From Candidatus Methylopumilus universalis (GTDB lineage: Bacteria > Pseudomonadota > Gammaproteobacteria > Burkholderiales > Methylophilaceae), in assembly GCA_945883335.1 (NCBI GenBank), contig CAMCXI010000001.1, positions 62,001 through 126,000 on the forward strand: DNA of 64,000 nt, given 5' to 3'. Of this stretch, positions 1-64,000 are shown piece after piece. Position 1 is the stretch's first letter. Each line of letters begins with the position of its first letter. Made by a program: the position numbers and the translations under genes. The notes under the pieces were generated by a model. That model did no database searches and had not been told where the DNA came from. It saw only the letters and a list, made by a program, of their open reading frames with translations.

Positions 1-1
1 A

Positions 2-652
2 GGCGCAGAGATTGGCGTGGCATCGACCAAAGCATTTACAACCCAACTGGTTGCACTTTTCACACTGGCAGCAACACTCGCAAAACAACGTGGGTTGCTG
101 CCCAAACCCCAAGAGCAACAATACCTCAATGCACTTCGTCAGCTCGCGGGCAGCGTTCAACACGCACTCAATTTAGAGCCACAAATTCGAGAGTGGGCAA
201 AAGCATTTGCGAATAAACACCATGCATTATTCTTGGGCCGAGGCATCCATTATCCGATTGCGCTAGAAGGCGCATTGAAGCTCAAGGAGATTAGTTACAT
301 TCATGCAGAGGCTTACCCTGCAGGAGAGCTAAAACATGGCCCATTGGCGCTTGTAGATAGTGACATGCCTATCGTTGTGATCGCACCGAATGACGCCTTG
401 CTCGAAAAGGTGAAATCCAATATGCAAGAAGTGGCAGCACGCGGTGGTCAGCTTTTTGTGTTTGCTGATGCTGACAGCCACTTCGCTGAAAGTGAAGGTG
501 TCCACGTGATCCGAACACCACGCCATGTGGGTGTGCTCTCTCCAATCTTACACACAATCCCTGTTCAAATGCTGGCATATCATGCAGCCTTGCTCAAGGG
601 AACAGACGTCGACAAACCGCGTAACCTCGCTAAATCTGTGACCGTCGAGTAG
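2..652 (+). CDS. glmS: Glucosamine--fructose-6-phosphate aminotransferase (isomerizing), C-terminal part, 5' truncated by window edge
   Basis: Open frame from window start; [42 protein letters not shown] and C-terminal [13 protein letters not shown] are typical GlmS motifs. Confidence 0.97.
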
Positions 653-660
653 TTTCGTTA

Positions 661-939
661 GGACCCGCTCCGCAGAAACTCCCCAGAAACACCGCAAAGA
701 ACCTCAGAGTTAGCATCGGACCACTGACTCTCGACATTCGTCCCCTGAGTTCCTATCAGCAATACTTAATCAGCACTATTAACACGCTAAGATCCCGCTC
801 ATGGAGTGATCGTCAGATAGCAATGTACTTCAATGAAACGGGTTACCTAACACCAAGAGGACACAGGTTTATTGCTCAGAGTGTTTTCTCGATACGGAAG
901 AAGTATGAGAAGCGGTTAATGAGAATTGGTCAAAAATAG
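661..939 (+). pseudogene. Site-specific recombinase remnant (resolvase-associated 'recombinase' domain-like C-terminal fragment)
   Basis: Frame reads ...LTLDIRPLSSYQQYLISTINTLRSRSWSDRQIAMYFNETGYLTPRGHRFIAQSVFSIRKKYEKRLMRIGQK*; GY.TPRG..F....V.SI.KK pattern; no convincing start codon. Confidence 0.45.
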
Positions 940-1012
940 TTAACTGTTTCGGGTAATGAAATTTAGAATATAACTATATAAAAAAGTTTAACTTTTTCAG
1001 AGGGTATTGAAA

Positions 1013-1507
1013 ATGACTAAAAGTTTAGATTTGGGGTGTGGGTTAAAACCAAAAAACCCGTTTAATGCGTCAGAGTTGTATGGTGTTGATATTAGACAAG
1101 GAAATGATAAGGTTTTAATAGCAGATCTTGCTGTTGAACCAATACCATTCGATGATTGTTATTTTGATTTTTGTTCTGCATTTGATTTCATTGAGCATAT
1201 ACCAAGAGTTATATACGCTCCCAATAGAAAATTTTGTTTTGTTGATTTAATGTCGGAGATTTACAGGGTCCTAAAACCAGGAGGAAGATTTCTATCTTTT
1301 ACTCCTGCATTTCCTGCAGCGGCAGCGTGGAGAGATCCAACCCATGTCAACATTATTACAACTGAAACTTTCCCCTTATATTTTGATACCCAAAAATGTT
1401 TAGCAAAGATGTATGGGTTTAAGGGTGGATTCCAGATAGAAAAACAGAATTGGCATACTAATAAAATTCATCTTATTACTGTTCTTAAAAAACCAGATGA
1501 AAGTTAG
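1013..1507 (+). CDS. SAM-dependent methyltransferase (class I)
   Basis: LDLGCG motif I near the N terminus, FDFIEHI, YRVLKPGGRF. Confidence 0.8.
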   Translation: MTKSLDLGCGLKPKNPFNASELYGVDIRQGNDKVLIADLAVEPIPFDDCYFDFCSAFDFIEHIPRVIYAPNRKFCFVDLMSEIYRVLKPGGRFLSFTPAFPAAAAWRDPTHVNIITTETFPLYFDTQKCLAKMYGFKGGFQIEKQNWHTNKIHLITVLKKPDES

Positions 1508-1771
1508 AATGAGATATTAGGAGTTAAGAAAATAGATTCTTGTTTTAAAACAAAAAGAGTTAACGCGCGTTAATTCTTTTTATTCCAATTAAACATAGCA
1601 TGCGTTTAATGAAAGAGTATTTACCTAAAATAGACAAAAACAACGACTCTAGTTTAGTCGCCAATAATTGATTGTTCGTGGACATAATTAATATTCCTAA
1701 AAAGTTATGGAGTTTTGATTTTAGTTCATAACATACTTTTATTAAAGGCAATTATTTGGAATTAAATAACT

Positions 1772-2614
1772 GTGATCAATGATACAACCATGACGAAAAG
1801 AGAAATCACAATTGTTGATATTCCATCACCTGGCATATTAGGAGGGGTTTATTCTGATTTGATTCTAGCGCTTACTCATTCAATTAACTCTCTAGGGTTT
1901 AAAGTAATTTATGAGCGTCGTTTAATTCGCACAACAAGTCCAGTCATTATTTTTGGTTTATATAGAGAGTTTATAAATAATTCTCCGCAAATCCAATTGC
2001 CACCGAATTATTTCAATTTCAATCTTGCCCCAATTCTTGGTACTAAGACTCCATGGTTTCAAAATTATCTTCAGTGTGTTTCTAAGCATAATCTTATTGA
2101 TTATTCGCATAGCAATATTTCAAATTTAAGTAAACTAAGTACTAACTTAAGACCTGCACATCTTTTTAATTTTGGTTATTTTGATCTAATGCCATTCAAA
2201 GGTTTTGAGCGAGGTGAAAGTTATCTTTTCTTTGGCAAATTAAATGAAGATAGAGCGCAAAGATTGAAATCTTTTCAAAGTGCAGGGTTGCAGTTGAATG
2301 TTCTTCAAAATGTTTGGGGGCATGAAAGAGATATTCAAATTCGAAAAGCAAAAGCAATTATCAATATTGGAAAATATGATCCGAATATACTTGAGGTTTA
2401 CAGAATTTGGCATTCACTTTGTCTAGGAACTCCTGTCTATTCAGACGCAGGAATTGACGAAACTCTAGCAAAAGAATATTCAAAATACATTAACCTTAGT
2501 GTACGCTTAGAGATTGATAGTTTTTTGATTCCTCCTGTGTCACCTAGTTTGTATAAAAAAGAAACGACTTTTATGGAAAGTGTAAATGCTTTGTTGGATT
2601 TTATAAATCAATAA
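1772..2614 (+). CDS. Putative glycosyltransferase-like / polysaccharide biosynthesis protein
   Basis: 280 aa ORF in AT-rich accessory region; C-terminal ...LCLGTPVYSDAGIDETL resembles a glycosyltransferase C-terminal lobe; family not certain. Confidence 0.4.
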   Translation: MINDTTMTKREITIVDIPSPGILGGVYSDLILALTHSINSLGFKVIYERRLIRTTSPVIIFGLYREFINNSPQIQLPPNYFNFNLAPILGTKTPWFQNYLQCVSKHNLIDYSHSNISNLSKLSTNLRPAHLFNFGYFDLMPFKGFERGESYLFFGKLNEDRAQRLKSFQSAGLQLNVLQNVWGHERDIQIRKAKAIINIGKYDPNILEVYRIWHSLCLGTPVYSDAGIDETLAKEYSKYINLSVRLEIDSFLIPPVSPSLYKKETTFMESVNALLDFINQ

Positions 2615-2668
2615 AATTGACTTCGGCAAAAAATTTTAGATATGGTTAATCAGAATACAACCGATCAG

Positions 2669-2859
2669 TTTAATTTCTAAGAATTCAAAAACGTCTGCAC
2701 AACATTGATATGTCTTGTTCGGACATCATTGAGCGGTTAGTTAGTCTTTGCATCATCTTTCCACGAACTGACCAACTAGTTTGGGATGCCATCAAGGGAG
2801 TTCTCCAGCAGATCAACGATAAACCCCCGCAATCCAGTTCCTCAATCCAAGCAGATTGA
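2669..2859 (+). pseudogene. Coding-like remnant ending at IS left end
   Basis: Frame reads RIQKRLHNIDMSCSDIIERLVSLCIIFPRTDQLVWDAIKGVLQQINDKPPQSSSSIQAD then stop formed by the TGA at the IS left terminus. Confidence 0.3.
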
Positions 2860-2897
2860 ATCGCCACTAATTTAGTAGACGCCTTTGAGCCATAATA

Positions 2898-3200
2898 ATG
2901 GCAAACAAAGAAAGGCATAAAATGAGTGGCAAACGTTATCCCGAAGAATTTAAATTAGCAGCGGTGCGTCAAGTGATTGAAGGTGGCTACGCCGTGACTG
3001 ATGTGGCAAGTCGCTTGGATGTCACAAAAGACAGTCTGTACGCTTGGGTCAAGCGATATGGTCCTGACTCAGCTGTTCACCAAGCTAAAACAGCTGAGCA
3101 GGCTGAACTTAACCAACTCCGTAAAGAGCTCAAGCGTGTCACAGAAGAACGTGACCTGTTAAAAAAAGCCGCGGCATACTTCGCGAAACAGTCCGAGTAA
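2898..3200 (+). CDS. IS3-family transposase OrfA (helix-turn-helix)
   Basis: KRYPEEFKLAAVRQVIEGGYAVTDVASRLDVTKDSLYAWVKRY... LRKELKRVTEERDLLKKAAAYFAK. Confidence 0.93.
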   Translation: MANKERHKMSGKRYPEEFKLAAVRQVIEGGYAVTDVASRLDVTKDSLYAWVKRYGPDSAVHQAKTAEQAELNQLRKELKRVTEERDLLKKAAAYFAKQSE

Positions 3201-3256
3201 GGTATGCCTTCATTCAGGAGCATCTGGACTGCTGGCCAACTAGATGGTTATGCCAA

Positions 3257-4078
3257 ATGTTAGAAGTTCATCCCAGTGGCTTTTATCCATGGTTAAAACA
3301 ACCGCATTCATCACGCTATCAAAGCAACCAACGCCAAACTGGTTTGATTAAGCAATGCTGGCTTGAGTCGGGCGGCGTATATGGCTACCGCAAGATTCAT
3401 AGCGATATGCGGGCATTAGGTGAGGTCATTGGTATTAATCGTGTGTATCGTCTCATGCATGCGAGCGGACTAAAGGCGCAGGTGGGTTATCGTAAACCAC
3501 GTCACTACAGTGGCAAGCCCTATCTAACAAGCCCCAATACATTAAACAGGCAGTTCAATCCAACTTACCCTGATCAATCATGGGTGACTGATATTACGTA
3601 TATCCGCACTCATGAGGGTTGGCTGTATTTGGCGGTGGTCATGGATTTGTTCTCACGTCGCATTGTGGGATGGTCAATGCAATCACGGATTACCAAGGAG
3701 TTAGTCTTAGATGCTTTGCTGATGGCAGTCTGGCGCAGAAAACCTAAAACTACAGTCTTGGTGCATTCTGATCAGGGTAGCCAATATACCAGCGAGGACT
3801 GGGAAGTATTTTTAAAGGCGCACAATTTGGAATCAAGCATGAGTCGTCGTGGCAATTGCCATGACAATGCAGTGGCTGAAAGCTTCTTTCAACTATTAAA
3901 ACGAGAAAGGATTAAACGAAAAATATATAACAGCAGAGATGAAGCAAGACAGGATATTTTTGACTACGTTGAGATATTTTATAACTCGAAGCGTCGTCAC
4001 AATTCCAATAATTTACTATCTCCGATAGACTATGAAAATCAATTCAGAAAAACGGCTGAGTGGTGTCTACAAAGTTAG
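3257..4078 (+). CDS. IS3-family transposase OrfB (DDE integrase core); probably made as OrfAB fusion by -1 frameshift
   Basis: GVYGYRKIHSDMR, WVTDITYIRTHEGWLYLAVVMDLFSRRIVGW, HSDQGSQYTS, GNCHDNAVAESFF; open in this frame back to A-AAA-AAA-G at 3161-3168. Confidence 0.95.
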   Translation: MLEVHPSGFYPWLKQPHSSRYQSNQRQTGLIKQCWLESGGVYGYRKIHSDMRALGEVIGINRVYRLMHASGLKAQVGYRKPRHYSGKPYLTSPNTLNRQFNPTYPDQSWVTDITYIRTHEGWLYLAVVMDLFSRRIVGWSMQSRITKELVLDALLMAVWRRKPKTTVLVHSDQGSQYTSEDWEVFLKAHNLESSMSRRGNCHDNAVAESFFQLLKRERIKRKIYNSRDEARQDIFDYVEIFYNSKRRHNSNNLLSPIDYENQFRKTAEWCLQS

Positions 4079-4115
4079 TGGCGATTCAGACGGGGAAGTC
4101 CAATTAATGCTTACA

Positions 4116-5171
4116 CTATCTCATAGAGGTTAGACTATCAAAAATAGTTTTTGCTGAAGAACCAATGTTGTATATGAATAACTCTCGAATTTTTTCGCTC
4201 ATTTTCTTATTAATTTGCGTAGGGTCTTCAACGTATTTTATGGTTTCCAGTAGTTTTTCTGTATTTTCAAATTCATAGGTAGCGGAAGATATAATTTTGG
4301 AAATGGTTTTATCAAAATAAACACCACCAATAGATCTTATTAGCGGTATTTTGAACAATGATGCCTCTGCCAATAATGAACTATTATCGCCAATAAAAAT
4401 ATCAGAAAGAAATGCTAATTCGGCAGACTTTGGTTCGTCTAGAAAAACCTTCACTTGATTGCTCTGTTTTGCTTTTAAGGAGTTAACTAACCAGTGAGCA
4501 TCAAAATGAGGTGTTTTTACAGGTCGATCAACTAGAAACTCACTTTTTGGATTTGTTAATAACTTCGGGTGACAAGTGCAGATAATTTGATGATTTGGAA
4601 AATTCCAAATTAGAGCATCTAATAGTCCGGTGCCAAATCTTCTTAAATTGCCTATTGATGTCCAATGAGAACTTAGTAGGATTGTTCTTTTATCTTCTAA
4701 TCCCAATAATTTTCTTTTTCTAGTTCTGAGGTCAGGGGTCGAATTAGAAAGATCTATTAAATAATCATTTGCTGGATTTCCCGATGGAATGAATTTATCT
4801 TCATTAAATTTATCTTTAAGATGGTGCTTAATAAAAGGCAACTCTTGTGGCGAAAGTCCAAAATATATATCAGAATGACGTGCCGTATATAACGACCAAG
4901 CGCTGTTGCCAAACATTGACCCATGGTGAACTCCTACAAATCTTCCTTTAAATTTATCTTTTTCGATTGGATTCCCGGATATTACGAACTGCCAACTTAA
5001 CTTCATGGCATCACTCTCGTTAACGAAGTGTTTGGAATAACCCTTCAAGAAGTTCATGCAATAGTTATTTACTAATATCTTACATTCGTATTCATTTTGA
5101 ATAAAAATATCTAAAACAGGTAGTAAGGAACGACGATTGACCTCGTCGCTAATAATAAAAAGAAGACTCAT
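4116..5171 (-). CDS. CDP-glycerol glycerophosphotransferase-like / polysaccharide biosynthesis protein
   Basis: GVHHGSMFG, GNPANDYL, ILLSSHWTSIGNLRRFG..., ELAFLSDIFIGDNSSLLAEASLFKIPLI pattern. Confidence 0.5.
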   Translation of the reverse strand: MSLLFIISDEVNRRSLLPVLDIFIQNEYECKILVNNYCMNFLKGYSKHFVNESDAMKLSWQFVISGNPIEKDKFKGRFVGVHHGSMFGNSAWSLYTARHSDIYFGLSPQELPFIKHHLKDKFNEDKFIPSGNPANDYLIDLSNSTPDLRTRKRKLLGLEDKRTILLSSHWTSIGNLRRFGTGLLDALIWNFPNHQIICTCHPKLLTNPKSEFLVDRPVKTPHFDAHWLVNSLKAKQSNQVKVFLDEPKSAELAFLSDIFIGDNSSLLAEASLFKIPLIRSIGGVYFDKTISKIISSATYEFENTEKLLETIKYVEDPTQINKKMSEKIRELFIYNIGSSAKTIFDSLTSMR

Positions 5172-5241
5172 TATATTTTATGCAAATATTATTTAAGGCA
5201 AATAGTATATCTTATGTGCAATAAATCTAGTTTGTATCTAA

Positions 5242-6033
5242 TTAATTGTCTGTACTGCTGACCTGCTCCCAATTCGCATGGGCTTTACGTGGTGCGTGCT
5301 TCATCATGAAGTCCCAAAGCCAGGGCGGTAACAAACGCATAAATCTAGCTAGCACACCCATCTGCCATGGGATGACGATGAATCGTTTTTTCTTCGCAAT
5401 TGCACTCGCGAATTTTTTAGCTGCAACCTCGGGCGCCATTAAAAATGGCATGGGGTACTCGTTAATATCTGTCATGGGCGTTTTGATATAGCCGGGTGCA
5501 ATGGTGGTGACATTGATTCCATCAAGACTTAGTTCTATGCGAAGGCTTTCTAGATATGAAATAACGGCGGCCTTGGATGCGCTATAAGCCCCAGCTCCAG
5601 GCAGACCTCTAATACCAGCGACGCTGGCAATCCCAACCAAGCTCCCCTTGCCCGCATGCTTCATGGATGCAATGAATGGCTGGAATGTGTGGACCATGCC
5701 AAGAAGATTAATATCAATCACCCCCTTGAAAGTGTCGATATCCTCTTTATTTTCAGTGAGTGTGCCGGCGCTAACGCCTGCATTTGCGATCACAATATCA
5801 GGTGCACCAAAGCGCGCAATAAAGTCCAGCGCGGCCGCTTCAAGCGCACCTGCATCTCTGACATCAAGGGCGTAGATGATCGTTTCTGTCGTGAGTGAAT
5901 CTTGGAGAGTGTTTAGTCTGTCCTGCCGCCTTGCAGCGCGGCCAATGATGGCGCCCTCTTTGGCATAGTGCTCAGCGAGTGCCTGCCCTATGCCGCTTGA
6001 GGCGCCTGTGATAAAAACTTTAAGTGCTGACAC
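5242..6033 (-). CDS. SDR-family NAD(P)-dependent oxidoreductase
   Basis: TGASSGIG, NAGVSAG, YSASKAAV motifs. Confidence 0.92.
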   Translation of the reverse strand: MSALKVFITGASSGIGQALAEHYAKEGAIIGRAARRQDRLNTLQDSLTTETIIYALDVRDAGALEAAALDFIARFGAPDIVIANAGVSAGTLTENKEDIDTFKGVIDINLLGMVHTFQPFIASMKHAGKGSLVGIASVAGIRGLPGAGAYSASKAAVISYLESLRIELSLDGINVTTIAPGYIKTPMTDINEYPMPFLMAPEVAAKKFASAIAKKKRFIVIPWQMGVLARFMRLLPPWLWDFMMKHAPRKAHANWEQVSSTDN

Positions 6034-6049
6034 GGGTTTGTGTCTTTAC

Positions 6050-6685
6050 TTATTTTTTAGTGGCTTTATCTTTACGGACGTTTTCGATGATGTAGTTCGC
6101 AACGTTTAACACTTCTTGATTGCCACCAGCCATCGTGACAGAAGTGATGTATTTGCCATCAATAATCAAAGATGGAACACCCGTTGCACCAGACGCGCGG
6201 AAGATTTGCGCAGCTTGATTAAGCTTTGTATTGAGAGAGAAAGAGTTAAACTCAGTTTCAACTTTTTTACGATCTAGGCCGCTTTCTTTGGTAATCCAAT
6301 CAATCGTTGCTTTTTCATCATTTGGTAAAAACGCTTTTTGTTTATGTAGTGCATCAAAAAGTTTGCTGTGTAATTTTTCCGACAAGCCCAAAGCTTCCAT
6401 TACGTAAAATGCTTTAGCCATTGGCGCCCAATCAGGGCGAGGCAGGCCTGGCACGCGCTTAAAAGTTACATCTTTAGGTAAGGCTTTCACCCAGGCAGCA
6501 AGTTGTGGTTCCAGAACATAGCAATGTGGACATCCATACCAAAACAATTCAGTGACTTCAATCTTCGCTGGGTTATCTGTAGGCATTACTTGGGTTGTTT
6601 GCGTAAACTCAGTTCCATTTTGTGGCGTACCTGCCATTACTGTTGTAGAAACCAGCAACATGAGTGCGGTCATTAGTTTTTTCAT
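6050..6685 (-). CDS. dsbA: Thiol:disulfide interchange protein DsbA
   Basis: Signal peptide, FWYGCPHC active site, GATGVPSLIIDGKY. Confidence 0.9.
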   Translation of the reverse strand: MKKLMTALMLLVSTTVMAGTPQNGTEFTQTTQVMPTDNPAKIEVTELFWYGCPHCYVLEPQLAAWVKALPKDVTFKRVPGLPRPDWAPMAKAFYVMEALGLSEKLHSKLFDALHKQKAFLPNDEKATIDWITKESGLDRKKVETEFNSFSLNTKLNQAAQIFRASGATGVPSLIIDGKYITSVTMAGGNQEVLNVANYIIENVRKDKATKK

Positions 6686-6796
6686 GTTTTGTATCCTTAG
6701 TCAATAATATTGAAAACTTAATTCAATTGCTTTAATTTAGTGCTTGAATAACGCATTAAGTTTAAATTGGCTGACAAATAATAAGAGGTTGTCGTC

Positions 6797-7372
6797 TTAC
6801 TGCTGAGCACTTGTATTCACTTTAATTAGATCCGGTTTGAAACCATTATCCACTAAATCGCTTCTCGTTTTAGTAAGTTGTGACGGATCTGAGTAGGGTC
6901 CCACACGCACGCGGTGCAATACACCTTTATCGGTGGTGGTAGCGGTTTGAATAATCGCTTCTAAGCCAAGTAAGGCTAATTTTGCTTTTACATTATCAGC
7001 CTCTTGTTCAGTTTTAAATGCACCGACCTGAAGAAAGTAAGTTTCTTTAGCTTGCGTATTATTTTCTAACTGTTTAATTTCCTGCTCGGTCACTTTAGAT
7101 TCGTTGCCTGGCAGAATGTTGTAATACTCAAAACGATCTTTAGTAGGCGCTTCATCTGCTTTAGCATCTTTTTTAATTTCAATTGGATTGCCTGATTCTA
7201 CGATTACCGCAGATTCTGATTTTGCATTAAATGGACTTTCGCCGCCCTTAATGTAAACAGTAAATCCAACCGCCATGGCTACACCAACAAGTAGGCCAAC
7301 AATCAAGCCATTTAAGAATGGGTTAGGCTTATTCTCTGGTTTCGGCGGTGCTGGTTTGTAATCTCTGCTCAT
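6797..7372 (-). CDS. SPOR-domain protein
   Basis: N-terminal TM, C-terminal YFLQVGAFKTEQEADNVKAKLALLG...HRVRVGPYSD. Confidence 0.85.
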   Translation of the reverse strand: MSRDYKPAPPKPENKPNPFLNGLIVGLLVGVAMAVGFTVYIKGGESPFNAKSESAVIVESGNPIEIKKDAKADEAPTKDRFEYYNILPGNESKVTEQEIKQLENNTQAKETYFLQVGAFKTEQEADNVKAKLALLGLEAIIQTATTTDKGVLHRVRVGPYSDPSQLTKTRSDLVDNGFKPDLIKVNTSAQQ

Positions 7373-7410
7373 ATTGATGTCCAGTTAATGACTTAATTTG
7401 AATCTAATCC

Positions 7411-9081
7411 TTACATCTTATTCGGCGCGCTCACACCCAATAATTGTAGGCCATTTCGTAATACTTGCTGTGTTGCACTGATCAGCGCCAAGCGCGCCAA
7501 TTTAGTTGTTTCATCCTCCACCAATATTTTATGCTCATTGTAGAAACTGTGTAAGTCACTCGCTAAGTCTTTTAGATAATTGGCGATGTTGTGAGGCGCT
7601 AAGTCAGCGGCTGAATTCTCAACTACTTCTGGGAACTCGCTCAAGCGTTGCATTAACGCTGCATCATGGGCACTGTAGAGCGGGCTGAGATCGACCTTCG
7701 GAAGGCTGCTAGCATCGCCAGCCCACTGCGCTAACACGCTGCAAATACGCGCATGCGCATATTGGATATAGTAGACAGGGTTGTCATTGGTTTGCGCGCG
7801 CGCTAAATCAATATCAAAAATCAGTTGTGAGTCGGCACGACGTGCGGCTAAGAAGTAGCGCGTTGCATCGCAGCCTACTTCTTCAATCAAGTCGCGGAGC
7901 GTCACATAACTGCCCGCACGTTTAGATAGTTTCACTTCTTCACCACCGCGCATCACCGTCACCATCTGGTGCAAAACGTAATCGGGCCAGCCCTGTGGGA
8001 TGCCAACATTGAGTGCCTGTAATCCTGCACGCACGCGGGTGATCGTGCTGTGGTGGTCGGCGCCTTGCTCGTTAATGACGCGGTCAAACCCACGGTTCCA
8101 CTTGTCCACATGGTAAGCCACGTCAGGGACAAAATAAGTATAGCCTCCATCCGTTTTACGCATCACACGGTCTTTGTCATCTCCAAAGTCCGTGGTCTTT
8201 AACCAAAGTGCATCATCCTGCTCGTAGGTGTGGCCGCTAGCGATTAAGTTTTGTACGGTTTTCTCAACTTTGCCCTGGGTATAAAGGGCTGACTCAAGCG
8301 AGAACACGTCGAATTTAATTTGGAATGCTTTGAGATCTAGATCCTGCTCGTGGCGGAGGTAGGCAACAGAGAAAGCGCGAATGGATTCTGTATCCTCTAC
8401 AACACCAGTGGCGGTCACCGACATGTCATCAGCGATCACGGTTTCTTTGTTGAGGTAGGCCTTTGCAACATCAGCGATATAATCGCCACGGTAACCCGCT
8501 TCAGGCCAATCAATGCTCTCTGGGCTCACGCCCTTGCAACGAAGCTGAACAGAAAGCGTGAGATTATCAATCTGTGCCCCCGCATCGTTGTAGTAAAATT
8601 CACGCGTCACCGCCCAGCCATTCGCATCGAGCAAGCGAGCCAGGCAGTCACCAACTGCCGCGCCGCGGCCATGACCCACGTGGAGTGGGCCCGTTGGGTT
8701 TGCTGAAACAAATTCGACCTGGACCCTACGCTTCTGGCCGATTTGGTTGTGACCGAATTTTTCGCCCTGCGCTGCAATTAAACCGATCACAGCCTGTTTA
8801 GCATTTGCACCAAGGTAGAAGTTAATAAAGCCCGCGCCAGCGATTTCTACTTTTTCAACATAAGCAGAAGGTGGTAATGCTTGGATTAGGCTTTCTGCAA
8901 TTGCACGTGGATTTTGACGAAGTGGTTTCGCAAGCAACATGGCTAAGTTCGTTGAGAAGTCGCCGTGGTCTTTGTTTTTTGGACGCTCAAGCTGGATCGC
9001 TAGATTAGACGCGTCAAAATCCGCATTTTGCGTTAAGCTTTTTGCGGCTTGGGCTAGTAATTCGGTAAAATGTGCTTTCAA
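7411..9081 (-). CDS. argS: Arginyl-tRNA synthetase
   Basis: [40 protein letters not shown], 556 aa. Confidence 0.97.
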
Positions 9082-9180
9082 GGCAGAATATCTAAGAGGT
9101 ATAAAAGATGTATTTTAACTCATTGAGTGCTTGCACTCATCCCCTATTCAATTTTATCTAGCGTTTACCTAGCGTTAATG

Positions 9181-11370
9181 CATAAAAATATCCTTCAAAT
9201 TGCCCTGGACGTCCCTCTAGATCGACTTTTCGATTATCTCGATGGGGGTGTTGACGTTAAAATCGGTCAGCGCGTGATCGTCCCTTTTGGTGCGCGTAAG
9301 GTCGTGGGTATGGTCGTGGGCATTAGCGACACGAGTGAGTTTGCAATTGAAAAACTTAAATCCATCGTCCAGGTCTTTGACGGTGAGCCGCCAATCGGAG
9401 CGGATACTTTTGGCTTGTTAAGATTCTGCGCTGATTACTACCAATATCCGTTTGGTCAGGCATTATTAGCAAGCCTACCGACAAGGCTTAGACAAATCGA
9501 GCCGGCTGTTTCACGAAAGCAATTTCTATATGCCATCACCCCTGAAGGTTTGCAGGCAAGTATTGATGAAATTCCGGCGCGGCAAGCTGTCCAGCGTAAG
9601 ATTTTCCTCGCGCTTCAACAAGGGTCGCTGACTGAAGCTGCCCTCAAAGAAATTTCAGCAGGCTGGCGGCCTGCAATTGAGACTTTCCAAGGCAATGGCT
9701 GGATACAATCAGAGCAAGTGTTAGCAGGCTTTAAATCTAGCAACCAACCTGTTCCTCCCCCCTTGCTTAATGAAGAACAAACCTTTGCAGTCAATCAGGT
9801 CATTGAAAGCGCAAATACCTTTAAGCCATTTTTACTGCATGGCATTACGGGTAGCGGTAAAACTGAAGTTTATATGCAGATTCTGCAGCAAATTTTGACC
9901 GATCCAAATAGCCAGGCGCTTGTGCTAGTCCCTGAAATTAATCTCACGCCACAGTTAGAGGCGCGATTTAGAAATAGACTGCCACATTTCCCCTTGGTCT
10001 CTCTGCACAGCAACCTTAGCGAGAGCGAGCGCTTACAAAATTGGCGCTTGGCGCAATCAGGGCAAGCCAGAATTATTATTGGAACGCGTTTAGCAGTCTT
10101 TACGCCTATTCCCAATTTGAAAGTTGTCTTAGTCGACGAAGAGCACGATGGTTCTTATAAACAGCAAGATAGCATGCGTTACCATGCCCGCGACGTTGCG
10201 ATGGTGCGGGCACAGCGCAATCAAGTGCCTATTGTGATGGGGAGTGCAACCCCAGCGCTAGAGTCTTGGCAGAATGCGCAAACAGATAAATATACCTTGC
10301 TCAGTTTAAATAGCCGCGCTGTTGCGCAGTCAGCGTTACCCAATATTCGATGTCTTGATACCACTAAACTTGAAAGTGAGAATGGACTCACCCCTGTGAT
10401 GGTGAATGCCATGCGTGAGCGCTTAGAGCGCAGTGAGCAAAGCCTGTTATTTATCAATCGACGAGGCTACTCGCCGGTCTTGCTATGCAGTGCCTGTCAC
10501 TGGATTGCGCCTTGCATGCGCTGTAGCAGTCGTTTGGTGGTGCATCTTAAGCAGGGTCGATTACGTTGTCATCATTGTGGCCATGAGCAAAAGATGGTTC
10601 GTCAGTGTACAAGTTGTGGCAATGCGGATTTGCATCCAACCGGCCATGGCACGCAGCGTTTGGAAGAGACCCTTAAGCAGCTTTTCCCTAGTGCTAGAAT
10701 TCAACGCGTCGATCGCGACAGCACTAGTCGCAAGGAAGCGCTCAATGATATTTTGACCGCGGTTCATGCGAACGAAATTGATATTTTAATTGGCACGCAG
10801 ATGATGGCTAAAGGACATGACTTTCCTAACCTCACATTGGTAGGGGTGATTGACACCGACAGCGCATTGTTCAGCCCTGATTTTAGAGCCGCTGAGCGTT
10901 TATTTGCACAGCTGATGCAAGTATCGGGCCGTGCTGGCCGTGCCGAAAAAGCAGGCGAAGTCCTGATACAGACTGCATTTCCAAGTCATCATTTGTTTAA
11001 TGCGCTGCGCAGCCAGGATTATCCTGCTTATGCACAAACCTTATTGCAGGAACGTGAAATGGCGCAGTTCCCACCTTTCTGTTATTTAGCTTTATTGCGT
11101 GCGGAAGCGACTAATTATCGAGACGTTGAGGCTTTTCTAAACTTCGCCTTTGAGCTTGCCCGTAACTTGAGCCAGCAGGTGCTGACCTATGATCCAATGC
11201 GTGCACAAATGGAAAGGCTAAAGGGTATGGAGCGTGGTCAAATCTTGATGCAAGCCAGCCAGCGTGGCGCCCTGCAGAAACTACTCGCCGGCCTTACGCC
11301 GCAATTACGCGCGAGTAAATTGGCGGCGAAGGTGCGTTGGAGCGTGGATGTTGATCCGATGGAGTTTTAG
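9181..11370 (+). CDS. priA: Primosomal protein N' (replication restart helicase)
   Basis: GITGSGKTEVY Walker A, VDEEHDGSYKQQ, zinc-binding Cys cluster, IGTQMMAKGHDFPNLTLV; ORF open from 9127, MHKNILQIALDVPLDRLFDYL start at 9181 preferred. Confidence 0.95.
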   Translation, partial: HKNILQIALDVPLDRLFDYLDGGVDVKIGQRVIVPFGARKVVGMVVGISDTSEFAIEKLKSIVQVFDGEPPIGADTFGLLRFCADYYQYPFGQALLASLPTRLRQIEPAVSRKQFLYAITPEGLQASIDEIPARQAVQRKIFLALQQGSLTEAALKEISAGWRPAIETFQGNGWIQSEQVLAGFKSSNQPVPPPLLNEEQTFAVNQVIESANTFKPFLLHGITGSGKTEVYMQILQQILTDPNSQALVLVPEINLTPQLEARFRNRLPHFPLVSLHSNLSESERLQNWRLAQSGQARIIIGTRLAVFTPIPNLKVVLVDEEHDGSYKQQDSMRYHARDVAMVRAQRNQVPIVMGSATPALESWQNAQTDKYTLLSLNSRAVAQSALPNIRCLDTTKLESENGLTPVMVNAMRERLERSEQSLLFINRRGYSPVLLCSACHWIAPCMRCSSRLVVHLKQGRLRCHHCGHEQKMVRQCTSCGNADLHPTGHGTQRLEETLKQLFPSARIQRVDRDSTSRKEALNDILTAVHANEIDILIGTQMMAKGHDFPNLTLVGVIDTDSALFSPDFRAAERLFAQLMQVSGRAGRAEKAGEVLIQTAFPSHHLFNALRSQDYPAYAQTLLQEREMAQFPPFCYLALLRAEATNYRDVEAFLNFAFELARNLSQQVLTYDPMRAQMERLKGMERGQILMQASQRGALQKLLAGLTPQLRASKLAAKVRWSVDVDPMEF

Positions 11371-11377
11371 AACTGCA

Positions 11378-12445
11378 TTAAGCTTGGTGATATTGCTTAC
11401 TGTGTTCCCGTACCGCTGATAAAAATGATGCCGCGTTTTCTGGCGGCGTCCACTGCGTAATGCCGTGGCCCAAATTAAACACGTGGCCATGACCTTTGCC
11501 GTAGCTGGCTAAAATCGTTGCGACTTCTTTCTCAATCGCCTCGGGCGTGGACAGTAAAATCGCTGGGTCCATATTGCCTTGAAGCGCAACCTTGTTCCCA
11601 ACGCGTTGACGCGCTTCCCCGATGCTCACAGTCCAGTCTAAGCCTAATGCATCTGCACCAATGTTAGCTTGCGCCTCAAGCCAGAGTGCACCCCCTTTGG
11701 TGAACACGATACTTGGCACCTTCTTGCCCTCGGCTGTCTTGGTGAGGCCATTTACAATCTTTTGCATGTAAGCGAGTGAGAACTCTTGGTAGGCGTTGTG
11801 TGAAAGTGCGCCGCCCCATGAGTCAAAAATCATCACGGCTTGCGCACCCGCTGCGATCTGCGCGTTGAGATACAAAATCACCGTTTGCGCGGTCGTTTCG
11901 AGGATGTGATGCAACAAATCAGGACGAGCATAGGCCATCTTCTTAATCGTTAAGAAATCTGTGCCACCCTTACCTTCCACCATATAGGTGGCTAGGGTCC
12001 AAGGGCTACCAGAGAAGCCAATCAACGGCAGGCGACCCTCTAATGTCTTACGTATTTGGCTGACGGCATCGAATACGTATTGGAGCTTTTCCATGTCTGG
12101 CACTTCAAGTTTTTTGATATCCGCTTCTTGTTGTAGCGTACGCTCAAATTTTGGGCCTTCGCCTTCCTCGAAATAAAGACCTAAGCCCATTGCATCAGGC
12201 ACGGTCAAGATGTCAGAGAATAGAATAGATGCATCGAGCAATGGATAGCGATCTAGTGGCTGCATCGTGACCTCTGTGGCGAAGTCAGGGTTTTTACAAA
12301 GCTGCAAAAAGCTGCCCGCCGTTTTACGACTCTCACGATACTCCGGCAAGTAGCGACCAGCTTGGCGCATCATCCAAACTGGGGTGTAGTCTGTTGGTTC
12401 GCGCATAAGGGCTTTGAGGAAGGTATCGTTTTTTAATGTCGTCAT
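11378..12445 (-). CDS. hemE: Uroporphyrinogen decarboxylase
   Basis: [44 protein letters not shown]; start at MTTLKND preferred over the longer ORF. Confidence 0.96.
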
Positions 12446-12478
12446 TTTGCTATCTATATCTAAATACTTCAGTGATGA

Positions 12479-12503
12479 AAAAAGGGTGCCTAGCACCCTT
12501 TTC
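12479..12503 (-). terminator. Rho-independent terminator downstream of gltD
   Basis: aaagggtgc-cta-gcaccctttt hairpin; A-tract on + strand gives U-tract on - strand transcript. Confidence 0.7.
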
Positions 12504-12515
12504 TCTTACGCTAAC

Positions 12516-13943
12516 TTAGCGAGGTAGATTTGAAGAGCCCATTAAGAACTCATCCACCGCTCGGGCGCACTGACGACCCTCACGGATTGCCCAAACCACG
12601 AGTGATTGACCGCGACGCATATCGCCAGCCGCAAATATTTTGGCTTTCGAGGTGGTGTAGCAACCCACTCCATCGGTCGTTGCTTTTGCATTGCCGCGCG
12701 CATCTTTTTCTACGCCAAACGCATCGAGTACCTTTTGCATGGGGCTTACAAACCCCATCGCCAGCAATACTAAGTCCGCTTTAATCGTGAATTCAGAGCC
12801 TGGCACTTCTTCCATTTTGCCGTTTTTCCACTCAACCTTAGCGCCTTTAAGTGCAGTGACCTTGCCATTCTCACCAATGATTTCTTTAGTGGTGATCGAC
12901 CAGTCACGTTCACAGCCTTCTTCGTGCGAGCTTGAGGTACGGAGTTTAAGCGGCCAATTTGGCCATACCATATTCTTATTTTCTTTTTCTGGCGGTTGTG
13001 GCATCACCTCAAATTGCGTGATCGATACAGCGCCATGACGGTTAGAAGTGCCCACACAGTCAGAACCTGTATCGCCGCCACCAATCACAACCACATGCTT
13101 ATTCGTTGCCATGATTTGGTTGGGCACAGTATCGCCAGCGACCACTTTATTTTGTGGGCGTAGGAAGTCCATCGCAAAATGCACACCATTAAGCTCGCGG
13201 CCTGTTACTGGCAAATCACGTGGGTTTTCAGCACCACCCGCTAAAATCACTGCATCGAAATCTTTGCTTAAATCTTCAGCACTGACGTTCTCGCCAACGA
13301 TATGATTCACACGGAACTCAACGCCTTCAGCTTCCATTTGTTCAACACGGCGGTCGATATGGCTCTTCTCAAACTTGAAGTCAGGAATGCCGTAACGAAG
13401 CAAACCACCTACGCGCGTTTCTTTTTCAAACACAACAACATTGTGACCTGCACGCGCTAACTGCTGGGCTGCTGCCATACCTGCAGGACCTGAGCCAACG
13501 ATGGCAACTTTCTTACCTGTTTTTTGCGCTGGCGGTTGTGGAACCACCCAGTTATTTTCCCAAGCTTTATCAATAATCGCGTGCTCAATAGATTTAATGC
13601 CTACTGCATCATCATTAATATTGAGTGTACATGCTGCCTCACAAGGGGCTGGGCAGATACGACCAGTAAACTCTGGGAAGTTGTTGGTTGAGTGCAACAC
13701 ATCAATCGCACCCTTCCAGTCTTGTTGATACACCAAATCATTCCAATCAGGAATGATGTTGTTGACTGGACAGCCTGTTGTACAAAAAGGAATCCCGCAG
13801 TCCATACAGCGTGCGCCTTGGACCTTCGCTTGATCATCAGTTAAATGAAGTACAAATTCTTTGTAGTTCTTAACGCGATCAGTGACTGGTAGATTAGCCT
13901 CTGAAAGACGTTCAAATTCCATAAAGCCAGTAACTTTACCCAT
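12516..13943 (-). CDS. gltD: Glutamate synthase small subunit
   Basis: [44 protein letters not shown]. Confidence 0.96.
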
Positions 13944-13945
13944 GA

Positions 13946-16900
13946 TTATGCAGCCTCCTTCTTGGCAGCAGCGAGCTCATTAAGCGCGCGTTTGTATTCA
14001 TTTGGCATCACTTTTATAAATTTGCTTCTCGCATTTTCCCAGTCCGCACGAAGCGCCTGCGCACGTTCACTGCCTGTGTATGCGATATGCTTATCAATTA
14101 ATGCCAGGAGTGTTGTTTCATCTGCTTGGTTCAAGTGGTTGATGCTACCCGGCGTAAAGGTTGAAGCCACTGCAACTTTTTCAAGTGAAACCATGGCCAT
14201 GTTGCAACGCTTGTTGAACATGCCATCTTCGTCATAAACGTAAGCAACGCCGCCTGACATACCAGCAGCAAAGTTAAGACCAGTTTGACCGAGTACAACA
14301 ACAGTACCGCCCGTCATGTATTCACAGCCGTGGTTACCAACGCCCTCAACTACTGCGCTTGCGCCAGAATTACGCACGCAGAAGCGTTCGCCTGCCACAC
14401 CTCGGAAATAGCTTTCACCTGTGGTTGCACCAAACATCACGGTATTACCAACAATCACATTTTCATGTGCGACACCGCGGAATGCAACAGGTGGTTTGAT
14501 GACGATGCGGCCGCCACATAAGCCTTTGCCGACGTAGTCATTGCCTTCACCCGTCAATTCAATACTAATGCCGTGCGCTAAGAATGCTGCAAAACTCTGA
14601 CCCGCTGTGCCTTTCAGTTTGATGCTGATGGTGTCATCAGGTAAGCCAGCATTCCCGTAAATCGTTGCGACTTGGTTAGACAGCATAGTGCCAAACGTAC
14701 GGTTGGTGTTAGTGATTGGCAAATCAATGGTGACCTTTTCGCCTTTTTCTAGGGCTGGTTTTGCAAGTGCAATCACTTGATTATCAAGTGCATTTTTTAA
14801 GCCATGGTCTTGAACATCGTTGTTAAACAATGAAACAGATTGATCCACTTTTGGTTGGTGGAATATCTTGCTGAAATCAAGACCAGCTAGCTTCCAATGG
14901 TCGATCCCCTTTTGCATATCGAGCAAATCAGCACGGCCGATCAAATCGTTGAATTTTCGGATCCCCATTTCAGCCATCAACTCACGCACCTCTTCAGCGA
15001 TGAAGAAGAAGTAGTTCACAACGTGTTCAGGCTGACCTGTAAAGCGTTTACGGAGTTCAGGATCTTGTGTTGCAACGCCAACTGGGCAGGTGTTGAGATG
15101 GCATTTACGCATCATGATGCAGCCCTCAACGACAAGCGGCGCAGTCGCAAAACCGAATTCATCAGCACCCAATAGTGCGCCAATCAATACGTCGCGGCCC
15201 GTTTTCATTTGACCATCAACTTGCAATTTGATGCGGCCACGCAGCTGGTTAAGCACCAGCGTTTGTTGTGTTTCAGCCAGACCGAGCTCCCAAGGGGTGC
15301 CCGCATGCTTGATCGATGAAATTGGCGATGCGCCAGTGCCGCCGTCATGACCAGCCACAACGATGTGGTCTGATTTTGCTTTAGCAACGCCGGCTGCGAC
15401 AGTTCCAATACCAGTTTCTGATACCAATTTCACTGAGATATCAGCTTTTGGATTCGCATTTTTTAAGTCGTGAATCAACTGCGCCAAGTCTTCAATAGAG
15501 TAAATGTCATGGTGTGGTGGCGGTGAGATCAAGCCAACGCCAGGCACTGAGAAACGAAGTTGGGCAATATAAGGGCTCACCTTATGGCCAGGTAACTGAC
15601 CGCCCTCACCAGGTTTTGCACCTTGTGCCATCTTGATTTGGATTTGGTCAGCGTTTGCTAAGTACTCAGCAGTCACACCGAAACGACCCGAAGCAACTTG
15701 CTTAATTTTTGAGCGCATCGAGTCACCCGCTTGAAGCGGAATGTCTCTTTCAATCAAGCTTGCGCCAATAACCTCAGCCATTGAACTTGCTTTAGCCACA
15801 GGGATAAAGCGTTTTGGATCTTCGCCGCCCTCACCCGTATTTGATTTACCACCGATGCGGTTCATCGCAATCGCTAATGTGGCATGCGCTTCTGTTGAAA
15901 TAGAACCTAAAGACATCGCGCCCGTCGCAAAGCGTTTAACAATCTCTTTTGCTGATTCAACTTCTTCAAGTGGAACCGGTGCGCCAGCAGATTTGATTTC
16001 AAACAAGCTACGCAAAGTCATGTGACGACTGCTTTGGTCGTTGATCAGTTTTGCATACTCTTTGTATGTGCTTGCTTCACCAGTCCGCGTTGCATGTTGG
16101 AGTTTCGCAATCGAGTCTGGTGTCCACATGTGCTCTTCGCCACGAATACGGTATGCATACTCACCGCCCGCATCTAAAGCGTTCGCCAAAACAGGGTCAT
16201 CCCCGAATGCGGCTTTGTGAAGATTGAAGCTTTCTGTTGAAACTTCTTCTAAGCCTATGCCTTCGATGTGGGTGGCTGTGCCAGTAAAGTACTTCTGGAT
16301 GAACGGTGTATTTAAGCCAATTGCTTCAAATATTTGCGCGCCACAGTAAGATTGGTAAGTTGATATACCCATCTTAGACATTACTTTGTGCAAGCCTTTG
16401 CTGATGGCTTTAATAAAGTTTTTATTCGCTTCGTAGGTGTCACCTTTGACCATGTCTGCAATGGTTTGGAAGGCTAGCCAAGGGCAAACAGCCTCAGCAC
16501 CGTAACCGCCAAGCAAAGCGAAGTGATGGACTTCACGTGCAGAACCCGTATCAACCACTAAACCGGTACTGGTTCTGAGGCCTGCGCGAACTAATGACTG
16601 ATGCGTTGCTGATGTGGCTAATAATGCTGGGATAGCTAAGCGGTCTTTGCTGATTGCGCGATCTGAAAGAATCAATAAATTGTAGCCATCACGCACAGCT
16701 TTGCTGGCAGCAATACAGATTGCTTCAACGGCGGCGCCCATGCCTGCGGTGCCTTCTGAGACTGGATAAGTCATATCCAATGTTAACGCGCGGTATTGGT
16801 TTTCAGTGAGCGTATCAATGGCTCGGAGTTGTTCTAATTCCACTAGCGTTAGAACAGGCTGGCTAGCCTCTAAACGCATTGGTGGGTTAGTCTCATCAAT

Positions 16901-18571
16901 CGCCAACAGGTTTGGTTTCGGTCCGATAAACGTGACCAGCGACATCACTAATTCTTCACGAATTGGGTCAATGGGTGGATTGGTCACTTGTGCGAACAAC
17001 TGTTTGAAGTAGTTGTAAATAATTTTTGGTTTGTTCGATAGCACAGACAACGCGCTGTCGTTACCCATAGAGCCTGAAGCTTCCTCACCGTTCGCAATCA
17101 TAGGTTGCATAACGAACTTCACATCTTCTTGCGTATAACCAAATGCTTGTTGCGTATCCAGCAAGCTGCTCGCCATGGATGACTGAGCATCAATCTTGGG
17201 TAGGTCTGCTAAAGAGTAGCGTGTTTTTTCAATCCAAGCTTTATAAGGCTTAGCTTCAGCAAGACTTTTTTTGATTTCAGCATCATCAATGATGCGGCCT
17301 TCTTCAAGATCAATCAGCAACATTTTGCCTGGTTGCAAGCGCCATTTCTTGATTATTTTTTCTTCTGGGAATGTCAAAACGCCCATTTCAGAGGCCATCA
17401 TCACATGGTCGTCATCTGTTAATAAATAACGTGCTGGGCGTAAGCCGTTACGGTCAAGTGTTGCACCAATCGTGGTGCCGTCAGTAAATGCAACAGCCGC
17501 TGGACCATCCCATGGTTCCATTAATGCTGCGTGATATTCGTAGAACGCGCGACGATCATCGTCCATGAGTTTATTTGCGCTCTCGTTAGACCAGGCTTCT
17601 GGAATGAGCATCATCATCGCGTGTGGCAATGAATAGCCACCAGCGACCAATAACTCAAGTGCATTATCAAATGCTGCTGAGTCAGACTGGCCTTCCACAA
17701 TGAGTGGCCATAGCTTTTCTAAATCCTCACCCATCAATGCTGAGCGCATTGACTCATGACGGGCTGCCATCCAATTAATATTGCCTTGCACAGTGTTGAT
17801 TTCACCATTGTGGGCGATCATGCGGAATGGGTGCGCTAAGTCCCAAGCTGGGAAAGTGTTGGTTGAGAAGCGTTGATGCACAAGCGCCAATGCTGAAACC
17901 ATGTCTTCATCTTGCAGATCTTTGTAATAAATACCCACCTCATTAGCAAGTAACATGCCTTTGTAGATGATGGTTTTTGATGACAAAGATGGAAAATAAA
18001 ATTGTGCGGAATCTTCTAGTTTAAGCGCACGTACTTCATGTTCGATCCGTTTGCGAATTACAAACAATTTGCGCTCGAAAGTATTTTGGTCGGCAACGAT
18101 TTCACCGCGACCAATAAATACTTGGCGCATCACTGGCTCAACATCTTTCGCTGCTTGCGCGATGTTACTGTTGTCGCGAGGCACATCTCGCCAGCCTAGT
18201 AATGTTTGAGCTTCTTCGTGGATGATGCGAGCAACAATAGACTCACATGCTTCACGGCCGTTTTTAGTTTGGGGTAGAAATGCGGTACCGCAAGCATAGC
18301 TGCCAACTGCAGGAAGGTTAATGCCAAGCTTAGTTGCTTCTTTGCGCATAAACGCATCTGGCATTTGAATCAAAATGCCGGCGCCGTCGCCCAATTTTGG
18401 GTCGTAACCAGTCGCTCCACGGTGCGTTAAGTTTGCGAGAATTTGCAAACCTTGCTGCACGATTTGGTGGCTCTTTTTGCCTTTTATGTGCGCAACAAAA
18501 CCAAGACCACAGGCATCGCGTTCGTTAGAAGGACTATATAAACCTTGCTGCTCTGGCATTCCGCTGCCCAT
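13946..18571 (-). CDS. gltB: Glutamate synthase large subunit
   Basis: 1541 aa; [12 protein letters not shown]-terminal Cys glutaminase, [37 protein letters not shown]. Confidence 0.97.
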
Positions 18572-18590
18572 TTCCTATCCCTCGTCAGTA

Positions 18591-18660
18591 CTGATAAAAA
18601 CGGACACCAAATCGAGGGTTTTGGTGTCCGCTAACCCCGTCCTTGCTGGATTTTTATCAG
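18591..18660 (-). promoter_or_regulatory. Nested inverted repeats / terminator-like hairpin in the gltB 5' leader (candidate attenuator)
   Basis: cggacaccaaa...tttggtgtccg (11 bp perfect) followed on - strand by TTTTT; enclosing ctgataaaaa...tttttatcag (10 bp perfect). Confidence 0.5.
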
Positions 18661-18855
18661 AAAAAATTAATAAAAATTAGCACACGGGCAAATGTAAATT
18701 AATCTGCATCGTTAACATGCCTGCCCCATTTATTTAAAACGATGCGACCTACACGACATATTTAGCGGTGAAACCTTATAATTCTATATAAATTAATGCT
18801 CTGCTTCAACCTCCATGTGCATGTGAGGCTTAGCTTTTGCATAATATTAAGTAAG

Positions 18856-20148
18856 TTATTTTGCAGTTTTCATCGTCACAAAAACTTTTTTAGCTGCTGC
18901 GATAGTTGCATCAATGTCTGCATCACTATGTGCTGCAGAAATAAACCCAGCTTCAAAGGCTGAAGGTGCAAGGTAAAACCCTGCATCTAACATTGCATGA
19001 AAGAACTGGTTGAATGCTTCTTTATCTGACATCATCACCTCATCAAAACTGTTAGGCACATTCTCACTGAAGTAAAGACCAAACATCCCGCCCACGGATT
19101 GCGCGCTAAAAGAAATGCCGACTTCTTTTGCGGCCTTGCTGAGTCCATCGACTAAGCGTTTTGCGCTCGCTGTTAGTTTTTCATAAAAGCCTGGCGCCTG
19201 AATCAACTCCAATGTTTTCATGCCAGCGGCTACCGCGACAGGGTTCCCTGACAAGGTGCCTGCTTGATAAACAGGGCCAACAGGTGCTAAGCATTGCATG
19301 ATGTCTGCGCGACCACCAAAAGCCCCAACCGGTAAGCCACCACCAATCACTTTTCCAAGCGTCGTGAGATCTGGCTTAACATTGTAGAGCGCTTGTGCGC
19401 CGCCAAGTGCCACGCGGAAACCTGTCATCACTTCATCAAATATCAACACAGCGCCATGCTTGGTACATTGCTCACGCAGGGCTTCTAAAAAGCCTTTGCT
19501 GGGCGCAATCAAATTCATATTGCCGGCCACTGGTTCGACAATCACACAGGCAATTTCGTTGCCAATTTCTTTAAATAGGTTTTCAAGACCGGCAATGTCG
19601 TTGTAATTGAGCGTCAGCGTATGGGTAGCCACTTCAGGGGGAACGCCAGCAGAGCTTGGTGTACCAAAAGTGAGCAGACCAGATCCAGCTTTTACCAATA
19701 ATGCGTCAGCATGTCCATGGTAGCAGCCTTCAAACTTCACAATCTTGCTACGACCAGTAAATCCTCGAGCAACACGAATCGCACTCATCGTTGCTTCTGT
19801 CCCTGAGCTAACAAGGCGCAGCTGTTCCATACTTGGTACAAGTTTGCTGACCATTTCAGCCATGTCTAATTCACGTGCCGTAGGCGCACCAAATGAAAGG
19901 CTATTCACGGCGACTTCTTGCACAGTTTTAATGACTTCCGGATGGGCGTGCCCTAAAATCATCGGACCCCAAGATCCAATGTAATCGGTATATTCCTTGC
20001 CATCCTCGTCCCACAATTTTGAGCCTAAACCACGCTTAAAAAATATTGGGGTGCCGCCCACAGAGCGGAAAGCACGAACGGGTGAATTAACGCCCCCAGG
20101 AATAAATTTTTGTGATTTTTCAAAAAGTTGTTGATTACGTGATGTCAT
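18856..20148 (-). CDS. hemL: Glutamate-1-semialdehyde 2,1-aminomutase
   Basis: [53 protein letters not shown]; start [12 protein letters not shown] at 20148 preferred. Confidence 0.96.
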
Positions 20149-20167
20149 AATGGATATGCCCAGTGGC

Positions 20168-20794
20168 TTAAAAAAATGATGAAAATTGTTGTGCGCAAGG
20201 CGCAATTTCTTGAATGTCTCGATTAAATAAATCACCTATCACCGCAACAGCAGAAGCGCCTGCGGTAACGACACTACCAACATTTTCTAGTGTAATGCCG
20301 CCAATGGCAACACAGGGCACATCTAAAGTTTGGGCTAGGGTAAACAAATTAAGTTCTGTGCGTGGTGCATTTGGTTTCGTGTTAGATGGAAAACATGCGC
20401 CAAAAGCAACATAGCTGGCACCAAGTTCTGCCGCTTTTTGGGCGCGAGCAAAATCACCGTAACAGGAAACCCCCAAAATTTTATCTGGCCCTATTTGCGA
20501 TCTTGCAGCTGCAATGTCGCCATCATCGCCGCCAATATGAACGCCATCTGCATCAAGGGCTAGGCAAAGCTCAATATGGTCGTTAATGATGAAAGGGATT
20601 TTATGTTTGCCACAAACTGCTAATAAAGCGCTTGCTTGTGTCATCCGTAAAGTATCTTGAGCAATTTTATTGCGGTATTGAATCACTCGGGCACCACCTA
20701 AAATGCTCGCTTCAACCATCTTACAAAGTTGCTCGGTATTTTCTGAGTCTGGGGTGATGGCATATAGGCCATGAATCTTGACGCTATTGAACAT
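20168..20794 (-). CDS. thiE: Thiamine-phosphate synthase
   Basis: [47 protein letters not shown]. Confidence 0.93.
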
Positions 20795-20805
20795 CGTGCT
20801 TCTGA

Positions 20806-21633
20806 CTACTCTTCCTCGTCGTCGCGTGCCCAGAACATGCGATCAGGAATATATTGGCCCATGCCAGGACGAAAGCCTGCTTTGAGTGTTTGCCAAGTAT
20901 ATTCTTGGGCTTCAAGGATGGCTTCTTCCATGCTCAAACCATGTGCAATGCAAGCCGCAATTGCTGAAGTGAGTGTGCAACCAGAACCATGATAGCTTCC
21001 TGGCAAGCGCTCCCAGTTATAGGCTTTAATCAGCCCGCTTTCACCATAAAGCGTATTAACAACTTCGTGTGAGCGCTCATGGGTGCCAGTGATTAAAACA
21101 TACTCACAGCCAATGTCTAAAAGGCGCTGTGCGCTCTCGTCCAATGAGGCATTTTCTGCCTCATCAGAGTCATCGTTATAAAAAGCTAAACGACGCGCCT
21201 CAATACTGTTCGGTGTAATTAAAGTTGCTTGCGGGAAAAGCAAATCAATCATTGCCGCTTGAACATTATCGTTAGCCAGTTCATCTCCACGCCCTGAAGA
21301 AAGCACTGGATCAATCAGCAATGGGGTGTCTGGGTAATCTGCCATAATTTCGGCGATGACTGCGACATTTTCAACGCTACCCATCATGCCTATCTTAAAC
21401 GCCATGACCTGCATGTCTTCTAAAATGGCGCGAGCCTGTTCATTAATCCAATCCGCATCAAAAATCATTACATTTTCAACGCCCACGGTGTCTTGCACAG
21501 TAATGCCTGTCACCACAGAAAGTGGGTGGCAACCAATGCTAGCAAAAGTCAGAATGTCTGCCTGCAAGCCAGCTCCACTACTAGGGTCTGTGGCAGCAAA
21601 AGTCATTACTGATGGTGGCATGAGATTTTTCAT
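20806..21633 (-). CDS. thiD: Hydroxymethylpyrimidine/phosphomethylpyrimidine kinase
   Basis: TDPSSGAGLQADI, DPVLSSGRGDEL, TPNSIEA, YHGSGCTLTSAIAA. Confidence 0.93.
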   Translation of the reverse strand: MKNLMPPSVMTFAATDPSSGAGLQADILTFASIGCHPLSVVTGITVQDTVGVENVMIFDADWINEQARAILEDMQVMAFKIGMMGSVENVAVIAEIMADYPDTPLLIDPVLSSGRGDELANDNVQAAMIDLLFPQATLITPNSIEARRLAFYNDDSDEAENASLDESAQRLLDIGCEYVLITGTHERSHEVVNTLYGESGLIKAYNWERLPGSYHGSGCTLTSAIAACIAHGLSMEEAILEAQEYTWQTLKAGFRPGMGQYIPDRMFWARDDEEE

Positions 21634-21672
21634 GGTGTGTAAATTGGCGTAAAACGCACGTTAAAACTGAAT

Positions 21673-21708
21673 ACCGTATTCTAGCTTAAAACCGTATTCT
21701 AGCTTAAA
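21673..21708. repeat. 18-bp tandem duplication
   Basis: accgtattctagcttaaa x2 exactly, followed by accg. Confidence 0.85.
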
Positions 21709-21754
21709 ACCGAGGGGCGAATTGAGAAACAAGGATTTTCGACTGGATGATATT

Positions 21755-21801
21755 TGGAGCGGGTGACGGGAATCGAACTCGCTTATCGTTCTTGGGAAGC
21801 T
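21755..21801 (-). pseudogene. tRNA-Gly 3'-half remnant (attachment-site scar)
   Basis: tggagcgggtgacgggaatcgaactcgcttatcgttcttgggaagct aligns with a few mismatches to the 3' half of the intact tRNA-Gly at 24240-24313. Confidence 0.85.
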
Positions 21802-22523
21802 GGTGACCCACAATAATTTAAAACGAGTGTGGAAAAACTATAGGCGACGATAGCCGCCACGATAAAAACAATAAAAAATGAAAATATCACATCACTCAAA
21901 AAATGTGCGCCATTCATCATTCTAGTTAAGCCGACTAAACCACCTAAAATAAGCCCGCTGTTCAACCAAGTTTTACGGCGACTCACAAAAAACCCAACAC
22001 ACAATGCGAAACCTGCCGCCGCATGCCCACTAGTAAAAGAACAATTATGCTTGCATTGATCCGAAATAATCCATGCTGGGGTGAATTGATGTTTACCATC
22101 AAACTCCTGTAAGGTCCGCGGACGGGCTCGCCCCCAATGTTCTTTAGCAACTCCATTCACAGCTATTAATGGACCAGCCAGTAAACTCAACATCACAATA
22201 GCGGCATAAAAGGCCCTAGCATTCTTTTTAAGCATGAGTAACACGAAAGTGATAATACTGATAAATAATGCCATCCTTGAAATAACATCTACCGTTTTAT
22301 ATATAAACTCCAAAAATGCAGATTGCGCCAACCAAAAACCTGAATAATTTGTAGCGGGAATTCTTAATTTCTCATCATAAAACCAATGGCTTGCTATTAA
22401 ATCAAGTTGTGAAAAATTTACAAAAAGAATACCCAAAAGTATGCAAATTGGCACACTTATTTTTAACGCTTGTAAGCTACGGGCCTTAGTAAATTTTGAA
22501 AAAGCAATAAGCTCTGCTGACAT
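21783..22523 (-). CDS. PAP2-family membrane phosphatase
   Basis: KEHWGRARP, CSFTSGHAAAG, RMMNGAHFLSDV phosphatase motifs; multiple TM segments. Confidence 0.88.
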   Translation of the reverse strand: MSAELIAFSKFTKARSLQALKISVPICILLGILFVNFSQLDLIASHWFYDEKLRIPATNYSGFWLAQSAFLEFIYKTVDVISRMALFISIITFVLLMLKKNARAFYAAIVMLSLLAGPLIAVNGVAKEHWGRARPRTLQEFDGKHQFTPAWIISDQCKHNCSFTSGHAAAGFALCVGFFVSRRKTWLNSGLILGGLVGLTRMMNGAHFLSDVIFSFFIVFIVAAIVAYSFSTLVLNYCGSPASQER

Positions 22524-24115
22524 TAAGGATAACCTCTAAAATTTCGCACCTCGAAAGCATAGGCATTGCGACTTGTGCCACCAATATTAATGGCAGACAA
22601 GGCAGGGGCTTGAATTTGCAGTACATCCTCAAATGAGGCTTTTAACATTGCGATTTCTGATTCGGCTGGCTGGTTTGTCAATATAAGAAGCATCGTGCCG
22701 CTCGCCTTTTGATTTGCATTAGCTAAATCATAAAACCAATTATAGTGATTATCCTTATGCCTTGAAGGGTTCCAAGACAAAGGTGGATAAGCTTCAGGGT
22801 ATGCGTAAGTTGATAACTCCGCAAGCAAGTATCTATCGTCCGTTATTACGCGCATCGGTTTAGTGTGAAGGTATGACTTTGTCCAAAGTGCAACTTCCTT
22901 CCAGCCTTCTAATTTTCGCAAAGGGTTTAATTTCGCAACCCTTAATTCCGCCGATGACGCTAGCCAATGTGGAACTGCAATCATAAAAATAGTACACAGC
23001 AATCCAAACACGATTGAGGCGAAAACCAATTTTTTCACGATTGCCTCACTCACATATTGCCTTATTCTCAACACCCAAAAACTAGCCACTAAAATGCTAC
23101 CTGAAACATAAGCAACCACCGCCCAATTGCTAAACGCGCGACTCATAAAAGCTTGGAATAGGATTAAAAAAAGCATAGGCCAAGTAAAAATCCGCAAACA
23201 TTGCATAGCTTGAATCTCTTTTTGTGGCAAATTGAACTTCGCCTTTTTTAGCAAACTAGCGAGAATTAAAGATAAAAACGTCAACGGGCCAAACACTATA
23301 AACTGTGCCAAAAAAAAGCTTAAAAACTCAACAACAGCCTTTTTGAATTCCCAAGCACCCGAGGTAGCCGAATTCAGATGAGAAATCTCGATATGGTGTT
23401 CTAGCGTTGGGAAGCCAGTACTGATATTCCATAAAATATTGGGCGAAAATACTAAAAGCGCAATCAATAACGAAAACAATGCCTTAGGATTTAATTTGCT
23501 ATCTTTACTTCGCTCTAATTGATAGAGCGCTATGCCAGCACTAATAATAAACATCAGCATTGCATACTTAGTGAGGCTGCCTAAACCTACTGCGATACCG
23601 CAAACCCACCAAGGCCACCAAACATTTGGGGTTTTAATTGCAAAAACAAAGCTAAAAAATGCGATTGACCACCACATCAGCAACCAAGCGTCAGTCGTAG
23701 CAACCAAGCTATAAAAGCCGACGAATGGCAATGTAATAAAAATCAGGCCACTTAGCAGGGTAATTGCATATTCCTCAAACAACTGCCAAGCACTTGCCAT
23801 GATAAAAAGACTGGCAATAAACAGTGCAGGAGCTTGCAACATGCGCGTGCAACCTTCTACTTGATGAATATTTAATGTCGAACAAACTGTTTGTCCAACA
23901 CCAAGTATCCATGCGATAAAGGGTGGCTTGGAATAATACCCAGCTGAAAAACTTCTCGCCCAGCCTGCATATTGCGCTTCGTCTACTTGTAGCGAGTAAG
24001 GAGACCAGAACACGGAAATCAAACGCAATATCGTCAAAATTGCCATCGCAATTAATAAAACGCGAAGTTGCTTTTGGCTTATCTTTTGTTCTATAAGGTG
24101 CAATTTACTCAACAA
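22523..24115 (-). CDS. ArnT/PMT-like (GT39/GT83 type) membrane glycosyltransferase
   Basis: YSLQVDEAQYAGWARSFSAGYYSKPPFIAWIL DE motif, many TM helices. Confidence 0.8.
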   Translation of the reverse strand: MLSKLHLIEQKISQKQLRVLLIAMAILTILRLISVFWSPYSLQVDEAQYAGWARSFSAGYYSKPPFIAWILGVGQTVCSTLNIHQVEGCTRMLQAPALFIASLFIMASAWQLFEEYAITLLSGLIFITLPFVGFYSLVATTDAWLLMWWSIAFFSFVFAIKTPNVWWPWWVCGIAVGLGSLTKYAMLMFIISAGIALYQLERSKDSKLNPKALFSLLIALLVFSPNILWNISTGFPTLEHHIEISHLNSATSGAWEFKKAVVEFLSFFLAQFIVFGPLTFLSLILASLLKKAKFNLPQKEIQAMQCLRIFTWPMLFLILFQAFMSRAFSNWAVVAYVSGSILVASFWVLRIRQYVSEAIVKKLVFASIVFGLLCTIFMIAVPHWLASSAELRVAKLNPLRKLEGWKEVALWTKSYLHTKPMRVITDDRYLLAELSTYAYPEAYPPLSWNPSRHKDNHYNWFYDLANANQKASGTMLLILTNQPAESEIAMLKASFEDVLQIQAPALSAINIGGTSRNAYAFEVRNFRGYP

Positions 24116-24239
24116 AATACTTCCTATAATCCTAAATTATGAAATAAACCGTGATTAGCGAGCACGCAGTGACACTGCTAAGTTCTGCAACAGCAAAAGT
24201 TCAAACGATTGGTGGTTTAATATTTATGTATCTCTTTCA

Positions 24240-24313
24240 TGGAGCGGGTGACGGGAATCGAACCCGCGTATCGAGCTTGGGAAGCTAGCGTTCTACCATT
24301 GAACTACACCCGC
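24240..24313 (-). tRNA. tRNA-Gly(CCC), intact, CCA encoded
   Basis: Reverse complement GCGGGTGTAGTTCAATGGTAGAACGCTAGCTTCCCAAGCTCGATACGCGGGTTCGATTCCCGTCACCCGCTCCA; acceptor GCGGGTG/CACCCGC, T-loop TTCGATT. Confidence 0.93.
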
Positions 24314-24431
24314 GCTGGTATTAGCTTTTGATTTGATAAAGCACACAGTTTGTTCTCAGATCAAACAAAACAGATCTTTATTTCAAAAGAATTGTATCAC
24401 ACGGATATATCGGGTTTGTCGAGATTGCGAT

Positions 24432-24462
24432 AATAAAGCGTCTAGAATCTAGACGCTTTATT
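24432..24462. repeat. Island palindrome copy 1
   Basis: aataaagcgtctaga-a-tctagacgctttatt, perfect 15-bp arms. Confidence 0.9.
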
Positions 24463-24539
24463 TTAATTGAGTATGAAAATAATATTCAAAGTGATAGATT
24501 ATTATGTAATTTACATTCATCTAATTAGCAGGCAATTAT

Positions 24540-25799
24540 ATGACCGCAGAAATAGCCGTACTCAATTTTCATGGTGTAGCAATGGCTGCTGACAGTGCAG
24601 TATCAATAGGTTCGAACAAAGTATATAACTCAGCAAACAAGCTATTTGCGTTATCCAAAAAACATCCTGTAGGAATTATGATTTATGGCAATGCTCAGAT
24701 GATGAGCGTTCCCTGGGAAACATTGATTAAAAGTTACAGAAGTACCCTAAAAAACAAAAAATACAAAAAGCTGAAGGATTACGGGGATAGCTTTATTGAA
24801 TACCTCACGAAAACTAGAGACATAGGTCTTGAAAATGAAGAACTTTATCTGAACATTACAATATCAAGAGTTGTAAAAAATCTTAGAGAGGCTGTAGAGC
24901 AAGCAGTTGGCGAGGGGTTCAGGGCTACGCCGACACTAACTAATATTGAAATACAGAGGATTATTAGTGCGACCATTTTAGCAAATAGCAGTCAGCTAAT
25001 AGGTAGAGACAAATTAATTAAAATTGATGCGCAATGGATTAATGAATTAGTTGGAACAATTAATTCGACGGTAGACAGTTTCATTGCAGCATCGTTTGAG
25101 AATATAGCGTTATCTACAAAAGAAAAGAAATTAATTTTAGATGCTTGTATCTCTGAGGTATGTTTAAGCGAGTTTAGTCCTAGTCATAGCGGAATCGTAA
25201 TATCAGGATTCGGCAATGATGAAATTTATCCGAGTCTAATTTCCTATGAAATTGAATGGCGCATCAATAAATTTTTGAAATTTAGGATTTCGAATCAACA
25301 GCATATTAATGTCAGTAGTGGTGCGTCAATAGTGCCATTTGCTCAAAGGGAAATGGTTGATACTTTTATAGAAGGCACAGACAGGCGTCTTGTTGATTAT
25401 ATTAACTCAAGAATCTCAGAAGTTTTTAACGATCTTCCTAATACAATGCTAGAAGGAACTAGCGTTAGAGCAAGCTCAAAAAATCTTGCGTTATTGAAAA
25501 GCAATGGCCTGGCAATCGCAAAAAAATTAGCGCAAGAAATAAGAGAGGTTCAAAACATAAATTTTGTAAATCCAGTTCTAGATAGCGTAGCTGCCCTTCC
25601 GCTTGATGAACTAGCGAGTATGGCTCACACTCTAATAAATATGACCTCCTTTAAACGGAGGGTTAGCTTGAATACGGAATCTGTTGGCGGTCCAATTGAT
25701 GTAGCAGTTATTTCCAAAGGCGATGGATTCATTTGGATCAATAGAAAGCATTACTTTAAACCGGAATTAAACCAGCACTACTTTGTTAATAATTCTTAA
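24540..25799 (+). CDS. Proteasome-beta/HslV-like Ntn-hydrolase (putative threonine peptidase) with large helical insertion
   Basis: Mature N-terminus T1AEIAVLNFHGVAMAAD17SAVSIGSNKVYNSANK33LF; IMIYGNAQ; GIVISGFGNDEIYPSLISYEIE; VSSGASIVPFAQ; GGPIDVAVISKGDGF. Confidence 0.8.
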   Translation: MTAEIAVLNFHGVAMAADSAVSIGSNKVYNSANKLFALSKKHPVGIMIYGNAQMMSVPWETLIKSYRSTLKNKKYKKLKDYGDSFIEYLTKTRDIGLENEELYLNITISRVVKNLREAVEQAVGEGFRATPTLTNIEIQRIISATILANSSQLIGRDKLIKIDAQWINELVGTINSTVDSFIAASFENIALSTKEKKLILDACISEVCLSEFSPSHSGIVISGFGNDEIYPSLISYEIEWRINKFLKFRISNQQHINVSSGASIVPFAQREMVDTFIEGTDRRLVDYINSRISEVFNDLPNTMLEGTSVRASSKNLALLKSNGLAIAKKLAQEIREVQNINFVNPVLDSVAALPLDELASMAHTLINMTSFKRRVSLNTESVGGPIDVAVISKGDGFIWINRKHYFKPELNQHYFVNNS

Positions 25800-25820
25800 A
25801 TTTAAGTTACAATTAAATCC

Positions 25821-26009
25821 ATGAAAGCTAAAAACTTAAAAACTGCCATTGCAGCCAAAGTCTATAACTCTTTCGAACAGTGGGAAAAAGAAAATCTTCC
25901 CAACAAAGTGAGACTCGAGGATTTGTCTTTTAAAAATGAATCTGAAAATGATATCTCAGATTCGAACAACATGGTTGACGACAAAAGTAGTCAGCTCATG
26001 CTAGCCTGA
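25821..26009 (+). CDS. Hypothetical 62-aa small protein downstream of the proteasome-like gene
   Basis: 21-bp gap to upstream stop, same strand; MKAKNLKTAIAAKVYNSFEQWEKENLPNKVRLEDLSFKNESENDISDSNNMVDDKSSQLMLA; followed by palindrome copy 2. Confidence 0.6.
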   Translation: MKAKNLKTAIAAKVYNSFEQWEKENLPNKVRLEDLSFKNESENDISDSNNMVDDKSSQLMLA

Positions 26010-26034
26010 CAAGCGTCTAGCTTCTAGACGCTTG
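26010..26034. repeat. Island palindrome copy 2
   Basis: caagcgtctag-ctt-ctagacgcttg. Confidence 0.9.
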
Positions 26035-26093
26035 CTCCAAAAAAGATCTCAGCTTTAAGGTGCCCTAGCGCAAGTCTAAGACACCAATTCAAG

Positions 26094-26549
26094 CTAATTC
26101 AAGTCAACATTCGTAGCAATAAACACAGGTTTGTTAGCGCCTGTGTTTCGACAAAGGTGAACATCTAAAGTCCACTCCTCGACAGTTTGATTGTCAGGAT
26201 CATTTATCGTCGTATAAAGCTCACTGGTACTTGGTGCGTAAATTGAATAGCCATCAACTTTGGTTTTTGATTTAGTTAACGGGTCATAACGCACTAGCCA
26301 ACTAAACAATAAATCTTCATTTTCAGGAAAGCCTGAATTACGTAGTTGTCGAATTACATTCATCTGTTCATCGCTTTTGGCTGATGCTTCCCAAGCAGCA
26401 TATTGGTAGTAATCCACTAGATATTTACTGCTTGGATTTCTAAGTTCTACTGACCCATTAAAGAAAGCTCTGCGGAATTGATTCTTGCCAAACGTCGTGT
26501 TGAATTTCTCATTCATAAAACCTCTTACTGCTATTTCTCTTTCTAACAT
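26094..26549 (-). CDS. Hypothetical protein
   Basis: 151 aa ORF (alternative start MNEKFNTTFGKNQ); no family recognised. Confidence 0.5.
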   Translation of the reverse strand: MLEREIAVRGFMNEKFNTTFGKNQFRRAFFNGSVELRNPSSKYLVDYYQYAAWEASAKSDEQMNVIRQLRNSGFPENEDLLFSWLVRYDPLTKSKTKVDGYSIYAPSTSELYTTINDPDNQTVEEWTLDVHLCRNTGANKPVFIATNVDLN

Positions 26550-26920
26550 TTTCTTTTTTCCTTTTTCTTAAGTTGCGAGGTTGTGCTGGTTACAAAGGAG
26601 TCGAGACAAAAGACGTCGCGTTAGAGTTAAGTCGCAAGAGACAAGAGAAAAAGAAGTTGCTGTGTTGTGTTGCTAAGTCAGAGTTACACATTTGTAACTC
26701 CTAGTAACTTTACTCATTAGCAACTCCTTTTATTTCTTCTTGCGACAAACTCAACTTTTGTAACTTAGCAACTCGCAAAAGTATTTATGCCTGTATAAGA
26801 AAAACCACTTAAAACTGGTTAAAAATGAGTCAAAACGAAAGAACACCAATAAATCGGTTGTCCAAACCGAAAGTCTGACATTAACTTAATGAGTGCCCAT
26901 TAACTAATAGGAGATATGAA

Positions 26921-27361
26921 ATGAGCACACTAGGTAATTTGAAGTTAGTCGCAGATACAAAACCCAAACAAATCTCAGCAATTCAGCATCGCAGAAATAA
27001 GTTGATTCATCGTTTATGGGAACAGATTGAATTAGCTAAAAGCCAAATAGAAGGCACACAGTTTGTGGTCAAGAAATACCGCAGTATTGTCGACAAAGAT
27101 ACAGGTTTAAAGAAACAAGTCGAAGTACCTAAACGTATTCGTGAATGGTGGTTTAAAAACGAAACTGGAAAAGTCTGTTTATCTATCAAATACGGCACAA
27201 GCGTACTTGAACTTGCTAAGGGAAAACCCAGTATTGAAGTGGCTAGCCCACAAGATTTAATCAAAGCATTGGAGACGATTAAACAAGCGGTGGCAGTCGG
27301 TGAGCTAGACGCACAAATTGAACAAGCGAGCAGTCATCTACGAGCTGGCTTCCAGCACTAG
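26921..27361 (+). CDS. DUF6641-like protein of mobile elements
   Basis: ggagat RBS; PKRIREWWFKNETGKVCLSIKYGTSVLELAKGKPSIEVASPQDLIKALETIKQAVAVGELDAQIEQAS pattern; family name from memory. Confidence 0.6.
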   Translation: MSTLGNLKLVADTKPKQISAIQHRRNKLIHRLWEQIELAKSQIEGTQFVVKKYRSIVDKDTGLKKQVEVPKRIREWWFKNETGKVCLSIKYGTSVLELAKGKPSIEVASPQDLIKALETIKQAVAVGELDAQIEQASSHLRAGFQH

Positions 27362-27383
27362 CGAAGGATAGAAATAATAAAAC

Positions 27384-27406
27384 AAGCGTCTAGTTACTAG
27401 ACGCTT
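27384..27406. repeat. Island palindrome copy 3
   Basis: aagcgtctag-tta-ctagacgctt. Confidence 0.9.
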
Positions 27407-27411
27407 TAATA

Positions 27412-27620
27412 ACGCGGGGCACTGCCCCGCCCATAGTCGGCAAGCTGGCCGACGTAAAGGGAGTGAGGCATAAGCATCATCTTGTGCTCGGGCTAGAGCT
27501 GTTTTTAAAGATGATACGAGCTCACTTTGAACAGTTGCGTGAACTGGTGCTTTGAAAAGTGAGATATGCCGAACCTGAAGCACCGAGTCCGCTGGACGCA
27601 AAGGCGCGAAGTCCGACAAA
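27412..27620 (+). ncRNA. Candidate structured non-coding RNA
   Basis: Series of perfect helices: GCGGGGC/GCCCCGC (27414/27424), GTCGGC/GCCGAC (27436/27448), ATCATCTT/AAGATGAT (27476/27508), GGTGCTT/AAGCACC (27546/27578), plus alternative CTCACTTT/AAAGTGAG (27521/27556). Confidence 0.4.
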
Positions 27621-27634
27621 AGATAAATACTTGT

Positions 27635-27781
27635 ATGTATCGATATCAAGTTCAAGCAAGAGTAAATGGAACATGGGTGATGACAGTAATCTTTGCTGAC
27701 AATGGTCTACACGCTCGCTTAATAGCTCAATATCAATTTGGGCGCAGCAATGTGCCATTTGCACCTACTAAAATTGGATAA
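27635..27781 (+). CDS. Small hypothetical protein (48 aa)
   Basis: MYRYQVQARVNGTWVMTVIFADNGLHARLIAQYQFGRSNVPFAPTKIG; followed directly by the next small ORF. Confidence 0.5.
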   Translation: MYRYQVQARVNGTWVMTVIFADNGLHARLIAQYQFGRSNVPFAPTKIG

Positions 27782-27786
27782 TTATT

Positions 27787-27963
27787 ATGCGTTTTTATGA
27801 GTTCGCTAGTTTGATTAAGAAGCCACTAACGCCTGATCAAGCCAAGATTCAGGGGATGAAAAATCAAGTTAAGACAACACAGAAGGCAATTAAAGCCGAA
27901 AAAGCACGCCAGAAGATCAAAGCTGGGCAACAGGCACTTTCGAATGCTAATAAAGTTGTTTAG
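27787..27963 (+). CDS. Small basic hypothetical protein (58 aa)
   Basis: MRFYEFASLIKKPLTPDQAKIQGMKNQVKTTQKAIKAEKARQKIKAGQQALSNANKVV; 5 bp after the upstream small ORF; not in the provided track. Confidence 0.55.
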   Translation: MRFYEFASLIKKPLTPDQAKIQGMKNQVKTTQKAIKAEKARQKIKAGQQALSNANKVV

Positions 27964-28370
27964 TGTGGATATAAATCGAAACAGCTATCAAACCAAAGAA
28001 CATAAAAAACATCTCTCAATCTGTAACCTACCATCGGCTTCATTCCGCTGAAGCGGAATGCTAGAAAATGATCTACTTCTTCGGTAATAAAGGCAGGAAT
28101 TGGGGCATTGATGCTTTTTTTATCAATCTTCTCGAAACCTAACTTATGTCTTCCTGTTTTTTTTATTTCCGCCCAGGAAGTATTTCTTCTCTTGAAAATG
28201 GCTTCCGCAAAAGAAGCCTTATGGCTACCATCCATATTTGAGAAACAATATTTTCCAAGCTGAAGCCTCTCAAGAGAGAAAATTGGAGGGTGGTCGTCAT
28301 AATTAATTTCAGTTGGAATATTTATTCGACTAGCTGTAGGTCTACTAGGTTTTTTAATACGTGATGCCAT
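27960..28370 (-). CDS. Probable toxin partner of Panacea-domain antitoxin
   Basis: 136 aa; C-terminal MVGYRLRDVFYVLWFDSCFDLYPH; directly downstream of the Panacea gene on the same strand (7-bp gap). Confidence 0.55.
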   Translation of the reverse strand: MASRIKKPSRPTASRINIPTEINYDDHPPIFSLERLQLGKYCFSNMDGSHKASFAEAIFKRRNTSWAEIKKTGRHKLGFEKIDKKSINAPIPAFITEEVDHFLAFRFSGMKPMVGYRLRDVFYVLWFDSCFDLYPH

Positions 28371-28377
28371 GAAGAGA

Positions 28378-28815
28378 CTACTTATTAACTCTTAACTTGA
28401 AAAAATCCAGTAAAGTGTTTTTTGGAATAACGCTAGCAGTTGCTTCATGCTGTTTCCAAGGCAGTTCTTCATGTGTCATGTTTCTTAAAGTCCATCCAGA
28501 AAACTGATTGAAGACATCGTAAACTTCATCTAAGAATCCTTGAACCTCATCATCAAATTTAGAAATATCTAGGTCAGAGATTGCCGGTATGGATGTTGCT
28601 CCATGCTCTTTGAATCGATGATATAGCTCAGGAACTACAGGGCCGTGTGTCCAAGCTTCGATTTCTTCATTAAATAATGGCTTATCAAAAATTGCCAAAT
28701 AATAACCCTGTGCGTAATACACAAGCTTCTGCAATTTTAGATTGGAAATCGTATCCCCTGAATCTTCATCTTGTTTGGCAAGGAAGTAATCAGCTATGTC
28801 ATGACAACTCAACAT
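28378..28815 (-). CDS. Panacea (SocA/GepA, DUF4065)-domain antitoxin
   Basis: DIADYFLAKQDE...ISNLKLQKLVYYAQGYYLAIFDKPLFNEEIEAWTHGPVVPELYHRFKEHG is the diagnostic Panacea signature. Confidence 0.88.
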   Translation of the reverse strand: MLSCHDIADYFLAKQDEDSGDTISNLKLQKLVYYAQGYYLAIFDKPLFNEEIEAWTHGPVVPELYHRFKEHGATSIPAISDLDISKFDDEVQGFLDEVYDVFNQFSGWTLRNMTHEELPWKQHEATASVIPKNTLLDFFKLRVNK

Positions 28816-28962
28816 AATTTACTCTTATTTTATTAATCTTATATTTATTTCTGATCGGGGCTAATTCTATACCGATTTAGAAACGAATCCACCCAAAACG
28901 TTCAAATGAGGTTTCTAAACAATTTTTAGTTGTAGAAATGAGACATTTTAACGATACCTTTT

Positions 28963-28992
28963 AGGTAAAGAAAATCCACATTTTCTTTACCT
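28963..28992. repeat. 13-bp perfect inverted repeat
   Basis: aggtaaagaaaat-ccac-attttctttacct. Confidence 0.9.
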
Positions 28993-29105
28993 GAAACATA
29001 ACCTATTGATTTTATTGTTTCTTCGCTAGTGCCTTTTTCGGTTGTCCATCTTTGCCAAAGAAAACAAAATGTATAAATACTTTTCTTTGATGGAGATATT
29101 AATTA

Positions 29106-29672
29106 ATGGCACAAGCTAAAACATTCACACAGTCCGAATTAGACCAAGTTCTTCGTTTTGTAAGCACTCGAAAATACGCATTAAGGGATAGAGCAATCAT
29201 TCTTACCAGTTTTTGGTCAGGAATGCGTTGCGGAGAAATTTCTAAGCTAAAGATGGGTGACGTATTAAACGATGACGGCAGTTTGAAAAACGAAATCCGT
29301 TTAAGTGCGGAGCAAACTAAAGGCAGCCAAGCTCGTATTGTGTTCATTCCACAGAAACTCAAAGATGAATGGGCGAGCTACTTAGCAACACGAATGATGA
29401 AGAATAGAGATATTCCATTCTTTCACACAGATGACAGGCTTGGATTTAGCTCTAACACGCTTTGTCAGTGGTTTTTTTGGACTTATAAACGAGCAGGGAT
29501 TAATAATGCCAGCAGTCACTCAGGACGCAGAACGTTCATTACGAACCTAGCCAACAAGGGCGTTGGTGTTCGTGTATTAGCAAGTTTAGCAGGGCATAAA
29601 AGCATTGCTGTTACCCAACTATATATTGATACCAATGATGATATTAAGAGAAATGCTGTGGAGTTGATTTAA
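29106..29672 (+). CDS. Short tyrosine recombinase (188 aa, catalytic domain only)
   Basis: GMRCGEISKL, HSGRRTFITNLANKG, LAGHKSIAVTQLYID: R...HxxR...H...Y signature. Confidence 0.88.
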   Translation: MAQAKTFTQSELDQVLRFVSTRKYALRDRAIILTSFWSGMRCGEISKLKMGDVLNDDGSLKNEIRLSAEQTKGSQARIVFIPQKLKDEWASYLATRMMKNRDIPFFHTDDRLGFSSNTLCQWFFWTYKRAGINNASSHSGRRTFITNLANKGVGVRVLASLAGHKSIAVTQLYIDTNDDIKRNAVELI

Positions 29673-29679
29673 GAAAATG

Positions 29680-29700
29680 AGCGTCTAGTAACTAGACGCT
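29680..29700. repeat. Island palindrome copy 4
   Basis: agcgtctag-taa-ctagacgct. Confidence 0.9.
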
Positions 29701-29704
29701 TTAA

Positions 29705-30676
29705 TTAAGAAATAATATCCGATTCGCCCGATATGAATTTCGGTATGCGTTTCCTTACCTTGCCATCAGGCATTCGATAAGCGCCTGTTAAATTATTTCT
29801 TTTAATCACCTCATGCTTGAGGATGTTGCCGTACTCTTCTTTTAACCAAAGATAAAATTCAGATTTGAATTCTTTCGTATCTAGCTCAGTGGCTTTTAAG
29901 TAATCTGCATGATGCTTTTTACCAAAAGGCATGAAGTCATCGCCAAAGTTTAATTTAGTGGTATTGGGAAAGTTTCCGTAAACTAAATTGTTTAGTGAGA
30001 ATTTAGCTTTATATAAGTATCTGCCAGTGATGCTACTTAGTCTGCCAAATAAAGGCGACTCGTCCCACCCATGTAACCCTCTAATTTTCAAATGTGGTGA
30101 TATCTGTAAACGATCACCAATTCTCCATATCTCAATCTTTGAATAAAGCATACGGTACAACAAGACCCAATACTCAAGCTCAATAGTTCTCAGTCTATAT
30201 CGTTTAGTGAATAGCTTAAGTTTTGCCGATGTTGTGCCAGCAAGATCTAAAGATCTGCCATCGTGATATTCATCTAGCATCTTCTTTACTTGCTTAAGTA
30301 TGGTTTCCCTTCTAATGGTTAGTGGAATTTCCAAATAGAATGCTTTTTCCTTGAATGAATGCTGATCAAGATTATTGAGATCTAAAACTTCAACCTTATG
30401 AGGTCTTTTAGCTTCGGCAAAACTATAGCGCCCTGTTGTATTCCACCAACGATAAAACATGTCATCGCTTAAGTCACCAACTAGGCTATATGTTTCCGCG
30501 ATTTTAGGATCAACAGGTTCAATGCCTCTGGTTCTTGCGTACCAGAACACAGGACTTAATCGCATAAACTCCCACCACCACCGATAAATGCTTGCGTCAG
30601 CTTCTTTTGCCAACACCTCGTCATCTGCTCTCGTGAATCCAAGAATTCCCTTGAAGAATGGCTTTTGTTTTTTCAT
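29705..30676 (-). CDS. Hypothetical protein
   Basis: 323 aa, YRWWWEFMRLSPVFWYARTRG...; no family recognised. Confidence 0.55.
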   Translation of the reverse strand: MKKQKPFFKGILGFTRADDEVLAKEADASIYRWWWEFMRLSPVFWYARTRGIEPVDPKIAETYSLVGDLSDDMFYRWWNTTGRYSFAEAKRPHKVEVLDLNNLDQHSFKEKAFYLEIPLTIRRETILKQVKKMLDEYHDGRSLDLAGTTSAKLKLFTKRYRLRTIELEYWVLLYRMLYSKIEIWRIGDRLQISPHLKIRGLHGWDESPLFGRLSSITGRYLYKAKFSLNNLVYGNFPNTTKLNFGDDFMPFGKKHHADYLKATELDTKEFKSEFYLWLKEEYGNILKHEVIKRNNLTGAYRMPDGKVRKRIPKFISGESDIIS

Positions 30677-30816
30677 ATTCTATTTATAACAGTTTATTTG
30701 TATTTTCGTAAGTAGTTGTTATAGCCATCACAATTCGATCTACAACATGACAAAACAAACAGACATTTCGTCACAACTTGTTGTGTTGTTTTTTGAAAAA
30801 AGAAAGCGAGTAAAAA

Positions 30817-31650
30817 ATGGTTACAGTTACTAACAAAACAGCAGTAAAAACTTCTTCAACAACAGCTAAAGCAAAACAAGTGTTTGTGCCTAGCGATACT
30901 AATATCAAATATGCGCAAACGATTGTTAAGCAGTTAAGCGACTTAGTTGTTAAGCGTGAGAAATGGGAAAGCACAGATTACAAGAAAGCAAACGAAGGTT
31001 TGTATGCTTTGTTGTCTAGCTGCTTGGAAATGTTTAACAGCAAGTTTGTTACATCAGGTGACAGCGATCGCAAAACGCTACGTTATGAGCTAGCAACATT
31101 GCTTAAAACAGACGGCATTAAAGTACAAACAAATACGCCTACGCTAACAATGTTTGTGCGTTATGTGTTTGGCTCTGATCGCAAACGTGCGCATGGTTAC
31201 TCTTACGTACTAAAAGCAGCGATTTCTTATGAAATTTCTGCTGAAGCCTTAGCTAAGTTTATTGTTGAGCAAGGGGGCATTGAAGAGATCAAACGCAAAA
31301 TGGTTGCGAGCGAAGAAGCCATTGCTAATAAAGCCAAGCGAGAAAAAGCACTTGAAGCAGTTAATGCGAATGCTGAACAAGCTGAGCTTGCCCCACTAGC
31401 AACTGTCGGCATTGATCTTAGCCAAAATACTACGCCTTTTGCGATTGTAATTACTAAGCCTAATGCTAATGGCGAAGGTGATGTGATTGCTGTGCTTAAG
31501 AATGCTGAAGCAAAACTTATTACAGCACTCTACAAGCATATTGCTAAGCAGAACATAGCTGATGAAGCTGCGCAGAAAATGCTTGAGACAGAAATGGCAA
31601 GTTTGACTGGCAAACAAGCAGCGAACGATGCTGAGCTTGAAGTAGCTTAG
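30817..31650 (+). CDS. Hypothetical protein, co-directional with clamp-loader-like ATPase
   Basis: 277 aa; gcgag RBS-like; Ala/Glu/Lys-rich C-terminus. Confidence 0.6.
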   Translation: MVTVTNKTAVKTSSTTAKAKQVFVPSDTNIKYAQTIVKQLSDLVVKREKWESTDYKKANEGLYALLSSCLEMFNSKFVTSGDSDRKTLRYELATLLKTDGIKVQTNTPTLTMFVRYVFGSDRKRAHGYSYVLKAAISYEISAEALAKFIVEQGGIEEIKRKMVASEEAIANKAKREKALEAVNANAEQAELAPLATVGIDLSQNTTPFAIVITKPNANGEGDVIAVLKNAEAKLITALYKHIAKQNIADEAAQKMLETEMASLTGKQAANDAELEVA

Positions 31651-31707
31651 TACTTAACTAATAGGGCAGCCTTTGTGGTTGCCCCTTTTTTCTTGAAAGG
31701 AAAGAAC

Positions 31708-32361
31708 ATGAGCTTGCTCAACAAATACAAACCAAAGGCGCTTAACGATCTTGTAATCCCAAATACTGCCATTAAGGATTTGCTAGATGATATGGCGAAT
31801 GGTTATGTCATTAACAAACTATGCTTTGTAGGAACGAATGGCACAGGAAAAAGCACTGCTGCGCATTTGCTACCAGAACTAATCGAAGGTTTCTCTCCAA
31901 ATACAGTTAACTTAATTGGTGAAGAGAAGTTTGATGTAAGTAATGCGATTAATCAGTTAAGCACGATTAATAATTTTGGCTGGAGTGACCAAAAATACCA
32001 GTACGTGCTTTTTGATGAACTTGATAAGGTAAAGAATAGCTTGGCAGCTCTTTGGCAAACAATGGATACATTCAATGACAAAGTGATTGTGATTGCCACA
32101 GCAAATGATTTTATGAATATTGAAAAGGCTGTTCGTTCGCGTTTCCAGCTTTTAGATTTTGGGCTAATCACAGCAGATGATTTCCTGCCTCGAGCACAGC
32201 AAATTTTAGGGCAGGAAAATATTACTCTGAAAGATAGCTATATATTAGGTCAGTTACAAACAAAACAGAGCTTAAGTGACATGCGTAAGTACTTTGATAC
32301 ACTCAGCGACATTCAGCGCAATCACAACGCTGGGCGTATTCAACAGATCCACTACGTTTAA
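31708..32361 (+). CDS. Clamp-loader-like (RFC small subunit/T4 gp44-type) AAA+ ATPase
   Basis: LLNKYKPKALNDLVIPN, GTNGTGKSTAA Walker A, VLFDELDK Walker B, ATAND sensor 1, RSRFQ Arg finger SRF-like box. Confidence 0.75.
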   Translation: MSLLNKYKPKALNDLVIPNTAIKDLLDDMANGYVINKLCFVGTNGTGKSTAAHLLPELIEGFSPNTVNLIGEEKFDVSNAINQLSTINNFGWSDQKYQYVLFDELDKVKNSLAALWQTMDTFNDKVIVIATANDFMNIEKAVRSRFQLLDFGLITADDFLPRAQQILGQENITLKDSYILGQLQTKQSLSDMRKYFDTLSDIQRNHNAGRIQQIHYV

Positions 32362-32405
32362 CTAAATCGCAAGGGTGCGCAAGCACCTTTGCTTTCTCTA
32401 TTTCA

Positions 32406-32426
32406 AGCGTCTAGTTACTGGACGCT
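32406..32426. repeat. Island palindrome copy 5 (one arm mismatch)
   Basis: agcgtctag-tta-ctggacgct. Confidence 0.8.
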
Positions 32427-32461
32427 CAATGGAAAGTTTAGCAGTGAAAACAACTGCGAAA

Positions 32462-32722
32462 CTATTTATTACACTGAAACACCAACTCGCGCTTACCACC
32501 TACAGGACTTTGATTTCTTTCTTTTAAGTTATAGCCATTTGGGCAGGTTTGTTTTGCACGGTCATAGCAATTTGGCCAATCTTCTACCGCGCCATTACAA
32601 GTAACTTTATAAGTTTGGCTTTTAAGATCTATCATACGCACCGATTGTGCAGCGCCTTGAGGATTTGATAAAGCCGTGCAAGCAGTTAAGGATAGTCCTA
32701 TTAATAAAGCAAATAATTTCAT
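32462..32722 (-). CDS. Small lipoprotein
   Basis: MKLFALLIGLSLTAC lipobox; Cys-containing C-terminus. Confidence 0.6.
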   Translation of the reverse strand: MKLFALLIGLSLTACTALSNPQGAAQSVRMIDLKSQTYKVTCNGAVEDWPNCYDRAKQTCPNGYNLKERNQSPVGGKRELVFQCNK

Positions 32723-32748
32723 ATTGATCTTTCGTAAAGTCAGCAATA

Positions 32749-32775
32749 AAAAACGGCACCCTAAGGTGCCGTTTT
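32749..32775 (-). terminator. Rho-independent terminator downstream of porin
   Basis: aaaacggcacc-ctaa-ggtgccgtttt. Confidence 0.7.
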
Positions 32776-32802
32776 AACTTAAGTCTAACTAAGAATTAAA
32801 TC

Positions 32803-34069
32803 CTAGAAGAACATGATTGCGCCTAGAGAAACTGTGTCGCTATCAATTTTAACGCTTCCTGCAGTTGCCTTACCTTCAATTTGTTGGTTTGTATATTCAG
32901 CAACCAAGTTCAAACTCTTAGTAAGTGGGTGGTAAGCACCAACAATCCATGATTCATTAGTGATCTCGCCATCAACTGCACTAAGTGTACCTTTTGATGA
33001 GTTTTGACCCCATGAAGCGCCTAACTTAGTACCGATAGTTGGAACTACGAATGTAGCTTGAACATAACCACCGCTGTCTTTAGTTTTGAAGCCGCTACCG
33101 AATGCGATACCGCCTGTGCCGATAAGATCAGTGCTGCTATATTGGCTATCTAAGCCACGGCCGTCATAGTAGTAACCCACTAAACCAAAACCTTGATAAG
33201 CAACTTTAGCACCTACATCTACACCACGGCTTGTGTAGCCATTAACATCGCTAGTATTTGCTAAACCTGCTGCATGTTTTTGAGTAATGCCTGACAACCA
33301 AACGCGACCAGTTACATCATTAGCAGCGAAGTCATAAGTCACTTTACCTTCATAACCCATATCTTCACGAGTTGCATTAGCGTTGCCATTTGAAATTGGC
33401 TCCATCACACCAGCTGTGAATGAGAAACCATTCCAGTTTGGTGAAGCGTAAGAGATTTGACCTCTCCAGTTAGCATACATGTAGCCAGAACCAATACGGC
33501 CTAGTGTTGAAGAACCACCAGCTGCTGATGTAGTAGGACCACTTACACCAACACCTAACAATGTCATGTCTGACAAGATAGCATCAGAACCGAAAATGCC
33601 TAGGTCACGACCAGCTTTGATAGTACCCCATGAAGCATCACCGAATGTCAAGAATGCTTGACGAATGTTCAATGAGTTATTGCCTGAACCCAAGTTAGTT
33701 GTAGCGCCATCATTAGCTGAGGTGCCAGTGAAGAATGAGAATTGGAACGCAATGTCCAAATCATTTTGACGTGTTTTAGCGCCAATACCAAAGGCAGCTG
33801 GCAATAGACCTGTACCGATTGTGTTGCCATCAGGAACATTTGCTGAACCATTGTATGTAGTACCGCCCCATGTTACGTTTTGAGCGGTTGCGTCAGTTGA
33901 TTTGTGTGTGTAGAACGCATTAACGTTACCACCGATGTCTACAGTCCAATCACCAGCTGGGATTGTGATACCAGCTTGAGCTGCAGATGAGAATGCTACT
34001 AAAGCACCAGCATCACCTAATACTAAGTTATCTATATGATTTTTAATAACTAATTCTGAAACAAAAATG
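32803..34069 (-). pseudogene. Gram-negative porin, open frame from within signal peptide but lacking start codon
   Basis: In-frame upstream extension reads LGDAGALVAFSSAAQA|GITIPAGDWTVDIGGNVNAFYTHKS...; C-terminal ...DTVSLGAIMFF; no ATG before an upstream stop. Confidence 0.65.
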
Positions 34070-34077
34070 TAGTCGAT

Positions 34078-35307
34078 TTATATTATCAAATTGACTTTGA
34101 AAGGCGTCATTTTTTCCAAGTAATCTCCCCACCAATTCATTAGCGCAATTCGGTCATTCAAGTACTGCGCTCGGTTATAGGCTCGACGGACTTGGTTAGT
34201 ATCAGTATGAGCCAACTGTCTTTCAATCACATCAGGTCTAAATTCGTTTTCATTAAGAACGGTACTAGCGATTGCCCTAAATCCATGTACTGTCATTCTG
34301 TTTTTGTACCCCATCCAATAAAGCGCATAAATTAATGCGTGATCAACTAATGGTTTTTTTGCTTTATGAAATACATAGCCATCGCTTGGATAAGAAGATT
34401 TAATATGATTAAGTATTAAGAGAGCTTGTTTATTCAATGGCACAACATGCTCAAGCCTCATTTTCATCCGCTCTGCTGGAATTTTCCATATAGCCTTTTC
34501 TAAATCAAATTCATCCCAAGTGGCTTGTAATAATTCATTCTTGCGAACAAATGTCAGTGCCATAAGTTGTAAGGCATACCTCACAATTGAATCACCTATT
34601 TTTTCATATCCTGCGATGTCACTCATTAACTTAGGTAATTCTTTGGGTGTTACAGCATTAAAATGAACGACAGTATGCTCATGTAATGCTTTATTTAAGC
34701 CGATGGTAATGTCGTGTTTACATAAACCAATGATGATTGCGTATTGCCATATCTGGCGACAGTCATTTAGTACGCGGCGAGCTAAACCATATGCTCCGCG
34801 ATCTTCCATTTTCTGTAATAGCCCGAGCAAGTCATTTCTCGTAATTCGCTGTATATTTTTATCGGCAACATACTTAAGAATGTTATTGATTAGCCTGCTC
34901 TCAACCTGTTTTGTATGCGCAGGTGTCCATTTTGAAGCGCGACGAGACAGCCATTGCGATGCGATTTTCTTCAATCGCAAATCAACTTGTATCCCTTTGA
35001 CAGGCATATTCGCTTCACTAATATGATGTTCTAGCAAATGGGTTGGATGCTGATATTTTGTTATTAGAAGCTTTTCGTAAAACACTCTCGCCTCTCTGAA
35101 AGCTTCAAATTTATCCTGTGTTTTACAGCTATGACGATAAGTCTTTCCTCTATCAAAATAGGTTGCCCACCAGTATGGCGAAGCGTTGTTCAGATAAACT
35201 TTTAACTTTCTTGGGTAGTGTGGAACTGGCGTAACCGTTCCTGGGATTGCTGCGGTGCGATGACGAGTTGGGATGTTAATTTGATCAAAAGTATCAATTC
35301 CTATCAT
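34078..35307 (-). CDS. Tyrosine integrase (P4-type)
   Basis: TFVRKNELLQATWDEFDLEKAIWKIPAERMKMRLEHVVPL, MTVHGFRAIASTVLNE, IERQLAHTDTNQVRRAYNRAQYL. Confidence 0.92.
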   Translation of the reverse strand: MIGIDTFDQINIPTRHRTAAIPGTVTPVPHYPRKLKVYLNNASPYWWATYFDRGKTYRHSCKTQDKFEAFREARVFYEKLLITKYQHPTHLLEHHISEANMPVKGIQVDLRLKKIASQWLSRRASKWTPAHTKQVESRLINNILKYVADKNIQRITRNDLLGLLQKMEDRGAYGLARRVLNDCRQIWQYAIIIGLCKHDITIGLNKALHEHTVVHFNAVTPKELPKLMSDIAGYEKIGDSIVRYALQLMALTFVRKNELLQATWDEFDLEKAIWKIPAERMKMRLEHVVPLNKQALLILNHIKSSYPSDGYVFHKAKKPLVDHALIYALYWMGYKNRMTVHGFRAIASTVLNENEFRPDVIERQLAHTDTNQVRRAYNRAQYLNDRIALMNWWGDYLEKMTPFKVNLII

Positions 35308-35413
35308 TTTGAGAGCCTCAAAATGATTAATTATTAATGATAACTTTGTGCTTGAGCTACCTGAATTTGTAGTCGAAAAAGTCGTTAACTACGAATCGAC
35401 TACTTTTTAACGA

Positions 35414-35434
35414 AGCGTCCAGTAACTAGACGCT
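35414..35434. repeat. Island palindrome copy 6 (one arm mismatch)
   Basis: agcgtccag-taa-ctagacgct. Confidence 0.8.
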
Positions 35435-35446
35435 AGCTATTTCTTT

Positions 35447-36976
35447 TTATGTCTGCTTGTTAAAGCTATAGAACTTCCAATTCGGAATTAAATCAAAATC
35501 AATACAATCCGAAAAATCTAGCCTTTGGTACCAATTATTGTATGTCGTTAAGTCTGATGGTTTGATGTATGTGGTTGCCGCAATATTGCCAGATGGTGAT
35601 TGCCCAACTACAAACGCAAACTTGTTTTCAGAAATATCGAGATTATGCGAGAAGAAATTAATGACATTGTGTCTTAGAGAATGGAATGAAGTTCTAGCAG
35701 TTGTTATGTCGCAATGTCTTGCGTTCATATATGTTTCATTGAACCACTTGCTAAAGACGCTACCGTAACTGCTTCTCTGAATTTTGTAGTTAAGCTCTGG
35801 AAATAACCTCTCATCACCACGTTGCTTTCTATATTCCAAAAACTCGATAAAGCCCAACCTGATAAGTTCTGGATGTATTGGAACGAGGCGCTTATGGTAA
35901 TGGCGCTTCAAAGATTTCCTTGTGTTTATATAGTCATTTTCGTTGATATCAAAAACCCAAATATTAGTTTTTAGCTCTTGGTAGATATCTGAAACGAATA
36001 GCTGACAGATTTCACCTTGTCTTGCGCCTGTAAGTAATCCAATTAAAGGCACCCAATATTTGAAGCTTTTGTCATGTTCCAAGTCCAGATAAAACTTACT
36101 ATTAAAGAGCTTGGTTAGATCCTGACTTGTAAAAACTGATCTGTCATCAAAGCTACGTGACTTAATCTTAATGATGCCTTTTAAGGGTTCATTAAGATGG
36201 GGTATGGCAAAGTCGTGTTTATCCAACCAGTCGAAAAATGACGAAAGCTTTTGTAGATAGTTGGACTTAGTTCTGTCGTGTAGTTTCTCTGTTTGATCTA
36301 TTTGTAGTTTCAATATCTGATCAAGAGATAGTTTTCTGAATTTAGGATTCTTTCGTCTATTTTTAGGGTAATTAAGTACAACAGTTTTATATTGAATGGC
36401 ATGTTGCTTGGTTAGTGTCGATGTTAGGATGTCACCGAAAAGCTCTAATAGAATGGTTAGCACCTCTTTTCTATAGGTTAGCTCTGAATCACTATTGTGT
36501 TTCCAATTCAATTTACGCTCGTCAATAAAGAGATTCATAGCCTCAGATATCTTTATGCTAAATAAATTGGCTCTACCTTGGTTCTTTATTTCCTCCCTTA
36601 GTAATCGAATTTCCTCAATAAACTTAGCCTCAAGCCTTTGATAGTAAGTTGATTGATTGATGGGATTTTGAAGACTATTTTTATCTTTGTGTTTTTTTAG
36701 AATTTCGATCGTTTCAGTTAAGTCACTTTCTGATTGAAAATGATTTTTAGGTAACTCATCAAATACTCTAGCTAGCTCTTTAGCAATGCTTAAGGCTTCT
36801 TCACGATTTTTGGTAGTAAGTGAAAGGCGAATAAATTCCTTAGCTACTTTGCTATTTGTCGGCACCCTCTTTTGAAAATAGTAAGTGCCTTGTCTATCTG
36901 TATAAATGTAAGTAGGAATAGCCAATGTAATATTTCCATCATTACATCTGCTATGTTTGATGTTAAGGCAAAGCAT
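35447..36976 (-). CDS. Tyrosine site-specific integrase (DUF6538-like N-terminus), tRNA-Gly adjacent
   Basis: YFQKRVPTNSKVAKEFIRLSLTTKNREEAL..., LTGARQGEICQL, FHSLRHNVINFF, TTYIKPSDL; starts 46 bp from the att repeat. Confidence 0.9.
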   Translation of the reverse strand: MLCLNIKHSRCNDGNITLAIPTYIYTDRQGTYYFQKRVPTNSKVAKEFIRLSLTTKNREEALSIAKELARVFDELPKNHFQSESDLTETIEILKKHKDKNSLQNPINQSTYYQRLEAKFIEEIRLLREEIKNQGRANLFSIKISEAMNLFIDERKLNWKHNSDSELTYRKEVLTILLELFGDILTSTLTKQHAIQYKTVVLNYPKNRRKNPKFRKLSLDQILKLQIDQTEKLHDRTKSNYLQKLSSFFDWLDKHDFAIPHLNEPLKGIIKIKSRSFDDRSVFTSQDLTKLFNSKFYLDLEHDKSFKYWVPLIGLLTGARQGEICQLFVSDIYQELKTNIWVFDINENDYINTRKSLKRHYHKRLVPIHPELIRLGFIEFLEYRKQRGDERLFPELNYKIQRSSYGSVFSKWFNETYMNARHCDITTARTSFHSLRHNVINFFSHNLDISENKFAFVVGQSPSGNIAATTYIKPSDLTTYNNWYQRLDFSDCIDFDLIPNWKFYSFNKQT

Positions 36977-37021
36977 TAACCTGTGAGACTGAGTGTAATT
37001 TCAGCACCCCTAACCAGCGCC

Positions 37022-37085
37022 GACGGGAATCGAACCCGCGTATCGAGCTTGGGAAGCTAGCGTTCTACCATTGAACTACACCCGC
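37022..37085 (-). pseudogene. tRNA-Gly copy lacking the matching 3' acceptor strand (att repeat)
   Basis: 64 nt identical to tRNA-Gly 24240-24313 from the 5' end through the T arm, but the 3' acceptor is ggcgctgg instead of cacccgctcca. Confidence 0.88.
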
Positions 37086-37195
37086 AATTGACAACGCAGG
37101 CTATTTTACCAATTTTGTGCCAAGAGCGCCGTATTTATTGGGTTTGCCAAAAGGTGTGCAAACTACGTAAAATAGACCAATAATTTTGAAAACAC

Positions 37196-37441
37196 ATGCC
37201 GCTTATTTCCGGGCAGTTTCTGACGAGTATCCAATTGATTCAAATTACGATTAACGGAAACCCTAAAACTTTTGATGCAAACATCAATACGCTGGCAGCG
37301 TTAGTTGAAAAGCTCGGTTTGGTTGGCAAGCGTCTCGCGATCGAGCGAAATGGTGAGATTGTTCCTAAGAGTACATTTGCTGAAGTGCCTTTGCAAACTG
37401 GGGATAAGTTAGAAATTGTAGGTGCAGTCGGTGGCGGTTAA
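37196..37441 (+). CDS. thiS: Sulfur carrier protein ThiS
   Basis: QITINGNPKTFDANINTLAALVEKLGL...GDKLEIVGAVGGG with C-terminal GG; the true start may be TTG at 37233. Confidence 0.9.
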   Translation: MPLISGQFLTSIQLIQITINGNPKTFDANINTLAALVEKLGLVGKRLAIERNGEIVPKSTFAEVPLQTGDKLEIVGAVGGG

Positions 37442-37471
37442 AAGCCCAGCGGTTAAGGACGGTTAATAGAA

Positions 37472-38257
37472 ATGAGCATGAACACATTAAATATTGCAGG
37501 CAAATCATATAGCTCACGCTTATTGGTGGGTACGGGTAAATATAAAGACTTTACTGAAACGCGTGCGGCAATTGATGCCAGCGGCGCTGAAATTGTGACG
37601 GTAGCGATTCGCCGTACCAATATTGGTCAAAATGCTGGCGAGCCCTCTTTGCTTGATTACTTGCCACCTGAAGAGTTTACGTATTTGCCAAATACAGCCG
37701 GCTGTTACTCAGCTGATGATGCAGTGCGAACATTACGTTTAGCACGTGAGTTATTAGATGGCCACCAATTAGTGAAGCTCGAAGTGCTTGGTGATCCTAA
37801 TACGCTCTACCCAAATGTGATCGAAACAATCAAAGCGGCCGAAGTGCTTGTTAAAGATGGCTTTGACGTGATGGTTTATACCTCTGACGATCCAATTATT
37901 TGTAAGCAATTAGAAGAAATCGGTTGCTGTGCTGTGATGCCTTTAGCTTCATTAATTGGGTCAGGCATGGGAATTTTAAATCCGTGGAATCTTCAAATTA
38001 TCATTGAAAATGCAAAAGTGCCTGTGCTGGTGGATGCAGGTGTAGGCACGGCCTCAGACGCGGCGATTGCAATGGAGCTAGGTTGTGCAGGCATTTTGAT
38101 GAACACCGCGATTGCGGGGGCTAACAATCCAATCTTAATGGCTTCTGCTATGAAAAAAGCAGTTGAGGCGGGTCGCGAAGCATTTCTGGCAGGCCGGATG
38201 GCGAAAAAACTTTATTCAGCTACCCCAAGCTCACCCACTTCTGGATTAATTACTTAA
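37472..38257 (+). CDS. thiG: Thiazole synthase
   Basis: [55 protein letters not shown]. Confidence 0.96.
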
Positions 38258-38293
38258 TGCTTAATCACTTAATATTGATTCAATTAGGCCTCA

Positions 38294-38677
38294 ATGACTA
38301 CTGATAAACGATATGAATGTTCGGTGGCGGTAAGCACAGAGTTTTTACCTGACCAATCTGATATTCAAGCAGGCCGTTACGCTTTTTCCTATCACATCAC
38401 TATTTCCAATACAGGCAGTGTCGCAGCGCAATTAATTAGTCGCCATTGGGTGATTACAGATGCTGAAAAGAAAGTGCAAGAGGTTCGCGGACTAGGCGTA
38501 GTTGGCGAGCAGCCTTTGCTTCAGCCCTCAGCTTCTTTTGAGTACGTCAGCGGTACGGTGCTGAATACCGCTGTAGGTACTATGCATGGGTCTTATCAAT
38601 TGACGGCGGTCGATGGCACGCAGTTTGAGGTGGCTATTCCTGCTTTTACCTTAACGATGCCTAGGGTTTTGCATTAA
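38294..38677 (+). CDS. apaG: Co2+/Mg2+ efflux protein ApaG
   Basis: YHITISNTGSVAAQLISRHWVITDAEKKVQEVRGLGVVGEQPLL. Confidence 0.93.
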   Translation: MTTDKRYECSVAVSTEFLPDQSDIQAGRYAFSYHITISNTGSVAAQLISRHWVITDAEKKVQEVRGLGVVGEQPLLQPSASFEYVSGTVLNTAVGTMHGSYQLTAVDGTQFEVAIPAFTLTMPRVLH

Positions 38678-39909
38678 TGCGACCAACCAATATTTTTCAG
38701 CTTTCATGTGTGTTGCTAAGTTTGCTGGCTTTAAGCGCCTGCGAAAAGTTACAAGTAAAGCCAACGCCTCCAGAAGAGCCGATCTGTGCATGCCCAGCAC
38801 AACCTGCTCCACCAGCCAAGCCAGTGGAAGGTAAGCCAGAGCCAATTAAAGTGCCGGACTATGGTTTGCTAAAGCCTGCGGATTGGCAAGAGTTAGACGG
38901 CCTCACGAAAGATGATGTCACCAAAGCCTGGCCAGCATGGAAGCTTGGCTGTGTTTCATTAAAACTAAAGTCAGCATGGCAAGCGGTTTGTAATGAGGCT
39001 GATAAATTAGATAATCCTTCCAAAAAAGGGATTGTTGATTACTTTAAAAACAACTTTTTAGTCTATCGCACGACCAATTTGGATGGCTCAAATACGGGCA
39101 TGATTACTGGATATTACGAGCCAGTGATTAAAGGGAGTCGCACTAAAAACGACAAATTCCGCTTTCCTTTATACACACGTCCTGATGATTTAATTACCGT
39201 GGAATTGGCTAGTATATTTCCGGAGTTAGCTAATAAACGCGTGCGTGGTCGTGTCGTTGGCACAAAGTTGATTCCTTATTACAATCGCGGCGAAATCGAA
39301 GCAGATAATTCACCATTACAAGGGCGTGAGTTCGTTTGGGTCGATGACCAAATTGATTTGTTTTTTTTACAAATCCAAGGCTCTGGGATGGTACATCTCG
39401 ATAATGGCGAGAAAATGCATGTGGGTTATGCAGATCAAAATGGACAAGCCTATCAATCGATTGGACGTTTGCTAATTGAAAAAGGCGAACTGACTGTTGA
39501 TAAAGCTTCCATGCAAGGGATTAAAGATTGGGCACGAAATAATCCAGGAAAATTACGTGAGCTGCTTAATGCAAATCCTAGTTATGTTTTTTTCCGTGAA
39601 TTGCCGGCCGGATTGCCAGGCCCCATTGGTGCACTTGGTGCGCCGATATTGGCTGAACGTGTCGTGGCGATTGATCCACGCTTTGTGCCACTTGGTGCGC
39701 CTATTTTCTTATCCACTAATTTACCCAATTCGAATAAGCCAATAAACCGATTGATGATGGCGCAGGATACTGGCGGTGCAATTAAAGGTGGAGTAAGGGC
39801 AGATTTCTTTTGGGGTGCGGGTGATGCTGCTGGTAAGTCTGCGGGGTCGATGAAACAACAAGGTAGGATCTGGGTGTTGTTACCAAAAGATTTTCCGCTA
39901 CCTAAGTAA
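38677..39909 (+). CDS. mltA: Membrane-bound lytic murein transglycosylase A
   Basis: Lipobox LSAC, GYYEPVIKGSR, IQGSGMVHLDNGEKMHVGYADQNGQAYQSIGR, AQDTGGAIKG. Confidence 0.93.
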   Translation: MRPTNIFQLSCVLLSLLALSACEKLQVKPTPPEEPICACPAQPAPPAKPVEGKPEPIKVPDYGLLKPADWQELDGLTKDDVTKAWPAWKLGCVSLKLKSAWQAVCNEADKLDNPSKKGIVDYFKNNFLVYRTTNLDGSNTGMITGYYEPVIKGSRTKNDKFRFPLYTRPDDLITVELASIFPELANKRVRGRVVGTKLIPYYNRGEIEADNSPLQGREFVWVDDQIDLFFLQIQGSGMVHLDNGEKMHVGYADQNGQAYQSIGRLLIEKGELTVDKASMQGIKDWARNNPGKLRELLNANPSYVFFRELPAGLPGPIGALGAPILAERVVAIDPRFVPLGAPIFLSTNLPNSNKPINRLMMAQDTGGAIKGGVRADFFWGAGDAAGKSAGSMKQQGRIWVLLPKDFPLPK

Positions 39910-39933
39910 GCAAAGTTGAAAATTGGTAGACAT

Positions 39934-39962
39934 AAAAAAAGGAGCTCTTAAGCTCCTTTTTT
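39934..39962 (+). terminator. Rho-independent terminator
   Basis: aaaaaaaggagct-ctta-agctcctttttt, bidirectional. Confidence 0.75.
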
Positions 39963-39976
39963 ACAATCTTTGAAAA

Positions 39977-40048
39977 TTACTTGTTCATTACGTACATAGT
40001 AACTTCAAAGCCAAAGCGCATTTCAGTAGCAGCTGGTTTAGTCCACAT
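39977..40048 (-). CDS. pqqA: PQQ precursor peptide PqqA (23 aa)
   Basis: - strand aggagaattact-ATG: [23 protein letters not shown]; conserved MW.KP and E-V-T-M-Y crosslink residues; absent from the ORF track because of size. Confidence 0.9.
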
Positions 40049-40184
40049 AGTAATTCTCCTAATGTTGTTTAAATCGCTTCGTCATCAGTGACTCAACGCA
40101 TGAATGAATATTACGCTTCTTAAAAAACTTAACACTACCCTTAGTCATTAAAGATGGCTCATGATTTTCATTAGAGATGCGTCA

Positions 40185-41573
40185 CTATTCTTCAATGTTA
40201 AGCTCTTGAATTTTACGTGTTAGCGTATTACGCCCCATTCCTAGCTGTGTTGCTGCTTCAATGCGGCGGCCACCTGTATGTTGCAGCGCTTTAGTAATCA
40301 GAATTTTTTCAAATTCATTTGCACGTGATTCCAGAATGTTTTGCTCACCACGATTAAGGGCATTCATGACTTCGGCTGCGAGCGCTTCTTGCCATGAGGA
40401 GCCGCTAATTGGTTTTGCTGTGTCCTCTTTGAGCTCGGGCGGTAAATCCGCAACATCGATATTCTGGCCAGGTGCCATCACGGTCAGCCAATGACAAACG
40501 TTTTCAAGTTGGCGGACGTTACCACTCCAGCTCATGCTACTTAAGTATTTGAGCGCTGCAGGGGTTGGTTGTTTTGGATCAACGCCCAGCTCATTCGCGA
40601 TGTGAAGTAAGAAATGCTTTACTAACAATGGCACATCCTCAGGCCGCTCTCTTAGGGCAGGCAAACGTAGGCGAATCACATTGAGTCGGTGAAATAAATC
40701 CTCACGGAATAAGCCTTGTTTAACGCGCTCTTCTAAATCTTGATGGGTTGCCGCAATAATCCGCACATTGACCTTTACGGGTTGGTGACCACCCACGCGA
40801 TAGAACTGACCATCGCACAATACGCGCAATAAGCGTGTTTGCAAGTCAGAAGGCATGTCGCCAATTTCGTCCAGAAACAATGTACCGCCGTCGGCTTGTT
40901 CGAAGCGTCCGCGTCTTGCTGCTTGCGCGCCGGTAAAAGCGCCCCGTTCATGGCCAAATAATTCTGACTCTAATAAGTCTTTGGGAATCGCTGCGGTATT
41001 AATCGCAATAAAGGATTTGTCGCCACGTGGACTATGACGATGTAATGCACTCGCTACTAATTCTTTACCAGTGCCTGACTCGCCGTTGATAAGCACAGTT
41101 GCATGAGAACGACTTAAGCGCCCAATCGCACGAAAGACTTCCTGCATCGCTGGGGCCTGGCCAATAATTTCAGGGGTTTCTTCGGCATCAGGGACATCAG
41201 GCGCTTGATGCTTACTTTCGTCGACTGCACGGCGGATAACTTCAATGGCTTGATCGACGTCAAATGGTTTTGCTAGGTACTCAAATGCGCCGCCCTGAAA
41301 CGCCGCGACCGCGCTTTCCAAATCTGAATACGCTGTCATGATGATGACAGGCACGTCAGGCAATCTTTGCTTAATCACTTGTAAAAAGTCTAAGCCTGAG
41401 CCATTTGGCATGCGGATATCGCTGACAATGACTTGCGGAGTTTCGTGATCCAGCGCACTCAATGCTTCAGGCGTTGATGCAAAAGTTTTGAACGCCATTT
41501 CAGTTCGTGCCAATGCTTTTTCAAAGACCCAGCGAATTGATTTGTCGTCGTCGATAATCCAAATTGGTTTCAT
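40185..41573 (-). CDS. ntrC: Nitrogen regulation response regulator NtrC (NR(I))
   Basis: Receiver ([14 protein letters not shown]), [17 protein letters not shown], Fis-type HTH C-terminus; adjacent to ntrB and glnA. Confidence 0.94.
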
Positions 41574-41596
41574 GTTTTACCTATTGATATTGATGC

Positions 41597-42712
41597 TTAT
41601 TGTTTGACCGCATAGCTGTTCATCACAGAGCTTTCGATCGGGAGCAAAATCCTAAAGCAGGTTTGACCTGGTACGCTTTCGCATTCAATCATGCCGTGAT
41701 GCTGCGTAATAAAAGTTTGTGCAAGAGAAAGGCCCAAGCCGGAGCCTCCTTCTCTGCCTGACACTAATGGGAAAAAGATCCGCTCACGAAGGCCAGCAGG
41801 AATGCCCGGGCCGTTGTCGATAATTTGTAATTTAATCGCGACGCGATAACGTTTTTTAGCCAAGGTGACTTGGCGTTCAGCGCGCGTGCGTAAAGTAATT
41901 TTGGCATCTTTTTGACCGCTCGTTTGCATCGCTTGCACGGCATTACGTGCAATATTGAGTACGGCTTGAATGAGTTTTTCTCGATCACCAATAATCTCTG
42001 GCAAGCTGGTATCGTAATCACGCTGCACGGTAATTTTGAACGCGTCTTTTGAGAAGCCCGAGGGAGACTCAGCAAGCAATAGACTACGCACACGCTCTAA
42101 GACTTCATGAATATTGGTCGGCTCATATTTAGGGACGCGGTGCGGCACCAACAGCCTGTCCATTAAAAGCTGCAGTCTATCCGCCTCTTTGATAATCACT
42201 TGCGTGTATTCTCTAAGGCTCGCTTGTGGCAACTCATGTTCTAGTAGTTGCGCTGCGCCGCGAAGTCCACCCAGCGGATTACGAATCTCATGCGCCAAGT
42301 TTCGGAGTAGCTCAGCATTGGCTTGTTGTTGAACGAGCATACGCTCTTCTCGCGCCATCCTTAGTTGCTGATCCATTTGTTGGAATTCTAGAACTAAGCA
42401 AACGTTGGGCTGTTCGACGGGTGTCACGGTACAAGTGACTGCCAAAGCATGTTGGCGCAATGTGGTGATGACAAATTCATGTTCACGGAATGGGCTGTCG
42501 GTGCTAATCGCATTTTCAACAGCTGAATGCAGAATGTCGCAACCTGGGAATACTTGGGCGATCGGTAAGCCACAAATTTGTTTCGCACTAAATGCGAATA
42601 GCACCTCTGCGCCGGGGTTTGCATAAACCACGTGGCGTGCATCGTTGAGCAAAATCACGGCTGTCGCAAGATGCTCAAGTCCGGCAAATGATGAGGGTAT
42701 TTTTTGTTCCAT
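41597..42712 (-). CDS. ntrB: Nitrogen regulation sensor histidine kinase NtrB
   Basis: NLAHEIRNPLGGLRGAAQLLE H-box, NAVQAM N-box, DNGPGIP, GLGLSLAQTF. Confidence 0.94.
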   Translation of the reverse strand: MEQKIPSSFAGLEHLATAVILLNDARHVVYANPGAEVLFAFSAKQICGLPIAQVFPGCDILHSAVENAISTDSPFREHEFVITTLRQHALAVTCTVTPVEQPNVCLVLEFQQMDQQLRMAREERMLVQQQANAELLRNLAHEIRNPLGGLRGAAQLLEHELPQASLREYTQVIIKEADRLQLLMDRLLVPHRVPKYEPTNIHEVLERVRSLLLAESPSGFSKDAFKITVQRDYDTSLPEIIGDREKLIQAVLNIARNAVQAMQTSGQKDAKITLRTRAERQVTLAKKRYRVAIKLQIIDNGPGIPAGLRERIFFPLVSGREGGSGLGLSLAQTFITQHHGMIECESVPGQTCFRILLPIESSVMNSYAVKQ

Positions 42713-42951
42713 GCTTTAACTATAAGCAACCTGTGTGCCAACATATCAATTGGATGTTTGCTTTATCCCATGGCCTGACGTGATGACTAAGTCAATAAAA
42801 ATTCATTCTATACCTAATCATAGATATGCACTATTTTAGTGCGCTAATTTCTTTTTGAAGAAGTTGAATATTTTTTGGTGCATATCGACATCTGCCAGGG
42901 CGCGTTGGCTTCCCCAATTTACTAAGCCAGTAAACTGGCAAGTAAAGTGTG

Positions 42952-42979
42952 AAAAAAAGGCGGGTTACCCCGCCTTTTT
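42952..42979 (-). terminator. Rho-independent terminator downstream of glnA
   Basis: aaaaaaaggcggg-ttac-cccgccttttt. Confidence 0.75.
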
Positions 42980-43000
42980 GAATTGCTAATTTAAAACTAA

Positions 43001-44410
43001 TTAGCAGCTATAGTACAAACCAAACTCAGCTGGGTGTGGTGTCATACGTAATTTGTTCACTTCTTCCATTTTCAATGCAATGTAAGCATCGATCCAGTCA
43101 TCAGAGAACACACCGCCACGCGTTAAGAACTCGCGGTCTTTGTCCAAGTTAGCCAATGCTTCTTCTAATGAAGCACAAACTGTTGGGATCAAAGCATCTT
43201 CTTCTGGTGGAAGATGGTACAAGTCTTTAGTTGCTGGCTCACCTGGGTGAATCTTGTTTTGAACGCCATCAAGACCAGCCATCATCAATGCGCTAAACGC
43301 CAAGTATGGGTTAGCGATTGGATCTGGGAAACGAGCCTCAACACGACGCGCTTTGTCAGAGTGAACGAATGGAATACGGATTGAAGCAGAACGGTTTTTA
43401 GCTGAGTAAGCTAATTTAACTGGCGCTTCAAAGTGTGGAACCAAACGTTTGTATGAGTTAGTACCTGGGTTAGTAATCGCGTTCAATGCTTTAGCGTGCT
43501 TGATAATGCCGCCGATGTAGTAAAGCGCGAAATCGCTCAAACCTGCATAGCCGTTACCAGCGAACAAGTTTTTGCCATCTTTCCAGATTGATTGGTGAAC
43601 GTGCATACCTGAACCGTTATCGCCAGCGAAAGGCTTAGGCATAAATGTTGCAGTTTTACCGTATGCGTGTGCAGTGTTCAACACAACGTATTTAGTGATT
43701 TGTGTCCAGTCAGCGCGTTCTGTCAATGTGCTGAATTTAGTACCAATTTCACATTGACCAGCAGTTGCCACTTCGTGATGATGCACTTCAACAGGCACAC
43801 CCATTTCTTCAAGCGCGATACACATAGCGGAACGAACGTCTTGCAATGAATCGACTGGAGGCACTGGGAAATAACCACCTTTAACGCCAGGACGGTGACC
43901 AGTGTTGCCGCCTTCAAATTTTTCGCCTGAAGCCCAAGCACCTTCTTCAGAATTGATACGCACTGAACTACCGTTCATGCTCACATCCCATTGGATTGAA
44001 TCAAAGATGAAGAATTCTGGCTCTGGACCAAAGTAGGCAGTATCACCGATACCGCTTGATTTTAAGTAAGCTTCAGCACGTTTTGCCAAGCTACGTGGGC
44101 AACGGTCGTAACCTTTACCATCTGTAGGGTCAACAACGTCACAAGTTAAAATCAATGTTGGCTCGTCCATGAATGGATCGATGTTGGCTGTATCTGGATC
44201 AGGCATCAATTGCATGTCTGATGCTTGAATACCTTTCCAACCTGAGATTGAAGAGCCGTCAAACGCATGGCCTTCAGTGAATTTTTCTTCGTTAAATGCT
44301 GAAACAGGCACAGTAACGTGTTGTTCTTTACCACGAGTGTCGGTGAAGCGGAAATCGACGAACTTAATGTCGTTGTCCTTCACCATCTTCATTACGTCGG
44401 CGATTGCCAT
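43001..44410 (-). CDS. glnA: Glutamine synthetase type I
   Basis: [59 protein letters not shown]. Confidence 0.97.
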
Positions 44411-44462
44411 TTGATTCTCCTAGATTGCGCTTATAAATAAACAAAAACTTGACATGATTTAT

Positions 44463-44480
44463 TAGCAGAAATCATGCCAA
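44463..44480 (-). promoter_or_regulatory. Sigma-54 (-24/-12) promoter for glnA
   Basis: - strand TTGGCATGATTTCTGCTA: GG-N10-GC spacing, ~53 bp upstream of the glnA start. Confidence 0.65.
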
Positions 44481-44659
44481 TCGAGTATTTGGATACCTGC
44501 TTATTTTTACACAGATAATTATAAAAGAGAATAAAAACAACTCGCCTTGTTGTTGTGCATGACATTAAATTACGCACCATATTAGTGCGAATGTGCGTCT
44601 AGGCTTAAATGCGGCTATACTTTGACCATATTGGTATGACCTAATAAAGAGGAACTAAA

Positions 44660-45115
44660 ATGGAAACACTCTCACCGATTTTAGAAAAAGCAAAACAACG
44701 TGCCGCAGATTTAAACCTTCCTTACGCTGGTGCGCTTACCCCAAAAGAGGCTTATCAAGTATTGGAATTGACGAAAAATGCAAAGTTGGTTGATGTGCGA
44801 ACCCGTGCTGAATTGGAATTGGTTGGCCGCGTGCCACAAGCAACGCATATTGAGTGGGCGTTTTATCCAGGCATGGTGGCGAACCCTGATTTTGCTGCAC
44901 AAATCAAAACGCAGCTAGATCCAGAAACGTTGACGATTTTTATGTGCCGCACAGGTGGTCGTTCGCACAATGCAGCAGTATTGGCAGCTCAGCTAGGTTT
45001 CTCAGAAGCTTACAACATGCTTGAAGGCTTTGAAGGTGAAGCAACGCCAGACAATAAACAACGTTGCAAGCTGAACGGTTGGAAAGTCGCTGATTTGCCT
45101 TGGACTAACGCTTAA
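44660..45115 (+). CDS. Rhodanese-like domain protein
   Basis: LVDVRTRAELELVGRVPQATHIEW, FMCRTGGRSHNAA. Confidence 0.9.
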   Translation: METLSPILEKAKQRAADLNLPYAGALTPKEAYQVLELTKNAKLVDVRTRAELELVGRVPQATHIEWAFYPGMVANPDFAAQIKTQLDPETLTIFMCRTGGRSHNAAVLAAQLGFSEAYNMLEGFEGEATPDNKQRCKLNGWKVADLPWTNA

Positions 45116-45132
45116 TTTAGACCAGACTTTAC

Positions 45133-45966
45133 ATGACTGACTTTTACGCCGTGATTGGCAACCCCATAGAACACAGCAAGTCGCCCGTGATTCATCATGC
45201 GTTTGCGCAATTAACGCATCAAGATATTCAATATGAGCGTGTACTTGCGCCCTTGGATGGCTTCGCTGAAACGGTACATGGCTTGATCTCGCATGGTTTC
45301 AAAGGTGCAAATGTCACGGTCCCTTTCAAGCTTGAGGCATTTGCAATGGCGAATCGTTTAACTGAGCGCGCGCAAGATGCGGGAGCAGTCAATACTTTGA
45401 TATTTGATGCAGAAGGCATTATTGGCGACAACACTGATGGGGTTGGATTGGTGCGTGATATTACCCACAACATTGGTGTTTCTTTTGCAGGAAAACGCGT
45501 TTTACTGATTGGTGCTGGCGGCGCATCCGAAGGTGTGTTGCATCCCATTTTGGCTGAGCAACCTGCACTACTCATTATTACTAATCGCACTTTGGACAAA
45601 GCGCTCAATATGATGAAGCGAGTAGAAGCGCGAGATGAGATGGTGTTCGTTTCTATCAATGCCTATGCTTTTGACGATCTGCACGGTCAGCAATTTGATA
45701 TTGTTATCAATGCAACTTCTGCGGGATTAACTGACAGTCATTTACCGCTTCCAAGTGGTATTTTTGCGCCTAACGCTTTGGCTTACGACATGATGTATGG
45801 TCGAATTACGCCATTTATGGCATTTGCACTTCAGCATGGCGCAACGGTTTTTGGTGGGCTTGGGATGCTGATTGAGCAAGCAGCGGAGGCTTTTTCTATG
45901 TGGCGCCGTATTCGCCCACCAACGGCACCTGTGATTGAAATGTTTAAACAACAGGCTAAAGCTTAG
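45133..45966 (+). CDS. aroE: Shikimate dehydrogenase
   Basis: [56 protein letters not shown]. Confidence 0.96.
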
Positions 45967-45969
45967 CGC

Positions 45970-46662
45970 ATGCGTTTGCCTTCAAATTTTTGGCGCGTAT
46001 TGAAATGGCTAGTTATCATCGTTGTGGTGTACCAGCTTTGGATCTTTCTGCATATTTGCTGGTGGGTCAATCACAACCCATCGACTAGTGCTTTTATGGA
46101 GGATCGTTTAGAAGTTTTGCAAGAAGATAATCCTGATGCCGTTCTAAAGCATCGCTGGGTAGACTATAAAAAAATTTCCCCCAACTTAAAGCGCGCACTT
46201 ATCGCCGCAGAAGATGCCAAATTTGTAGACCACGAAGGTTTTGATTGGGAAGGTATCCAAAAGGCTTACCAAAAGAATCTTAAAAAAGGCAAAGTGGTCG
46301 CAGGCGGTTCAACCATTAGTCAGCAGCTTGCCAAGAATTTGTTTCTATCAACCAAGCGAACACCATGGCGCAAAGCGGAAGAAGTCATGATCACGGCCAT
46401 GCTGGAAGCGACCATGAGCAAACGTCGTATCTTCGAGATTTATTTGAATGTGATCGAATGGGGAAATGGCATCTTTGGCGCTGAAGCCGCAGCTAAATAT
46501 TATTACCATACCAGCGCCAAAAACTTGAGTGCTGACCAAGCTGCAAAGTTAGCAGCGATGGTGCCAAATCCCAGGTATTACGATCAGCATCGACAGGCCA
46601 AAGGCTTGATCCGTAAAACAGGGATTATTGAAGCGCGTATGAATAGCGCTGAAATCCCTTAA
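45970..46662 (+). CDS. mtgA: Monofunctional biosynthetic peptidoglycan transglycosylase
   Basis: AAEDAKFVDHEGFDWEGIQ, GGSTISQQLAKNLFLS, GT51 motifs. Confidence 0.94.
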   Translation: MRLPSNFWRVLKWLVIIVVVYQLWIFLHICWWVNHNPSTSAFMEDRLEVLQEDNPDAVLKHRWVDYKKISPNLKRALIAAEDAKFVDHEGFDWEGIQKAYQKNLKKGKVVAGGSTISQQLAKNLFLSTKRTPWRKAEEVMITAMLEATMSKRRIFEIYLNVIEWGNGIFGAEAAAKYYYHTSAKNLSADQAAKLAAMVPNPRYYDQHRQAKGLIRKTGIIEARMNSAEIP

Positions 46663-46663
46663 T

Positions 46664-49483
46664 TTATTTCAGCATCGTTTTAAGATACTTGCCTGTGTAA
46701 CTTTCGGCACACTCTGCAACCTTTTCAGGTGGCCCTTCAACAAGCACTGTGCCGCCGCCATCGCCACCCTCTGGTCCCATATCAATCAGCCAGTCAGCTG
46801 TTTTAATCACATCCAAGTTATGCTCAATGATCACCATGGTATTGCCTGCATCGCGTAGGCGATGAATCACATCTAACAAGAGCTGAATGTCAGCAAAATG
46901 TAGCCCAGTTGTTGGCTCATCCAAAATATACAAGGTGCGACCGGTATCGCGTTTTGAAAGCTCAAGAGCCAGTTTCACGCGCTGCGCTTCGCCACCTGAT
47001 AGCGTAGTTGCTGATTGACCAAGTGTGATATAGCCTAAACCAACATCAAGTAAGGTTTTGAGTTTGCGTTGCACCACAGGCACCACGCTAAAGAACTCAT
47101 GGGCTTGCTCAACCGTCATCTCTAATATTTCACGGATGTTTTTACCCTTGTAATTAATTTCTAATGTTTCTCGGTTATAGCGCTGTCCTTTACATACATC
47201 ACAAGGCACGTAAACGTCCGGCAAGAAGTGCATTTCTACTCGCAACACACCATCACCTTGGCAAGCTTCGCAGCGACCACCTTTCACGTTAAATGAATAG
47301 CGACCTGGGCCATAACCACGCGCGCGGCTTTCTGGCACCCCGGCGAATAAATCACGAATCGGTGTGAATAAGCCAGTGTAAGTTGCAGGGTTAGAACGTG
47401 GTGTGCGGCCAATTGGACTCTGATCGACGTCCACTACTTTGTCAAAAAACTCTAAGCCTTCTATGCCGTCGAAAGGTGCTGGCTCTGTCGAGCTGCCATA
47501 TAAATGCTGCGCGACAACACGGTAAAGCGTGTCGTTAATGAGGGTTGATTTTCCGGAACCTGACACACCAGTCACGCAAGTGAGCAAGCCAACAGGCAAT
47601 TTTAGAGATACGTCTTTTAAGTTGTTACCTGTTGCGTGGGAAAGTGACAACCAACGAGCCGGATCTGGGGTATGGCGTTTATGGTTGTAAGTAATTTGCT
47701 TTTTGCCGCTGAGGTATTGGCCAGTCAATGAATTCACATTGGCTTGGATTTCAGCAGGGGTGCCCTCGGCCACAATTTGGCCGCCATGCTCACCCGCGCC
47801 AGGGCCAATGTCGACCACATAGTCAGCCGCCATAATTGCATCTTGGTCATGCTCGACAACAATCACACTATTGCCGATATCGCGTAAGCGCATCAAGGTT
47901 TCAAGTAGTCTGTCATTGTCGCGTTGATGTAAACCAATTGATGGCTCATCCAACACATACATCACGCCAGTTAACCCAGAGCCAATTTGTGAGGCTAGGC
48001 GAATACGTTGCGCTTCACCACCTGATAGCGTTTCAGCAGAACGAGATAGCGATAAATATTCCAAGCCCACATTGGTTAAAAACTTCAAACGGCTACCGAT
48101 TTCTTTCACGATTTTGTCTGCAATCGCAAGCTTCTGGCCATGTAGCTCAATCGTTTCAAAGAATGTTAGTGCTTGCTTCAATGGCACTTCACATACTTCA
48201 TGAATATTCTTATTGCCCACTTTTACATGGCGTGCTTCAGTGCGCAAACGTGTACCCATGCAGCTAGGACAGGTTTGTGAGTTGAGATATTTCGCTAATT
48301 CTTCACGCACAGTCGTTGAGTCAGTTTCGTGATAACGACGCTGTAGATTATTTAAAATTCCTTCAAAGCTATGACGCTTTTCAAAGAACGAGCCACGTTC
48401 GTTCATGTATTTAAAGGCAATCTCTTCTTTACCACTACCGTGCAACAATATGTGTTGAACGTCTTCGGGTAGTTCTTCAAAAGCTGTTTCCAAATCGAAT
48501 TTATAATGCGCTGCCAAGCTGCTAAGTAACTGAAAGTAAAATTGGTTACGCTTATCCCAGCCTTTAATCGCGCCCGCAGCAAGTGATAAATGTGGAAATG
48601 CGACAACGCGTTTAGGATCAAAAAAGCTCATTTGACCCAAGCCATCACATTTTGGACAAGCCCCCATTGGGTTATTAAATGAGAATAAGCGTGGTTCAAG
48701 CTCCGCTAATGAGTAATCGCATGATGGGCATGAAAACTTAGCTGAGAACAAATGCTCTTTGCCCGTATCCATTTCCATCGCAACTGCTTTTCCCTCAGCC
48801 AAACGAAGTGCTGTTTCGAATGATTCTGCAATGCGCTGCTTCATATCCGCGCGAACTTTTAATCGATCTACAACAACATCAATCGAGTGCTTAGTGGTTT
48901 TAGTCAGCGATGGCGGCGCATCAAGTTCATAAATTTCGCCATCTACCCTCACACGCACAAAACCTTGTGCTTTTAATCCTTCAAATAAATCGAGTTGTTC
49001 GCCTTTGCGTTCTCGCACCACCGGTGCCAAAATCATTAGTTTGGTTTCATCAGGCAAGCCTAAAACGCTATCCACCATTTGCGAGACTGTTTGCGCTTCT
49101 AATTTGATGTGATGCTCAGGACATTCAGGGTCGCCAGCGCGGGCATAAAGCAACCGTAAATAATCATGAATTTCAGTCACAGTACCGACTGTTGAGCGTG
49201 GGTTGTGCGATGTAGATTTTTGCTCAATAGAAATGGCTGGAGATAAACCTTCGATTAAATCGACATCTGGTTTATCCATCCGCGCCAAGAACTGGCGGGC
49301 ATAAGCAGAGAGAGATTCGACATAGCGGCGCTGACCCTCTGCGTAAAGGGTATCAAAAGCGAGTGATGATTTACCGGATCCAGAAAGTCCAGTAATGACA
49401 ATCATTTTGTTACGCGGTAAATCCAGCGAAACGTTTTTTAGATTGTGCGTGCGAGCACCGCGAATACGTATGAAATCCATCAA
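46664..49483 (-). CDS. uvrA: Excinuclease ABC subunit A
   Basis: [63 protein letters not shown]. Confidence 0.98.
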
Positions 49484-49643
49484 TTTATGGTTGGCCTAAA
49501 AAATAATTTATTAAAACAAAACGTTGTTTTAAGTGAATGCAGAAAAAAGACGATATCTAAAACAAGTCTTTTTAAGAGCCGCATCAAATAAAGCGGGCAA
49601 CCTGTTAATATACGCAAATTAAAAGATAAAGTTAAATAATTTC

Positions 49644-51029
49644 ATGTCATCCACACCATCCATAGACAAAATGAATTCCACTGAGTTGCGCGCAAGTGCA
49701 AGTCTGGCGTCTATTTATGGTTTACGTATGCTCGGCATGTTCCTTATTCTGCCAATTTTTGCGATTTACGCCGAAACGCTCCCAAGCGGTCAAAACCATT
49801 TGATGATTGGCCTCGCCTTGGGCGCTTATGGACTGACGCAAGCAATTTTCCAATTGCCATTTGGAATGGCTTCAGATCGATTCGGTCGCAAGCGCGTCAT
49901 TTATGTCGGCTTAGTATTATTTGTCATCGGCAGTTTGGTGGCTGCTCTTGCGCACGATTTACCGATGATTATTTTAGGTCGCAGTATTCAAGGTGCTGGC
50001 GCTGTTTCTGCCGCGGTGACTGCTTTGGTTGCCGACCTTACCCGAGAAGAACATCGCACCAAAGCCATGGCAATGATAGGCGGCACCATTGGTATCACAT
50101 TTGCCATGTCTCTCATTTTAGGCCCAGTGCTTAATAATCTTATTGGCGTTTCGGGCATTTTCTTGATGACTGCTGTTTTGGCCGCCGCCGCAATTTTGGT
50201 AGTGAAATTTGTGGTGCCAAATCCTGTGGTGAGTAGCTTCCACTCAGACGCACAAGCTAAAACAGGCAAGCTAAAAGAGGTACTTAAAGATGTCCAATTA
50301 CTACGCCTTAATTTCGGCATTTTTGCGCTACATGCGGCCCAGATGGCTATGTTCGTGGTAGTGCCTTTTGCCATTAAAAAAACCAGCGGCATGGGCGCTA
50401 ATGACCACTGGCTAATTTACCTTCCTGTGCTAGTGATCTCATTTGTATTGATGATTCCTGCCATTATTTATGGTGAGAAAAAAGCTAAACTCAAGCAAGT
50501 GTTTGTAGGTGCAATTGCCACCATGCTTTTTGCGCAATTAGCGTTCGCGTTTTCAATTGATTACTTCTGGGGCATTGTTTTCTCGCTCGGCGCTTACTTT
50601 GTTGCGTTTAACGTGCTTGAGGCATCCTTGCCATCCATCATTACCAAAATCGCCCCAGCTGCCTCTAAAGGTACCGCGATTGGCGTTTACAATACGACCC
50701 AATCATTAGGCGTGTTTGTGGGCGGTACGGTTGGTGGATACTTATCGCACTATTATAGTTATGCATCTGTATTTGTTTTTTGTAGTGTTTTAATGGCATT
50801 ATGGTTGCTATTCGGCTTAAGCATGAAAGCGCCGCCAGCCGTAAAAAGTAAGATGTACCATCTTAAAAAAATCAGTGCAGCTAAAGCCAACACATTGGCA
50901 ACCAAGCTAGCTGCTTTGCAAGGTGTTCGTGAGACAGTGGTATTAGCAGACGAAGGTATGGTGATACTGAAAGTGGATATGCAGCAGGGTTGGGATGAAG
51001 CTGCTGTAGTGCGATTAATAGGAGAGTAA
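49644..51029 (+). CDS. MFS transporter
   Basis: 12-TM pattern, [17 protein letters not shown]. Confidence 0.9.
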
Positions 51030-51033
51030 AAAC

Positions 51034-51513
51034 ATGGCATCAGTCAATAAAGTGATTTTGGTGGGTAACTTGGGTCGCGACCCAGAAATGCGCTTCATGC
51101 CAAATGGCGAAGCGGTATGTAATTTCAGTATTGCAACAACTGATAGCTGGAAAGATAAAAGCGGTCAAAAACAAGAGCGCACCGAATGGCACAATATTGT
51201 CATTTATCGCAAGCTTGCTGAGATTGCTGGCGAATACCTCAAAAAAGGTCGCCCTGTTTATATTGAAGGTCGTTTGCAAACACGCAAATGGCAAACCAAA
51301 GAAGGCCAAGATCGCCTCACTACGGAAATTATTGCAGACCAAATGCAAATGCTAGGTGGCCGTGAAGGCGGCGGTGCAAGTAGCGCTTATGATTCGATGG
51401 ATGAAGATCAATCACGCCCACAACAAGCTTCACGTCCAGCACAAGCAGCGCCTGCGCAGCAACCTGCAAGTGGCGGGGACTTTGATGCGTTTGAGGATGA
51501 CATTCCTTTTTAG
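51034..51513 (+). CDS. ssb: Single-stranded DNA-binding protein
   Basis: [27 protein letters not shown], acidic tip [11 protein letters not shown]. Confidence 0.97.
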
Positions 51514-51531
51514 TATTCGAATTGAATGAAT

Positions 51532-51560
51532 AAAAAAAGCCCGCTTGATGCGGGCTTTTT
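51532..51560 (+). terminator. Bidirectional Rho-independent terminator between ssb and xth
   Basis: aaaaaaagcccgc-ttgat-gcgggctttttg. Confidence 0.75.
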
Positions 51561-51571
51561 GTTGGACCGCT

Positions 51572-52366
51572 TTAATCTAAGTCGTAATCAATAATCAGCG
51601 GCGCATGGTCGCTAAAGCGTTCTGCTTTATAGATCTCACATTGACTGGCAGTGTTGCCGATGCCTGGCGTGGTCACGTGGTAATCAATACGCCACCCAAC
51701 GTTTTTATCCCAAGCGGCGCCTCGATTGCTCCACCATGTATAGCATTCCTCGGTCGTTTCTGGGTGTACTTTTCGGTAGGCATCCACCCAACCAAGTTTA
51801 CTGAAAATGTCCGTCATCCAAGCGCGCTCTTCGGGTAAAAAGCCTGAATTCTTTTTGTTACCTTTCCAGTTTTTAAGATCGGCTTCTTGGTGTGCAATAT
51901 TCCAATCGCCACAAACCACAACTTCATGTCCGCTTGCTTTGAGTGCTTCTAAGTGTGGGTAGAAACGTTCCATGACACTAAATTTCACTTGTTGTCTATC
52001 TTCGCCGCTTGAACCGGAAGGCAAGTAGAGCGATACGATGCTCACTTTCTTGCCATTTAGATTTTCAAACTGCAGTTCGATATAGCGTCCTTCTGCATCA
52101 ATATCTGAATGGCCTAATCCAATAATAATGTTGTCTGGTTTGTGCTTGGTGTAAATGCCCACCCCGCTATAGCCTTTTTTCTCGGCATAATGAAAGTAGC
52201 CTTGATAACCGCTAGGGGCGTGCATTTCTGCCGTCATATCAGCTTCTTGTGCTTTGAGTTCTTGCAGGCAAATAAAGTCGGCATTTTGTTTTTGCATCCA
52301 AGGTAAGAAACCTTTATTCACTGCAGAGCGGATGCCGTTGAGATTTGCAGATATAATTCTAAGCAA
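51572..52366 (-). CDS. xth: Exodeoxyribonuclease III
   Basis: ISANLNGIRSAVNKGF, ICLQELKAQ, CGDWNIAHQEADLKNWKGNKKNSGFLPEERAW, FSDHAPLIIDY. Confidence 0.95.
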   Translation of the reverse strand: MLRIISANLNGIRSAVNKGFLPWMQKQNADFICLQELKAQEADMTAEMHAPSGYQGYFHYAEKKGYSGVGIYTKHKPDNIIIGLGHSDIDAEGRYIELQFENLNGKKVSIVSLYLPSGSSGEDRQQVKFSVMERFYPHLEALKASGHEVVVCGDWNIAHQEADLKNWKGNKKNSGFLPEERAWMTDIFSKLGWVDAYRKVHPETTEECYTWWSNRGAAWDKNVGWRIDYHVTTPGIGNTASQCEIYKAERFSDHAPLIIDYDLD

Positions 52367-52398
52367 GATAATTCCTTAAAGTTTTTAGAAGATTCTAG

Positions 52399-53055
52399 AT
52401 GACGACTATTTCAACAAAAACAGATTTTACCGCGCAGTTTATCGATTTTGCCATTAAAAAACAGGTGTTGCGCTTTGGTGAGTTTAAAACAAAAGCCGGT
52501 CGCTTAAGTCCTTATTTTTTTAATGCGGGTTTTTTTAATGATGGCGAGAGCCTAATGAGATTAGGTGAATTTTATGCTGCCGCGATTTTAAAATCAGGCG
52601 TGCAGTTTGACATGCTCTTTGGACCAGCTTACAAAGGCATTACTTTGGCTGCAAGTATTTCGATTGCCTTAGCACGGCAAGGGCATAACTTCCCATACGC
52701 GTATAACCGTAAAGAAGCAAAAGATCATGGCGAAGGCGGTACGATTGTTGGTGCCCCATTACAAGGTCGGGTGTTAATTGTGGATGATGTGATTTCTGCC
52801 GGCACGTCGGTGCGTGAGTCAGTTGAGATGATTAAAGCGGCGGGCGCTATCCCAGCAGGTGTGGCGATTGCAATTGACCGTCAAGAGCGTGGACTGGGTG
52901 AGTTATCCGCCGTACAAGAAGTAGAAAAAGACAGTGGTATGCCAGTGATTAACATTGCGACATTGGCAGATTTGATTGTTTATTTGAATGATGCGCCAGA
53001 GTTGGCTGAGTTTAAGTCAGCAGTTCAAACATATAGAAATGAATATGGCGTTTAG
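52399..53055 (+). CDS. pyrE: Orotate phosphoribosyltransferase
   Basis: [48 protein letters not shown]. Confidence 0.96.
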
Positions 53056-53069
53056 TTAGATGTAGAGAT

Positions 53070-53100
53070 AAAAAAGGCGATTGATTAATCGCCTTTTTTT
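53070..53100 (+). terminator. Rho-independent terminator after pyrE
   Basis: aaaaaggcgatt-gatt-aatcgccttttttt. Confidence 0.75.
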
Positions 53101-53157
53101 ATTGCTTTAAGACCGCAAGGGTCTTGTCCGTGGAACACTTCAGCTAAAGCTGATTGT

Positions 53158-54606
53158 TCACACGCCAGCGCCCAGTTTTTTCTTCAGAATCTCGTTCACT
53201 TGCGCTGGGTTTGCTTTGCCTTTGGAGGCTTTCATCGCTTGGCCGACAAGTGCATTAAACGCTTTTTCTTTACCTGCTTTGAATTCTTCAACCATGGCTG
53301 CATTTGCTGCAAGTACTTCGTCCACAATTGCTTCAATTGCGCCAGAATCAGACACTTGCTTCAAGCCTTTGCTCTCGATGATGCTATCAGCATCACCTTC
53401 GCCAGCCCACATTGCTTCAAAAACTTGCTTAGCTGCATTGTTAGAAATCGTCCCATCTTGAATGCGCTTAATAAGACTAGCTAAGGCGCTTTGAGAAATC
53501 GGAGATTCTGAAATCTCTTTATCTTCCGCATTGAGTTTTGCTGAAACGCTACCCATCACCCAGTTAGCTGCAAGTTTTGCATCGCTGCCAGCATCAACAG
53601 TCGCAACGAAATAATCGGCTGTGCCACGCGAGCTTGTCAGCGCGTTTGCATCGTAATGCGCTAAGCCATATTGTGCTTCAAAGCGCGCTTTCATGGCTTC
53701 AGGTAATTCAGGCATCTCAGCTTTGACTTTGCTGATGTCACTTTCTGAAATCGCAAGCGGCAACAAATCAGGATCTGGGAAGTAGCGATAATCATTCGCT
53801 TCTTCTTTGCTACGCATCGCACGTGTTTCACCTGTGTCAGGATTAAATAGCACGGTGGCTTGCTGAATGGTGCCGCCATCTTCCAGAGTTTCAATTTGCC
53901 AGCTTGTCTCATACTCAATCGCTTGTTGCATGAATTTGAATGAGTTTAAGTTTTTAATTTCACGGCGTGTGCCGAGCTTGTCTGAGCCTTTTGGACGCAC
54001 TGAAACGTTCACATCACAGCGGAAGCTTCCTTCTTGCATGTTGCCATCGCAAATGCCAATCCACTGCACTAAATCATGTAGTTTTTTAGCGTAAGCCACA
54101 GCTTCGGCTGCTGAGCGCATATCGGGTTCAGTCACAATTTCAAGAAGTGGTGTGCCAGCACGGTTTAAGTCGATGCCTGACATGCCCTCTTGTGCGCCGT
54201 GCACAGATTTACCAGCGTCTTCTTCTAAGTGAGCACGGGTAATATTGATGACTTTTTCGTAAGCTTTGTCGCCGCTACCTACTTGAATTGTCATGCTGCC
54301 TTGACCAACGACTGGCAATTCATACTGACTAATTTGATAGCCTTTAGGTAAATCTGGATAGAAGTAATTTTTACGTGCAAACACAGAACGTGGTGCGATT
54401 TCAGCATTCACTGCGAGGCCAAATTTAATGGCACATTTCACGGCTTCTTGATTAAGCACTGGCAACACGCCAGGCAAGGCTAAACTCACCACGCAAGCTT
54501 GCGTATTGGGCTCTGAACCGAATGCGGTCGAAGCACCACTAAAAATTTTCGTTTTGGTTTGTAGCTGGGTGTGTGTTTCCAGCCCGATAACGACTTCCCA
54601 TTCCAT
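53158..54606 (-). CDS. gatB: Asp-tRNA(Asn)/Glu-tRNA(Gln) amidotransferase subunit B
   Basis: [53 protein letters not shown]. Confidence 0.97.
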
Positions 54607-56075
54607 TATTCAATTCCCTCTGGCATTTGTGTATGCCAATCTGTCACTTGTTGATAAGCGTGGCCTACATTAAGCATGCGTGCTTCATCAAAATAATTGC
54701 CGATAATTTGTAAGCCAACAGGCAAACGTTTGCCATCTTCGCTTGGCGCAAAACCTGCAGGAATGCTCATGCCCGGTAAGCCCGCCAAGTTCACGGCGAT
54801 TGTGTAGATGTCTTGTAGATACATAGCGACTGGATCGTCTGCTTTTTCACCTGCTTTAAATGCTGTGGATGGCGCAGTTGGTCCCATGATAATGTCGCAT
54901 TGTTTGAATGCGTTTTCAAAATCTTGTGCAATCAGGCGGCGAATTTGTTGTGCTTTTATGTAATAAGCATCGTAGTACCCCGCACTTAATACATACGCAC
55001 CAATCAAGATTCGGCGTTTAACTTCTGCCCCAAAACCTTCAGCACGGCTTTTGCAATACATGTCCATCAAATCGCCATACTCTTTAGCGCGATGGCCGTA
55101 ACGCACCCCGTCAAAGCGAGATAAATTACTTGATGCTTCAGCCGGTGCAAGTACGTAATAAACTGGGATAGAAAGCTTGGTGTTGGGCAGGCTAATGTCA
55201 ACGATTTGGGCGCCTAGCTTTTTGTATTCAGCAATGGCTTCATTCACCGCTTTAGCTACGTCGGCACCCAAGCCCTCAGCGAAATATTCTTTCGGTAAGC
55301 CCACTTTTAGTCCAGCAAGTGGCTTGCTCAGGTCGCGTGTGTAATCTTCTTTTTCGCGATTTAAGCTGGTGGAATCACGTTTATCAAAGCCCGTGATGAC
55401 ATTCATCATCAGTGCCATGTCTTCACATGATTTTGCCATTGGGCCTGATTGGTCTAGCGATGATGCAAAGGCAATCATGCCAAAACGCGAGGCTAAACCA
55501 TACGTTGGTTTTAAGCCTGAAAGGCCACAGAGTGAGGCCGGTTGGCGAATAGAGCCGCCAGTGTCTGTGCCAGTGGCAGCGGCACATAATCGGGCTGCAA
55601 CAGCTGCTGCACTTCCACCTGAGCTGCCGCCGGGAACGCGACTTCTATCCCATGGGTTTTGTACTTTACCGAAATAGCTGGTCTCGTTGGATGAACCCAT
55701 CGCAAATTCGTCCATATTGGTTTTACCCAAATTGACCGCGCCAGCTGCATCAAAGCGCTCAATGATGTCTGCATCATAAGGACCGATAAATGTTTCGAGC
55801 ATTTTAGAGCCGCAAGTTGTGCGCCAACCTTTAGCCACAAAAATGTCTTTTTGGCCAATTGGCAAGCCAGTTAAGGCAGTGCCTTTGCCAGCAGCTAATA
55901 AGCTATCTGCGTGCTTGGCTTGGGCAAGTGTTTTGTCTTTGTCGAGCGTGATAAAGGCATTGATTTCAGGGTTAAGTCTGTCAATGCGATTTAAGAATTC
56001 TTGCGTTAATTCGACACTAGAAATCTCTTTACTTTGGAGCATGGCGCCAAGTTGTTTAAGGCTTTTGTTAATCAT
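54606..56075 (-). CDS. gatA: Asp-tRNA(Asn)/Glu-tRNA(Gln) amidotransferase subunit A
   Basis: [40 protein letters not shown] amidase signature. Confidence 0.97.
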
Positions 56076-56081
56076 GAGTTT

Positions 56082-56381
56082 TTATTCGATCACTTTAGGA
56101 ACAAGGTATAGACCACCCTCAACCGCTGGCGCGATTGATTGGAACAGTTCGCGCTGGTTGATTTCGGTCACGACGTCTTCACGAAGGCGTTGAGTCACAT
56201 CTTGAGAATGTGACATTGGAACGATGCCCTTGGTGTCCACCGCCTGCATTTGCTCAATCAGGCCAAGAATGCCTGTCAGCTTAGTTAAGGTAGCGTCTGC
56301 CTCTGCATCGCTGACCTCAATACGGGCCAGATGCGCAATCCTTTTAATATCTGCACTGTTAAGTGACATTTCCGTGTCCAA
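56082..56381 (-). CDS. gatC: Asp-tRNA(Asn)/Glu-tRNA(Gln) amidotransferase subunit C
   Basis: [17 protein letters not shown]...LREDVVTE; gatCAB order. Confidence 0.93.
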
Positions 56382-56478
56382 ATCTTAAATTTTTGATAGA
56401 TATAAGGTATTATAACTTGATTTTAAGCACAACTTCAGCCGAGGCGTGTTTCGTTATAATACCGCGACTAAATTTTAG

Positions 56479-57546
<1,068 letters not shown>

Positions 57547-57564
57547 TTTGGTTTGATTTTTTTG

Positions 57565-57590
57565 AAGGCTGCGCTTACAGCCTTTTTTTT
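57565..57590 (+). terminator. Rho-independent terminator after mreB (partial/attenuating?)
   Basis: aaggctg-cgctta-cagcctttttttt. Confidence 0.6.
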
Positions 57591-57658
57591 TAGTTATTTG
57601 GTTTTAGCTAGTAGTTTTATCTACCCCTTTTAATTTTGGGTAATACGCATAGTTCTTA

Positions 57659-58597
57659 ATGGATCAACAACAAGCTCCTCGTTTTTTTATACATGGCCCC
57701 AGCCCATTTGTGCGGCTGATTGTATTTTCTACGCTATCACTTGCGTTGATGGCCTCCGACTCAAAATTTAGTTACCTCACTCCTGTTAGAGATGCTTTGA
57801 CGGTTGCTCTTCAACCATTACAAGTTGTCGCGAATAGTCCTTTTGTTTTATACAAAAATATCGGCGACTACTTCACCGCACAGCAAGCGCTTCGTAACGA
57901 GTTGTATCGATTGAAAAAACAAGCTATTTTTCAATCGATACAAGTTCAAGCAATGCAATCACTGAAAGGTGAAAATGATCAACTGCGCACGCTGATGCAG
58001 GCATCTAAGGTTAGTAGTCAGCAGTCACGTTTGGCTGAAATTATGCATACTGGTCGAGATCCGTTTTCACATAAGGTGATTGTGAATATCGGTGCCGAGA
58101 ATCATGTGTTGGCTGGACAAGCAGTAGTAGACGGTGCTGGTGTCATCGGTCAAGTGACTCGGGTATTTCCTTATTCGAGTGAAGTGACTTTGCTTACCGA
58201 CAAAACCCTTTCAATTCCCATTCAAGTTGAGCGTAATGCTTTGCGTGCTATTTCATTTGGACACGGTCGTGACAATGTGGTGAATTTGCCCTATTTGCCG
58301 GCAAACGTAGATATTCAAAAAGGCGATAAATTAGTGACTTCAGGGATCGATGGGATTTATCCTGCTGGACTTGCTGTCGCGATGGTTGATAGTGTCAAAA
58401 CTAACGTGAGTTCGCCATTTGCACAAATTATTGCTAAGCCAATGGCGGGTATTCAAAATCATCGACAGGTGCTTATCCTTTTAAGTGATACAGAGAATTT
58501 GGTTGCTAAAGACATTCAGCAAGTATTGAGTGCCGATGCTCAAAAACAGTCGGATCTAAAACAAAAGTCGGAAAAGGGTAACGATGCCAAACCTTAA
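57659..58597 (+). CDS. mreC: Rod shape-determining protein MreC
   Basis: Position after mreB; N-terminal TM, coiled coil, DGIYPAGLAVAMV. Confidence 0.93.
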   Translation: MDQQQAPRFFIHGPSPFVRLIVFSTLSLALMASDSKFSYLTPVRDALTVALQPLQVVANSPFVLYKNIGDYFTAQQALRNELYRLKKQAIFQSIQVQAMQSLKGENDQLRTLMQASKVSSQQSRLAEIMHTGRDPFSHKVIVNIGAENHVLAGQAVVDGAGVIGQVTRVFPYSSEVTLLTDKTLSIPIQVERNALRAISFGHGRDNVVNLPYLPANVDIQKGDKLVTSGIDGIYPAGLAVAMVDSVKTNVSSPFAQIIAKPMAGIQNHRQVLILLSDTENLVAKDIQQVLSADAQKQSDLKQKSEKGNDAKP

Positions 58598-59063
58598 CCG
58601 AAAACATGTTTATCTCAGTTTAGTGACTGCTCTCTTGCTTCAGTTGCTCCCTTTTTCAGGAATCTTGCTTCAAATTAAGCCAGATTTCTTGTTACTGGTA
58701 CTGTTGTTTTGGCTGTTACGTGCACCAAACATTTGTAATATTGGCGTTGCCTGGACTGCTGGAATTTTGATGGACCTCGTGACAGGGGATGTATTTGGCC
58801 AAAATGCACTTGCCTATGCCATCACTGCGTTCTTAGCGGTCATGTATCAACGCCGATTAATCTTATTTACCGTCCTGCAGCAATCTGTTTATGTGCTCTT
58901 GTTACTATTTGTGAATCAAGTCATTTTGTTACTGCTGAAGTCTTTCTCGGGCAGTGAGTATTTTGGTTGGACTTATTTTGTGCCATCTTTGACAGGCATT
59001 ATGTTGTGGTACGCCGTGCTTCACTCTCGAGTTTCAGTTCATATCATGGCGCGGCAGCAATAA
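58584..59063 (+). CDS. mreD: Rod shape-determining protein MreD
   Basis: Overlaps mreC; multi-TM, WTAGILMDLVTGDVFGQNALAYAI. Confidence 0.92.
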   Translation: MPNLNRKHVYLSLVTALLLQLLPFSGILLQIKPDFLLLVLLFWLLRAPNICNIGVAWTAGILMDLVTGDVFGQNALAYAITAFLAVMYQRRLILFTVLQQSVYVLLLLFVNQVILLLLKSFSGSEYFGWTYFVPSLTGIMLWYAVLHSRVSVHIMARQQ

Positions 59064-59068
59064 TTTCT

Positions 59069-60991
59069 ATGCGTTTGCGTTTCGAAGTAAAAAATCATTC
59101 TTTAGAACAACATCATTTCACTTTGCGTTTGAGGGTGGCAACCGGACTGGTATTGGTTTGTTTTGCTATTTTGTTAGCCCGCTTCGTTTATCTGCAGATT
59201 TTGAAATATGACTATTTTCATACGCTGGCAGAAAACAATCGTGTTTCCCTAGTCCCAATTGTCCCTAATCGTGGACTGATCCTCGACAGAAATGGTGTGA
59301 CCTTAGCGCATAATTTCTTTGTTTATACATTAGAAATTACGCCATCAAAAGCGGTCGATGTTGAAGCAACCATCAATCATATTAGTCAGTTAATTGAAGT
59401 GAGCGCCGAAGACCGAAAGCGTTTTAAAAAGTTACGTCAAGAAAGTCACAGTTTTGAGAGCGTGCCAATTAGAACGCATCTCAATGAAATAGAGGCTGCT
59501 AAATTTGCTGCTAATCGCTATCAGTTCCCTGGGGTAGAAATTCGCTCACGACTTTTTAGGCATTACCCTTTGGGCAATCTAGGTGTGCATATGATTGGCT
59601 ATATTGGGCGGATTAACGCGGCGGATGTCAAAGTACTAGAAAAATCTGAAGATCTCTCTAATTACAAAGGGTCTGATCACATAGGCAAAGGCGGCATCGA
59701 GCAATATTATGAGCGTCAATTACATGGCACCACAGGTTTTCAGCAAGTTGAAATTGATGCGGATGGTCATGCAATTCGTGTGTTATCGAGCACGCCACCT
59801 GTGCCTGGGGATAACTTAGTGCTTTCGATCGATTCTAAGATGCAAGATATTGCGGAAAAAGCGTTTGAAAATCATCGTGGGGCGATGGTGGCGATTAATC
59901 CAAAAAATGGTGAAATTTTATCTTATGTGAGTATGCCAACCTTCGATCCAAATCTATTTGTAGATGGCATTGATGGGGATACTTGGAAGTCGCTCAATCA
60001 ATCTTTGGATCGCCCACTCATCAACCGCCCTATTCGTGGCATATATCCGCCAGGTTCCACATTTAAGCCTTTTGTTGCAATAGCGGGCTTACAAGAAGCT
60101 AAGCGTTTGCCACCTTTTAGTATAGGGGACCCTGGTTTTTATACCTTGGCAGGGAGTTCGCATCAGTATCGTGATTGGAAACCAGGTGGTCATGGGCAAG
60201 TGGATATGCAAAAAGCAATTACGGTTTCTTGCGATACATTTTTTTATGGACTCGCTTTAGAGTTGGGTATTGAAAAACTGACTTCGTTTGTGAGTCACTT
60301 TGGTTTTGGAAAAAAAACAGGCGTAGATTTGACGGGAGAGATCGGTGGGCTTTTACCAACGCCAGAATGGAAGTGGCGTCGTTGGAAACAAAGATGGTAT
60401 CCAGGTGAAACGGTGATTGTTGGCATTGGGCAAGGCTATACTTTGGTGACGCCAATGCAGCTTGCCCAAGCAACTGCAGTATTAGCAAATAATGGGATTG
60501 CAATGCAGCCGCATTTAGTAAGCAGCATTCAAAAGCACAATCGGGCGCAAACGCATCTAATGCCCATCACGAAGTTGGACGCAATATCTCTTGATAGCAG
60601 TAACATTGAGATTGTCAGAGCTGGTATGACGGCGGTCACCCAGCCTGGCGGAACTGCCGCGAGTGTCGGAGCAGGCAGTAGCTACAGTATCGCTGCAAAA
60701 ACAGGCACTGCTCAAGTAGTCGGTATTAAGCAGGGCGCAAAATACAATGCAGGGAGTATTGATGAGCGTCATCGTGACCATGCTTTATTTATTGCTTATG
60801 CGCCTGCTGACGACCCAAAAATTGCGCTTGCAGTCATTGTGGAAAACGGCGGTCATGGCGGATCGGCCGCTGGGCCTATTGCTCGTAAAGTCATGGATTA
60901 TTATCTATTAGGAAAAACGCCGGTCGGAACTAGTCAGGAAGCAAGCAAAAAACCTGAAGTAGCAGTCGTTGAGGATGCGCCACATGATTAG
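59069..60991 (+). CDS. mrdA: Penicillin-binding protein 2
   Basis: NRGLILDRNGVTLAHN, YPPGSTFKPF (SxxK), AAKTGTAQV; start MRLRFEVKNHS. Confidence 0.95.
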   Translation: MRLRFEVKNHSLEQHHFTLRLRVATGLVLVCFAILLARFVYLQILKYDYFHTLAENNRVSLVPIVPNRGLILDRNGVTLAHNFFVYTLEITPSKAVDVEATINHISQLIEVSAEDRKRFKKLRQESHSFESVPIRTHLNEIEAAKFAANRYQFPGVEIRSRLFRHYPLGNLGVHMIGYIGRINAADVKVLEKSEDLSNYKGSDHIGKGGIEQYYERQLHGTTGFQQVEIDADGHAIRVLSSTPPVPGDNLVLSIDSKMQDIAEKAFENHRGAMVAINPKNGEILSYVSMPTFDPNLFVDGIDGDTWKSLNQSLDRPLINRPIRGIYPPGSTFKPFVAIAGLQEAKRLPPFSIGDPGFYTLAGSSHQYRDWKPGGHGQVDMQKAITVSCDTFFYGLALELGIEKLTSFVSHFGFGKKTGVDLTGEIGGLLPTPEWKWRRWKQRWYPGETVIVGIGQGYTLVTPMQLAQATAVLANNGIAMQPHLVSSIQKHNRAQTHLMPITKLDAISLDSSNIEIVRAGMTAVTQPGGTAASVGAGSSYSIAAKTGTAQVVGIKQGAKYNAGSIDERHRDHALFIAYAPADDPKIALAVIVENGGHGGSAAGPIARKVMDYYLLGKTPVGTSQEASKKPEVAVVEDAPHD

Positions 60992-62081
60992 TCAGATTAT
61001 CGAGCAATTGAAAAAGCACATAGATTCATTTTTAATGGGTTGTATTCTTTTTAGCTGTGTCGTCGGTTTGTTTGTTTTGTACAGTGCATCAGGTGGCAGT
61101 ATTGATCGCGTGAGTTCTCAGCTGCTTAACATTCTTGCAGCGCTAACCATTATGTGGATTTCCGCGAATACGTCCCCTCACTATCTAGAGCGAATTGCTT
61201 TGCCTCTTTTCATTCTCGGTTTGTTAATGCTGATAGGCGTTGCTTTGTTTGGTGAAATTAGTCACGGTGCTAGACGTTGGCTCAATTTAGGCATTGCTAG
61301 GATTCAACCCTCAGAATTAATGAAGATAGCGGTGCCGATGATGTTGGCTTTGTATTTTTCAAAACGTGAGCAAAGTTTACGCTGGTTGGATTACGGGGTG
61401 GCTGCATTACTTTTGGTGGTGCCTGTTGGCTTGATTATGAAACAACCAGATTTGGGCACAGCATTGATTGTGACTGCGGCTGGTTTTTATGTTTTGTTCT
61501 TAGCCGGCTTGAGTTGGAAAATATTAGCAGGTGGCGCAGTTTCAGTGGCCGTCATGGCCCCTATTTTTTGGTCGATGCTACACGACTATCAGCGTAGAAG
61601 AATTGAGATTTTGTTTGACCCCTATCAAGACCCACTGGGTGCGGGTTACCATACCATTCAAGCAAGCATCGCCTTAGGCTCAGGTGGCTTTGCCGGCAAG
61701 GGATGGATGGATGGTACACAATCACAGCTAGATTTCTTACCAGAGCGAACAACAGACTTTATTTTTGCGGTATTTGGTGAGGAGTTTGGATTTTTGGGCA
61801 ACGTATTATTGTTGATCTTATTCATGCTGCTGATTGGCCGCGGCTTAGTGATTTCATCACAAGCGCAAAATACATTTACGCGCTTATTAGCGGGAAGTAT
61901 TACGCTAACATTTTTCACTTATGTGTTTGTGAATATAGGGATGGTGAGTGGAGTCTTACCAGTTGTGGGAGTGCCCTTGCCTTTTGTCAGTTATGGCGGC
62001 ACCTCTCTAGTCACAATATTATTAGGCTTTGGTATTTTAATGAGTATTCATACCCACAAAACTTTGATGTCGACTTCATGA
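60984..62081 (+). CDS. rodA: Rod shape-determining protein RodA (SEDS)
   Basis: GARRWLNLGIARIQPSELMKIAVP, KQPDLGTALIV, FLPERTTDFIFAVFGEEFGF. Confidence 0.95.
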   Translation: MISQIIEQLKKHIDSFLMGCILFSCVVGLFVLYSASGGSIDRVSSQLLNILAALTIMWISANTSPHYLERIALPLFILGLLMLIGVALFGEISHGARRWLNLGIARIQPSELMKIAVPMMLALYFSKREQSLRWLDYGVAALLLVVPVGLIMKQPDLGTALIVTAAGFYVLFLAGLSWKILAGGAVSVAVMAPIFWSMLHDYQRRRIEILFDPYQDPLGAGYHTIQASIALGSGGFAGKGWMDGTQSQLDFLPERTTDFIFAVFGEEFGFLGNVLLLILFMLLIGRGLVISSQAQNTFTRLLAGSITLTFFTYVFVNIGMVSGVLPVVGVPLPFVSYGGTSLVTILLGFGILMSIHTHKTLMSTS

Positions 62082-63061
62082 AATTAATCAATATTTTTAT
62101 TCTAACTTTACTTACCTTTTTACTCGTTGCCTGCGGGGGAAGTCCGTCGGTTAAGACGAGCGAGCCAACTAAGCCGACGGAGGTGAGTAAAGCTAAAAAG
62201 TCGGGAGGCTATTACTTAGATGATGGTCCTGGCGATAATCCGCCAGCTAATATTGATGCGATTCCTGATGCGGTACCGCGTGTTGAAACTTTGCTTGTGC
62301 GTGCGAATAAGCCCTATGTTGCGCTTGGGAATAGCTATACGCCGATGACGGAGTATCAGCCATATAAAAAGCGCGGCGTTGCGTCTTGGTATGGCAAGCG
62401 CTATCACGGACAAAAAACTTCAGCAGGTGAAGTGTACGATATGTATGGCATGACAGGAGCGCATACCGTATTGCCGCTTCCTAGTTATGTGCGTGTGACT
62501 AATCCAGAAAATCAGAAGTCTGTCATCATAAGGATCAATGATCGTGGTCCATTTCATAGTGATCGACTAATTGATCTATCTTACGCGGCGTCTTATAAGC
62601 TGGGCTTAGCTGGCAAGGGCAGCGGGATCGTCGATGTGGAAGCGATCGATCCAAGAAAGTTTGTTCAAAATGCGCCGCCAGCTTCAGCGCCAAAAGCAAT
62701 GCCACCAACGGAGGCATCATCCGTGATTGTTGAGCCATTAAAAACCGCAAATATTCCGGCGCCAACCGTGATTGAAAGTACTTCTTCATCAACGTCGCCA
62801 TCAACACAAGGCAAGTTAACTCCGCCGCCAGTATCAGGTGCTTTTGTTCAAGTGGGCGCTTTCAAGTCGGCAGAAAATGCTGAGTTGTTGTCTAGGAAAA
62901 TCACAGGGCAAAATTTAGTTGAAAATACGCCCGTGAATAGCTGGTACAATCAGGGCATACACCGCGTCCGTATTGGACCTTATGCAAATCGGTCGGAAGC
63001 AGAGCTTGCGGCAGCTAAGGTAAAAAAAGCATTAGGCCTGAACACGTATATTGTTGATTAA
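62078..63061 (+). CDS. rlpA: Septal ring lytic transglycosylase RlpA
   Basis: Lipobox LLVAC, GVASWYGKRYHGQKTSAGEVYDMYGMTGAHTVLPLPS, C-terminal SPOR. Confidence 0.93.
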   Translation: MKLINIFILTLLTFLLVACGGSPSVKTSEPTKPTEVSKAKKSGGYYLDDGPGDNPPANIDAIPDAVPRVETLLVRANKPYVALGNSYTPMTEYQPYKKRGVASWYGKRYHGQKTSAGEVYDMYGMTGAHTVLPLPSYVRVTNPENQKSVIIRINDRGPFHSDRLIDLSYAASYKLGLAGKGSGIVDVEAIDPRKFVQNAPPASAPKAMPPTEASSVIVEPLKTANIPAPTVIESTSSSTSPSTQGKLTPPPVSGAFVQVGAFKSAENAELLSRKITGQNLVENTPVNSWYNQGIHRVRIGPYANRSEAELAAAKVKKALGLNTYIVD

Positions 63062-63095
63062 CCCTAAAACTAACAAAGAAATCCTGATAAAAAAC

Positions 63096-64000
63096 ATGAA
63101 TTATTTCACTTCCTTTTTTGTGCTCATTTTTAGTTTGTTGCTCAGTTCTTTTGCTGGTAATACGTATGCTGAAGTTCCAGTCGCGCCAGAGCTAGCAGTT
63201 AAAGCTTATTTGCTAAAAGATTTTAATAGTAATCTCGTGCTAGCTGAACAGCGGAGCCAAAACCGAGTTGAGCCGGCTTCACTTACTAAGCTGATGACGG
63301 CATATCTTTCATTCAAAGCACTAAAAAATGGCCAGTTGCAATTAGATCAAACCCTGCCGATTTCTGAAAAAGCTTGGCGTATTGAAGGCTCAAAAATGTT
63401 CGTCGATACCACCATGACAGTGACGGTAGATGAGCTTTTGCATGGCATGATTGTTCAGTCAGGTAATGATGCCTCTATTGCATTGGCTGAAGGCATTGGT
63501 GGAACGGAAGAGGCTTTTGCAACAAAAATGAACAAAGAAGCAGCACGTCTAGGCATGAAAAATACGCATTTTATGAATGCGACAGGCTTGCCAGATGCGC
63601 AGCACTTCACCACGGCTTATGACCTCTCATTGCTTGCAACGGCATTAGTTCAAGACTTTCCAGAGCAATATAAAAGGTTGTATTCCGTTAAAGAATATAC
63701 CTACAACAAAATCACTCAGCCAAACCGCAACCGTTTATTGTGGCTTGATCCAAATGTGGATGGCATGAAAACAGGCCATACTGAGTCAGCAGGTTTTTGT
63801 TTGATTTCGTCCGCTAAGCGCGGAGAGCATCGTTTAATTTCTGTGGTGCTTGGCGCCGCGAATGACAATGCACGTGCGACAGAAAGTCAAAAATTATTAA
63901 ACTATGGCTACCAGTTCTTTGACTCACATTTAGTTTACAAAGCTGGCGCAACGATTGCGACGCAAAAAGTTTGGAAGGGCAGTGAAAGCAAGTTAGTGGC
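63096..64000 (+). CDS. dacA: D-alanyl-D-alanine carboxypeptidase (PBP5/6 type), 3' truncated by window edge
   Basis: EPASLTKLMTAY (SxxK), SGNDASIALAE (SxN), DGMKTGHTESAGF (KTG). Confidence 0.93.
   Translation, partial: MNYFTSFFVLIFSLLLSSFAGNTYAEVPVAPELAVKAYLLKDFNSNLVLAEQRSQNRVEPASLTKLMTAYLSFKALKNGQLQLDQTLPISEKAWRIEGSKMFVDTTMTVTVDELLHGMIVQSGNDASIALAEGIGGTEEAFATKMNKEAARLGMKNTHFMNATGLPDAQHFTTAYDLSLLATALVQDFPEQYKRLYSVKEYTYNKITQPNRNRLLWLDPNVDGMKTGHTESAGFCLISSAKRGEHRLISVVLGAANDNARATESQKLLNYGYQFFDSHLVYKAGATIATQKVWKGSESKLV

Follow-up and report, generated by a model that had tools for sequence, protein, structure and literature searches.

The window analysed here is a 64,000-nucleotide stretch of the genome of Candidatus Methylopumilus universalis (assembly GCA_945883335.1, contig CAMCXI010000001.1, positions 62,001 to 126,000 of the forward strand). 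At 24540-25799 on its plus strand lies an ORF with an ATG start whose 419-amino-acid product, beginning MTAEIAVLNFHGVAMAADSAVSIGSNKVYNSANKLF (its N-terminus is also given as MTAEIAVLNFHGVAMAADSAVS...NKLF), is a proteasome-like N-terminal threonine hydrolase, very probably of the type termed PMI-4. Its Thr2, Asp18 and Lys34 become residues 1, 17 and 33 on removal of the initiator methionine; an earlier note on this DNA had claimed this ORF and these three positions, and the ORF is real with its coordinates exact. Directly downstream on the same strand, at 25821-26009, is a second gene, overlooked in the earlier reading of the locus, for a protein of 62 amino acids that bears the motif KVYNSFEQWEKENLP and is recognised by an HMM built with this sequence left out, its C-terminal half being diverged. 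Together the two genes open a 12.8-kb island as its first module.

The boundaries of the island are direct repeats of 64 nt, identical to each other and both on the minus strand. The left one (24250-24313) is inside an intact tRNA-Gly(CCC) gene (24240-24313, minus strand) and the right one (37022-37085) is a second copy of that tRNA-Gly segment; with three tyrosine integrase genes enclosed between them, the integrative tRNA island that had been claimed is borne out. Next to the slot that holds the two-gene module is a core gene for a 151-amino-acid protein (26094-26549, minus strand), followed by one for a DUF6641 protein of 146 amino acids (26921-27361, plus strand) and by a second cargo slot (27960-28815, minus strand), where a domain match places a Panacea-domain, SocA-like antitoxin gene beside a gene for 136 amino acids. 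These two genes (27960-28370 and 28378-28815) are probably a Panacea-type toxin–antitoxin pair; separately, PADLOC's NsnC model matches the 136-amino-acid product weakly. The remainder (29106-36976) is a mobility and core module with the three tyrosine recombinase genes, genes for proteins of 323 and 277 amino acids and a clamp-loader-like ATPase. Three different tyrosine recombinases (29106-29672, 34078-35307 and 35447-36976) in a single 12.8-kb element is an observation in its own right, and one of them, of 188 amino acids, consists of the catalytic domain only and is kept in sister islands. Elsewhere in the same genome (G000:C5:100488-101228) there is a distant homolog, 33% identical, of the 277-amino-acid core protein, which may mark another element.

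Punctuating the island at its module boundaries are six copies of a 21-nt palindrome, AGCGTCTAGNNNCTAGACGCT, which a repeat search found nowhere else in the assembly. The two-gene module sits exactly between copy 1 (24437-24457), upstream of it, and copy 2 (26012-26032), directly after it; the others are at 27385-27405, 29680-29700, 32406-32426 and 35414-35434. The palindrome may be a terminator, a protein-binding site or a site of cassette exchange: five of the six copies fit the 3′ end of a gene or an intergenic gap, as ordinary terminators would, but copy 1 lies upstream of the module. Counting the window's own genome, five of 10 genomes of the genus have the palindrome, and clusters of it occur in the sister islands of the genus.

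Two of those genomes, G004 and G005, carry the sister islands L187 and L186 respectively. Their core proteins of 277, 228 and 151 amino acids are 93-98% identical to those in the window (97% in both for the last of these, and 76% in both for the DUF6641 protein), and the hydrolase and its partner are absent from both. In L187 the slot equivalent to that of the module, between palindromes and beside the 151-amino-acid core gene, holds a match to the PADLOC defence candidate PDC-S46 (E 3e-220), while in L186 the other slot, after the 146-amino-acid core gene, is taken by an NB-ARC NTPase partly related to PDC-S49. Together with the Panacea pair in the second slot of the window's island, these occupants mark the position of the module as one for swappable, defence-type cargo. 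Near-identical cores with different cargo between palindromes have the look of a cargo-swapping island family.

That the enzyme has a proteasome-type Ntn fold, as the earlier note had proposed, is the common verdict of its AlphaFold2 model (pLDDT 93.8, pTM 0.89, from 101 sequences), in which the alpha-beta-beta-alpha Ntn architecture is found, and of fold and core-profile matches to the PDB. The 50 best PDB fold matches, 23 of them with E < 1e-3, are all proteasome core-particle or Anbu subunits; the insertions of the hydrolase keep the TM-scores modest, at about 0.4-0.57 depending on the target. Among models of viral proteins the fold search ranked highest a phage protein named proteasome beta, along with uncharacterised proteins from phages that are about half as long. 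Searching the PDB with the single sequence gave noise only, and a full-length profile retrieved cullins beside proteasome beta, which is coiled-coil noise from the helical insert that went once the insertions were removed. A core profile lacking the insertions retrieved six sequences up to E 10, all of them proteasome beta subunits (best E 2e-4), and in its alignment to the Thermoplasma beta subunit Thr2 falls on Thr1, Asp18 on Glu17, Lys34 on Lys33 and GGPIDVAVISKGDG, which is conserved across the family and matches the archaeal beta subunit, on GGMIDVAVITRKDG. Both of the long helical insertions that had been claimed are present in the AlphaFold2 model: one, with helices at 97-129, 135-154, 164-186 and 193-207, comes after helices 59-70 and 78-91, and the other, with helices at 282-305 and 313-351, is between those at 270-278 and 355-375, that is between H3 and H4.

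Conservation points the same way. In an alignment of about 153 distinct homologs together with the window's copy, residue 2 is Thr in 150 and Ser in two, Asp18 is found in 153 of 153 and Lys34 in 154 of 154, so that the triad is invariant or nearly so; a methionine stands immediately before the threonine, with no propeptide. Since the two large homolog scans picked loci by C-terminal patterns only, this N-terminal conservation is no artefact of selection. The further motifs quoted in the earlier note are all present as well; of what they were taken to match, the Asp166 and Ser169 of the proteasome align in the core profile with residues that the family does not keep as Asp and Ser, which implies that the auxiliary catalytic network differs.

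The family had been thought undescribed, and here the record needs correcting. The hydrolase is matched over its full length (E 2e-113) by phrog_5990 of PHROGs v4, whose function is unassigned, and it best fits one of the 22 proteasome homologs catalogued by Fuchs, Alva and Lupas in 2021, PMI-4, the ‘Proteasome homolog with Multiple Insertions’ variant 4 (PMC8665760). PMI-4 was among the largest new groups of that survey and received no function, its authors finding no gene context that hinted at one and no AAA+ partner (PMC8665760). PMI-3 and PMI-4 both have insertions after H1/H2 and between H3/H4, which the survey authors consider may prevent canonical ring assembly, a point to set beside the earlier note's proposal of a self-compartmentalising peptidase, and it is PMI-4, not PMI-3, that is numerous and found in phages, Firmicutes, Actinobacteria, Bacteroidetes, PVC and Cyanobacteria (PMC8665760). 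Insertion sites and phyletic spread are thus those of PMI-4, and it is on the published description of these that our assignment stands. Models of Pfam, NCBIfam and PADLOC do not match the hydrolase, nor has PADLOC a model for the product of the partner gene. Homologs 28-43% identical to the hydrolase come from phages, streptococcal satellite phages, plasmids, prokaryotic genomes and viral contigs, the scans having yielded 511 stretches of prokaryotic genomes and 166 of viral contigs; besides phages, Proteobacteria, Firmicutes, Actinobacteria, Bacteroidetes, PVC, Cyanobacteria and Euryarchaeota are all represented among the 80 matches listed of the 511. At home the gene is single-copy in an assembly of 1.6 Mb, and a family-model search of 60 related genomes did not find it.

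What accompanies the hydrolase is a small gene, almost everywhere. An ORF of 40-85 codons that starts between −35 and +60 bases from the hydrolase stop is present in 138 of 146 distinct homologs, against 31% when the same test was applied to 791 further long ORFs from these loci, and with an ATG and a Shine-Dalgarno-like site also demanded the figures are 69% versus 5%. Several of the homologs apparently without a partner do have a shorter ORF, as short as 35 residues, with a convincing ribosome site, and in homologs lacking a separate ORF the partner was not found fused to the enzyme at its C-terminal end either. Of the 131 distinct partner sequences, 64 group into a single HMM family that shares the motif S-x-x-E-[FYW]-x-x-x-[FY]-[FL]-P, and in most of these a helix containing L-G-x-x-L-A comes next; about half, mostly from Firmicutes and phages, are too divergent for it. 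The ORF at 25821-26009 scores 25.9 bits (E 4e-7) against the model made without it and is the sole significant match in six frames of the whole window, 1,000 shuffles reaching at best 10.7 bits. The partners have about 60 residues, are mostly basic and have a conserved aromatic-Pro motif: an aromatic-hydrophobic-Pro sequence is found in 46 of 63 members of the HMM family versus 7.9 after shuffling, and even in 22 of 68 divergent partners versus an expected 7.5. A typical one is modelled as three helices (pLDDT 82, pTM 0.39). Changes between close pairs number 134, 103 and 298 at codon positions 1, 2 and 3, the pattern of a gene that evolves as coding sequence, and the distances among partners correlate with those among enzymes (Mantel r 0.76; the largest of 999 permutations gave 0.24). 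Apart from the partner, the hydrolase has no neighbours that recur beyond closely related genomes, and no conserved AAA+ unfoldase or alpha subunit adjoins it across the homolog loci; the earlier remark that no unfoldase is adjacent holds, and the only recurrent neighbour is the small gene. Both that gene and the cargo-slot context are new, neither being found in the literature searched.

In phages the pair either adjoins a repressor, a Q antiterminator or a lysis gene or comes last before att. Among its annotated neighbours in viral contigs, transcriptional repressors, Q-like antiterminators and endolysins occur most often. The hydrolase gene follows the lysin at the prophage end in phage Javan85 and is last or next-to-last in the streptococcal satellites; a 2026 paper on streptococcal satellites makes no mention of a proteasome-like gene. 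Carriers are rare in E. coli, where the probes detected 22 among 5,426 genomes; one prophage there has the gene antisense beside antiterminator Q, and in another it comes straight after the repressor and shares its strand. In phage lambda the position after the repressor is occupied by rexAB, the superinfection exclusion operon. A Porphyromonas phage copy lies amid structural genes, and some copies are in ordinary-looking chromosomal surroundings. At the level of families, the 127 nearest neighbours matched 183 PADLOC families and the 126 distal genes taken from those loci matched 140, so defence genes are not clearly more frequent next to the hydrolase than farther away, and the literature search gave no paper that links the hydrolase family to phage defence. 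As a separate observation, on two rhizobial plasmids (L016:2733-4799 and L019:8699-12210) multiubiquitin and ThiF-type genes are near a PMI-4-type gene; ubiquitin-like conjugation genes beside a proteasome relative may there be a matter of chance.

Fold, triad, two-gene conservation, mobility and a swappable position in sister islands are established computationally, and from superfamily and context we infer physical interaction of the two products, hydrolase activity and a role in defence. On the best reading, with chances just short of even, the two genes are an accessory module, a threonine hydrolase with a small regulator or adaptor, for superinfection exclusion or defence. The fuller proposal, that PMI-4 with its partner amounts to a hitherto unnoticed anti-phage system of two genes, acting by superinfection exclusion and widespread on prophages, phage satellites and islands, in which an adaptor, inhibitor or substrate of about 60 residues takes the place of an unfoldase, is put forward tentatively, at somewhat under an even chance. 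The vehicles of the module are phages and their satellites, plasmids and genomic islands. With its initiator methionine removed the hydrolase would be expected, from the Ntn chemistry of its superfamily, to be competent, its core decorated by the two helical insertions after H2 and between H3 and H4. The small three-helix protein would bind it as regulator, adaptor or dedicated substrate, and the module would probably be kept for protecting its carrier against competing phages or mobile elements. The defence candidate in the sister-island slot and the lysogenic-conversion positions in phages lend weight to the idea of defence, which we keep short of an even chance because enrichment of defence genes in the neighbourhood is not decisive.

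Other functions have been considered. Were the hydrolase a toxin and the small protein an inhibitor of it, disappearance of the latter during infection or when the element is lost would free the enzyme to cause addiction or abortive infection; an arrangement of two genes on mobile elements, one of them for a tiny cognate protein, suits this, as does the Panacea antitoxin-type pair in the neighbouring slot of the same island, yet a position downstream of the enzyme is unusual for an essential antitoxin and some homologs apparently have no recognisable partner, or just a 35-residue one, so we consider it rather unlikely. Alternatively the pair might serve the element itself, in induction control, maturation or packaging, for instance by degrading a repressor or a capsid protein. 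Its place beside repressor and Q genes, and amid structural genes in the Porphyromonas phage, would accord with that; however, its position varies among unrelated elements, and its being missing from sister islands with core genes up to 98% identical, rare in E. coli and present also in archaea and many chromosomes is the behaviour of dispensable cargo, which makes service to the element decidedly unlikely.

The aromatic-Pro motif prompts another thought, of a specific protein ligase or processing enzyme like connectase, with the small protein as a substrate recognised at that motif. Its enrichment in both sets of partners is in keeping with this, and connectase, from the same superfamily and the one insertion-bearing relative so far characterised, has its specificity shaped by its insertion (PMC8665760). 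The motif may nevertheless be a mere helix cap or docking element and the insertions occupy the two sites of PMI-3 and PMI-4 and not that of connectase (S3/S4), so that such a ligase seems quite improbable. Least probable by far is an uncapped peptidase for general proteostasis that clears unfolded proteins and is carried by chance, a role that Fuchs et al. proposed broadly for homologs of this sort (PMC8665760) and that is compatible with the want of an unfoldase neighbour; a patchy distribution (none of the 60 related genomes), the place as mobile cargo and a partner gene of its own all speak against it.

The near-universal partner is a specific, testable handle on PMI-4 function, and the places that the pair takes in phages and islands indicate a physiological role for the family. 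If defence is what the pair does, a proteasome-type protease would join the effectors of bacterial immunity, under a control mechanism that dispenses with an ATP-driven unfoldase.

How does the pair compare with known systems? Compared by description only, PMI-4 and the hydrolase share the Thr/Asp/Lys triad, lack of a propeptide, both insertion sites and a spread over bacteria, Euryarchaeota and phages, with no difference known; the partner gene and the cargo-slot context are absent from the published account (PMC8665760). The entry for phrog_5990 is the same full-length family, unannotated and with no partner recorded. The PDC-S46 and NB-ARC/PDC-S49 candidates occupy the equivalent or a neighbouring slot of near-identical islands, but their proteins are unrelated to the hydrolase and their own defence role is predicted. 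With lambda rexAB one E. coli prophage copy shares the position after the repressor, and the two are without sequence relation. The beta subunits of the 20S proteasome and Anbu have the Ntn fold and triad positions in common with the hydrolase, which differs in its double length, its two large helical insertions, non-conserved equivalents of Asp166 and Ser169 and no unfoldase or alpha subunit nearby, and which the curated Pfam and NCBIfam models for 20S beta, HslV and Anbu do not recognise. Whereas connectase has a two-helix insertion at S3/S4, and the AlphaFold2 model of the hydrolase has none of that size near residues 21-37, this archaeal protein ligase is, like the hydrolase, an insertion-bearing member of the superfamily that goes without an unfoldase.
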